From positions 1 through 44,750 of the forward strand of contig CALFSX010000079.1 of NCBI GenBank assembly GCA_937916515.1: a stretch of DNA of 44,750 bases. The letters run 5' to 3'. The notes beneath the pieces are model-generated. The model had not been told where the DNA came from, searched no databases, and was given only the letters and a program-made list of their open reading frames with translations. Position numbers and translations under genes: made by a program. This document shows positions 1 to 44,750 of the stretch, piece after piece. The stretch is from an uncultured Planctomycetaceae bacterium. GTDB lineage: Bacteria > Planctomycetota > Planctomycetia > Planctomycetales > Planctomycetaceae. The first letter of the stretch is position 1, and the number at the start of each line of letters is the position of its first letter.

Positions 1-600
1 CCATTTCATCAATGATATCCAGGGGGAAACGGGTATCCGGACACGCTGCTAGGAGTCGGACTGGGGCGATTGTCTTCAGCCGATCAGTCTTGCTTCCACC
101 GACAGGATGTAGGAGGAGAGTTAAACTTCTGCGGAATAGACCAGATTACAAAAAAAAAAGCGTAGCGGAGGTCGTCAAGAGTTTCGTCACTCTGAGTGCC
201 AATGGTGAAGCCGAAAGTCTTGAGAGTCTGTTGATTTAGTCGCGGAGCGACGACATCTGATAGCCTTGGGTTTCAACCCAAGGTTGACTGGTAGAATTGG
301 GGACAGCCGCGGAGTGGCGACATATGGCAATTTTACGCATGCCGTTGCTCCGCGACTTTACCCACGCGGTGTTGGACACCTCGGACTAAAGTCCGAGGCT
401 ATCGCATGTCGTCGCTCCGCGACTAAATCACCAAGCCCTTGACGACTTCCGCTACGAGCGGTCACAAGTTTTCGTAAATTGCTCTGGAATTTGCGCTAAC
501 CGGATTTCGCTGACTTGTGGCGGCGGATAACGTAAACCGGACTTCGTGGGCTGATGCCTACTAGCCAGAACCGTCCACAACAAAAGGTAAATTGCTGCCA
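1..600. other. Intergenic region with palindromic repeats, no convincing gene
   Basis: I see no gene here. The one open frame (12-239, +) is rich in Arg and Ser, has no recognisable domain, and its end runs into the inverted-repeat element described separately (161-456), so I treat it as chance. The end of an upstream gene may lie just outside the window. Positions 480-590 hold the presumed promoter and leader of the next gene; an AAAGGT at 583-588 could be its ribosome binding site. Confidence 0.5.
161..456. repeat. Nested palindromic repeat element (REP/BIME-like)
   Basis: The outer arms at 161-179 (CGTAGCGGAGGTCGTCAAG) and 438-456 are inverted copies with one mismatch. Inner arms at 235-265 and 397-427 (31 bp) are inverted copies with about two mismatches, built around GTCGCGGAGCGACGAC. 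At the inner ends lie two perfect 9-bp hairpins: 263-282 (CCTTGGGTT/AACCCAAGG) and 379-398 (CCTCGGACT/AGTCCGAGG), each with a 2-nt loop. A weaker inverted pair (GCCGCGGAG.. and ..CTCCGCGAC) sits between them. This looks like several palindromic repeats stacked symmetrically. No transposase is present. Confidence 0.8.
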
Positions 601-2184
601 ATGAACCTCTTTTTCACCTTCTTGTTTCTTCTGTTGTCTGCAGAGTGTTTGCTGGCAGACGACAACTGGCATCAGCCCGCTGGTCCGAATGGAAACTGGC
701 AGGTTGATGGCACGCCGCCCGTTGAATGGAGTGCGACTCGCAATGAAAATATCTTATGGCGGACGCCCATGCCGGAAGCAGGCATGAGTAGCGTGACTAT
801 TTGGGGTGATCGTGTTTTTGTAACAACACACGTACCGATTAAAACGCTGGAAGAAAAAGAATCGGTATCTGACATAATCGGATTCTGCATGGACGCAAAC
901 ACGGGCACGATTCTGTGGAAAGCTGTTCTGCCGGGCACGGCTTTCATTTCGTTGGCGGGTGGGTTTACTGATGGAACGGTGTTCGCTCCGATCACGGATG
1001 GCGATCACGTCTGGTTCTTCAATCGTTGCGGTTCCATGGGCTGTTATGACATGTCCGGCAAGGAAGTCTGGCTACGAGAATGGACTCCCAGGTTTAAGCA
1101 CGACAATCGTCAGGCCGAACCGTATCTTGTTGGTGACACCATTCTGTATGTCGAAGTTGCCAATAAACAGGAAGGGGCGAAAATTCAAAAATGGTCTACT
1201 CCAGGTCAGAAGTCGAACGGCACCGATGTGCCCGAAGGAATCGATGAAAAAGAAGTCTGGACCTATCTGCATGGAATCGACAAGCGAACGGGCAAAGTGA
1301 TTTGGCGTGAGAAAGTCGGGACGGTCGTACACAACACTCCCACAGTTGGCAGAATGGCCGATGGAACATGGGCCGTGTCTCATGCACGCGGAGGTCCTCA
1401 TTCGCCTTTAGAGAAACCGGCGGGCCATAGTCTTACAAGTCTGGAGCCTGGTCGCGAAGGCACGACGTTGTGGAGCACAGACCTGCCAGGCTATGACCCT
1501 TCGTTCGCCAGTCACTGGAATGCTCGATATGTGTTTGGATTCCGACAGGGAAAACACGTGGTGATGGCCGCTGAATCGGGCAGGGTGCTGCGAGAACAAC
1601 CGTTGTATTCTGGTTCGACTGTGTGGAAGTACGACCAGAGCAGCAAAGACTGGAAGCGTCAGGCGGACGTCGCCGTAAAGGCCGGTAAGGGCCATCCAAA
1701 TACAAATCAGGCGAATATTGTTGTCGGCGACTGGCACTGGTTTCTGTCACACAACGTCCACTATCTGGGGCGTGTTCACGTCGAAACGGGGCAGGTCGAG
1801 TATCTGGAGCTGCCGGCGCAGTTGATGCCGAGCGAGCAGGCTCGAGATCAGGACGTTCGTTTCTGGGGCAAGGGCCATCCAAATAACCATCCGCTGAATG
1901 CCGCCGGTTTTGCGGTGGGAGACAAAGGTCACAACGGTACAGGCTGGGGGCATATTTCTGCAGCAAGTCCAACGTTGGTTGGAAGGTACCTGTTTCTGCC
2001 GGTTGTGACGGGCACTGTGTATGTGATTGATGTTCAGAGTGAAGAACTGTCCCCCACATCACTGGTTGCAGTAAACGATCTGGGCCCTGGCGGCGAAACA
2101 TGGACGCTGGCGACGCTGACTTATGGCCGGCAACGCCTTTACGCTCACACGATGAAAGAAGTTATCTGCATTCAGGCTGATTGA
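601..2184 (+). CDS. Secreted PQQ-like beta-propeller repeat protein
   Basis: A 527-residue protein of the PQQ-binding-like/BamB-type propeller family, common in planctomycetes with no assigned substrate. The N-terminus is a classic signal peptide (hydrophobic FFTFLFLLL, then a likely cleavage after CLLA). Blade-type motifs are visible: an N-terminal [18 protein letters not shown] segment, then repeated patterns of the form G-x-V-x-W or G-D-x-V-x-F/W ([28 protein letters not shown]) and a late [14 protein letters not shown]. These suggest a periplasmic or surface propeller. A TTG at 592 in the same frame is closer to AAAGGT (4 nt) than the ATG at 601 (13 nt), so the true start could be nine bases earlier; 601 gives the cleaner signal peptide. 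The gene stands alone between two palindromic elements. Not enough is visible to say whether it binds PQQ or has enzyme activity. Confidence 0.85.
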
Positions 2185-2200
2185 TTGAGCTCTGAAATTC

Positions 2201-2222
2201 GGATTCCGCTGGAATCCTTCTC
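2201..2222 (+). terminator. Possible weak terminator hairpin
   Basis: A perfect 7-bp stem GGATTCC-GCT-GGAATCC lies 16 nt after the stop codon of the propeller gene and is followed by TTCTCG rather than a clean T run. It may end transcription weakly; the lack of a U tract keeps confidence low. Confidence 0.3.
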
Positions 2223-2255
2223 GAAATCACGCATGCACAATTCGCGCCTTCGCGC

Positions 2256-2334
2256 AGCGACAACGTCGCGAATCGGCGATTAGCACTTTCCACGTCTTCC
2301 CGCGTGCCACGCCACTGGGTCAAGGGCGAAGCCC
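2256..2334 (+). repeat. Dispersed intergenic repeat, copy 1
   Basis: It begins AGCGACAACG and ends GTCAAGGGCGAAGCCC. It aligns without gaps to copies at 11935-12018 and 26901-26984, which are 84 bp and run on into TTGTT. The shared 3' end (CCACGCCAC..GTCAAGGGCGAAGCCC) contains a GGGC-GAA-GCCC hairpin. This copy is the most diverged by eye and, unlike the other two, does not sit in front of a start codon. Confidence 0.75.
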
Positions 2335-2416
2335 AACGCCGTGAAGGATTCTGAAAAGCAAAAACGCTGTTTAAATTCGAGAAGAGGCTGTCATGCAGAA
2401 TGCGTTTCAGTCACGA

Positions 2417-2596
2417 AGTGACGGTAGGTTGTAGCCACGGGCGGGAGCCCGTGGTTTGCAAAAAGTCAGACGGAAAGTCCCGAAGGGACGATAGGCGTAT
2501 CATTTCGCGTTGTTGCCTGTCGTCCTTTCAGGACTGAAAACGACGGTCGAATGCTGTTCCACGGGCTCGCGCCCGTGGCTATCATCTACCGTCACT
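2417..2596. repeat. Composite palindromic element with 38-bp terminal inverted repeats
   Basis: The left arm 2417-2454 (AGTGACGGTAGG..GCCACGGGCG..) and right arm 2559-2596 are inverted copies over 38 bp with a few mismatches. Each arm contains a hairpin of the CCACGGGC..GCCCGTGG type. Inside are two smaller palindromes, GTCCC-GAA-GGGAC near 2475 and GTCCT-TTC-AGGAC near 2522. The design matches the element at 161-456 on the other side of the propeller gene. There is no open frame inside, so it is a non-autonomous element or a cluster of REP-like units. The rest of the 2185-2663 gap holds repeat copy 1 and nothing else I can name. Confidence 0.8.
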
Positions 2597-2663
2597 TAAC
2601 CGCATGCAAACTCCAGCCTGCGATCTTTCGATTTAACTCACTGTTTCCCCGCTGAAAAATCCT

Positions 2664-5057
2664 TCACGGCGTTGGCCGAAGCCCTTGTTTGCGGTAGAGG
2701 AATGCGTCTGAGGTTAGCAATGACGTCAGCAGGGCTTTCATGCTGCCGCCACTTTCTTTGTACGCGTGATAGGCGTCCTGAAGCACGGGGGCGTCGTTCA
2801 GGGTTTCGTTGCGACCCATCCAATAGCGAAAGGCATGGCGCACGAAAACCTGTTGCACGCGTTCGCTTTTCGCCAGCTTGTCGATCAGTTCCAGTGCATT
2901 GGCGACCGGGCCATCCAGTTCCGGATCGCCGCTGTCGATGATCTCGCCCGTGCTGTCGACGGGGTGTTTCAGTTCTTTGGTTCGGTACAAACCGAGGTGG
3001 TTGTACATTTCGAATGGCAGACCAAGCGGGTCCATTTTTTGGTGACACTTCCAGCAGTACTCTTCGCGGGTGACTCGCATGCGATGTCGAAGTGTTTCGT
3101 TGGGTTCGTCAGGCAACATCGCGTCGACAGTAATCGGCACATCCGGGACCGCGCCCCCCAACAATCGTTCGCGAATCCATTTGCCTCGCGCAATGGCGTG
3201 GTTATCCATGGCATCGGTATGTGAGACCAGCCAACTGGGGTGGGTTAGAATTCCTTTACGCTGATCGTTGGGAAGCGTTGTTAAAGTTCTGTTGGACTTT
3301 CCAGCTTTGCCCACGTCGACCACTTGAGCGATTCGCACATGAACGGTTTCTCCGGCTGGTAGATCTGCGGGCTCGATTGTCACCCGTCGGCTGGGTTGTC
3401 GTTTTGCTTTCTTGTCGGTTGATTCTGGCGGCTTCGGCGGAGGCTGCGGGCTGATGAACTCACCGAAGTAGGCCGCGTCTGACGCCTTGTTGTAAACGAC
3501 TCGTTCGGTCGTCAGCAGTTCGCTCAGAACATTCTTGTCTTCCTGCAAAATTAACTCGATCAGCCGATCGGTGTTGGCCGTCATGCCAAACATGGCTCGA
3601 TAGTGGTTTTGCGAATTCGCTTCACCACCTGCCTGAATCAAAGCCCGGCCATCTTTGCAGACCTTTCCGGCTCGATCATAATCCAGAAATTCGCGAAAGA
3701 ACTGCAGCAATCGAGGCTTGCGAATACTGTCGTCGTGCAGGATACGATTCACTTCGCGCTCGACGTCAGATCGAGACTTCAGTTGGCCGGCGATGGCTGA
3801 TTGCTTTAAGGTGTTGTCTGGAGGGATGTAGCTGAAGGCCGCGTTGATGGCCAGGGCAAGTTCCTGATCCTGCAGCATCACTCGACCGAATTTGTCGGGT
3901 GTGCCGTACTCTGCCAGTTCCGGCCGGAACAATGCGTCGCGATCAAGGAAGATCGGTGTCAGGCCAAGGATGATCCCTTCTTCTTTGTCCAGGTCTGCGA
4001 TTGCTTCTTTCAGCAGTGCCAGATATTCGTGTGTTTCGGTTTGGGTTGGTGGCCGACAGGTTAATGCTTCAAAAAGATAGTTGACGGCCGCAGTGAGTTT
4101 TTCGTCCGAAACACCTTCTTCGTTGAAGAGATCGGAAACCGGAGTCAGTGGGCGTTTGGCTGACTTTCCGTAGAACAGGCTTTGAGCGAGACCACGCAGG
4201 TCTCCGTGTTTGTACCTGGCGTCGATGTCGGTAACTTTGTCGGCGAACTGATACGGTTCTGCCGCCGGGCCATGGGCCATGAATCGTAAAATGTTCTCGG
4301 CGTTGTTTGCGATCTGAGTCGCTTCCGCACCATTCACCGAATACAGGTTGGCGTAATTTTGCAGACCATGGTGATTGTCAGTTGTTAACACGGGCGGGAA
4401 TCCCGTGATGGCAGCCGCGTATGCCGCAGTTCCGCCGACCCAGCCGATGACACGATCCAGGCCGAAGTAGACCTTTACTTCGCCATCCTGGTTAGGGTTG
4501 ATGTGGTCGCCTTTGGTTCGCATTCCCGGTTGTTTGGGATCGTACTCAGGTTCTAACGTGATGAGTTCATTCAGTCGCGTCAGATGTTCCTGGGGATGAA
4601 TTCGCCAGATGCGAGCCGGAGTGGATGGTGGTTCAAGGTCTTCCGGAATCGGTCCGAACAGTAAGTCGTGATCCAGGTGGTTTCCCTTTGACGGATGCAG
4701 GTGCAGGCTGAATCCGCCTTTTTCACGCAACGCATTTTCAAGCTCGCCAGTAATCCAGGTAGACAGTTTCCAGCGTTGCATAAGAGTTGGCTGGTCTTCG
4801 TCACGAGGTGGCATTTGCTTCAAAGCCACCTGCTCCCAAACCGTTTTCCACAGTTCGGCATTGTCCGCGTTGACTCCGCTGAGTTCGTGAAACGAAACGC
4901 CACCTTCCTGAGCATCCTGTCCATGACAGCTTATGCAGTGCTGCTCGATAAACGGTTTTGCAAGCGTTTCGAAGGTCGTTGGCTTGTCCGCTCCAACGGC
5001 AACAACAGACATCAGTACAAACGCAGGTAGCGCATAGCGCAGGGATCTATGTGTCAT
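2664..5057 (-). CDS. DUF1592/DUF1588-family planctomycete cytochrome c protein
   Basis: A 797-residue exported protein of the planctomycete cytochrome-like family. After a signal peptide (about residues 1-23) comes a c-type heme motif CISCH (C41-H45) in the usual N-terminal 'CHGxDxQEGG' context. A diverged DUF1587/DUF1595-like middle follows, then a DUF1592-like region (FRPELAEYGTPDKFGRVML.., ..LLQFFREFLDYDRAGKV) and a DUF1588-like region (GILTHPSWLVSHTDAMDNHAIARGKW split by me at LVS). A second heme-type motif CWKCH (C668-H672) precedes MDPLGLPFE. The DUF1585-like end is FVRHAFRYWMGRNET. Both motifs predict covalent heme on the periplasmic side. It lies 77 nt downstream of the DUF1552 gene on the same strand, the usual partner. 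The biochemical role of the family is not established; an oxidoreductase or electron-transfer role is inference. Confidence 0.9.
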   Translation of the reverse strand: MTHRSLRYALPAFVLMSVVAVGADKPTTFETLAKPFIEQHCISCHGQDAQEGGVSFHELSGVNADNAELWKTVWEQVALKQMPPRDEDQPTLMQRWKLSTWITGELENALREKGGFSLHLHPSKGNHLDHDLLFGPIPEDLEPPSTPARIWRIHPQEHLTRLNELITLEPEYDPKQPGMRTKGDHINPNQDGEVKVYFGLDRVIGWVGGTAAYAAAITGFPPVLTTDNHHGLQNYANLYSVNGAEATQIANNAENILRFMAHGPAAEPYQFADKVTDIDARYKHGDLRGLAQSLFYGKSAKRPLTPVSDLFNEEGVSDEKLTAAVNYLFEALTCRPPTQTETHEYLALLKEAIADLDKEEGIILGLTPIFLDRDALFRPELAEYGTPDKFGRVMLQDQELALAINAAFSYIPPDNTLKQSAIAGQLKSRSDVEREVNRILHDDSIRKPRLLQFFREFLDYDRAGKVCKDGRALIQAGGEANSQNHYRAMFGMTANTDRLIELILQEDKNVLSELLTTERVVYNKASDAAYFGEFISPQPPPKPPESTDKKAKRQPSRRVTIEPADLPAGETVHVRIAQVVDVGKAGKSNRTLTTLPNDQRKGILTHPSWLVSHTDAMDNHAIARGKWIRERLLGGAVPDVPITVDAMLPDEPNETLRHRMRVTREEYCWKCHQKMDPLGLPFEMYNHLGLYRTKELKHPVDSTGEIIDSGDPELDGPVANALELIDKLAKSERVQQVFVRHAFRYWMGRNETLNDAPVLQDAYHAYKESGGSMKALLTSLLTSDAFLYRKQGLRPTP

Positions 5058-5134
5058 GTCGTGTGACTTGTTCGAGTAAGCACGGAGCAGGCGTTATGCC
5101 AGCTGCGAAGTTCATCGTGGGCAGACGAAAGTTG

Positions 5135-6454
5135 TTACGCCATCAGTTCTTCGATGGGGCCAACTTTCGCGTCATGCACACTGGCCGTGTTTCTGTCCAT
5201 GTTGAATCGGTCGCGCGGGGCGTCGATCGCGTGCAGCAAGGTTGTGTACAAAGCGTTGACCGGGCGTTTGCCGTCCAGTTGGGTGAACTGGCCTGTTTTA
5301 ATACGACCGCTGCAATTGCCCAGCAGGATGAACGGCCAGTTTTCTCCACTTGTGTGCTGCTTGTTCGCGTTGTTGCTGGTGTAGACAATCAGAGTGTTGT
5401 CCATCATTGTGCCGTCGCCTTCGGGTATCGATTCAAGCTCCTGCATGAGCTTCACAAGCATTTGGCAGTTGTACTGGCGAATCTTGATCCAGATCGGGTT
5501 GTCGGGTTGTTCCATGTGTCCAAGGTTATGTCCGGCTTCTGTGATGCCAAGCCCTTTCCATGCCCCGAAAATTTCCCCGCGGCCGCTGCCGATTGTCAGC
5601 ACATTTGTGATGCCTGACTTAAGCGTTGCGATGCCAAGTTCAAGTAGCGAGTCGTGCCAATCAGTTTCAAACTTTGGCTTCAGGAACTTGTCGCCATATT
5701 CGGGGGCGAAGTTCCTGAGGTGGTCGGAAACGCTTTCCAGTTTTTCGCGAAGGCCGTTGATGTCTCGGAAACCAGCGACGTAGTTTCCGTACCGAGCTCG
5801 ATCTGCTTCCGGAAGTGATTGGCCGTGCTGACCAGCCAGCTGTTCAATTTTGCGAAGAACGTTCGACCGTGCTTCAAACCGGTCTCGAACATCGCCTGTT
5901 GCGATTCCGCCAAACAGCATCTGATACAGATCGTTGGGGTTGGAGTGCATGAAGATCGGTTTGCCTGGACCCGTGGCGGAAAGCGTGGCCAGGGTTGGGC
6001 GAGAAACCATGTTTTCTAAAGCATCCATGCCAATGCACAGATGCGGCAGAATCGTTTCGGGCAGCAGTTGACTGATTTCGTGGTCGATTGTGGCTCCTGC
6101 TGGTGGAATTCCAATTCCGCCACGGTAACCACCCAGCGCGCCGAAGAATGCACTGTGTGATGGACTGGTGTGTCGACCATGCAGCCCATTGATGATGTTG
6201 ATCTTGCCTTTGTATGGTTCCAGCGCGCTGATAGGTTCGGGCAGCGTCACCCCGTCCAGCTCGCAGGTTTCTTTCAAGCCTTTAGGAACACAGGTTGCCG
6301 GGTCGAACCCCTGGTTCTGCAGAAAGAAAATGACTCGTTTGGGTGCACTGCGATATGCCGGGGCTGCCTGCAGCATATTGGGAGCAATCGTTGACCCCAG
6401 AGCAACGCCAATTCCTGCCGCTGCTCCTTTCAACACGTTTCTGCGATTGATCAT
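5135..6454 (-). CDS. DUF1552 domain-containing protein with Tat-type signal
   Basis: A 439-residue protein matching the DUF1552 family, which is almost always encoded next to a DUF1592/1588 cytochrome-like protein in planctomycetes. It starts [14 protein letters not shown], with the R4-R5 pair, a hydrophobic stretch and an Ala-rich end around residue 32, all fitting a twin-arginine export signal. Family-like stretches include [41 protein letters not shown], and in the C-terminal half [19 protein letters not shown]. The fold resembles the alkaline-phosphatase/sulfatase-like DUF1501 group in overall layout, but activity is unknown. It is transcribed first, followed 77 nt later by the heme protein, so the two probably form an operon. 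Upstream lies a long spacer with an AT-rich stretch (about 6600-6660) that could hold its promoter. Confidence 0.9.
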
Positions 6455-6765
6455 TGTTCAGTCTTATTTTAGCTGGTGGGATGATTGAGCTTGAAAGATT
6501 GATGCAGCTGGAAGGGGCCGTCGGTTTGGAACAGGCTTCCTGCGTTAGGCAGACGATCTTTTCGGCGGGCAGGTAGTCATATGGTGATTGTTCGAGTTCA
6601 TGCTTTATATATGTTAACTGAGATGTTTGCTGACTTCGAAATATTTTAGATATTCACAGGAAAGCCAACATAATTCGGGGATTTGTAAGTTCTAAATCCT
6701 CAAAACAGCCATTGGAATATTGATCCGTGGGCCACCGGCGGCGGGCCATAGATGGCCGCTGTTAG

Positions 6766-6945
6766 TCAGTCTGCATTGTTGGCCGCCTTGGGCTGGGTTT
6801 CCATTGCTGCCGTCTTAGTTGGTCGGCGATCAAAATTCGATCGTAGGTGACTCTGGTAACGACCACCATCTGGACAGCTCAGGAGTTTCTCGACCGCTTC
6901 ATCTGGCGTTCGGAAACGGTGCTCTGTTGGTTCAAAGGCTTCACT
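6766..6945 (-). pseudogene. Possible gene remnant without a start codon
   Basis: This minus-strand frame is open for 59 codons between two stops and reads like real protein rather than noise (EPTEHRFRTPDEAVEKLLS, then CPDGGRYQSHL). It has no ATG, GTG or TTG in a useful place because a TGA directly precedes it. It may be the 3' end of a decayed gene. I do not recognise the family, and the call rests only on composition. Confidence 0.2.
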
Positions 6946-7020
6946 TCATGTTGTTAACCTGCCGACAATATTCGCGACGAAAGCTATTTTAAAAATCGTG
7001 AACGGATTGTGTCACTTTGC

Positions 7021-7140
7021 TATTGAGAAGTTGAATGGCGATTGACACACTTCCGCGCATCGCGTCCGCGGGTTTTCCGCATGAGCGAAACATCACCAAT
7101 CCAATGGGTGCAACAGCAAACAATTGAGCCACCAATTTTG
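7021..7140 (+). repeat. Leader-like repeat, copy A (pairs with 14384-14507)
   Basis: It starts TATTGAGA and contains GATTGACACACTTCCGCGC; the second copy has GATTGACAGACTACCGCGC at the same offset. Over the first ~51 bp the two copies share roughly three quarters of their bases. They diverge in the middle and are similar again at the end (ACAGCAAACAATTGAGCCA against ACAGAACAAGTGAGCCA). On the minus strand the core reads DAMRGSVSIAIQLLNSK here and DAMRGSLSITINHLNTK in the other copy. Confidence 0.5.
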
Positions 7141-7665
7141 GGTTCCTCTGGAAAAACGGTCCGGCGACATAAAGTCTCGGGCTTTCAATTTGAACGCTAA
7201 CGCCGAACGTTCGGAAACCTGGCAGGGTAGTGCGACCGCTGGACCGAATTTGAACAAAGGCTGGGGATGCTTTTCGATTCGTGGAAGGCATCTTTCGCCT
7301 TGTTGTTCCAGTGTCGTTTTCGCACTTCGAAAATTGGCTAAACGGCAGACCGCAGGTTTTCGATTTGCGTTGGTCATCGTCGATGCTTTGAGCGTCGCGA
7401 TGCTCGCTTCTGCCGTCCGTGGCTGTGTTCATTCGCTTAAAGTTGAGCCTCAACTGGTTCCTTCGCATCCGCGCTTCTGGTCTTCAGCTCTTTGTTTTGT
7501 TTCGTTCGCGGCAGGTTTTCGCGGTAATTCGCAAAAGCTGCGTCTGGTCACAAGTTGATGTTCTGGCAAACAAGTGCGCAGTGCTGCATGTTCGGCTATT
7601 GCGTCAGGTTCAGTGCAAACTGGATCCTTTAGATTTTCGACAGCTGTCTTTTCTACAAGGTTCAA

Positions 7666-9021
7666 TTGATGACGATTCATTCGGAATTTGCGGATGCCAC
7701 AGACGCCGGCAGTATTGCAGTTGCAGGGGACGATGATCCTCCAGGATCTGCTTCCGTGCTGTTGAAAGCACGAACAGCTTCCCGGCAGATACTGTCTGCT
7801 GGCGTTCTGGATTTAGTTCCCGCAAAACGCGTCACCCGCGCCGCTCGGCGGACGCTTTCTGGCAGCGAGCCGACCGATCAGTCAACCGCCTTTCGTCGTC
7901 GTTTCTTCCCAACTGCCAAACTGAGCGACTGGAATGACTGGCGATGGCAGTCTCGAAATCGCATTAAGACGTTGGCTCAGTTTGAGGACATGGTGACGCT
8001 GTCAGAAACTGAGCGGGAAGCTTTGCTGCAGGGCGGTACAATGCTGCCTGTTGGGATTACGCCGTACTATATGAGCCTGCTGGATCCGGTCAACGACCAG
8101 CAACCGCTGCGGAAAACCGTGATTCCCACAACCGCAGAATTCACTCGAACAGTGGGTGAATCCGACGATCCGCTGGGGGAAGACGGGCACAGTCCTGTTC
8201 CCGGACTGGTTCATCGCTATCCAGACCGCGTCTTGTTTCTGCCGCTGGACTTCTGTTCAACGTATTGCCGATATTGCACTCGATCGCGAGTCGTCGGGCA
8301 TGGCGAAATCCTTCCGAACGAATCTCGCCTGCAGGCGATGTACGAATACCTGGAAGGTGCCACACAGGTTCGCGACGTGCTGATTTCCGGCGGAGACCCG
8401 CTGGCTTTAAGCGACGATAAGCTGGATGGTATTTTGACGCGTTTGCGTTCCATTAAACACATCGAGTTCGTGCGTATTGGCACGAAAATGCCAGCCGTTC
8501 TGCCGCAACGCATCACTCCGCAGTTTGTGAAAATGTTGCGGAAACATCATCCATTATGGATGAGCGTGCATTTTCTGCATCCGGACGAATGCACGTCCGA
8601 ATCCAAACGAGCGTGTGAGCGATTGGTGGATGCCGGCATTCCTTTGGGTTCGCAAACGGTTTTGCTGAAGGGAGTGAACGACAGCGTTGATACGATGAAA
8701 CAGCTGGTTCACAAACTGCTGACGATGCGTGTTCGCCCGTACTATTTGTACCAGTGTGATCCAATCAGCGGCTCGGCTCATTTTCGAACACCGGTCGCCA
8801 AGGGGCTGGAAATTGTTCAGGGGCTGCGTGGACACACCACTGGTTATGCTGTGCCAACTTATGTAATTGATGCGCCAGGCGGTGGCGGGAAAATTCCGTT
8901 GCAGCCGGATTCTATTGTCGGCCGTGATGGTGACTGGATTCTGCTGAAGAATTTTGAGGGTAAGACGTTTCGATATCCGGACCCGGTTGAAACCGGCGTC
9001 GCAGCCACTGTCGCAACTTGA
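7666..9021 (+). CDS. kamA: Lysine 2,3-aminomutase (KamA-type radical SAM enzyme)
   Basis: A 451-residue radical-SAM, PLP-dependent aminomutase that interconverts L-lysine and L-beta-lysine. The radical-SAM cluster motif is C197-STY-C201-RY-C204. The PLP lysine is K409 in DAPGGGGK. Two aspartates that in the characterised lysine enzyme hold the substrate epsilon-amino group are both visible: the D of YQCDPISGSAHFRTPV and D402 of DAPGGGGK. That favours true lysine aminomutase over the EF-P enzyme EpmB. An N-terminal extension of about 60-80 residues, poorly conserved in appearance, precedes the core. The start at 7666 has AAGG about 10 nt upstream and a second ATG directly after it. No epmA neighbour is present. 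In methanogens and some bacteria beta-lysine is acetylated to an osmolyte; several GNAT domains lie downstream here, but a link is inference. Confidence 0.93.
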   Translation: MMTIHSEFADATDAGSIAVAGDDDPPGSASVLLKARTASRQILSAGVLDLVPAKRVTRAARRTLSGSEPTDQSTAFRRRFFPTAKLSDWNDWRWQSRNRIKTLAQFEDMVTLSETEREALLQGGTMLPVGITPYYMSLLDPVNDQQPLRKTVIPTTAEFTRTVGESDDPLGEDGHSPVPGLVHRYPDRVLFLPLDFCSTYCRYCTRSRVVGHGEILPNESRLQAMYEYLEGATQVRDVLISGGDPLALSDDKLDGILTRLRSIKHIEFVRIGTKMPAVLPQRITPQFVKMLRKHHPLWMSVHFLHPDECTSESKRACERLVDAGIPLGSQTVLLKGVNDSVDTMKQLVHKLLTMRVRPYYLYQCDPISGSAHFRTPVAKGLEIVQGLRGHTTGYAVPTYVIDAPGGGGKIPLQPDSIVGRDGDWILLKNFEGKTFRYPDPVETGVAATVAT

Positions 9022-9060
9022 TCTTGTGAGCCGTCAGTACCTGCCAACCTCGCTGCATCT

Positions 9061-9090
9061 GCCCGCTGGCATCGTTGATTTGCAGCGGGC
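9061..9090 (+). terminator. Hairpin downstream of kamA, no T tract
   Basis: GCCCGCTG at 9061-9068 pairs perfectly with CAGCGGGC at 9083-9090, 40 nt after the kamA stop codon. There is no run of T after it, so it could slow or protect transcript ends rather than terminate. Confidence 0.25.
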
Positions 9091-9109
9091 GCACCGCTGA
9101 GTCTTCGGG

Positions 9110-9163
9110 TAGTGGATCTTGTTAAAGATCCTGTGGCACGGGGATCTTTAACAAGATCCACTA
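9110..9163. repeat. Perfect 22-bp inverted repeat (REP-like)
   Basis: TAGTGGATCTTGTTAAAGATCC at 9110-9131 is followed after 10 nt by its exact reverse complement at 9142-9163. Each arm is itself a small hairpin (GGATCTT-GTTA-AAGATCC). This type of GGATCTTGTTAAAGATCC palindrome is, to my knowledge, widespread in planctomycete intergenic DNA. Lying between kamA and the next gene, it could also act as a transcript-end structure. Confidence 0.75.
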
Positions 9164-9232
9164 CTAAAAACCCAAGTTCCTTGCCGTTGCGCTGCATTAG
9201 CCATTAGCCTTTTTTGTTGAAGTAGATTCCAA

Positions 9233-9757
9233 ATGGATCAGGACGAATTTTTGTGTGCGCGTTGTGCTCGACACACAAAAACGTGTTGTCAGGGCACGGA
9301 AATCTACACAACATCCGGTGATGTCAAACGCATTGCCGAGCATGTTGGGACATCGGATTTTTATGAGTTTCGTTTGCCTGATGATCCAGTCTATGCAGAT
9401 CAGGATGACGACCCGCTTTGGAAGACCCGTGTTTTTCGAGCGGATGGCAGTCGTCGAGTGTTGAAACAGCAGGCGAATCGTGATTGCACGTTTCTTGGCA
9501 CTCAGGGGTGCAGTTTGCCGCTTGAAGTTCGTCCGTTGATTTGTCGCCTTTATCCTTTTGATTATACGGAAGCTGGCGTCTTTGATGACAAGCTTGCCAA
9601 AGGTTGTCCGGTAGAACTGCTTCGGCCCGGTCAGGATTTACTGACGACTCTTGACATGCACAAAGCCGATGCGGACCGCTGGCATAAGCAGTTGTATGAC
9701 GAACTGCGATGCGAGCCAACGAACGCACGTTACGCAGAACCAGTCGATCAACTTTAG
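9233..9757 (+). CDS. YkgJ-family cysteine cluster protein
   Basis: A 174-residue protein of the YkgJ (zinc- or iron-chelating) cysteine cluster family. The typical pattern is present: C8-x2-C11 and a CC pair at residues 18-19 near the N-terminus, then NRDCTFLGTQGCSLPLEVRPLICRLYPF split around the last Cys, and a final GCPVE. The family binds metal through these cysteines; its function is unknown. The product has no signal peptide and is probably cytoplasmic. It sits 66 nt upstream of the first ATP-grasp gene on the same strand, so it may belong to the same transcript, but nothing ties it to that chemistry. Confidence 0.8.
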   Translation: MDQDEFLCARCARHTKTCCQGTEIYTTSGDVKRIAEHVGTSDFYEFRLPDDPVYADQDDDPLWKTRVFRADGSRRVLKQQANRDCTFLGTQGCSLPLEVRPLICRLYPFDYTEAGVFDDKLAKGCPVELLRPGQDLLTTLDMHKADADRWHKQLYDELRCEPTNARYAEPVDQL

Positions 9758-9823
9758 TAATCGAGAGATTGCTGGACAGCGTTTTCAGCGACACCAGAAG
9801 TCACTCTGAAAGAATGAGTAGTT

Positions 9824-10873
9824 ATGTTAATTGGACTCACGTTTGATCTTCGCGAGGAATATCTGGCCGCCGGATATAGCGAACTGCAGACTGCAGAATT
9901 TGATCGCGCTGACACGATTGATTCCATTGAAGCGGCGTTGAAGGGGCTTGGGCATGAAGTTGACCGGGTCGGTCATGCCCGCAATCTGGTTTCGCGTTTG
10001 TCGGCGGGCGATCGCTGGGACCTTGTCTTTAATATCTGCGAAGGGCTTAGTGGAGTCGGGCGTGAAGCTCAGGTGCCCGCCATTCTTGACGTGTTCGACA
10101 TCCCTTACACGTTCGGTGATCCGTGCGTTATGTCCGTTTGTTTGCACAAAAGCATCACCAAGTCGGCGATTCGCGATGCTGGTCTGCAGACGCCTAAGTC
10201 TGTTTTGATCAGCCACATGCGGGATCTTGATGATGTGGCTCTGAAGTTTCCGTTGTTTGCAAAGCCGGTGGCTGAAGGAACCGGCAAGGGAATCACACCC
10301 GCGTCTCGCGTTTGCGATATCAGTCAACTGGTCGCCGAATGTGAACGCCAGTTGATCCAGTATCAGCAGCCAATTCTTGTGGAAGAATATCTGCCGGGCA
10401 GAGAATTCACCGTGGGGCTGCTGGGTACGGGGGCTCAGGCAGAAGTTCTGGGGACGCTGGAAATCGTGCTGCTTCCTGGAGCTGAAAGCGATTGCTATTC
10501 GTACGTTAATAAAGAACGCTGTGAGGAACTGGTCGAGTATCGATTGGTTACGCCTGACGATCCGGAAGTGTTTGAAGCCGAACGTATTGCTCTGGAAGCA
10601 TGGCGAGCACTGAATGGGCGCGATGCTGGTCGGATCGATCTTCGATCGGATGCGACTGGGACTCCTCAGTTTCTGGAAGCAAACCCATTAGCGGGGCTGC
10701 ACCCGCAGCATTCAGACCTGCCGATGCTGGCGACAGCTGTCGGCATGTCTTACGTTGAATTGATTCGCCGTATCGTCGATTCGGCGGCGATGCGAGTACG
10801 CAGTTCTGCTGATAGTGGCGATCACCAGCAATGCGGTCTTCAGGGTTGCGACACGAATGCCGCTGCAAATTGA
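9824..10873 (+). CDS. D-Ala-D-Ala-ligase-like ATP-grasp enzyme (first of a pair)
   Basis: A 349-residue ATP-grasp ligase related to D-alanine-D-alanine ligase. Visible are an N-terminal domain with DLVFNICEGLSGVGREAQVPAIL split by me after EGL, the Ddl-like ATP-binding lysine in FPLFAKPVAEGTGKGI, the hinge VEEYLPGREFTVGLLG, and the metal-binding end RIDLRSD..FLEANPLAGLHP. Ddl enzymes join two amino acids using ATP. The substrate here is unlikely to be fixed as D-Ala because a second paralogue follows at once and there are no peptidoglycan genes nearby. The stop codon TGA abuts the ATG of the next gene, so the two are co-translated. The last ~20 residues look unstructured. The start ATG at 9824 has GAATGAGTAG upstream and no strong Shine-Dalgarno. 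Confidence 0.85.
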   Translation: MLIGLTFDLREEYLAAGYSELQTAEFDRADTIDSIEAALKGLGHEVDRVGHARNLVSRLSAGDRWDLVFNICEGLSGVGREAQVPAILDVFDIPYTFGDPCVMSVCLHKSITKSAIRDAGLQTPKSVLISHMRDLDDVALKFPLFAKPVAEGTGKGITPASRVCDISQLVAECERQLIQYQQPILVEEYLPGREFTVGLLGTGAQAEVLGTLEIVLLPGAESDCYSYVNKERCEELVEYRLVTPDDPEVFEAERIALEAWRALNGRDAGRIDLRSDATGTPQFLEANPLAGLHPQHSDLPMLATAVGMSYVELIRRIVDSAAMRVRSSADSGDHQQCGLQGCDTNAAAN

Positions 10874-11887
10874 ATGGACGGCCTGATGTCATCACGAAAA
10901 GTTGTCATTCTGCACAATGAAGTCGATCAACACGCTTCGGTGGCTGATCAGGATGTCATTGTGCAGCGAGACGCCGTTCGGCAGGCGCTTTGTGAGCAGG
11001 GTTATCAGGTTGAGATTCTTGAATGTACTTTGAATATGCAGAATGCGGCTGATCATTTAAGGTCGCTGAATCCGGATGTTGTTTTTAATTTGGTGGAATC
11101 GTTGGGGGGCACAGATCGGCTGATGGCGGCTGCTACGCTGCTGCTGGAATCGATGAAGATTCCATTTACGGGGGCTTCGACCAATGCGATCCTGCAAACA
11201 TCAGACAAAGTGTCGGCGAAGCGGTTGATGACCGTTGCCGGTTTGCCAACAGCACGATGGTCAACGGGGGCAGATTTCAACAGCCATAATCACGGAGCGG
11301 TCAGCCGTGCGATCATTAAGCCTGTGTGGGAACACGCTTCATTTGGGATGGATGATGATTGCGTGGTAGACATCGCCGCGGTGCCTGATTGGAGAACACG
11401 TCTGAGGGATCGTTGCGTAAATTCAGGGTGCCTGCATTTTGCGGAAGAGTACATTGATGGGCGCGAGTTCAATCTTTCTGTGCTGGAAGGCGACGACGGA
11501 CGGCCTGTGGTGTTGCCGCCGGCGGAAATCGACTTTTCGGCCTATCCCACTGAAAAGCCTCGCATTGTTGGTCACAAAGCCAAGTGGTGCGAAGAGTCAT
11601 TCGAATATCAGCAGACTCCTCGCAGTTTTGAATTTGCCGGATCGGACAGCCCGTTACTGCAGCAGTTGACCGAGCTGGCGGCGACCTGTTGGCACACGTT
11701 TCAGCTAAGCGGGTATGCTCGAATTGACTTTCGAGTCGATCACGCAGGAACGCCCTGGATTCTGGAAAGCAACGTGAATCCGTGTCTGTCTCCGGACGCC
11801 GGGTTTGCTGCCGCCTTGGATCGAGCTTCAATCAGTTTTTCATCGGCAGTTGATCAAATTGTTCGCCGTGCTATGAGCCTTCCTTAG
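10874..11887 (+). CDS. D-Ala-D-Ala-ligase-like ATP-grasp enzyme (second of a pair)
   Basis: A 337-residue ATP-grasp ligase whose start ATG immediately follows the stop of its paralogue. A second in-frame ATG lies four codons in (MSSRKVVILHNE), which is the more conserved-looking beginning. Motifs are NPDVVFNLVESLGG (compare FNICEG in the first enzyme), FTGASTNAILQTSDKVSAKRL split after QTS, the ATP lysine in AIIKPVWEHASFGMD, EEYIDGREFNLSVLEG, and the metal-binding RIDFRVD..WILESNVNPCLSP. It differs enough from the first copy to act on another substrate. Together they could add two residues in sequence. Product and substrates are unknown. It is followed by a 147-nt gap holding repeat copy 2. 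Confidence 0.85.
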   Translation: MDGLMSSRKVVILHNEVDQHASVADQDVIVQRDAVRQALCEQGYQVEILECTLNMQNAADHLRSLNPDVVFNLVESLGGTDRLMAAATLLLESMKIPFTGASTNAILQTSDKVSAKRLMTVAGLPTARWSTGADFNSHNHGAVSRAIIKPVWEHASFGMDDDCVVDIAAVPDWRTRLRDRCVNSGCLHFAEEYIDGREFNLSVLEGDDGRPVVLPPAEIDFSAYPTEKPRIVGHKAKWCEESFEYQQTPRSFEFAGSDSPLLQQLTELAATCWHTFQLSGYARIDFRVDHAGTPWILESNVNPCLSPDAGFAAALDRASISFSSAVDQIVRRAMSLP

Positions 11888-11934
11888 GCTTTTTCTAATG
11901 CGGTGAGCCTGTTCACATTATGTCAAGTTGTCAT

Positions 11935-12018
11935 AGCGACAACGGAGCGGTTCGGCGGTTCGAACGTTCCACGTCGTTCCGCATTCCACGCCACCGGGTC
12001 AAGGGCGAAGCCCTTGTT
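11935..12018 (+). repeat. Dispersed intergenic repeat, copy 2
   Basis: This 84-bp copy aligns without gaps to 26901-26984, with about a dozen differences by eye. It ends AAGGGCGAAGCCCTTGTT, which includes an AAGGGC-GAA-GCCCTT hairpin. The repeat stops 16 nt before the GTG start of the next gene, so it forms that gene's 5' leader. Confidence 0.85.
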
Positions 12019-12034
12019 AGGAAATGGGTGTTAA

Positions 12035-13777
12035 GTGTTTCGTATCCGCAGAATTCACGACGATGTTGTTCCCGTCAATAAGACGGCCGTTCAGGAAGTG
12101 ATTCAGATTTTTAAGGATCAATTTCCTGATGCACCCGTCACGGATGTGACGGCTTTGGCCGAAAAGCTTCGCAATCCTTTCAAGCAGCGATTTCGCACCG
12201 TTCTGTACGTCGCCGAAAAACGGCCGGGGCAAGTCGAAGGCTTTGCGACCGTATTGCACGAACCCGTTTTGGGCTTCTGCTATCTGGACTATCTGGCGGC
12301 TGGCAGGAAGCTTACCGGGCGTGGCATTGGGGCTGCACTTTACGAACACATTCGCTCTGAGGCGTTAACTCTTGGGGCGAAAGGGGTGTTCTTTGAATGC
12401 CTTCCTGATGACGCTGACCGCTGTGCGGACGCCGAAATGCGCAAGTCCAATGCCGCGCGTCTCAGGTTTTACGAAACCTACGGCGCGGTGCCGATTATGG
12501 GCACTCAATACGAAATTCCCGTTCCGGGTGCCGAAAATGACAACCTTCCGCATCTGGTTTACGACGGACTTGGTCGAGACGAGCCGCTTTCTGCAAAGTT
12601 TACCAAAGACGTTGTGCGAGCAATTCTGGAACGCAAATACGGAGACCTTTGTCCGCCCGAATACGTGACTCAGGTTGTTGGTTCGTTTAAGCAGAATCCC
12701 GTGTCGCTGCGACCATTGCGGTACTTGAAAGCTGCATCGGATCGAATTGCTCCAACGGCCGGTTCTTACGAATTGATCGCGGTCGCGATTAACGACAAGC
12801 ACGATATTCATCATATTCGCGAACGTGGTTATGTGGAATCGCCCGTTCGGATTGGAGTCATTGAAAGCGAACTCAAAAAATCCGGATTGATTGAGTGCGT
12901 GCCGGTTAAGGAATTTCCGTTAAAGCACATTCTGGCAGTACACGACGACAACCTGGTAAATTACCTGAAGAAGGCGTGTGAGACAGTACCGGAAGGCAAA
13001 TCTGTTTATCCTTACGTGTTTCCTATTCGTAATGCGACACGCCCGCCGCGAGAGATGTCTGTTCTATCGGGCTATTACTGCATTGATACCTTTACGCCCA
13101 TTCACCGGAATGCTTTTCCGGCAGCTCGACGAGCCGTCGATTGTGCGATGACAGCGGCTGAATTGGTATTGAACGGGCGGCGGATTTCTTACGCTTTAAT
13201 CAGACCGCCCGGGCATCATGCAGAACGCAAATCGTTCGGAGGATTCTGTTACTTCAACAACGCGGCTGTTGCGGCAAACTATCTGAGTGCGTTTGGTAAG
13301 GTGGCCATTCTGGACATCGACTACCATCATGGGAATGGGCAGCAGGATATCTTCTACGAGCGCAGTGACGTACTGACGGTTTCAATCCATGGCGATCCCG
13401 ACTTTGCGTATCCCTACTTTACCGGGTTTTCGGATGAGACGGGCGCGGGCGAAGGTGAGGGTTTTAATCTGAATATCGCATTGCCGGAGGTTCTGGATGG
13501 GAAGCAGTATCACAAAGCTTTAACAACTGCGATAAAGGTTGTTCAGGACTTCAATCCTGAGTTTCTGGTGATTGCGTTGGGGCTGGATCCAGCCAAGGGG
13601 GACCCAACCGGCACATGGTCTTTGGGGCCAGCCGATTTTGAAAAGAACGGCGAACTGGTCGGGGCGATGAGGCTGCCGACAGTTGTCATTCAGGAAGGCG
13701 GGTATCGTACTCGCACACTTGGAATCAACGCGAGACGCTTTTTTGAAGGGCTAGTTCGGACCAGCCATGCGACTTGA
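12035..13777 (+). CDS. GNAT acetyltransferase fused to histone-deacetylase-like amidohydrolase
   Basis: A 580-residue two-domain protein. Residues ~1-150 are a GNAT N-acetyltransferase domain with the acetyl-CoA loop LTGRGIGAALYEH. Residues ~270-575 form a zinc amidohydrolase of the histone deacetylase/acetylpolyamine amidohydrolase/AcuC family: RPPGHHAERKSFGGFCYFNN split after ERK carries the His pair; zinc ligands are visible in ILDIDYHHGNGQQD (D-x-H) and the D of GLDPAKGDP; GGYRTRTLG lies near the end. Such enzymes remove acetyl groups from polyamines or lysine side chains. Having an acetylating and a deacetylating domain in one chain suggests a protection/deprotection step, or that one domain recognises the other's product; this is inference. 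The start is GTG at 12035 with AGGAAATGGG about 6 nt upstream; the 84-bp repeat ends 16 nt before it. The end overlaps the next gene by 11 nt. Confidence 0.9.
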   Translation: MFRIRRIHDDVVPVNKTAVQEVIQIFKDQFPDAPVTDVTALAEKLRNPFKQRFRTVLYVAEKRPGQVEGFATVLHEPVLGFCYLDYLAAGRKLTGRGIGAALYEHIRSEALTLGAKGVFFECLPDDADRCADAEMRKSNAARLRFYETYGAVPIMGTQYEIPVPGAENDNLPHLVYDGLGRDEPLSAKFTKDVVRAILERKYGDLCPPEYVTQVVGSFKQNPVSLRPLRYLKAASDRIAPTAGSYELIAVAINDKHDIHHIRERGYVESPVRIGVIESELKKSGLIECVPVKEFPLKHILAVHDDNLVNYLKKACETVPEGKSVYPYVFPIRNATRPPREMSVLSGYYCIDTFTPIHRNAFPAARRAVDCAMTAAELVLNGRRISYALIRPPGHHAERKSFGGFCYFNNAAVAANYLSAFGKVAILDIDYHHGNGQQDIFYERSDVLTVSIHGDPDFAYPYFTGFSDETGAGEGEGFNLNIALPEVLDGKQYHKALTTAIKVVQDFNPEFLVIALGLDPAKGDPTGTWSLGPADFEKNGELVGAMRLPTVVIQEGGYRTRTLGINARRFFEGLVRTSHAT

Positions 13778-14285
13778 TTTAATGATTCGCGCCGAAGTTC
13801 GCCGAGAAGACCGCGATGCTGTAAGGCGTCTGGCGGAATCGACGAAGTTTTTTCGTCCGGATGAAGTTGATGTTGCCGTTGAGCTGGTTGATGCTTTTCT
13901 GGCCACTGGCGAAGCATCGGGGTATGAGTTTTTGTTTGCTGAGCAGAATGGTCACGTTGTTGGGTATATCTGTTATGGGCTGATTGGCTGCACGTTGGGC
14001 AGCTATGATGTTTACTGGATTGTGGTTGATCAGCAGTCGCAGGGGGCAGGCATCGGACGCCGATTGTTGCAGCAGGCAGAACAGGATCTGGCGTCTCGCA
14101 ATGCTCGGTTGGTTTATATTGAAACGTCAAACAAGCCCCAGTACGCACCGACCCGCCAATTCTACCTGCGGTGCGGATATCAGATTGCTGCAGTGATGGC
14201 GGATTTCTACGACGACGGCGACGACAAGGTTGTACTTGTTCGAGACCTGCGTAATTCCAATACTTCTTCAGTGAGTGCCATATGA
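13767..14285 (+). CDS. GNAT family N-acetyltransferase
   Basis: A 172-residue single-domain GNAT enzyme. The acetyl-CoA binding loop is QGAGIGRRLLQQAEQDL, preceded by the strand YDVYWIVVD and followed by YIETSNKPQYAPTRQFYLRCGY, split by me at APT, a typical GNAT C-terminal half. It most likely transfers an acetyl or other acyl group to an amine. The ATG at 13767 overlaps the upstream stop codon by 11 nt, so translation is probably coupled; an ATG at 13782 (MIRAEVRR) is an alternative that avoids most of the overlap. The substrate is unknown; the position after the HDAC-like fusion suggests a shared small-molecule amine. Confidence 0.87.
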   Translation: MRLDLMIRAEVRREDRDAVRRLAESTKFFRPDEVDVAVELVDAFLATGEASGYEFLFAEQNGHVVGYICYGLIGCTLGSYDVYWIVVDQQSQGAGIGRRLLQQAEQDLASRNARLVYIETSNKPQYAPTRQFYLRCGYQIAAVMADFYDDGDDKVVLVRDLRNSNTSSVSAI

Positions 14286-14383
14286 AGGTGACAGCTTTTT
14301 ATGGCGCACAACGTTGGGCAGGATTTTAGCTGTTTTGTGGCCGGGCACCAGTTGCTGGCTTAGTGGGTATTGGTGAGGTTTGG

Positions 14384-14507
14384 TATTGAGATGATTGATC
14401 GTGATTGACAGACTACCGCGCATTGCGTCTACGAGACATTCTCCGGTGCCGTTTCAAGCGGACTAACGAGGCGACGACAGAACAAGTGAGCCATCGACTT
14501 CAATTTG
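14384..14507 (+). repeat. Leader-like repeat, copy B (pairs with 7021-7140)
   Basis: This is the second copy of the element at 7021. The matching 5' part is 14384-14434 and the matching 3' part is about 14477-14507, which includes the likely GTG start (14486) of the next gene. A TTGACA occurs at 14405-14410, as it does at the same offset in copy A (7042-7047), but no good -10 box follows in either copy. The 14286-14383 stretch before it shows nothing recognisable. Confidence 0.5.
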
Positions 14508-15214
14508 CAATTGCGAACCAGCCCGACGACGTGACCTGTGGGCCTACCTGCCTGCAAGCGGTTTACGAGTACTTTGGTGATGACGTTCCGTTGGAAGAAA
14601 TCATTCGTGACGTCACGACGTTTGACGAGGGCGGTACTCTGGCCGTGATGTTGGGGTGTCACGCTCTGCGTCGCGGCTACAACGCGGTCATTTACACATT
14701 CAACCTGCAGGTGTTCGATCCCACCTGGTTCCACGACAGTGAATCTCGAGTTGATCTTAGTGAACGCATCGCCGCTCAGATGGCGGTGAAAGATGATCCA
14801 AAGTTAAGGACGGCATCTGCTCACTATCTGGAATACCTGTCCCTGGGGGGCATTATCCGCATGGAAGACCTCACAACGGGGCTGATTCGTAAATACCTGA
14901 AACGTGACATTCCTGTGTTGGCGGGTTTGAGTTCAACCTATCTATATCAGGAATCGCGCGAGACGGCTGCCGATGGGAAGTCGGATGATTTGCGAGGCGA
15001 GCCGGCTGGGCATTTTGTGGTGATGTGCGGCTATGATCAGGTGGAACGCAATGTTCTGATCGCGGATCCTTACCTGGCAAATCCCATTTCAGGCACCAGC
15101 CATTATTCGGTGGACCTTGATCGAGCCATGTGTTCGATACTTCTGGGGATTGTGACTTACGACGCAAATCTGCTAATCATACGTCCTGGTGATCGATTTA
15201 AGGCAACCCAATAG
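14486..15214 (+). CDS. C39-type cysteine peptidase-like protein
   Basis: A 242-residue protein with the layout of bacteriocin-processing C39/papain-like peptidases. A Gln and Cys lie six apart (Q12 and C18 in NQPDDVTCGPTCLQ), followed by helical YEYFGDDVPLEEI. Further on come the catalytic His in AGHFVVMCGYD and the Asp in VLIADPY, so the triad appears intact. There is no signal peptide or ABC-transporter part, so it probably acts in the cytoplasm, on a peptide or amide made by neighbouring ligases or as an acyl/peptidyl transferase. The frame is open back to a TTG at 14405; I chose GTG 14486 because homology-like sequence begins there, because an AACGAGGCG lies upstream, and because the preceding part is the repeat element. 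Confidence 0.75.
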   Translation: MSHRLQFAIANQPDDVTCGPTCLQAVYEYFGDDVPLEEIIRDVTTFDEGGTLAVMLGCHALRRGYNAVIYTFNLQVFDPTWFHDSESRVDLSERIAAQMAVKDDPKLRTASAHYLEYLSLGGIIRMEDLTTGLIRKYLKRDIPVLAGLSSTYLYQESRETAADGKSDDLRGEPAGHFVVMCGYDQVERNVLIADPYLANPISGTSHYSVDLDRAMCSILLGIVTYDANLLIIRPGDRFKATQ

Positions 15215-15279
15215 CTGGTGACGGAATTGATCTGTCGGCTTTGACTGAGTTCGCAGATTGTTAAAAGGTGATGGGACGG

Positions 15280-15326
15280 GGCCTGGTGTTGGTAGACGTT
15301 ATTCATCTCGATTGCCGGACCAGGCC
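15280..15326. repeat. Inverted repeat ahead of the RimK-like gene
   Basis: GGCCTGGT at 15280-15287 and ACCAGGCC at 15319-15326 are exact inverted 8-mers 31 nt apart, in the 281-nt gap upstream of the RimK-like gene. It could be a leader structure or a protein-binding site. The rest of the gap shows nothing I recognise. Confidence 0.3.
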
Positions 15327-15495
15327 TTTGGTGAACGTTTTGTTTATTGCCTCGCCCCACATGCACGGGCCAGCAATCGTAAAGTTCTGAAAAGCACATT
15401 GTGGGTTGTCGAATTATTTTGTTGACTGCTGGTGGCTGCGATGAAACGACAGTTCGCTGTCCGTTGCTACTTTGCTATGAAGGCGCTTTTACTTA

Positions 15496-16971
15496 ATGAC
15501 CGCACTTATTGTCACGTCTGACCCCAAGGATTGGCCCTTTGAAATTCCTGACGTACAGGTATTGGACGCTAAGTCGTATCTGACCTGTCCCGAATACGCA
15601 TCGGCCGCGCGTTCAACTCGTGTTTTCAACCTGTGCCGCAGTTATCGTTATCAAAGCATGGGTTATTATGTGTCCTTGCTGGCAGAAGCTCGCGGGCACA
15701 AGCCAATGCCAGGCGTGACGACTTTGCAGGATCTGAAGACTCGATCGCTGGTTCGCTCAGTGACTGCGGAACTGGAGGAGCTGATTCAAAAATGCCTTGC
15801 TCCCCTGCAGTCCGAAGAATTTACGCTTAGCATTTACTTCGGTCGCAACATGGCTCAACGCTATGAGCGACTTTCGTTGCAGTTGTTTAACCTGTTTCCA
15901 GTGCCTTTGCTGCGAGTCGATTTTTATCGCCGCGATGATGCGTGGATCGTTCGGCGAATTCGAGCGATCCCGGGAGCGGACGTTCCGGAAAGTCATCGCC
16001 CGTTTGTCGCCGAAGCGGCTGCTCGATACTTCAGCGGGCGAAGTACGTCACTTAAGTCTCGCAAAAGAACTCGGTTCGACCTTGCCATTCTTCATAACCC
16101 GGAAGAAAAAGAGAACGCTCCTTCTGACGAAGCGGCTTTGAAGAAATTTCTGAAGGCGGCGGAGAAGCAGGATATTAACGCTGAATTAATTACCAAAGAC
16201 GATTCCGGGCGTCTGCTGGAATTTGACGCGTTGTTTATTCGCGAAACAACCAGTGTTGACCATCACACCTATCGATTTGCTCGTCGAGCGGCCAGTGAAG
16301 GCATGGTGGTGATTGATGACCCGATTTCGATTTTAAGGTGTACCAATAAGGTCTATCTTGCCGAACTGTTGACGCGCCACAAAGTCCCGACACCGCGAAC
16401 GATCGTGCTGCATCGCGACAACGTAGATCGCATTGCTTCAGAACTTGGGTTCCCCTGTGTCCTGAAGAAGCCAGATAGCTCGTTTTCTCAGGGAGTCGTC
16501 AAAGTCAAAGACGCTGTCGAATTATCAACTCACCTGGACGAGTTTTTGGGTGAGTCAGATCTACTGGTCGCTCAGGAGTTTCTGCCCACAACGTTCGATT
16601 GGCGCATCGGCGTGCTGGACGGCAAGGCTCTGTTTGCCTGTCGCTACTTTATGGCCAAAGGACACTGGCAGATCATTCGTCAGGAAAACCACGGATCAGG
16701 TCGCTACGGCAAAACGGAAGCTGTGCCGGTTGAGCTTGCTCCTAGAAAAGCGGTTGACGTTGCCGTGAAGGCGGCCAATCTGATTGGCAACGGTTTTTAC
16801 GGAGTCGACGTGAAGGAATCGGACGGTCGATTCACCGTCATTGAAGTCAACGATAATCCGAATGTCGATGTCGGTGTCGAAGATGCCTTGCTGAAGGACG
16901 AATTGTACCGTCGCATTATGGAAACGTTTGTCCGTCGTATTGAAGCGGCAAAGGCTCGTCATCATGTCTGA
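15496..16971 (+). CDS. RimK-like ATP-grasp ligase with N-terminal RimK-associated domain
   Basis: A 491-residue ligase. The first ~190 residues match the domain often found ahead of RimK-like ATP-grasp modules (VFNLCRSYRYQSMGYYVSLLA split at SMG, then ARGHKPMPG). The C-terminal half is an ATP-grasp domain: FPCVLKKPDSSFSQGVVKV with the ATP-binding lysine, the hinge VAQEFLPTTFDWRIGVLDG, and the metal-binding TVIEVNDNPNVDVGVED. RimK enzymes add glutamate or similar residues to a carboxyl end. The start ATG is preceded by GAAGGCG about 10 nt away. Its stop codon overlaps the next ATG by 8 nt (ATGTCTGA), so it is translationally coupled to the GCS2 gene. RimK-like plus GCS2 pairs have been noted in comparative genomics as likely peptide or amide synthesis modules; the product is unknown. 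Confidence 0.9.
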   Translation: MTALIVTSDPKDWPFEIPDVQVLDAKSYLTCPEYASAARSTRVFNLCRSYRYQSMGYYVSLLAEARGHKPMPGVTTLQDLKTRSLVRSVTAELEELIQKCLAPLQSEEFTLSIYFGRNMAQRYERLSLQLFNLFPVPLLRVDFYRRDDAWIVRRIRAIPGADVPESHRPFVAEAAARYFSGRSTSLKSRKRTRFDLAILHNPEEKENAPSDEAALKKFLKAAEKQDINAELITKDDSGRLLEFDALFIRETTSVDHHTYRFARRAASEGMVVIDDPISILRCTNKVYLAELLTRHKVPTPRTIVLHRDNVDRIASELGFPCVLKKPDSSFSQGVVKVKDAVELSTHLDEFLGESDLLVAQEFLPTTFDWRIGVLDGKALFACRYFMAKGHWQIIRQENHGSGRYGKTEAVPVELAPRKAVDVAVKAANLIGNGFYGVDVKESDGRFTVIEVNDNPNVDVGVEDALLKDELYRRIMETFVRRIEAAKARHHV

Positions 16972-18217
16972 AACATTGCACCTGTTTGATGCGTTTGGTG
17001 TTGAACTGGAATACATGATCGTCGATCAGGATTCGCTGAATGTGAATCCAATCGCCGATCGACTGATTCAGGCCGATTGCGGGCACGTCGAATCCGAAAT
17101 TGAACGCGGCGAAATCTCGTGGTCGAACGAGCTTGCTCTGCATGTGATCGAATTCAAGACCGCTGGTCCGGCAAGTCAGCTTGACGGACTGTCGGCACTG
17201 TTTCAGCAGAACGTGACAGACGCAAATCAGCATCTGGCCGCTTTGGGGGGACGCCTGCTGCCGTCGGCCATGCATCCATGGATGGACCCGTTCAAAGAAA
17301 TGAAGCTGTGGCCTCATGAATACAACGAAGTGTATGAAGCCTTTGATCGCATTTTTGACTGTCGAGGACATGGCTGGGCCAACCTGCAAAGTGTGCATCT
17401 GAACCTTCCGTTTTGCGGTGACGAAGAGTTCGGACGTCTGCATGCCGCAATTCGTTTGTTGCTGCCGTTGTTTCCGGGGTTGGCCGCTTCATCGCCAGCG
17501 ATGGATGGTCGATTGTCGGGATTGCTGGACAATCGGCTGGAAGTTTATCGCACGAATTCTCGCCGCGTTCCACTTGTGGCTGGGTTGGTCATTCCGGAAC
17601 CTGCCTTCACCAAAGAAGACTACGATCGATTGATTTTTCAGCCGTTGTACAAGGCGATTGCTCCACTTGATCCAGACGGCGTTTTGCAGGAAGAGTTTCT
17701 GAATGCCAGAGGAGCGATCGCTCGATTTGACCGTGGCGCGATAGAAATTCGTGTGATCGATATTCAGGAATGTCCGGCTGCCGATCTGGCCATTCTGCAG
17801 GCGTCCGTGGCTGTGTTAAAAGAACTGGTTGCCGAGAAATGGAGCGACACGGTTTCTCAACGAGACGTTAGCGTGGAGCGGTTGCATAATATATTGCTGG
17901 CCGTCATTCGCGACGGCGAACGGGCCGTGATTACGGATGCGGGCTATTTGCGACTGTTGGGAATTCAGTCCGGCACTTGTACGGTTGCGGAAGTCTGGCA
18001 GCAACTGGCGGCTGCCGTTTCACTGAATCTGGATGTTGCCACAGGGCGAGCATTGGACGTGATTTTAGGGCAGGGCCCACTGTCTCGCAGAATTATCAAT
18101 CGCCTTAAAGGTGTTGACGAATCTTCTTTTCGGCAGTCCTGCAAAACAGTCTATTCGGAACTGGCTGATTGCCTGGCCAACGGTGTCAGTTTTGAGGGTT
18201 CGACGACGACAAAATGA
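16964..18217 (+). CDS. GCS2-family glutamate-amine/cysteine ligase-like enzyme
   Basis: A 417-residue enzyme of the glutamate-cysteine ligase family 2 (glutamine-synthetase-like fold). Visible family features are the N-terminal FGVELEYMIVD with its metal-binding glutamates, SNELALHVIEFKT, the MHPWMDP block, HGWANLQSVHLNLPF near residue 150, and IEIRVIDIQECP in the C-terminal half. GCS2 enzymes activate a glutamate gamma-carboxyl with ATP and join it to an amine. The ATG at 16964 lies inside the end of the RimK-like gene; the frame is open a little further upstream (TTG 16928) but that would only lengthen the overlap. The stop overlaps the next start as ATGA. Cysteine need not be the partner: no glutathione synthetase is nearby, and here the context favours another amine. 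Confidence 0.88.
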   Translation: MSETLHLFDAFGVELEYMIVDQDSLNVNPIADRLIQADCGHVESEIERGEISWSNELALHVIEFKTAGPASQLDGLSALFQQNVTDANQHLAALGGRLLPSAMHPWMDPFKEMKLWPHEYNEVYEAFDRIFDCRGHGWANLQSVHLNLPFCGDEEFGRLHAAIRLLLPLFPGLAASSPAMDGRLSGLLDNRLEVYRTNSRRVPLVAGLVIPEPAFTKEDYDRLIFQPLYKAIAPLDPDGVLQEEFLNARGAIARFDRGAIEIRVIDIQECPAADLAILQASVAVLKELVAEKWSDTVSQRDVSVERLHNILLAVIRDGERAVITDAGYLRLLGIQSGTCTVAEVWQQLAAAVSLNLDVATGRALDVILGQGPLSRRIINRLKGVDESSFRQSCKTVYSELADCLANGVSFEGSTTTK

Positions 18218-18963
18218 CGAAACGTGTGAAGGCTGAAATCGGCAGCGTTCCGGCTGTCGTCATCACCTGCGAACATGGTGGAAATCGTGTTCCCGCAAAG
18301 TACCGCAATTGCTTTGTCGAGGCTAACGATGCGTTGGAAAGTCATCGCGGCTGGGATCCGGGCGCGTTGAAGCTGGCTCGTGGGTTTTCGGCGGCACTGA
18401 AAGTTCCGTTGTATTCGTCCAGTGTGACTCGACTTTTGGTGGAACTGAATCGGTCGCGGCATCATCCCCGCTTGTTTTCGGAATTCACAGCCGAGCTTTC
18501 AGCAGACCAGAAGCAGTGTCTTCTTGATGAACACTGGTCTCCGTACCGGAGTCAGGTTGAACGGGCGATAGCGACTGCGATTGAAACCAGCGGTCACGTC
18601 GTCCATCTTTCGGTACACAGTTTTACTCCTGTTTGGGACGGAGAAACTCGCCGAACCGATGTGGGGCTGTTGTACGATCCGCAGCGCAACTGTGAAAAGG
18701 AGTTCTGTCAGCGGTGGGGCAGGGCACTGTCGCAAAGTCTTTCAGAGCTCTGCATTCACCGGAATTCGCCCTATCGCGGAACATCAGACGGTTTCGTGAC
18801 ACATTTGCGCCGACAATTTTCTGAAAACACCTACACTGGTATCGAGCTGGAAGTGAATCAGAAATTCTTCCTGCCAGCCCAGACAACGGCAGAGGCATTG
18901 GCGGGGCGAACTTCAGTTTACTCAGCGATTATTACAAGCTTTCAACAGACGTTAACAGGATAG
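18214..18963 (+). CDS. N-formylglutamate amidohydrolase-like protein
   Basis: A 249-residue zinc hydrolase of the N-formylglutamate amidohydrolase (FGase) family. Diagnostic are ITCEHGGNRVP near residue 20, SHRGWDPGAL, VELNRSRHHPRLFSE, LSVHSFTPVWDGETRRTDVG split at TRR, LLYDP, and a late TGIELEVNQKF. The classical enzyme releases formate from N-formylglutamate in histidine breakdown, but there are no hut genes here. In clusters with ATP-grasp and GCS2 ligases such proteins are thought to remove an acyl group or cleave an amide from the product. It overlaps the GCS2 stop by 4 nt (ATGA) and is followed 7 nt later by the acetyltransferase-nitrilase gene, so all four genes are one tightly coupled operon. 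Confidence 0.88.
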   Translation: MTKRVKAEIGSVPAVVITCEHGGNRVPAKYRNCFVEANDALESHRGWDPGALKLARGFSAALKVPLYSSSVTRLLVELNRSRHHPRLFSEFTAELSADQKQCLLDEHWSPYRSQVERAIATAIETSGHVVHLSVHSFTPVWDGETRRTDVGLLYDPQRNCEKEFCQRWGRALSQSLSELCIHRNSPYRGTSDGFVTHLRRQFSENTYTGIELEVNQKFFLPAQTTAEALAGRTSVYSAIITSFQQTLTG

Positions 18964-18970
18964 ATGAATA

Positions 18971-19147
18971 ATGTCCGGGCTCGACCTGAAGGAATTCGAA
19001 TGGAAGACAACACTGCGTCGATTGACAGTCGAGGACTATGATGAGCTGATTGCGATGCAGAAGTTGTGCTTTCCAGGAATGCAGCCCTGGGGCCGTGACC
19101 AGATTGAAAGTCAGATTCAGCATTTTCCAGCTGGCGATCGAAATTGA
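18971..19147 (+). CDS. 5' fragment of frameshifted GNAT-nitrilase gene
   Basis: This frame begins with the proper start of the gene: ATG 18971 with AGGA 10 nt upstream and 7 nt after the preceding stop. It reads [11 protein letters not shown], then [20 protein letters not shown], a normal GNAT beginning. It ends after 58 codons (..[10 protein letters not shown]-stop) where the protein should continue into the second frame (..[12 protein letters not shown], in the next entry). The switch point is at about 19128-19136. A one-base insertion or a loss of 2, 5 or 8 bases would explain it; the 8-base case fits the local sequence well (see findings). The domain starts here but cannot be completed in this frame. 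Confidence 0.65.
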
Positions 19148-20522
19148 CGGACGCATCGCTGCCTCGTCGTCCAGCTTGATTTTGTCGTTCGATTCCGGCA
19201 TGGAATGGCACGACTGGACCAAAGTGGCTGACAACGGTTACATCCGCAATCATGTTCCCAAAGGAGACGTGCTTTACGGCATCGAAATGATGGTTCACCC
19301 GGATTTTCGTGGCATGAAACTGTCACGCCGTTTATATGCAGCGAGAAAAGAGCTGTGTCGAGAAATGAATCTTTCTCGAATCATTATCGGCGGACGAATT
19401 CCTGGCTACTCCAAACACAAGGATGAAATGAATGCCAGTGAATATGTTGAACAGGTGATTGGTCGAACTCACTATGACAGTGTCTTGACTGCTCAACTGG
19501 CCAACGGGTTTGCTTTACAGGGGCTGATCCCCAATTATTTTCCCAGCGATACGGCCAGTTGCGGGTACGCCACTTTTCTGCAATGGCTGAACCTGGACTA
19601 CGTTAAAGGCGCTAAGCGCCAGTTTAGTACGGTCACTGAATTGGTGCGGATTGCCGCCGTTCAATACCAGATGCGGACCATCAAAGGCTTCGACGAGTTT
19701 GCTCAGCAATGCGAATTCTTTATCGATACCGCCAGCGAATACAAAAGCGACTTTGTGCTGTTTCCCGAACTGCACACCACGCAGTTGCTGTCGTGTATTC
19801 CAGGTTTGCGACCTGGTGAAGCGGCTCGCCGGTTGGCGGAGTTCACTCCACAGTATCTGGACTTCTATACGGAGATGGCCGTTAAGTATGACGTGAACAT
19901 TATTGGCGGTTCGCAATTTGTGCTGGAGGGTGATGCGTTATTCAATATCGCGTATCTGTTCCGTCGAGATGGGACGCTTGAGAAGCAGGAAAAGATTCAT
20001 ATTACTCCCAGCGAACGCAAGTGGTGGGGCGTGAGTCCTGGTCGAAAAGTTAACGTGTTTGAAACGGACTGCGGCCCAATTGGAATTCTGATTTGTTACG
20101 ACATTGAGTTCCCCGAACTTGTACGCATCAGTGCTGCTAAGGGGGCTCAGATTATTTTCGTGCCGTTCAATACAGACACACGTCACGGTTACCTGCGAGT
20201 TCGCAATTGCGCGATGGCTCGCTGCGTGGAAAACCATGTGTACGTCGCTGTCGCGGGCTGTACGGGCAATCTGCCGTTTGTTGAGAACAGTGATATCCAC
20301 TATGCTCAATCAGCGATCTTCACGCCTGCGGATGCTGAGTTCGCTCGCGATGCCATTGCCGCCGAATGCAACGCCAACATCGAAACGATGGTCATTCACG
20401 ACGTCGATGTCGAACAGTTACGTCGCCATAAACAAGCTGGCAGCGTACAAAACTGGAAAGACCGTCGCACAGATTTGTATCGAGTCGTCTATATGGAAGA
20501 CGGAGAAGAGCACAGCGTTTGA
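19050..20522 (+). CDS. GNAT/carbon-nitrogen hydrolase (nitrilase-superfamily) fusion, frameshifted at 5' end
   Basis: The downstream frame encodes most of a bifunctional protein. From about 19130 it carries the remaining GNAT part ([16 protein letters not shown], then [19 protein letters not shown]), and from about 19640 a complete nitrilase-superfamily amidase. The catalytic triad is intact: Glu in LFPELHTTQ, Lys in [13 protein letters not shown], Cys in [13 protein letters not shown]. Related enzymes cleave omega-amides or carbamoyl-amines. The formal start at 19050 is a TTG inside the other frame and its first ~26 residues are out-of-frame nonsense; the first in-frame ATG is 19200. The real gene most likely starts at 18971. 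The amidase could still be made by a restart, but the acetyltransferase is probably broken in this sequence. It is the last gene of the ligase operon and a terminator follows. Confidence 0.85.
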
Positions 20523-20570
20523 TGGCCTTGAGTACACTGCGTTTTTAAGCTGCATTGAAGCAGTCACTGA

Positions 20571-20600
20571 AAGGCATCCGTTGATACGGATGTCTTTTTT
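20571..20600 (+). terminator. Intrinsic terminator of the amidoligase operon
   Basis: AAGGCATCCG-TTGATA-CGGATGTC followed by TTTTTT: the stem is about 8 bp of GC-containing pairs (one G-T wobble) extended by A-T pairs, with a 6-nt loop and a clean T run. It lies 49 nt after the nitrilase stop codon and just before the end of the convergent nucleosidase gene. Confidence 0.85.
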
Positions 20601-20652
20601 GATGGATGCGCAGCATGGGAAAATGTTTGTTGCTCGACGCAGTGCCCGATCT

Positions 20653-21453
20653 CTACCGCGACTTGCCGAGCTTTTCGGCGAGTTGGCGGATGATGCCGAG
20701 CGTGAACTTGTTCAGGCCAATGGCCTGCTGGTTGGCTCGGACGGTCCAGGGGCCGAGTTCCGGATCTTTGCGGAAGCGGCTCAGAAGTCCTTTAACCGGG
20801 TTTGGCTTCTTGCCAGCCGGAGGTTCGAACATTGTGTCGATGCCTTTTGCGGACACCTGTTCGTCGAACGAATCCAGAATGCTGCGAATGGACAGGAAGC
20901 GGATTGTTCTGTCTTCGGTGGACATATGATTGCAGGCTTGAGCGACGGCCAGACTGGTGGTGTCACAGGCGACGGCAAGGCTTGATTCTGCCAGCTTTTG
21001 TTTTTCAGCAACGGTGCGCGGGTGCTGATCTGCGACGACATGTTTTCTAACGAAGATGCGCTTCGATTCGGGAATCGTGCATTTGATTGGCAGCGCGTTC
21101 CCGTGTGTGTCGCAGATTTCGTTTGCCAGACAAATGTCACCCGCTTTTACGTCGCTGGTTAACGCAGAACTGAAGCCCAGCGAAATTACCCAGGCCGGAT
21201 TATGTTCTTTGATCAGCGTTTCCGTGACAGCTCGATGAGCGGCAAAGCCCGATCCCGCTTCGACAATCGCAATGCGAATGACTTCATCCAGAAAGCCGCC
21301 TCGAAACACGCTGGTTTCGTCGACGTACTTTCTGGTTCGGTCCAGAACTTTCAGCAGCGGCTTGATCTCGGCATTGTGAGTACACACGATGCCGATGTCG
21401 GCCGATCGACGGTCGAAAGTGGGTTCGTCTGGTTGCTTGCTGCTGTCAGCCAT
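20653..21453 (-). CDS. Nucleoside phosphorylase/nucleosidase family protein
   Basis: A 266-residue protein of the purine nucleoside phosphorylase/MTA-SAH nucleosidase superfamily. Recognisable are the first strand IGIVCTHNAEIKPLLKVL, VEAGSGFAAHRAV, the core NPAWVISLGFSSALTSDVKAGD split at SSA, and a late FLSIRSILDSFDEQ that corresponds to the family's xRxISDxxD region with its catalytic Asp. The usual ribose-binding glutamate motif (E-M-E) cannot be seen at its expected place, which reads ACDTTSLAVAQ, so substrate and even activity are uncertain. The C-terminus (about residues 225-266) resembles the tail of planctomycete versions. The gene begins 42 nt after serC on the same strand and is probably co-transcribed. 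It is convergent with the ligase operon. Confidence 0.75.
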   Translation of the reverse strand: MADSSKQPDEPTFDRRSADIGIVCTHNAEIKPLLKVLDRTRKYVDETSVFRGGFLDEVIRIAIVEAGSGFAAHRAVTETLIKEHNPAWVISLGFSSALTSDVKAGDICLANEICDTHGNALPIKCTIPESKRIFVRKHVVADQHPRTVAEKQKLAESSLAVACDTTSLAVAQACNHMSTEDRTIRFLSIRSILDSFDEQVSAKGIDTMFEPPAGKKPNPVKGLLSRFRKDPELGPWTVRANQQAIGLNKFTLGIIRQLAEKLGKSR

Positions 21454-21495
21454 GTGTTATTCGATTCGACCACGTTCTCTTGCGACTGCTGAAAG

Positions 21496-22581
21496 CTATG
21501 CGTTTGCAGCTTCGAAGTCCTTCATGAACTGCACCAGCGCGTCCACTCCTTCGGTTGGAAACGCATTATAAATGCTGGCTCGCATGCCGCCGACGCTGCG
21601 ATGTCCTTTCAATGCGCTAAAGCCAGCGGCTTCGGCCTGCTTGATGAAGGCAGTATCTTTGGCTTCGTCGCCCGTCACGAAGGTGACGTTCATCAGCGAT
21701 CGGCTGTCTTCTTTAGCGGTGGTGCTGAACAGGCTGCTGGCGGCAAGGTAGTCGTAAAGTATGGCCGCTTTGGCTTTGTTCTTCGCTTCGACTCCCGCCA
21801 ATCCGCCGTTGGACTTGATCCAGCGGAACACCAGCATCATTAGATACAGGCCGAACGTGGGAGGCGTGTTGTACATCGAATCGTTGGCTGCGTGAGTTCG
21901 ATACTGCAGCATGGCGGTGAGGTCGCTGTTGCCAGCTTCGACAAGGTCGTCGCGAATGATAACCAGAGTTACTCCGCTGGGACCAAGGTTCTTCTGAGCA
22001 CCCGCGTAGATGATGCCGTACTTGGAAACGTCGATCGGGCGGCTGAAGATGTCGCTGCTGGCATCGCAGACCAGAAACGCATCGCTGTTGTAGCCGGTCG
22101 GTTCGGTGGCGAACTGAGTTCCGTAGATCGTGTTGTTGGATGTGAAGTGAACGTAGGCTGGGTTATCGCTGTAAGTTACATCGTGAGGAATGTAGTTGAA
22201 GTTGGCATCTTTGCTGCTGCTGGCGGTGTGAACATTACCGAACAGCTTGGCTTCTTTCACGGCTTTTTCAGACCACGCACCGGTGACCAGATAGTCTGCC
22301 GTTTTGTCGCTGGACAGAAAGTTCATGGGAATCATTCCGAACTGCAAAGACGCTCCACCCTGCAGGAACAGCACTTTGTAGTTGTTCGGAATTCCGGCCA
22401 GTTCGCGGCACAGCGCTTCCAGTTCTTCGGCGACGGCGACAAACGCCTTTCCGCGGTGAGAATGTTCGCAAACGCCGACGCCCGTGTTTCCCAGCGACAG
22501 CAGGTTCTCGCGAGCTTCGTTCAGCACGCATTCAGGAAGTACAGCTGGTCCGGCGGAGAAATTCCAAATGCGATTAGCCAT
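21496..22581 (-). CDS. serC: Phosphoserine aminotransferase
   Basis: A 361-residue PLP enzyme that converts 3-phosphohydroxypyruvate to 3-phosphoserine in serine synthesis (and acts in the PLP pathway in some bacteria). The protein starts [17 protein letters not shown], the family hallmark. Also present are the cofactor-binding [18 protein letters not shown] split at [27 protein letters not shown], and the PLP lysine in [16 protein letters not shown]. It ends with [16 protein letters not shown]. Length is typical. I chose ATG 22581; the frame runs 35 codons further upstream, but the extra sequence does not look like the family. It is divergent from prs and followed by the nucleosidase gene. 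Confidence 0.96.
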
Positions 22582-22929
22582 CGCGGTCGTCTTTCGTTGG
22601 TTGGTCGGAAAGACGGAATTGCAACTCAGGGCTGACGTTGCCGTCTGTTTCGCCCAAATTGCGATTCCGTCATAAACGTTGAACACGGATCTTAGAAACG
22701 CTTTCGACGGATTCCAAACAGGGGTTGAGTCCCTTCGTCATTTCTTGCAGACACGTGGGCCTGCCTTGAGTTCGTTCTCAGCGGCGATAAGATGGCGGGC
22801 AACGAAGGGTCAGGCCCTTTCATGACGCGTTTAAAGCTGGATTTGGGCGAATTTTCAGCGAATACCGTCAGGAGAGGGGCTGGCCTTCTTCATTTCACCA
22901 GCGTTTTTCGACATTTCAGGTCGGTTCCC
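22582..22929. other. Divergent serC/prs promoter region
   Basis: A 348-nt spacer between the divergent start codons of serC and prs. Open frames run into it from both sides but lack family-like sequence. It must contain both promoters; I cannot point to convincing boxes. CAGGTCGG at 22917-22924 is a plausible ribosome binding site for prs. Confidence 0.5.
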
Positions 22930-23949
22930 ATGAATTCGAGTTCTTCCGTACCGGACAGTCGGTCTGGGCCACGTCTGCAACCTTTTCAGCCGGCTCAGGG
23001 AGATCTTGCGATTCTGGCCGGTTCTGGCAACCCGGTGTTCGCGCAGAAAATTGCCAACAGTCTGGGCGTTCGGCTGACTCCCTGCCAGGCTCAGGTGTTT
23101 AGCGAAGGCAACGTGTTTGTGCGCATTCTGGAAAATGTGCGTGGCCGCGACACGTTTATTATTCAGGGCGTTCACTTTCCGGTGAACGACAACTTTGTCG
23201 AACTGCTGTTTTGGATTGACGCCTTAAAGCGAGCCAGTGCTCAACAGATTACTGCCGTTATTCCGTACTTCAGTTATGCGAAGGGCGACAAGAAGGACGA
23301 GCCGCGCGTTTCGATTCGAGCTCGTGTTTGTGCCGACGCCATTGAAGCTGCGGGAGCCGATCGCGTTTTGACGATGGATCTCCACAGTCCTCAGATTCAG
23401 GGCTTCTTCAGCAAGCCGGTAGATCACCTGTATGCTCGCGCGGTGATTTGCGAACACATCAAGACATTGGGCATTCAGGACTTAGTCATCTGCAGCCCCG
23501 ATGCGGGCTTCGCCAAGTCGGCGGCCGCTTACGCGAACCTGCTGGGAGTTCCTGTTGTTATCGGCAACAAAACTCGACCGGACCATTCTGAGCAGGCTGA
23601 AATTCTGGAAGTCATCGGTCACGTTGATGGCAAGAACGTATTGATGGTGGATGACTTCACCATCACTGGCGGTTCGCTTGTGGGAATGGCCGAAGTGCTG
23701 AAACAACGCGGTGCGAAAGATATCTATGCGGCGGTCTCTCACGGAGTGTTCTCTCGCGGAGCTGCCAGCAGAATTCAAAACAGCGTGATTAAGAAGATGT
23801 ACATGACGGATACGATTGAATCACCCGTCGAACCGCTGTGTGAAAAGATCGAAGTGATTTCTGTGGCGACTTTGTTTGCTCAGGCAATTCGCAGCATCCA
23901 CGATCGCACCAGTGTCAGTATGTTGTTTCCGGACGAGAAACAGACATAG
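22930..23949 (+). CDS. prs: Ribose-phosphate pyrophosphokinase
   Basis: A 339-residue PRPP synthase, making phosphoribosyl pyrophosphate from ribose 5-phosphate and ATP for nucleotide, histidine and tryptophan synthesis. Features: LAGSGNPVFAQKIANSLG, the ATP-site IPYFSYAKGDKKDEPR, the metal and ribose-binding MDLHSPQIQGFF, and the PRPP-binding loop LMVDDFTITGGSLVGMA. The loop differs slightly from the textbook VDDMIDTAGT but keeps the two acidic residues. The annotated frame is open from 22792; I chose ATG 22930 because family-like sequence starts about 26 residues later and the upstream part is not family-like. A Ser/Pro-rich N-terminal extension of about 25 residues remains. Confidence 0.93.
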   Translation: MNSSSSVPDSRSGPRLQPFQPAQGDLAILAGSGNPVFAQKIANSLGVRLTPCQAQVFSEGNVFVRILENVRGRDTFIIQGVHFPVNDNFVELLFWIDALKRASAQQITAVIPYFSYAKGDKKDEPRVSIRARVCADAIEAAGADRVLTMDLHSPQIQGFFSKPVDHLYARAVICEHIKTLGIQDLVICSPDAGFAKSAAAYANLLGVPVVIGNKTRPDHSEQAEILEVIGHVDGKNVLMVDDFTITGGSLVGMAEVLKQRGAKDIYAAVSHGVFSRGAASRIQNSVIKKMYMTDTIESPVEPLCEKIEVISVATLFAQAIRSIHDRTSVSMLFPDEKQT

Positions 23950-24069
23950 GCATTCAGAACTTTTGTTGCTGTGGCGGGTCGCTGACGGCAGTTTATTTCG
24001 CAGCAGGTTAGGGCGGAGCGGTGCGACGTTGCTGGCCGGTTTGTTCTTTGTGGGAAACAGGATACTCTG

Positions 24070-26736
24070 ATGGCAGTCAAGCTTTCGCCAATGATGGAAC
24101 GCTATCACGAGGTGAAGGCAGAAAACCCCGGCGCGATTTTGCTGTTTCGCATGGGCGACTTTTACGAACTGTTCTATCAGGACGCTCAAAATGCCGCCCG
24201 CGTTCTGGGACTGACTTTGACCAGTCGTGATAAGAATTCCGACAACCCCGTGCCGATGGCTGGGTTTCCTTATCATCAGCTTGACAACTATCTACAGAAG
24301 CTGATTCAAAGCGGATTTCGAGCTGCCATTTGTGATCAGGTCGAAGATCCCAAGACAGCGAAGGGGCTTGTTCGCCGTGAAGTGACTCGCGTGATTACCC
24401 CCGGCACACTGACGGACGATCAGTTGCTGGATCCGCGGGTGAGCAACTTCATCGCGTGTGTGGCTCCGTCGAAAACCAGCATCGGACTGGCGTGGCTGGA
24501 ACTGTCAACCGGTCGGTTTCTGGTTTCTGACATCGAACCTGCGTTGCTGCAGGATGAGCTGGCCAGAATTCACCCGGCAGAGTGCATTGTTCCTGAAGAT
24601 TCCGCCAAAGACGGTGAACTGCCGGTTGCTCGAGCTGACCTGGGTGGCCCCGTGCTGACCGGTCGTCCGGCGTGGTGCTTTTCGAAGGAAGAATCGCGCC
24701 GTCTGCTGCACGAACATTTCGGTATCAAGACGCTGGAAGGGTTCGATATTGAAGACGATTCTCCCGCTGTAACAGCGGCCGGAGCGTTGTTGGAATATAT
24801 CCGCGATACGCAGAAGTCGGCCCTGCTGCATATCACTCGTCTGGAAAGCTATCGTCGTAATCGGCACATGATTATCGACGAAGCAACTCGACGCAGCCTT
24901 GAGCTGACTCATACGATGCGAGACGGCCGTCGCGAACAAAGTCTGCTGGGCACAATTGACGAAACGTGTACTCCCATGGGTTCGCGGCTGATGGCCGAAT
25001 GGCTGTCCAGTCCGTTAACCGATCTGCAGCAAATCGGCGAACGTCACGATGCGGTTGACGAGATGGTTGGCGAATTGTCACTGCGTGATGATCTTCGCGA
25101 ACTGCTGAAAGGCATGTATGACCTGCAGCGGCTGACGTCTCGCGTGGCCACCGGGCGTTGCAGCCCGCGTGACTTAAGCTGCTTGGCACAATCGTTGGGG
25201 CAGTTGCCTCGGCTAAAGGCTAAGCTGGCAGAACGCCGCGCGATTCGGCTTAAGACTCTGGAGCAACGGATCGATCTGTGTCCCGAAGTTCGCCATGCAA
25301 TTACCGACGTGCTTGTCGATGAACCGCCGAATACAGTGGCCGACGGTGGAGTCGTGCGAGCTGGCTTTAGCGCTGAACTGGATGAGCTTCGCGATCTGTC
25401 TAAAGGTGGCAAACAATGGATCGCCGCGTATCAAGCGAAAGAAAGCGAACGGACGGGGATCCCCAGTTTGAAGATCGGGTTCAACAAGGTCTTTGGCTAT
25501 TATCTTGAAGTGACGGGCACTCATTTAAGCAAAGTTCCTGATGACTACATTCGCAAACAAACGCTCAAGAATCAGGAACGCTACATCACTCCGGAACTAA
25601 AGGAATACGAAGACAAGGTTCTGCGAGCGGAAGACAAGAGTAAGGCACTGGAACAGGAAATTTTCAGCAAGCTGAAAGAGCAGGTTTCTGAGCATGTGGC
25701 TCGAATTCTGCTGACTGCCGAAGCTCTGGCTGAGATCGATGTGTTTGTTGGTCTGGGTACGCTTGCGGCCGCTGCGGGATATTGTCGGCCGGAAATGACC
25801 GAAGATTCCGTGCTTGATATTCGCGAAGGTCGGCATCCGGTGTTGGATCGGTTGATGGCTGCGGGTGAGTTCGTTCCCAACGATGTGCGTTTGGGCGTTG
25901 ATTCAAGTGCCACTGCGGAAGCAACTGAAGAATCGGGCAAGGCAAAGGTGAATGCCACCGGTCGAGTTCAGATTATCACCGGTCCGAACATGGCCGGTAA
26001 AAGTACTTATATTCGACAAGCCGCATTGCTGACGATCATGTCGCAGATGGGTTCGTTTGTGCCCGCCAGCGAAGCTCGCATCGGCATTGCGGATCGAGTG
26101 TTTGCCCGAGTCGGTGCGAGTGATGAACTCGGCAAAGGGCAGAGTACCTTTATGGTGGAAATGACCGAGACGGCTCGCATTTTGAATAGTGCTTCGTCGC
26201 GAAGCGTGGTGATTCTGGACGAAATTGGTCGAGGCACCAGCACATATGACGGCATTTCGCTGGCGTGGAGCATCACAGAAAATCTGCATGACGAACTGCA
26301 GTGCCGCACGATGTTTGCGACTCATTATCACGAGCTCACGGATTTGACAGCCACGTTAAAGCACGCTTCCAACTGGCATGTTGCCGTTCAGGAAAATAAC
26401 GACGACGTTATTTTTCTTCATCGAGTGATCGAAGGTGCCGCTGGTCGCAGTTACGGTATCCATGTTGCGAAGTTGGCGGGAGTTCCTCGCAGCGTCACCG
26501 AGCGAGCGGCCGCGATTCTTGAGATGCTGGAAAGTCAGCACGTCAATTCCGACGGCAAGCCGACCGTGCCGGAACGGAAAACAACTCGCCAGAAAAAACG
26601 CCAGCTAAGCCTGTTCGAATTTCCAGAAGACCCATTGCTGGACGAAATTCGCAACCTGAAAGTTGACGAAATGAGCCCCAGAGAAGCCATGGACGAACTC
26701 TACCGCCTCCGCCAACAACTGTCCTCGCGCGATTGA
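24070..26736 (+). CDS. mutS: DNA mismatch repair protein MutS
   Basis: An 888-residue MutS, which binds mismatched or looped DNA and starts repair with MutL. The mismatch-contacting Phe-x-Glu is F31-Y-E33 in [15 protein letters not shown]. The connector and lever parts follow ([29 protein letters not shown]). The C-terminal ATPase has Walker [10 protein letters not shown] (K644), the [10 protein letters not shown] region, Walker [17 protein letters not shown], and the [10 protein letters not shown] signature. C-terminal residues ~840-888 are a linker and helical tail of the usual kind ([14 protein letters not shown]). Length and order are normal. ATG 24070 is preceded by CAGGA. No mutL is nearby in the window. 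Confidence 0.97.
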
Positions 26737-26900
26737 CGCTGCTTGCCGTGTACTTGGCTTCTACCGGACGAATTGTATTCGGCAATTGAGCATCGGGTAC
26801 GAACTTAATCTTCGCTAGTTGTTGGTGTTGCCCTGTTGGCTTCGACCTCATTAGAGTCTTACTCAAAATGATGCGTGCACGGTGCGTGCATGTTGGCCGT

Positions 26901-26984
26901 AGCGACAACGGAGCGGCTCGACGATTCGAGCGTTCCATGTCTTTCTGCGTGCCACGCCACTTGGTCAAGGGCGAAGCCCTTGTT
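26901..26984 (+). repeat. Dispersed intergenic repeat, copy 3
   Basis: This 84-bp copy is without gaps relative to 11935-12018 and ends with the same AAGGGCGAAGCCCTTGTT hairpin. It stops 20 nt before the ATG of the MazG-like gene, again forming the leader. The AGGA ribosome binding site of that gene lies just outside the repeat. Confidence 0.85.
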
Positions 26985-27004
26985 GGGAATGTCAGGAATT
27001 GAAT

Positions 27005-27325
27005 ATGGATCTTCAGGAATTGAGGGATGCGAATCAGAAGCGGCATGTGGAATGGGCGAAGGACGCGGATATTCCGCTTTCGTTTCGAGGAATTGAACTT
27101 GCTGGAGAAGCTGGTGAGGTCTGCAACGAACTGAAGAAGATCGAACGAACTCGGTTGGGAATGGTGGGCGGCAAAGTTGGCACACAGGATCTTCAGGAAG
27201 AGCTTGCAGATGTTCTGGTTTGCGTCGACCTGATCGCCATGGATCTAGGGATCGATCTGGGGGAAGCTCTGCGAGCGAAATTCAATAAGACATCGGAAAA
27301 GTATGGGCTGGCAACGCGACTTTGA
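27005..27325 (+). CDS. MazG-like nucleotide pyrophosphohydrolase
   Basis: A 106-residue all-alpha NTP pyrophosphohydrolase-like protein (MazG/RS21-C6 type). The metal-binding pattern is visible: GIELAGEAGEVCNELKK (E-x-x-E on the first helix) and LQEELADVLVCVDLIA (E-x-x-D on the second). Such enzymes hydrolyse nucleoside triphosphates to monophosphates, often as house-cleaning. The ATG at 27005 is preceded by CAGGAATTGAAT; a TTG two codons earlier is less likely. It lies 268 nt after mutS, separated by repeat copy 3. Function in nucleotide-pool sanitation would fit next to mutS, but this is only context. Confidence 0.85.
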   Translation: MDLQELRDANQKRHVEWAKDADIPLSFRGIELAGEAGEVCNELKKIERTRLGMVGGKVGTQDLQEELADVLVCVDLIAMDLGIDLGEALRAKFNKTSEKYGLATRL

Positions 27326-27387
27326 AGACTGTGCGATTGGGATTTGGGAAGTCAACGAGCTCCCGTATTGCTTCAGTGGTTGCCGCG

Positions 27388-29043
27388 TTATTCGTTGCTC
27401 CAGAATCCTTTGAACACAGATAGCGGATCAGTCGTTTCCGGATCGCTGCCGGCTGGCGCGAACTTCCACAGCCAGAAGTCTTTGAACAGAGCTGCCGGTT
27501 CTGGAGCGATGCGATTGTTCCAGTAAATGCGATCGTTGTTGATGATGGCGGTTCGTGATGTTTCCCATTCGGCTATGACTTCGCGGAACCAGGCGTCGTG
27601 TTTTTGGGTTAAGGATTTCACGAGTTCGGGGTGTTTCGCGGCGACATCGTGACGTTCTTCGGGGTCTGTGTTGAGATCGTACAGGTTTGGCTGTGGCTGT
27701 GTCGTCGCGATGGGGGGTGCCAGTTGCCGGTCCAGCGGCATTTCCCAGTGAGCATGAGTGATGCCTCGCAGATATGAAGGATTGTCGCGGGCGGAATCTT
27801 TGGTCATCGTGGCGGCGTCGCCGGGCCAGTAAAGCTTCCATTGGCCTTCGCGAATAGCGGCGTTGGCATGTTGTACGGGAGCGTAGCGGTTGCGTTGAAA
27901 CATGAGCGAACGCTGAGATAGTTCCGGTGCTGGATTGCCCAGCAAAAGTGGCATGATGTTGGTTCCGTCAAAAGGCTTGCCCTCGCGGTTGTTGCCTGGG
28001 TCATTGCTTTGCTGATTGCCAGTGAGGCTTAGAAGCGTTGGCAACCAGTCGCAGCCATGCACGGGCGTATTGAGGATTTGACCTTCCGGAATGTGACCAG
28101 GCCAGGCGGCGATGCAGGGAACTCGAATGCCACCTTCCAGCGTGTCTTGTTTCTGGCCTGAAAATTCACCGTTGAATCGCTTCTGCGAGCCCAGTAGTGC
28201 ATCCTTGCCAAGCATTGGTCCGTTATCGCTGGTGAAGACGATGACTGTGTTGTTCCAGAGGTGCTTGTCCTTGAGTGTCTGGAACACGCGGCCTAATCCC
28301 GCATCCATAGATTCAATCATGGCATACGTGACAGCCACTGCCTGGCTGGTGTCTTTGCCAAGCCGCTTGCGGTACTTTGCAATCAATTCTTCGGGAGCCT
28401 GCAACGGACTATGTGGCGCATGATGGGCGAGAAATATCGCAAAAGGCTTACGGTCGTGTTCGCCGATGAAACTTATCGCTTCATCGTTCAGGGCGTCGGT
28501 CAGGTAGCGTCCGTCGTGAGGCACGGGCTTGTCGTTATGCAGCAGGTTCCATTTGAAGTAATCCTGACCACCATTTGCAAATCCGAAAAACAGATCGAAG
28601 CCTCTGTGATGAGGCAGGTAGTCGCGACAATACAGTCCGTTGTGCCATTTGCCGATGAGTGCCGTGGAGTAGCCTGCAGAACGGAAGTGGTCGCCAAAGG
28701 TTTGCTCCGACAGATCGATGCGATCCAGCCCTCGATTGCTGGGCACATCGATTGCTCCCGTGCGATGATTGTAGCGGCCGGTCAGGTATCCGGCTCGCGC
28801 GGGCGAACACAGGGGCGATGGAGAATAGTGCGCTGTCAGGCGAATTCCCTGAGCCGCCAACTGGTCAAGACATGGCGTGTCGATGTGGGGGTTCCCATAG
28901 CATCGTAAGTCTCCCCAGCCCAGATCGTCCGCAAGAATGAACAGAATGTTCGGCTTTGCCGAAGGTGAAGATTCCCGGGCGGTCAATGAGTCAGCGGTGT
29001 TCATTAACAACAAAGAAAGTACGATTCGCTGGACCATTTTCAT
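27388..29043 (-). CDS. Secreted sulfatase (arylsulfatase family)
   Basis: A 551-residue formylglycine-dependent sulfatase. After the signal peptide (about residues 1-22) comes the metal-binding ILFILADDLGWGD (D39, D40), then the modification motif C79-S-P-A-R with LTGRY, where C79 is turned into formylglycine. Also visible: GKWHNGLYCRDYLPHHRGFD split at CRD, FASSDNGP-like VFTSDNGPMLGK, and PHSPLQAPEE. It removes sulfate from carbohydrate or aryl esters, probably of algal polysaccharides. Its start codon overlaps the stop of the upstream sulfatase by 4 nt (ATGA on the minus strand). It is the last gene of a four-gene operon (34457 to 27388). Confidence 0.93.
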   Translation of the reverse strand: MKMVQRIVLSLLLMNTADSLTARESSPSAKPNILFILADDLGWGDLRCYGNPHIDTPCLDQLAAQGIRLTAHYSPSPLCSPARAGYLTGRYNHRTGAIDVPSNRGLDRIDLSEQTFGDHFRSAGYSTALIGKWHNGLYCRDYLPHHRGFDLFFGFANGGQDYFKWNLLHNDKPVPHDGRYLTDALNDEAISFIGEHDRKPFAIFLAHHAPHSPLQAPEELIAKYRKRLGKDTSQAVAVTYAMIESMDAGLGRVFQTLKDKHLWNNTVIVFTSDNGPMLGKDALLGSQKRFNGEFSGQKQDTLEGGIRVPCIAAWPGHIPEGQILNTPVHGCDWLPTLLSLTGNQQSNDPGNNREGKPFDGTNIMPLLLGNPAPELSQRSLMFQRNRYAPVQHANAAIREGQWKLYWPGDAATMTKDSARDNPSYLRGITHAHWEMPLDRQLAPPIATTQPQPNLYDLNTDPEERHDVAAKHPELVKSLTQKHDAWFREVIAEWETSRTAIINNDRIYWNNRIAPEPAALFKDFWLWKFAPAGSDPETTDPLSVFKGFWSNE

Positions 29044-30869
29044 GGTTGCGTCCTTAAGCGTAGTTTTACGTGTTTTAGGTCCATGACCTCATTGCCGGCT
29101 ATATTCAGCGGTTGAATTGTTAGTGTGGCTGGACCCTTTGGTAAGCTGAGTGTCCCCACGTTTAGTGTGCTCCAGTTGCGATTCCGGTATCTTGTTTTGC
29201 CTCTTTCGTCGCGGTGTGGCAGTGGGATTTCGATGGCGTCACATTCCGGAACGACGGCGGATAGTGTCTGGTCACCAACGCTGATTTGAATTTGCGAACC
29301 GGCCTCGTGTTTGGGGCACCCAATAGCAAGCTCTATGTCGTATTTGCCGCTATTCAAGACTTCAATTTCGAACCAGACTTTCGCATCCTTAGTTGTCCAG
29401 CCAGTAAGCCAGTCGTTGGCGAAACCGGGGCCGTTGGCAAAGTGAAGTGGCTTGTCATAAAACGCCTGAGGTGCATGCAGTTCCACAGGGTTGTTTTGGG
29501 AATGGCCGATCGGAAGTGGAAAACGCTGCAGGCCTTCACTGGAAATGTCAGTGAACCAGTCGTCGTAACGCGTGCTGAGTTCCCTGACGATGTCTGAATT
29601 GGCTGCGGCGATGTTGTCCTTTTGGCCGGGATCATTCTGCATGTCGTACAGTTGCCAAGCCTTTGCGGTGTCATCACTGGCTTTGGCGCTGGAACCACCT
29701 GCGGGGCCTTTGATTTCTTTGACAAGGCGGTACCGTTGCGTGCGGACGGCTCCTGGAAACTTGTTGGTTTCGTCGATGGGGTTGTGTGTGAACAACGTTC
29801 GTTCCGGCCAATCACTGCTGTCTGTTGTTTCCAGCAATGGCCGCAGACTGACTCCATCCAGTTTGGGGCCTGCTGAGGGTTTGGCGCCGCAAAGATCCAG
29901 CAGCGTGGGCAGAATATCGATGTGTGAGGCAATTGGTGCCACGTCGTGTGGTTGCCATTTTGCTGCGGGCCAGCGGACAAACAAGGGAACTCGGCTGCCA
30001 CCTTCATGCACGCTGGTCTTGCCGCCACGCATACCAGCGTTGTAGGTTTTGACTCCCGCCGTGCCGCCGTTGTCTGTTAGAAACAGTACGATTGTGTTGT
30101 CGGCAATTCGTTGCTGGCTCAGATGATCAAGCAGTCTGCCAACGTTGTCGTCGATGTTTTCGCACATGCCATAAAAAGCTGCCAGAGTGTCGTCGAGTCC
30201 CTTCGCTTTGAACTTGTCGAAGTATTTGTCGGGCACCTGATACGGGGAATGCGGCGAGTTATAGCTGACGTAACAGAAGAACGGCTGAGACTTTTGGGCA
30301 GTGATATACCGGATCGCTTCGTCGGTCAGCACGTCGCTGATGTAGCCTTGCGTCTGTTCCGGTTGTGATCCTCGCAGCAGGGTGGCATCAAAGTAGTTGT
30401 TCCAGTGTCCGTTATTGAAACCAAACGCTTCGTCGAAGCCCTGGCCTTGAGGTGTGAACGGATACTGTTCTCCATTGTGCCACTTGCCGATACAGGCCGA
30501 TTGATAGCCTGCGTCATGAAGAGCTTCAGCGATTGTGACTTCAGATGGCTTCATGGCTTCGCGGTTATGCGTGACGCCATGGCATCCCGTTCTTAGCGGC
30601 CAGCGACCGGTGAGTAATGCGGCTCGCGTGGGTGCACAAAACGAATTCACATAGAAGCGATCAAAGCGAACGCTCTGGGATGCAAGCTTGTCGATCTGAG
30701 GGGTTTGCAGGTGCGGGTTGCCGTTTACGGAAAAGTCGCCGTATCCCTGATCGTCGGTGATGATCAGCAGGATATTTGGTGGCGGCGAAATCCCGTCAGC
30801 GGTTGCGATGTTCTGCGGTGAATCAATGGCGATGAATAGAGTTGCCAAAGCAATCGTAATGAATTTCAT
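29040..30869 (-). CDS. Secreted sulfatase with C-terminal beta-sandwich-like domain
   Basis: A 609-residue sulfatase. Signal peptide about residues 1-24; metal site NILLIITDDQGYGD (D39, D40); formylglycine motif C78-A-P-T-R followed by ALLTGRWPLRTG; VLFLTDNGGTAG later. The usual sulfatase fold ends near residue 460. The last ~140 residues (from about HAPQAFYDKPLHFANGPGF split at DKP) form a separate part rich in beta-strand-like sequence with a W-F-E-I-E-V-L-N-S-G-K-Y-D-I-E-L pattern, reminiscent of carbohydrate-binding modules. It may anchor the enzyme to a polysaccharide. Translationally coupled to the downstream sulfatase. Substrate unknown. Confidence 0.92.
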   Translation of the reverse strand: MKFITIALATLFIAIDSPQNIATADGISPPPNILLIITDDQGYGDFSVNGNPHLQTPQIDKLASQSVRFDRFYVNSFCAPTRAALLTGRWPLRTGCHGVTHNREAMKPSEVTIAEALHDAGYQSACIGKWHNGEQYPFTPQGQGFDEAFGFNNGHWNNYFDATLLRGSQPEQTQGYISDVLTDEAIRYITAQKSQPFFCYVSYNSPHSPYQVPDKYFDKFKAKGLDDTLAAFYGMCENIDDNVGRLLDHLSQQRIADNTIVLFLTDNGGTAGVKTYNAGMRGGKTSVHEGGSRVPLFVRWPAAKWQPHDVAPIASHIDILPTLLDLCGAKPSAGPKLDGVSLRPLLETTDSSDWPERTLFTHNPIDETNKFPGAVRTQRYRLVKEIKGPAGGSSAKASDDTAKAWQLYDMQNDPGQKDNIAAANSDIVRELSTRYDDWFTDISSEGLQRFPLPIGHSQNNPVELHAPQAFYDKPLHFANGPGFANDWLTGWTTKDAKVWFEIEVLNSGKYDIELAIGCPKHEAGSQIQISVGDQTLSAVVPECDAIEIPLPHRDERGKTRYRNRNWSTLNVGTLSLPKGPATLTIQPLNIAGNEVMDLKHVKLRLRTQP

Positions 30870-31013
30870 GGTGAGAAAACTTCTGCAGGCTAGAGGGGGA
30901 ACGCAAGCTGGCGTTGCCCTGATTTCGTGAATGGAAAGTCAGCTTGGAAGCCAGTGGGGAACTGGGACAGTTCACTTTGATGTTGGCTTAAGTGGCGCGA
31001 TTGTGAAGGGGGG

Positions 31014-32480
31014 TTAGTCTTTTGGATTCAAGACGGGCTCCCATCCTGGGCTGACGATCGGTCCTGTTTTTTGAAGCAGTTTGGCGTGTTTTTGGATGGT
31101 GGCTTGCTGGTCAATTTCATTCGCCAGATTCTGTGATTCGATCGGATCAGTGTCGTGGTCGTAAAGTTCCCGAGCGACAGTTTCACCAGTCTTCCAGTCG
31201 CGCCATTCTGTGTAGCGATAGCGTGGAGTTCGAATGGAGTATCCCATCGTTTCCGGAGCATCAGTGTAGTACGCGGGTCTGGGGTGCTGCGTCAATGCGC
31301 ATTCGCGAATTGAATTGTCCGGCGATGTCAGCAGCGGCACCAGGCTGACACCTTCAACGTGATCTGCTTTCGGAACTTCACAGAGTTCCATTAAGGTCGG
31401 GTAAAGGTCGAGTAGTTCCGTGACGGCATTTGTGGTTTTGCCGGCAGTGTCTATTTTTGGAGTGCAGATCATTAATGGGACGCGTGCGTCCAGTTCGAAG
31501 TTTGATGTTTTGGCCCACAACGTTTGTTCGCCCAGGTGATAGCCGTGATCTGACCAGAATACGATGACCGTGCTTTCCGACAGTTGCTGACGTTCGAGTT
31601 CATCCAGCACTTTACCGACTTGTGCATCGAGGTAGCTGATATTGGCAAGGTAGCCATGTCGGATTTCACGAACAGCTTCGGGCGTCAGAACTCGCGACTT
31701 GTTACCCAGGATTTCTCGACTGTTGTGCCATGCAACCCGTGGGGCATCCGTGGGCCAGTTTGGGTTTTCGGGCATTGAGACATCGTTCCGTTCATACATG
31801 TCCCAATATTTTTTTGGGGCGTTGAACGGTGAATGCGGTTTCCAGAATCCAACGGCCAGAAAAAATGGCTGCGACTTTGTCTTAAGCTGTTTCAGGCTTT
31901 CAACCGCCAAACTTGCGACTCGCCCGTCATAGTAGGCTTCGTCCGGTACGTCGAGACATTCGCACTTGGGATCTATGGCAGGATTCTTTTCGACAGGTTG
32001 GTTTACCTGCGGTTTGTCATCGCCATGATTGGCGTAGTGCATGACAGCAGGCACGCTCCACGAGTCGGGATCGCCTTCAATCTCCTGCCTGAAGTTGTGA
32101 AAGATTTTGCCGATGTTCTGTGTGAAGTAGCCGTTGTTTTTGAAATGCTGAGGCAGTGTGACGACATTCGGCGTTGTATGTCGAAAGTGCGTGGGAAGGT
32201 CCCAGATACGTAACGAATCCAGTCGATGGCCGGTAAGCAGGGAGGCCCGCGAGGGATTGCAAACCGCCTGTTGGCAATACGCTTTATTGAAAACCAGACT
32301 TCGCTGTGCCAGCCGATCGATATTGGGAGTCTTCACCAAAGGGTGCCCATAGCATGCGAGGTCGTTTCGCAGGTCGTCAGCTGCAATAAACAGTACGTTA
32401 AGTCGATGCGAGTCGTCTGCGTGCGATGTGGCTGTGGTTACAAGCAAAGCAAAGGTCAATATTGCAAAGAAGTGTCGCAT
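31014..32480 (-). CDS. Secreted sulfatase, iduronate-2-sulfatase-like
   Basis: A 488-residue sulfatase with signal peptide (about residues 1-22). The metal site is VLFIAADDLRNDLACYGH and the formylglycine motif is C74-N-P-S-R in AVCNPSRASLLTG. The ADDLR.DL..YG opening, LPQHFKNNGYFTQNIGKIFH split at NGY, and the long insert before GFWKPHSPFNAPKKYWD are typical of the iduronate-2-sulfatase-like subgroup. VFWSDHGYHLGEQTLWAKTS, split at LGE, gives further active-site residues. It lies 60 nt after the esterase gene and 144 nt before the next sulfatase on the same strand. Likely exported; acts on sulfated uronic-acid-type or related sugars, by analogy only. Confidence 0.92.
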   Translation of the reverse strand: MRHFFAILTFALLVTTATSHADDSHRLNVLFIAADDLRNDLACYGHPLVKTPNIDRLAQRSLVFNKAYCQQAVCNPSRASLLTGHRLDSLRIWDLPTHFRHTTPNVVTLPQHFKNNGYFTQNIGKIFHNFRQEIEGDPDSWSVPAVMHYANHGDDKPQVNQPVEKNPAIDPKCECLDVPDEAYYDGRVASLAVESLKQLKTKSQPFFLAVGFWKPHSPFNAPKKYWDMYERNDVSMPENPNWPTDAPRVAWHNSREILGNKSRVLTPEAVREIRHGYLANISYLDAQVGKVLDELERQQLSESTVIVFWSDHGYHLGEQTLWAKTSNFELDARVPLMICTPKIDTAGKTTNAVTELLDLYPTLMELCEVPKADHVEGVSLVPLLTSPDNSIRECALTQHPRPAYYTDAPETMGYSIRTPRYRYTEWRDWKTGETVARELYDHDTDPIESQNLANEIDQQATIQKHAKLLQKTGPIVSPGWEPVLNPKD

Positions 32481-32540
32481 TGGGATAGACCTTGTGGGGT
32501 ATGCGGTGTTGTGGGGGGAGTTTTGAATCGTGACGCAGCA

Positions 32541-34457
32541 TTAGTTCTCGTTCTTTAATTCTTCTTCCAGCCATGGACTGACTTTTTCCGCCCATTTTGC
32601 GGCGTGTTGTCGAAGCCCTTCGCCGCTGAAGTGAACTCCCTGGCCATTGCGTTCTCGCAAATTGCCTTTGAGTGCATCGCTGTCCGGGCCTTCCTGTGCG
32701 ATGCCGTCTTGCCAAGTTGCTGCTTGGGCGTTTCGAATGTCGGGGGACGCTTCGTCACCGGGAATGTGATAGCTGGCCTGTGCCACAAACCACGGAGCTT
32801 TCCAGCCGATTTCTCGACGAGACGCCGTGATAAGTATTTCCAGATACGTACGATAGAGCTCTCCGGGCAGAGTTCGACTTGCGTCTTTCTGATTGGCGTC
32901 ACTTTCACCCTGATGCCACAGCACGGCTCGAAAGCCGTTTGGGCCTAAAGGTTTGATTCGAGAAACAAACATGGCGAAGGCATCACCTTTGCTGGCCCAT
33001 AAACCGTTTGGCAGCTTTTCAACCAGGCGTTCAATTGTAGGTGGATTCGGAAAGATTGATCCTTTTGGTAGCCACTCTCGCACACTGGTGGCACCGATTC
33101 CACAGGCGATGAAGCCAATCGGTACGTTGAATTGTTTCTCCAGGGCATCACCGAGTGGCGGGATAAAGCTGCCACGGTTGCCGCTTGCTCCAGGTTGCGG
33201 GTCGTTTGCCGCTTGCCAGTGTTTTCCGTCGAAAGTGACAACGCGGTCCGATTGCGGAATTTGCTTTTCTTCGCCATGGTTGGCTGAATTCGACTGTCCG
33301 GCAACGACAAAGACTTCTCCGATGCCCACATGGGCAATGGTTGTCTGTGCGATAACGCGATCGTCAGCAACTGCCTGCACTTCAAGTTGGTGCCAGCCAC
33401 CGGCGGGGGCTGCAAGGCTTGCCGTGAAAGTGTCTTCAGTGAACTTTGCGTCGATGATCTGCCAGTTGGTGTTCTGGCCGGCAATGATCAATCTGGCTCT
33501 GATTGTTGGTTTCGCTGCCTGTTCGCTTTGCCAGGTGCCGGCAATTTGCAGTGTTCCCTCATCGCGAGTGGTGCGTTGAGTAACCTGGTAATCCAGTGGC
33601 GAATTCAATTGCAATGAAGAAACGGAATTCGCGGGAAGAAGTGTCTTCAGAAATGTGGCTACTTGATGACCAAGAAACTCGTTTCCCGCACCCGTGAAGT
33701 GGACATCGTTGGGGTTTTGCAGTTCGGCAAGGCGAGGCGTGATCGTTGAAAACAGATCATCGATGGCGATGTTATGTTTCTTCATGACTATTGCGGCGGC
33801 AGTGTTTCGCTGAAGGATTGAATCAGCGGAGTACTTTCCGGCGACATCGGGAATTGGCGTTGTGCTGGCCCAGACGAGTGTTGCTTTTGTTTTTTGCAGG
33901 CGTTCTATCAGCTGTTCAAGTCTGTTGGTGTAATCGGCCAGTGGTGTGGCTCGATCGTGAATGCCGAAATTGAAGTGGATGAAATCCCACGTGCCATCCG
34001 CCAGCCATGTGTCGATTTTTTTAAGCCCTGTTGAAACTGGTCCGCAGTTGGCTGGAGCACGATGTACGTTGGCAATGCCGGCAAGTTCACGTCTGACGGT
34101 TTGCGTGTAGGCTCGAGATACTGAATCGCCAATCAGCAGGATGCGTGGCAATGTCGGATCGTCTGCGACGAAGTCCCATGCATTTGATTTCCCTGCAACT
34201 TTTTCTCGCTTGTGAATTGGCAGATAGAAACTGCCTAATTCGGCCTGTAGTGTCTTTTCCCACTGTTGTTGCGAGGGCGTTAAGGTTGCTACCCACGAAT
34301 CGTACTTTCGATCCAATTCAGCCTGTTCTTGCGCCTGTTTTGCCGCGGCTTCTGCGGCGTTGGTGGGTTCGGTTTGAGTTGTTGTTTGGTTGGGCTGGGC
34401 GAATGCAATGGGTGTTAGCAGCAGGACGGCCAGGAAACTGTGAAGCAGGTGAGTCAT
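32541..34457 (-). CDS. Fusion of SGNH/GDSL hydrolase and sialate-O-acetylesterase-type domain
   Basis: A 638-residue secreted two-domain esterase. Signal peptide: HLLHSFLAVLLLTPIAFA, then an Ala/Gln/Glu-rich helical linker (about 22-60). Domain 1 (about 100-290) is SGNH: ILLIGDSVSRAY (G110-D111-S112), the block-III-like FNFGIHD, and the D-x-x-H of NPNDVHFTGAGNE. Domain 2 (about 385-635) is SASA-type: VVAGQSNSANHGEE, VLWHQGESDA, and GVHFSGEGLRQHA near the end. Both active sites look complete. Such enzymes remove acetyl or similar esters from sugars. ATG 34457 is chosen because the signal peptide starts there; the frame runs 15 codons further upstream. It is the first gene of the sulfatase operon, pointing to attack on an acetylated, sulfated polysaccharide. 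Confidence 0.9.
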   Translation of the reverse strand: MTHLLHSFLAVLLLTPIAFAQPNQTTTQTEPTNAAEAAAKQAQEQAELDRKYDSWVATLTPSQQQWEKTLQAELGSFYLPIHKREKVAGKSNAWDFVADDPTLPRILLIGDSVSRAYTQTVRRELAGIANVHRAPANCGPVSTGLKKIDTWLADGTWDFIHFNFGIHDRATPLADYTNRLEQLIERLQKTKATLVWASTTPIPDVAGKYSADSILQRNTAAAIVMKKHNIAIDDLFSTITPRLAELQNPNDVHFTGAGNEFLGHQVATFLKTLLPANSVSSLQLNSPLDYQVTQRTTRDEGTLQIAGTWQSEQAAKPTIRARLIIAGQNTNWQIIDAKFTEDTFTASLAAPAGGWHQLEVQAVADDRVIAQTTIAHVGIGEVFVVAGQSNSANHGEEKQIPQSDRVVTFDGKHWQAANDPQPGASGNRGSFIPPLGDALEKQFNVPIGFIACGIGATSVREWLPKGSIFPNPPTIERLVEKLPNGLWASKGDAFAMFVSRIKPLGPNGFRAVLWHQGESDANQKDASRTLPGELYRTYLEILITASRREIGWKAPWFVAQASYHIPGDEASPDIRNAQAATWQDGIAQEGPDSDALKGNLRERNGQGVHFSGEGLRQHAAKWAEKVSPWLEEELKNEN

Positions 34458-34862
34458 AAATTCATTCGTTGATGTTTGGGCAGTTGTTTCGCGGAAGTGC
34501 AAAACGTTTTAGCGACGCTGACTGTTGATTTCTACTGATTGGCGTCTTGTGTTTGTCTGCGGTGTTTGGCGGATTGCGGAGGGGAATTCTGGCAGCGACT
34601 TCATGCACTCTCAATCCGCGTCAGGTGTCACCGTATTTAGTGCTGTGTTTTAATGTCTATGTTGAATGCCGTGTGGGTGTGTAGGTTATGTTACCCTGGT
34701 GGTAGCCCGTTCGTGAAAGTTGACAGTAGAATTGTCACAATCGACATTTGCTGCATGATCAGAGTGAGGGGACCCCCGTCGGTTGCTGGTTCGTTGTCAA
34801 TTCGCAAGGTTTGCCATCGATGGCTCAGCCATGAGCACAAAAATTTCAACGAGGGGCACGAC
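34458..34862. other. Divergent spacer between sulfatase operon and hybrid kinase
   Basis: It holds promoters for both directions. The kinase frame is open back to 34653, but that part is Cys- and Arg-rich and does not look like its domain, and ATG 34863 has a strong GAGGGGCACGAC leader. A small palindrome at 34721-34737 is listed separately. A perfect GCCATCGATGGC palindrome occurs near 34811. Nothing else recognised. Confidence 0.5.
34720..34748 (+). promoter_or_regulatory. Candidate operator/promoter ahead of the hybrid kinase
   Basis: TTGACA at 34720-34725 overlaps an inverted pair TGACA-N7-TGTCA (34721-34737). A poor -10 candidate (GACATT) follows at 17 nt spacing. The palindrome could be an operator overlapping a -35 box, but the evidence is weak. 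Confidence 0.2.
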
Positions 34863-37800
34863 ATGACAACATCTGCAATTGATGTTTGGTCTCCACTCAC
34901 GTCGGTTTGGAGCCACGATGAAACGCCGTTTGGGCGAACGGCAATTGTGAAATATGCGAACGGCACTTCGTTGTTAATGCATGAAGTGGAATGGTCTTCA
35001 GACGTACCTGCGATTGTGCAGACGCGATTGAAGCACGAGACGCTGCAGTTTGCCAAAGTCAGAAACGAGCGAATTCGAGTACCAATCGATGTTGAATTTG
35101 GTGCCACAAAAGGACGGATTGTTTGTCCATACATCCCGTTGGCGCGATTGGCTGAACAGACTTCCGGCCAGTTGTCCGTCGCTGATACGTTAAGCGTGGC
35201 GGCTGACGTTCTTGCTGCACTGCAAAGTGTTCACGAACAGGGATTGATTGTTCGCTGTATTCGACCTTCTGATATCTATCTGGAAGAATCAGAAGGGCCT
35301 TTGAGGGCTATCCTGGGTGGTTGCCCCCCATTATCGTTATTGCATGGATTTCGCGCAGAGCAGTCTTTCAGTGATATTTTGATTTATGCGGCTCCCGAAA
35401 CGTTGGGAGCGTTGGAATGCGATATTCGTGCTCCTGCAGACCTGTATTCGCTGGGAATCGTGCTTTATGAATGTCTGGCAGGTGAGCCGCCGTTTAAGGG
35501 GAAGGATTCTCGTGAACTGCTGTTTCATCACATGACGACTCGAGCTCCCGATTTGGCAAGGGTGAGAGCAGACCTGCCGTCAGCATTGTGCGAGATCGTG
35601 CATCGATTATTACAGAAACATCCTCGCGACAGATATCAATCTGCTGCTGGCGTTTTGCACGACATTCGGCAGGTTGAAGCGGCGTTTGGAAACGGTCCGG
35701 GAGTTGGTCCGGTTCGGCCACTGGTGTTGGGGACCAAGGACCAGCGAGAAACGCTGATTGAGCCAGCTCATGTTGGCCGCGCAGACGATTTGGCAATTAT
35801 TGAACACGGTTTGGATGCTGCCGTCGGTGGTGAAAGTCAGGCCGTTCTTGTTACCGCGCGATCGGGAGTTGGGAAGTCGCGTCTGTTGATGGAAGCTTCC
35901 AGTCTGGCCGTTGCGCGAGGTTGCTTGTTACTGAAAGCTCAGGGGCAGAATCAGGTTGGTTTGCAACCATTGGCGACCGTGAGAGCGGCACTGGACCAAT
36001 GCGTTGAATTGGTACGCGGCAGTCAGCAGCTTCAGTCGTTGTTGAGTTCAACGTTGAAAGAATATGCGGGCGAGCTTCAGGCTGTTCTGCCGGAGCTTAC
36101 AGAAATACTGGCGCTCATAGCGCCGGATACAGGAAATCGTGAACTTTCCGATCGCCGAATTGCCGTTGCTCTGGCAACGTTTCTAGGATCGATGGGGGCG
36201 GTTGATCGGCCAGTCCTGCTGATTATTGACGACACTCAGTGGGCCGATGACCTGACACTGACGATTCTGGATTGCTGGCGTCTGGCCGGGCCGGAAAGAA
36301 CTTTGTTGCTGGTTGGTAGTCGGCCATCCGAACGGCTTACTGAACAGTTGCGAAACAGTCTGAAGTTCATTGCTGAAATTGAACTGGCTCCACTAAACCG
36401 TGAGCACACAGATCAACTATGCGAGTCAATGGCTGGCACCTTGCCGCCGGAGATTCTTGATGCCGTGTGGGGGCTGGCGTCTGGCAATCCCTTTGCGACA
36501 TCTGCTGTGTTGCGCGGGCTGCTTGAAAGTCAGGTGCTGACTCCTACAGAAGACGGCTGGCAGGTTGATCGGGCTGAGTTGCGTAATCTGCAGATGTCCG
36601 GCGAGGCGGCTGAGATTCTGAAGCAACGACTTGTGCGTTTGCCTGCCGAGTCGCGTCGCCTGCTGGCGATTGGTGCTGTACTGGGGAAGGAATTTCCCAT
36701 TGAAACGGTGGCGACACTTGCTGGTGTTTCTTACGAAACAGCTCTTGGTCAGCTTGCAGAACCTCGCGATCTGCACATGATCTGGGAAAAGGCTGTCGAC
36801 GGTCGCTGCCTTTTTGTTCACGACCAGATACGTGATGCAATGCAGCAGTCATTGACTCAGGATGAGTTGATCCGCATTCATCTTTCTGCTGCGGAGCATC
36901 TTGCTACAACGTCGCCAGACAGCCACTTTGAAATTGCGTCTCATTATGATGCGGCCAGTTGTCCTGAGTTGGCGCTGCCATCAGCGATTAAAGCGGCTGC
37001 ATCAGCTCGCAGTCGTCATGCTTTGGGGGTGGCTGAGGAGCAGTTTTTGATTGCTCTTCGAAGCTGTGAAGCGATTGATCAGGAACCAGGCTTCAACATT
37101 CTAAGTGGGATGGGTGACGTCCTGATGTTGAGCGGGCAATATCTGAAAGCTCAACCTTTTCTGGAAGCTGCCGTGAAGTGCGCGGACTCGCCGGTAACGG
37201 AAGCTGAAATCTGCCTGAAGCTTGGCGAATTGGCATTCAAACGCGACGACAAAGATGAAGCGGTTGAGATCTGGGAATCGGCTCTTCGAAAGCTTGGTGG
37301 AAAGCTTCCCGCCGAATGGACGATGCCGTTTCACGCGTTCAAAGAAATTGCCACACAAACACTGCATAGTTTTTTTCCAGGGAAATTTCTGCGAACCAGT
37401 CCGGTTGAAGCATCGTTGCGAGACCGTCTGGCATGGCGATTGTACAGTCGATTGGCCTACGGTTATTGGTACCTGAAGGGCCAAATGCCACTGTTATATG
37501 TTCATCTGCGAGGCATGAACCTTGCGGAAAAATTTGTGCCAACTGCCGAGTTGGCTCAGGCCTATTCAGAACATGCTCCAGCCATGAGCTTGATTCCGCT
37601 TAGTCGTCGTGGCATTGCATATGGCCGGCGTTCGTTGGAAATTCGCACGGCAATGGAAGACGTCTGGGGGCAGGGGCAGTCTCTGCATTTTCTGGCGATT
37701 GCACTGTATTCGGCGGGCAGATTTGAAGAGTGTATCGACGTGGGTCGTCGCAGTGTTCGTATTCTGGATCGTGCCGGCGACTTTTGGGAAAAACACATCG

Positions 37801-40685
37801 CCCAGTATCAGGTGGCCGCATCGCTGTATCGTCTGGGGCGGCTGACGGAAGCCGTTCAGCTGTGTCGCGAAGCGTACGATTCCGGACTTGCGGTTGGTGA
37901 TGATCAGGTTTGCGGAAATATTATCGAAGTCTGGGCACGTGCGACTGACGGCGATTTGCCAACGGAAATTGTACAGCGAGAGCTTGAACGCCCACGCGCT
38001 GACGTGCAGGGGCGGGCTCACGTCCTGTTGGCTCACGGTGTAAAGCTGTTTGGCGACAACCGCAACGAAGACGCAGTGGCGGCGTTCGATGAAGGCATTC
38101 GCATTACTCGCGAAGCTGGAATTCAGAATTGTTACACAGCCCCGCTGTATGGTTGGAAGGCGACAGCATTGCGAATCTTTCTTGAACAGGATTCCCCGCT
38201 GACCAGAGCTCAGCGACAACGCACGATTCGGGCGCACCGTTCTGCGGCTCGTAAAGCTGCGGCGGTGGCCTTGCGGTTTCGTGTAGAGCTTCCGCACGCA
38301 CTGCGAGAACTGGCGTGGAGTCTGATTTTTCAAAACCGAATTCGCAGGGCTCAGTACCTGTTAAGGTGGAGCATGAAATGTGCTGAGCAACAGGATTCGG
38401 TTTTTGAACGTCTGCAAAGTGAACTTGTTCTTCACATGGTGCGAGCTGAACTGAACTTCCCTGGTGCAGCAGACAAGCTGGCTGAAACGCAGGAACGAAT
38501 ACAGGCATTTCGTAACGAGCAATTTCCCAAACGTGTTCAGGCTTCGTTGTCGCTGGTTGATCGATTCGATTCCCTGCTGGAAAGCGGAAGACAGATTGCT
38601 TCTGCGTTGGCTCCGCATTCGATTCTGGAAGCAATGATGACGTCCAGTCAGCATTTGCTTCGCAGTGACTACTGCCGAGTTGTTGCAATAGATCAGGCTG
38701 GCAACCCCGGGCAGATTTCAAATTCTTTGCGTCCTTATATTCTTCAGGCCATGACTTCAGGAGAAGCCGTCGCTGCCGAGGTTCCCACGGAGGAATTTCG
38801 TTCTGTTCTGGCGGCTCCGGTATTCGTTCGCGGTGATGGCGTTGCGTGCATGGTTGTTGGTAATACCGAAGTGCGTGATATGTTCGGGCCGAACGAACTT
38901 CGGATTGCCAGTTACATCACAACAATTTCCGGTGCAGCGCTTGAGAATGCAGAAGGGTTCCGCAACCTGCAGAACCTGAATGAAAATCTGGAAAAAATTG
39001 TTTCCGAACGGACGGCAACCGTCGAAGCCAGGTCTCTTGAATTGGAAGAAACGGCTGATTATCTTCGTCAAACTCAAACAGCTCTGGCAGCTGCTCGTGA
39101 TGCCGCCGAAGTTGCCAACCAGGCGAAGACAGACTTTCTTGCTCATATGAGCCACGAAATTCGTACTCCCATCGGCGCTGTACTGGGCTTTACGGAACTG
39201 CTGCTGCATGGCGATCAGCCTTTGCACGAAAGCCAGCGTCAGCATTTGGAACGCGTTCACAGTAACGGCAATCACTTGCTGCGGCTGTTGAATGACCTGC
39301 TGGATCTATCGCGTATCGAAGCTGGTGAACTGACCATTGAAGCGTTGAGCTGCAACCCATTTGATTTGCTGTCCGATATTCTTGCGTCTTTGCAGTCTCG
39401 AGCGATCGATAAAGGGTTGAAGCTGTCATTGTCGTTGGCCGACCGAATTCCAGAAAACATTATCACCGACCCAACGCGTTTCCGTCAGATTATCACCAAT
39501 CTGGTTGGCAATGCGATCAAGTTCACATCTGTTGGTGGAGTAGATCTGATTGTCGATGTTGATGTTGCATCAGAACGGCTGGTTGTACATGTGAAGGATT
39601 CGGGAGTCGGCATTGCACCTGAGGCTCAGGCAGACGTGTTTGAACCGTTTCATCAGGCTGATGAGTCAGTTAATCGAAAGTTTGGTGGCACCGGTTTGGG
39701 ATTGTCAATCAGTCGGAATCTTGCTGTGGCGCTAGGCGGCGATGTCACGCTAAGCAGTGTGCCTGGTGAAGGCAGCACGTTCTCTGTGTCGATCGCCACC
39801 GGGGCGCTGGCGAACGTTGGTTTGCTGACGTTTGCGGAAGCACAGGCGGCTGTTTCGGTTTCTGCCACATGCGCGCTGCCGTCGTTGGATCTGTCGGGTG
39901 TCAGGATCCTGATTGCAGATGATATCGACGCCAACCGAGAGTTCTTTTCTCGCACGTTGCAATCGGCAGGTGCTGTTTGTGACGTCGTGGAGAATGGTCA
40001 GGAAGCCGTCGATGCGTGGCAGGAAGGCGATTATGACATTGTGCTGATGGACATGCGCATGCCGGTTCTTGATGGCTATGAGGCAGTAAAGATTCTGCGA
40101 GATCGCGGAGCCGAATTGCCGATTGTCGCGTTGACGGCAAACGGCATGGCGGAAGACGAAGAGCGATGTCGGGGTGTTGGCTGTTCGGGCTATTTGACGA
40201 AGCCTATTTCCATGAACGCCCTGTTGCTGGGAACCGCGGAGCAGGTCGGACGAATGAATGGTGCTGCTGTTTTACAACGGCCTGCTGCTGATTCATCTGT
40301 TTGCGTGCCCACTTCAGTGACTGGAAGGGAACATGCAAACGAGCGATCGTTGGTCCGCTTACCGGTTGCCGGCGTTAGTGAGGAAATGCCAACAAACGCT
40401 TTCATGCAGGAGATGGCTTCTATGTTGCTGGAGAAGATCAACAATGGAATGCCGGAACTGGTAACTGCGTTGAAAACTCGTGATATAACGTTGATCGGAG
40501 AGCAGGCTCATTGGATGAAAGGCACGGGGGGCACTGTTGGATTGCCAATTATCAGCACGATCGGCAAGGCTTTGGAGCAGGCAGTGCAGGCCAGCGATTT
40601 ATCAATGGCGACAGCAATTGTTATACAACTTCAACAGGCCGTTGAAGCTTTGACTGAACAGATTGCTGAATACTCAGATACCTGA
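34863..40685 (+). CDS. Pseudokinase-AAA ATPase-TPR-GAF hybrid histidine kinase with receiver and HPt
   Basis: A 1,940-residue cytoplasmic signalling protein. Order: Ser/Thr-kinase-like domain (~1-270), STAND/AAA-type ATPase with Walker A SGVGKS (K338) and Walker B LLIIDDTQWADD (D456), helical TPR-like region (~680-1230), GAF (~1235-1365), coiled coil, HisKA with phospho-His H1431 in HMSHEIRTPIG, HATPase (N box NLVGNAIKFTS, G boxes DSGVGIAPE and GGTGLGLSIS), receiver with D1730 in VLMDMRMPVLDGY plus the conserved T and K (VALTANG, YLTKPI), and HPt with H1883 in AHWMKGTGGTVG. The kinase-like domain keeps APE (A177-E179) and the helical lobe but its HRD site reads V130-R131-C132 and no DFG is seen, so it is probably a pseudokinase. 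Similar kinase-ATPase-GAF-histidine kinase mosaics occur in cyanobacteria and myxobacteria. All parts of an internal phosphorelay are present; the final target is not in the window. Confidence 0.93.
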   Translation: MTTSAIDVWSPLTSVWSHDETPFGRTAIVKYANGTSLLMHEVEWSSDVPAIVQTRLKHETLQFAKVRNERIRVPIDVEFGATKGRIVCPYIPLARLAEQTSGQLSVADTLSVAADVLAALQSVHEQGLIVRCIRPSDIYLEESEGPLRAILGGCPPLSLLHGFRAEQSFSDILIYAAPETLGALECDIRAPADLYSLGIVLYECLAGEPPFKGKDSRELLFHHMTTRAPDLARVRADLPSALCEIVHRLLQKHPRDRYQSAAGVLHDIRQVEAAFGNGPGVGPVRPLVLGTKDQRETLIEPAHVGRADDLAIIEHGLDAAVGGESQAVLVTARSGVGKSRLLMEASSLAVARGCLLLKAQGQNQVGLQPLATVRAALDQCVELVRGSQQLQSLLSSTLKEYAGELQAVLPELTEILALIAPDTGNRELSDRRIAVALATFLGSMGAVDRPVLLIIDDTQWADDLTLTILDCWRLAGPERTLLLVGSRPSERLTEQLRNSLKFIAEIELAPLNREHTDQLCESMAGTLPPEILDAVWGLASGNPFATSAVLRGLLESQVLTPTEDGWQVDRAELRNLQMSGEAAEILKQRLVRLPAESRRLLAIGAVLGKEFPIETVATLAGVSYETALGQLAEPRDLHMIWEKAVDGRCLFVHDQIRDAMQQSLTQDELIRIHLSAAEHLATTSPDSHFEIASHYDAASCPELALPSAIKAAASARSRHALGVAEEQFLIALRSCEAIDQEPGFNILSGMGDVLMLSGQYLKAQPFLEAAVKCADSPVTEAEICLKLGELAFKRDDKDEAVEIWESALRKLGGKLPAEWTMPFHAFKEIATQTLHSFFPGKFLRTSPVEASLRDRLAWRLYSRLAYGYWYLKGQMPLLYVHLRGMNLAEKFVPTAELAQAYSEHAPAMSLIPLSRRGIAYGRRSLEIRTAMEDVWGQGQSLHFLAIALYSAGRFEECIDVGRRSVRILDRAGDFWEKHIAQYQVAASLYRLGRLTEAVQLCREAYDSGLAVGDDQVCGNIIEVWARATDGDLPTEIVQRELERPRADVQGRAHVLLAHGVKLFGDNRNEDAVAAFDEGIRITREAGIQNCYTAPLYGWKATALRIFLEQDSPLTRAQRQRTIRAHRSAARKAAAVALRFRVELPHALRELAWSLIFQNRIRRAQYLLRWSMKCAEQQDSVFERLQSELVLHMVRAELNFPGAADKLAETQERIQAFRNEQFPKRVQASLSLVDRFDSLLESGRQIASALAPHSILEAMMTSSQHLLRSDYCRVVAIDQAGNPGQISNSLRPYILQAMTSGEAVAAEVPTEEFRSVLAAPVFVRGDGVACMVVGNTEVRDMFGPNELRIASYITTISGAALENAEGFRNLQNLNENLEKIVSERTATVEARSLELEETADYLRQTQTALAAARDAAEVANQAKTDFLAHMSHEIRTPIGAVLGFTELLLHGDQPLHESQRQHLERVHSNGNHLLRLLNDLLDLSRIEAGELTIEALSCNPFDLLSDILASLQSRAIDKGLKLSLSLADRIPENIITDPTRFRQIITNLVGNAIKFTSVGGVDLIVDVDVASERLVVHVKDSGVGIAPEAQADVFEPFHQADESVNRKFGGTGLGLSISRNLAVALGGDVTLSSVPGEGSTFSVSIATGALANVGLLTFAEAQAAVSVSATCALPSLDLSGVRILIADDIDANREFFSRTLQSAGAVCDVVENGQEAVDAWQEGDYDIVLMDMRMPVLDGYEAVKILRDRGAELPIVALTANGMAEDEERCRGVGCSGYLTKPISMNALLLGTAEQVGRMNGAAVLQRPAADSSVCVPTSVTGREHANERSLVRLPVAGVSEEMPTNAFMQEMASMLLEKINNGMPELVTALKTRDITLIGEQAHWMKGTGGTVGLPIISTIGKALEQAVQASDLSMATAIVIQLQQAVEALTEQIAEYSDT

Positions 40686-41201
40686 AATTAAACCGGGGCT
40701 TTAATGCTGACTGTGCCTGGCGCGATTTGTGTTGGCGCATGATGTTGAGTTGTCAATTCGCGCCGATCACACAATTCTGCTTTACTGAACAAGCGGGTGT
40801 GCAGGAGGTCCAGCGGGCAGTCTTTCAGGGCAATGAATAGCGCTGTTTGAAGCACTCGAAATTGAACCAGCCGACTGCCGTTTCGCTTCGCGCGCGGACC
40901 GGTCCAGCTTGTTTCTAAAGTTTTTTACCATCAAAATTTGTGTTGTAGGGAAATCCCGAATGCTCCTTTGCCTGTTGCGTATAAGCCACTCAGGGGCCCT
41001 ATTGTTAATACCACATCCTGGCTAGTTGCCCTGGTTTATTGAAATGGCACTCTTGCGTGGCGGCAATTCGAAGCTGTTCACCCCGAAGAGAATACATTGC
41101 GGGCTGCATAGGGAAGCCCCGCGTTTCGGCGACGTGCGCGCGATCCTATTCTGGGTGGAGTGTTAAGCCCCTATTCCACACCCGCACCAGGATCTACTTC
41201 A
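40686..41201. other. Intergenic region with possible structured leader
   Basis: There is no gene I can support in these 516 nt. Several inverted pairs occur: GGCGCGA/TCGCGCC near 40719-40763, AGGGGCCCTAT near 40993 with ATAGGGAAGCCCC near 41108 (three bulged bases), and GGGTGGA near 41153 with TCCACACCC near 41175, which ends just before AGGAT, the likely ribosome binding site of the next gene. These could form a folded 5' leader, but I recognise no known riboswitch or small RNA. Confidence 0.35.
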
Positions 41202-42602
41202 ATGAGCACCGAGACACTTCAGCACCAAGATCAAAACCAACACCGTGTTACCTGGACCGAAGACTATCAGCAGCGAGTCAATCCGGAATTGATGACTCGA
41301 CTGCTTCGAACTGCTATCCCAGTACTTGAATCGTCTGATTGGAGAATTGAGGAAGTGGACGAGGGCTACTGCCAGTCGATCCTTCCGCTGAATTCCCCAA
41401 CAACCAATCAGCATGGAACTCATCAGGCCGCTCTGATTTCTTTGTCAGCAGACTACACCGGAGGGCTTGCGCTGGCGACTCTGCTTCGAGGGATTCCGTT
41501 GGCGGGTGTTCATCGCTGCGATGCAGATGAGTCTGCATCGTTGTGGTTGGCGGGAATGAACGTGAAGTATCGCAGTCCAAGTTCCGGGCATCTGATTGGT
41601 GTTTGCAGAATCGATGCAAAAACTGCGGAGTCGATTCAGAGTCGATACTTCAGTGGAAATCGCGTGCTGGCGACGTTGGAGGTGAATTTTTATTCCAACG
41701 GCGATCTGGTTGCCGTTGCGGAAATGAAATATTTCGCTCAGCCTACGATGCAATTGACACCAACACCCGGCAGTAAAACTCATTCTGCGTTGTTTAGTCA
41801 TAAGCTGAAAGCGTCAGCCAGAATGATTGCCGGCCTGCGTGGTCGGACGTCACAGAATTCACGAATTACGGTGCGTTCTGCTGAGTCTGATTTGATTGCC
41901 GGCCCGCATGGCCAGTTGCTTGCCAACCGCCTGCAGTCTGTGTTGCCTCAGTTAACCGATATGGTGCTGGCACGCACACAGCACATTGATGAAACTCTTG
42001 ATGGCTTTGTCGGCGTGAGACAGGTTGTCATGTTGGGCGCTGGGCTGGATATGCGATCGCTGAAGCATGCTGCTGTGCGGCCGGACGTGACATTCTTTGA
42101 AATTGATCTTCCGTCAATGATTGCCGAACGAAAGCGAGTCGCAGCTGTTCTGCAACATGAATGCGAGGACCGCCGAGTGCTTCTGGAAGCCGACTTTCGC
42201 AGTGACGATCTGCAGGAACTGCTGAACAGTCATCCTCGATTCGACCCTGAGCTTCCCACGATGTTTATCTATGAGGGCTGTTCGATGTACTTTTCTGAAC
42301 AGGAAAATCGACAGATGATGGACGTGGTCAGGAAGCTCATGCAGAACCCAATGAGCTGCCTTTGGGTCGATTTTGTGAGTCTGGACGTTGCGTCGGGGAA
42401 GACGAACAACCGCAACGTTGCGGCTTTTCTGGATGGCATGGAAGAATTGGGTGAGAAGTTTATCTTTGGCGTGGATGATCCCGGCAGCTGGCTGACGGTG
42501 TCCGGGCTTGGGCTGGTTGAGACCACTCGCTGCGGCGACTACCTGTGCGAATCCGACATGGTGTTTAATACCTATTCGTTTGCTGTCGCAAAGGTGTGGT
42601 AA
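41202..42602 (+). CDS. Hotdog thioesterase-like domain fused to PPM/LCMT-type methyltransferase
   Basis: A 466-residue fusion. Residues ~40-190 resemble DUF4442/YiiD-C hotdog proteins: NQHGTHQAALISLSADYTGG, MNVKYRSPSSGHLIGVC, then LATLEVNFYSNGDLVAVAEMKYF split at SNG. Residues ~220-466 are a SAM-dependent methyltransferase of the leucine carboxyl methyltransferase-like group (TIGR00027 type): QVVMLGAGLDMRSLKHA (SAM loop), FFEIDLPSMIAERKRV, TMFIYEGCSMYFSEQE, and a final SFAVAKVW. Members of the second family O-methylate carboxyl or hydroxyl groups in secondary metabolites or proteins. A thioesterase-like and a methyltransferase domain in one chain suggests release of an acyl chain and its methylation; this is inference. 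ATG 41202 has AGGAT upstream; the frame is open 14 codons further. A strong terminator follows. Confidence 0.83.
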   Translation: MSTETLQHQDQNQHRVTWTEDYQQRVNPELMTRLLRTAIPVLESSDWRIEEVDEGYCQSILPLNSPTTNQHGTHQAALISLSADYTGGLALATLLRGIPLAGVHRCDADESASLWLAGMNVKYRSPSSGHLIGVCRIDAKTAESIQSRYFSGNRVLATLEVNFYSNGDLVAVAEMKYFAQPTMQLTPTPGSKTHSALFSHKLKASARMIAGLRGRTSQNSRITVRSAESDLIAGPHGQLLANRLQSVLPQLTDMVLARTQHIDETLDGFVGVRQVVMLGAGLDMRSLKHAAVRPDVTFFEIDLPSMIAERKRVAAVLQHECEDRRVLLEADFRSDDLQELLNSHPRFDPELPTMFIYEGCSMYFSEQENRQMMDVVRKLMQNPMSCLWVDFVSLDVASGKTNNRNVAAFLDGMEELGEKFIFGVDDPGSWLTVSGLGLVETTRCGDYLCESDMVFNTYSFAVAKVW

Positions 42603-42698
42603 GTTCCCAGTCGTGTCGTCAGCACGACCGTTTGATGGTCATGTGTTATTACGGTGGGTACAACAGCGGTTGGCACCGAAAGAATCGATTGCAGGCTG

Positions 42699-42731
42699 AT
42701 GGCGACGTTCGGTTGGACGTCGCCATTTTTT
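42699..42731 (+). terminator. Strong intrinsic terminator
   Basis: ATGGCGACGT-TCGGTTGG-ACGTCGCCAT is a perfect 10-bp stem with an 8-nt loop, followed by TTTTTT. It lies 97 nt after the stop of the thioesterase-methyltransferase gene. Confidence 0.93.
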
Positions 42732-42798
42732 ATGCGCCTATGGCTGTTCTGTTGAAAATGCGTATTGGGGGTTAACCATAGGGGACATCTGGTTGGGT

Positions 42799-42827
42799 TT
42801 GAAACTGCGGAAAAACCCTGATTAAAG
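42799..42827 (+). promoter_or_regulatory. Candidate promoter for the FadL-type gene
   Basis: TTGAAA at 42799-42804 and TTAAAG at 42822-42827 are separated by 17 nt, just downstream of the terminator and about 140 nt upstream of the start codon. The match to a housekeeping promoter is partial. The remaining bases up to 42964 show nothing further; an open frame back to 42860 lacks family-like sequence. Confidence 0.3.
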
Positions 42828-42964
42828 TGGGCAGAAGGCGTTGAGCTTACTTCTCATTCGTGTTGTTTGGCACTCGGGAACAGTGGTTACTGTACACCAG
42901 TTATGTGGACTGTGCCGACGCTATGGGACATGTTGTATCACCAATAACGGCAGGCGAACCTCTT

Positions 42965-44266
42965 ATGACCAATCAGATGATATTCAAGCTATCCCTGTTT
43001 CTGTTGATATCACTTAGCCTGACACCATGCGTCAACGCTCAGGGGGTGTTTGTTTCCGCAACAGGCCCGGTCAATCGTTCGATGGGGGGGGCCGGAACAG
43101 CGGCGCCGCTGGAGTCATTGGGGTCGTTGTTTTGGAATCCTGCATCGATCTCAGGGTTGGATGAAGACGAAGTCAGCATCGGCCTTGGGGGTTCGTTGCC
43201 TGTGATCCATACCTCGTCTTCCATACCTGGACTTGGCGGTGGCTCAACTCAGGCAGATCCCGGAGTAACGCCACTTCCCAACGTCGGTTGGATTCATCGG
43301 CCTAAAGATTCAGCCTTTACATTTGGTTTGGGGATCTTTTCTGCGGCCGGTTTTCGCACGAATTTTCCTGCCAGTTTGACCAATCCTGTATTCGTCCCGC
43401 AGTCGAATACTCCCGGTGTGCCTGGTGGATTGGGGCAGGTCTATACTCAAGCCGCTTTCATGCAGTTGATTCCAACAGCAGCGTGGCAGGTAACGGATAC
43501 GGTTTCTGTTGGAATTGGTCCCACAATTACTTTAGGCGACGTATCGATCGATCCATTGGTGTTCAATGCACCCAACGACGCTGATGCCAGTGGTTCACCA
43601 CGATACACATCAGGTCGCGGAACTCGCACGCACTGGGGCGGCGGTGTGCAGGGCGGAGTCTATTATGAAGGTACAGACGGATTGCACCTTGGACTGACTG
43701 TTAAGAGTCCACAGTGGATGGAAACGTTTCACTACAACACGGTTGATGAAATTGGCCGTCCACAGCCAAAGGGTGTCAATCTGGACCTGCCGATGGTGAT
43801 TTCATTCGGCACTGCCTGGTCCGGGTGGGAGCGTTTTGTTTTCGCCACAGATGTTCGTTACTACGACTATGCCAACGCTGACGGGTTTGGGCAAAGTGGA
43901 TTTCGTGCTGACGGTTCCGTTGCTGGTGTTGGCTGGGAAAGCATATTTGCCGTCGCGACCGGGGTTCAGTACGAAGTGAATGAAGACCTGTATCTGCGAG
44001 CCGGATATACGTTCAACGAAAATCCGATCCCCGAAAGTCAGGCGTTTTTTAACGTGGGAACTCCGTTGTACTACCAGCACGAAGTTCATCTGGGTGCATC
44101 GTATCGACTGACGAAACAACTGTGGCTGAACTTCGCATACACCTATTACATGGAGAACGAGCTTTCCGGCCCGATTGTGACTCCAGCGGGTGCCATTCCC
44201 GGATCGAACGTGACCAGCCGAGAAACCGTTCACATTGCCGATGTTGGAATTACAGTTCGCTACTGA
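42965..44266 (+). CDS. FadL/OmpP1-family outer-membrane transport protein
   Basis: A 433-residue outer-membrane beta-barrel of the FadL/TodX/OmpP1 family, which lets fatty acids and other hydrophobic compounds cross the outer membrane. The signal peptide is FKLSLFLLISLSLTPCVNA. The mature protein starts QGVFVSATGPVNRSMGGAGTA, split at GPV, then SLGSLFWNPASISGL, the family's NPA signature near the N-terminus. The rest alternates in beta-strand fashion (LGLTVKSPQWMETFHYN, LYLRAGYTFNENPIPESQ, HLGASYRLTKQLWLNFAYTY split at LTK). It ends HIADVGITVRY, with a C-terminal aromatic residue as usual for barrels. ATG 42965 is used because the signal peptide starts there. Its cargo is unknown; alkanes, lipids or aromatics are typical. 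Confidence 0.9.
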   Translation: MTNQMIFKLSLFLLISLSLTPCVNAQGVFVSATGPVNRSMGGAGTAAPLESLGSLFWNPASISGLDEDEVSIGLGGSLPVIHTSSSIPGLGGGSTQADPGVTPLPNVGWIHRPKDSAFTFGLGIFSAAGFRTNFPASLTNPVFVPQSNTPGVPGGLGQVYTQAAFMQLIPTAAWQVTDTVSVGIGPTITLGDVSIDPLVFNAPNDADASGSPRYTSGRGTRTHWGGGVQGGVYYEGTDGLHLGLTVKSPQWMETFHYNTVDEIGRPQPKGVNLDLPMVISFGTAWSGWERFVFATDVRYYDYANADGFGQSGFRADGSVAGVGWESIFAVATGVQYEVNEDLYLRAGYTFNENPIPESQAFFNVGTPLYYQHEVHLGASYRLTKQLWLNFAYTYYMENELSGPIVTPAGAIPGSNVTSRETVHIADVGITVRY

Positions 44267-44490
44267 TCCTGATTGAGTACGTTTTCTTCGCAAGGATCGC
44301 AAGTTAAACCGGCGTCTGAATTTCCTGCCGAAACGGATTGGGATACCGGCAAACTCCAGTTTTTACAGGCTTTTGCGACAAACACGGCAATGAACGATAA
44401 TTGTTTGAATTCAGGTGTAACAGATTTGGTGGGTTTTCGCTGAGGTGAATATACAAGGAAACAAACCACCCAACCTGAAAGCCTGAAATA

Positions 44491-44750
44491 ATGAAGATTT
44501 CAACATTTACCGCCGCCATCATCGCTTTGACATTTAGTGTTTTTGTTGCAAACAGCTGCCAGGCAGGGGGCTTTGGTTCCGGAAACTGGGGTAATCGCGG
44601 TGGCGGAAGCTCTCAGCAACGATTCGGCGGCGGCTCAAATTCCTCAAGTCGTCAATCCAACGGACGAAGCGTCAGCGGGAATCACAACACGCAGCAGCAC
44701 AAGCCTGTTCAGCACCACAACCTGAACCACAACGTTCAGCATCACAACAC
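44491..44750 (+). CDS. Small secreted Gly/Ser/His/Asn-rich protein, cut by window end
   Basis: An open frame from ATG 44491 runs to the window edge without a stop (86 codons). It starts with a signal peptide (ISTFTAAIIALTFSVFVANS), then GGFGSGNWGNRGGGSSQQRFGG, split by me at GGGSS, a serine/asparagine-rich stretch, and an increasingly His/Gln/Asn-rich end (NHNTQQHKPVQHHNLNHN, QHHN). Low complexity with many His suggests a metal-binding or surface protein, or an assembly-prone one. The 224-nt gap before it holds no clear feature. Confidence 0.6.
   Translation, partial: MKISTFTAAIIALTFSVFVANSCQAGGFGSGNWGNRGGGSSQQRFGGGSNSSSRQSNGRSVSGNHNTQQHKPVQHHNLNHNVQHHN

Follow-up and report, generated by a model that had tools for sequence, protein, structure and literature searches.

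Two adjoining gene modules on a planctomycete contig, one of them a candidate operon for an N-acetylated β-lysine-containing peptide

Introduction

A lysine aminomutase combined with an acetyltransferase constitutes a known osmolyte route, as described in two papers (PMC9337991, PMC3543383). As in the AblA/AblB pathway for Nε-acetyl-β-lysine, the first of the two gene modules described here (module A) unites a lysine 2,3-aminomutase and an acetyltransferase in one locus; unlike that pathway, it also contains two Ddl-like ligases and an HDAC-type deacetylase, its GNAT proteins lack an AblB match, and its aminomutase scores below the AblA cut-off. The two ligases, Ddl1 and Ddl2, have the fold and the ATP and Mg residues of D-alanine-D-alanine ligase (Ddl), but fall under the Ddl cut-offs listed and are altered at the equivalents of Tyr216 and L282. 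The HDAC fold is that of acetylpolyamine amidohydrolase, which here carries additional GNAT domains, one or two in number, and is tied to the putative β-lysine operon. In the synthesis of N-acetylglutaminylglutamine amide, a GNAT-ATP-grasp fusion serves to make an acetylated dipeptide solute; acetyltransferase-ATP-grasp fusions also occur in module A, which differs by the Ddl type of its ligases and by KamA. Amidoligase clusters of the RLAN/RimK-GCS2 kind were reportedly predicted by Iyer et al. in 2009, and module B is like these in that an RLAN-ATP-grasp protein adjoins GCS2, a peptidase, and an amidohydrolase; no feature distinguishing it from them was found. Neither module was described in the opening parts of the abstracts listed for matching open-licence PMC papers, and we know of no characterised product for either.

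Results and Discussion

The window, i.e., the whole 44,750-nucleotide stretch of DNA analysed, stems from an uncultured Planctomycetaceae bacterium. An initial annotation had interpreted positions 9824 to 20522 as one cluster of amide-forming and acyl-trimming enzymes. The gene types named for positions 9824 to 18963, all on the plus strand, were confirmed by Pfam and NCBIfam, among them the four ligases (two Ddl-like ATP-grasps, a RimK-like ATP-grasp, and GCS2). The three GNAT domains were likewise recovered, those of GNAT-HDAC and GNATm by Pfam and that of the GNAT-nitrilase in a PF00583 search of its own genome. The hydrolase assignments held for HDAC, C39_2, and FGase, whereas the nitrilase-type matches stayed below the NCBIfam cut-offs. 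The proposed start/stop overlaps are real: Ddl1 and Ddl2 abut, RLAN overlaps GCS2, GCS2 overlaps FGase, and the reading frames of GNAT-HDAC and GNATm share 11 bases. The left boundary at 9824, by contrast, was wrong, as KamA and a YkgJ-like gene upstream of it go with the Ddl pair (Table 1). KamA, which had been missed, is the most informative gene of the locus and names the likely building block, β-lysine. A promoter and terminator scan returned 7 and 16 sites, respectively, no more than in shuffled sequence, so that the operon boundary cannot be set from them.

Table 1. Modules and genes at positions 7666 to 20522 of the window
Feature	Description	Positions	Strand	Family matches and occurrence
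Module A	KamA, YkgJ-like, Ddl1, Ddl2, GNAT-HDAC, GNATm	7666-14285	+	
KamA	Lysine 2,3-aminomutase type radical-SAM/PLP enzyme	7666..9021	+	PF12544+PF04055
YkgJ-like	CxxCxxCC protein, optional member	9233..9757	+	PF03692 8e-6
Ddl1	Ddl-like ATP-grasp ligase, altered substrate-side residues	9824..10873	+	PF07478 1e-23
Ddl2	Second Ddl-like ATP-grasp ligase	10874..11887	+	PF07478 5e-12
GNAT-HDAC	Fusion of GNAT and acetylpolyamine-amidohydrolase-like protein (HDAC fold), optional	12035..13777	+	PF00850 3e-74, PF00583
GNATm	N-acetyltransferase	13767..14285	+	PF13508/PF00583
Module B	C39, RLAN-RimK, GCS2, FGase, loosely linked GNAT-nitrilase	14405-20522	+	
C39	C39-like papain-fold peptidase	14405..15214	+	PF13529 (C39_2) 3e-11; in 47/60 RLAN loci
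RLAN-RimK	RLAN + RimK-like ATP-grasp ligase	15496..16971	+	PF14401 2e-49, PF08443
GCS2	Carboxylate-amine ligase	16928..18217	+	PF04107 6e-26; in 48/60 RLAN loci
FGase	N-formylglutamate-amidohydrolase-like hydrolase	18214..18963	+	PF05013 2e-25; in 33/60 RLAN loci
GNAT-nitrilase	Fusion, loosely linked	19050..20522	+	NF040852 + TIGR03381 below cut-off; GNAT via PF00583

The region from 7666 to 20522 consists of two adjoining modules with separate inheritance and is not one conserved cluster. KamA, Ddl1, Ddl2, or HDAC occurred in none of 60 RLAN neighbourhoods, and C39, RLAN, or GCS2 in none of 38 Ddl1 neighbourhoods from the same phylum. The former were taken from 60 of the 74 other RLAN genomes (the 14 left out comprise 11 with a weak or partial RLAN and 3 with a stronger one, G149, G118, and G234), while the latter were picked by descending score, skipping G192 and ending with G119. 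Among the 294 genomes of the phylum, 6 carry both RLAN and Ddl1, with about 14.5 expected by simple arithmetic, i.e., there is no positive association. The eleven-gene cluster as a general unit is ruled out by these three counts. Co-occurrence in relatives, whose absence the initial annotation had itself named as a refutation, is strong inside each half and fails between the halves; its reading of an amidoligase cluster with a peptide-like product fits each half, but finds no support as a single pathway. We consider it fairly probable that two pathways stand in tandem, module A being an operon for an N-acetylated, β-lysine-containing small peptide and module B a separate amide-forming and -trimming system.

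That both modules nevertheless serve one product, e.g., a β-lysyl-glutamyl peptide trimmed by C39 and FGase, appears unlikely. It would agree with the close series of all eleven genes on one strand and with the contig of an unrelated Phycisphaerae MAG (L176, the contig of L214), where C39-RLAN-GCS2 ends approximately 1.3 kb upstream of KamA-Ddl1-Ddl2-GNAT-HDAC-GNATm, in the order opposite to that of the window. By a simple estimate, two linked cases have a P of ~0.002 if the window, which is the discovery case, is counted, whereas L176 taken by itself has a probability of roughly 1 in 20. Against a single pathway stand the co-occurrence below expectation and the finding that RLAN was present in 9 of 50 module A genomes (50 of the 80 named module A loci were covered by this search) and near module A only in L176, although draft assemblies may hide linkage. 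Adjacency of the two modules is not general.

Within module A, AblA was the best-scoring NCBIfam model for KamA, which reached 481 bits against this equivalog model (TIGR03820; cut-off, 525) and 466 bits against the protein of PDB entry 2a5h. With residue positions set by alignment to 2a5h, the CxxxCxxC motif and the equivalents of R134, D293, D330, and K337 were kept in all 93 aligned KamA sequences, i.e., those with more than 300 aligned residues. We take these to be the radical-SAM motif, the residue for the carboxylate (R134), those for the ε-amino group in lysine 2,3-aminomutase (D293 and D330), and the PLP lysine (K337). The listed start codon of KamA is TTG, and the real start probably lies further downstream. 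A role of KamA in the modification of EF-P is ruled out because the genome encodes a distinct EpmB: the paralogue on contig C32 scored 405 bits against the EpmB model, above the cut-off of 369, whereas KamA scored 229 bits. The same observation bears on the idea that the module A ligases attach β-lysine or acetyl-peptides to proteins. RimK-type ligases, of which module B has one, can use proteins as substrates, and EF-P is β-lysylated by other enzymes; with EF-P already served by EpmB, and with the ligases of module A having the fold of Ddl-type enzymes, whose substrates are free amino acids, such tagging is very improbable.

Ddl1 and Ddl2 scored 144.8 and 100.5 bits, respectively, against the best NCBIfam Ddl model, whose curated cut-off is 243, and Ddl1 was below the cut-off of each Ddl family among the 25 of 37 matches listed. 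Two better Ddl matches are located elsewhere in the same genome. The AlphaFold2 models (pLDDT of 90.5 for Ddl1 and 92.2 for Ddl2) had Ddl structures as Foldseek matches, in the case of Ddl1 as the top matches. The residues K215, R255, D257, E270, and N272, which in Ddl numbering we assume to form the ATP and Mg sites, were kept in 119 of 119 Ddl1 and, depending on the position, in 95 to 104 of 104 Ddl2 sequences. The active-site residue Tyr216 of Ddl was not kept, its equivalent being E in 86 of 119 Ddl1 and W in all 104 Ddl2 sequences, and L282 was replaced by D in 118 of 119 and by G in 101 of 104, respectively. The equivalent of S150 is T or S in Ddl1 (alignment A1). Four acidic residues of Ddl1, D8, E25, D27, and D298, are invariant. 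In other organisms, Ddl2 is fused to GNATm in 12 ORFs and Ddl1 to Ddl2 in one.

The top PDB match of GNAT-HDAC was the acetylpolyamine amidohydrolase 6phr, and the alignment of the two displays the motifs that are presumably catalytic. Triple fusions of the type GNAT-HDAC-GNATm were found in 9 ORFs. Eight of the 9 genomes with a GNAT-HDAC orthologue also have Ddl1, the set of 9 (among 98 genomes listed, the others of which match mostly the HDAC part alone) being defined by a score cut chosen after the hits had been seen. GNATm matched 2r7h, a 'putative D-alanine N-acetyltransferase' from Desulfovibrio alaskensis G20, with 140 bits, and the AblB model was absent among the NCBIfam matches of both GNATm and GNAT-HDAC. 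The YkgJ-like gene was seen near Ddl1 in 12 of 80 named loci and in 5 of the 38 same-phylum loci.

Module A is common to very different bacteria, and co-occurrence inside it, as inside module B, is well beyond chance. Around Ddl1, the 80 named loci, which belong to Planctomycetes, Desulfobacterales, Bacteroidetes, and further groups and include loci cut by contig ends, contained KamA in 73, Ddl2 in 70, GNATm in 51, and HDAC in 23 cases; among 72 uncut loci, an adjacent KamA was missing in 12 and an adjacent GNATm in 18. In the 294 genomes of the phylum of the window, KamA and Ddl1 occurred together in 50, KamA alone in 6, Ddl1 alone in 8, and neither in 230 (p=5e-41, with related genomes counted as independent, as in all Fisher tests and the identity correlation given here). 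Where the fetched stretch lacked KamA, 11 of 12 Ddl1 genomes had a KamA of 50 to 76% identity elsewhere; in genome G051 (84% complete), which has Ddl1, no lysine-type KamA was found. Pairwise identities of KamA and of the ligases correlated with r values of 0.68 to 0.75 across 82 loci.

An elaborated Nε-acetyl-β-lysine pathway, in which the osmolyte comes from KamA and a GNAT protein and the Ddl-like pair has a different product, is rather unlikely. It accords with AblA as the best model for KamA, with the frequency of GNAT genes near KamA, and with the aminomutase-acetyltransferase route in the papers cited above (PMC9337991, PMC3543383). It conflicts with the missing AblB match, with the conservation of both ligases, which is almost that of KamA, and with the 12 Ddl2-GNATm fusions.

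Flanking gene families each recurred in at most 6 of 113 loci; this includes transporter families and, judged by eye from representatives, exporter, immunity, and regulator families. Neither a Na+ nor a lysine riboswitch was detected in the 26 of 80 named loci examined. One TPP and two cobalamin riboswitches (L141, L175) were observed, but these lie either on the opposite strand or at a distance of several kb upstream from KamA. With no such riboswitch and no recurrent transporter, nothing points directly to a solute. A role of the acetylated peptide as an antibiotic, signal, or wall component would be compatible with β-lysine as a constituent of peptide antibiotics and with the work of Ddl-type enzymes in wall synthesis. 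We nonetheless regard it as improbable, given the rarity of exporter, immunity, and regulator families and the presence of the Ddl1 marker in 35 of 148 sampled genomes from the phylum of a Desulfobacterales MAG and in 58 of 294 from that of the window (57 in the comparison with RLAN; the score cut was chosen after the hits had been seen), unlike a sporadic antibiotic cluster.

For the preferred reading of module A as a peptide operon, the gene families suggest the following pathway. KamA would convert L-lysine to β-lysine, and Ddl1 and Ddl2 would couple it, at the expense of ATP, with another amino acid or with two. Acetylation of the product at an amino group would fall to GNATm, which some organisms encode as a fusion with Ddl2. 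Where present, GNAT-HDAC may add or remove acetyl groups, which would make the cap reversible for recycling. Gene content, conservation, fusions, and catalytic residues are direct observations, whereas β-lysine as the ligase substrate, the order of the steps, the product, and its role are inferred; the product would most likely function as a compatible solute or nitrogen reserve. Alternatively, the substrates of the ligases could be two ordinary amino acids, with β-lysine being acetylated alone. Tentatively, and with somewhat less confidence than in the two-pathway reading given above, we propose module A as an undescribed cross-phylum route to an N-acetylated β-lysyl di- or tripeptide, with two dedicated Ddl-like ligases and a reversible GNAT/HDAC cap, acting as solute or reserve in anaerobes and planctomycetes. 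By family models, the genes of this four-to-six gene operon would be called D-Ala ligases and deacetylases. If the β-lysine peptide is made, it would represent a new β-lysine route beside osmolyte and EF-P, many 'Ddl' annotations would be corrected, and sulfate reducers and syntrophs would offer a target for metabolomics.

Module B has the RLAN and RimK-like ATP-grasp protein adjoining GCS2 that marks the RLAN-RimK/GCS2 amidoligase clusters. RLAN was present in 75 of the 294 genomes, and C39, RLAN, and GCS2 occurred together in 45 of the 60 RLAN loci. The module probably forms and trims glutamate-type amides, the substrate type being suggested by the gene families; no NCBIfam family matched FGase. 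GCS2 has a listed TTG start, and an in-frame ATG at 16964 overlaps the RLAN stop as well. The GNAT-nitrilase is located in only 3 of the 60 fetched RLAN loci, and RLAN was present in 35 of its 47 carriers (p=1.5e-14; 288 genomes sampled, compared with 294 in the other searches of the phylum). Since the alignments with most homologues begin near residue 22, translation probably starts downstream of the TTG codon listed for it.

Two separable gene modules

The genes of interest, which lie in a genome of 8.3 Mb in 343 contigs, are listed in the table below. The initial annotation had correctly listed the genes of a proposed amidoligase/acyl-trimming cluster, but had started it at Ddl1, one of two Ddl-like ATP-grasp ligases, thereby omitting KamA (lysine 2,3-aminomutase type) and the YkgJ-like gene. 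Its reading as one cluster did not hold in general, as in other genomes the halves mostly occur in separate neighborhoods: module A (KamA to GNATm, an N-acetyltransferase) and module B (C39 to FGase, N-formylglutamate-amidohydrolase-like, with a loosely linked GNAT-nitrilase).

Genes of modules A and B in the window
Gene	Position	Strand
KamA	7666-9021	+
YkgJ-like protein	9233-9757	+
Ddl1	9824-10873	+
Ddl2	10874-11887	+
GNAT-HDAC	12035-13777	+
GNATm	13767-14285	+
C39	14405-15214	+
RLAN-RimK	15496-16971	+
GCS2	16928-18217	+
FGase	18214-18963	+
GNAT-nitrilase	19050-20522	+

RLAN was present in 75 of the 294 genomes sampled from the window's phylum. In 45 of 60 fetched RLAN neighborhoods it was co-located with C39 and GCS2 (in 32, also with FGase), and none of the 60 contained KamA, Ddl1, Ddl2, or HDAC. 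The 38 Ddl1 neighborhoods of the phylum featured KamA (26), Ddl2 (30), GNATm (21), and HDAC (3), with C39, RLAN, and GCS2 found in none. GNAT-nitrilase was inside only 3 of the 60 RLAN loci; among 288 sampled genomes, 35 of its 47 carriers possessed RLAN somewhere (p = 1.5e-14, kinship ignored), and no association with Ddl1 was seen.

RLAN and Ddl1 were found together in 6 of 294 genomes, below expectation (two-sided p = 0.004, kinship ignored). Searching named genomes with an alignment of Ddl1 produced at least 545 relatives, of which the best 80 loci were kept; 9 of 50 genomes searched from these contained RLAN. In L176, a Phycisphaerae MAG contig (1569-12425), C39-RLAN-GCS2 ends approximately 1.3 kb upstream of KamA-Ddl1-Ddl2-GNAT-HDAC-GNATm, the reverse of the module order in the window. 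The modules are approximately 290 kb apart in the complete genome L210, and in the remaining seven RLAN is on a contig differing in length from that of module A. Linked cases thus number two, window included, and since the window itself is the discovery case, the linkage is only a hint.

Distribution and coupling of module A

Near the best 80 of the at least 545 named Ddl1 loci, contig-cut loci included, were KamA (73), Ddl2 (70), GNATm (51), HDAC (23), and YkgJ (12). Their record titles name Planctomycetes, Desulfobacterales and relatives, Gammaproteobacteria, Bacteroidetes, Aminicenantes, Spirochaetales, WOR-3, and others; individual labels may be wrong, because nearly all are MAGs. Of the 148 genomes in the phylum sample around L139, a Desulfobacterales MAG, 35 had a Ddl1 match (E ≤ 1e-60). 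Among 113 loci, no flanking family was shared by more than 6. Downstream of module A, in six loci each (L171, L188, and relatives), are genes judged by eye to be PhoU-like and phosphate-transporter-like, seemingly a lineage-local arrangement.

With related genomes counted as independent, KamA (E ≤ 1e-100) and Ddl1 orthologs were both present in 50 of 294 genomes, KamA alone in 6 (G126, G127, G241, G243, G287, and G028), Ddl1 alone in 8, and neither in 230, and their pairwise identities correlated with r = 0.75 (82 loci, kinship ignored). Ddl1 was found in 8 of 9 genomes holding a GNAT-HDAC ortholog. The closest ties are ORF fusions: Ddl2 with GNATm (12), the GNAT part of GNAT-HDAC with HDAC and GNATm (9), and Ddl1 with Ddl2 (1). 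Counting against a module, adjacent KamA was missing in 12 and adjacent GNATm in 18 of 72 uncut loci. Twelve Ddl1 loci had no KamA in the fetched stretch; 11 of the 12 genomes contain one of 50 to 76% identity elsewhere, the distant copy in G240 adjoining a second Ddl1-like gene. In G051 (84% complete), which has a Ddl1 locus, KamA was not found anywhere. G105 (L094, L129), a single-contig genome of the window's family, has KamA, the Ddl pair, and GNAT-HDAC at three distant sites, so the set is retained without linkage.

Predicted activities and role

KamA matched the solved lysine 2,3-aminomutase 2a5h with 466 bits, and the Cys motif and the equivalents of R134, K337 (the PLP lysine), and D293 and D330 (which hold the ε-amino group) were conserved in all 93 aligned sequences. 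A role in EF-P modification was rejected, because the genome's other KamA paralogue scores above the cut-off for EpmB, the EF-P-modifying enzyme.

High-confidence structure models of Ddl1 and Ddl2 matched Ddl structures, and the ATP and Mg residues are retained. Unlike in Ddl, the Tyr216 position holds E in 86 of the 119 Ddl1 sequences and W in all 104 Ddl2 sequences; the L282 position holds D in 118 of the Ddl1 and G in 101 of the Ddl2 sequences, the remainder there being gaps (numbering anchored on alignments). Neither ligase reaches the cut-off of any Ddl model among those listed, and two better Ddl matches exist elsewhere in the genome. We infer that the two ligate amino acids other than D-Ala; the invariant acidic residues in Ddl1 might fit a substrate that carries a second amino group. 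GNATm most resembles 2r7h, whose deposited name is putative D-alanine N-acetyltransferase, and the HDAC domain most resembles acetylpolyamine amidohydrolase.

In the proposed route, KamA would convert L-lysine to β-lysine, Ddl1 and Ddl2 would form peptide bonds at the expense of ATP, GNATm would add an acetyl cap, and GNAT-HDAC, where present, would turn it over. By analogy with N-ε-acetyl-β-lysine, a solute according to PMC9337991 and PMC3543383, the product may be a solute or reserve; no Na+ or lysine riboswitch in 26 of the 80 named loci, and no recurrent transporter in 113 loci, lent support to this role. Module A was not described in the open-licence PMC literature searched, and may be mentioned in a 2009 amidoligase survey or other papers; module B is reportedly the kind of cluster in that survey.

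The window also carries three Acido-Lenti-1 RNA motifs (RF01687) above the gathering score, at 238-283 (-), 379-424 (+), and 2409-2454 (-), two of them on opposite strands with approximately 100 bases between.
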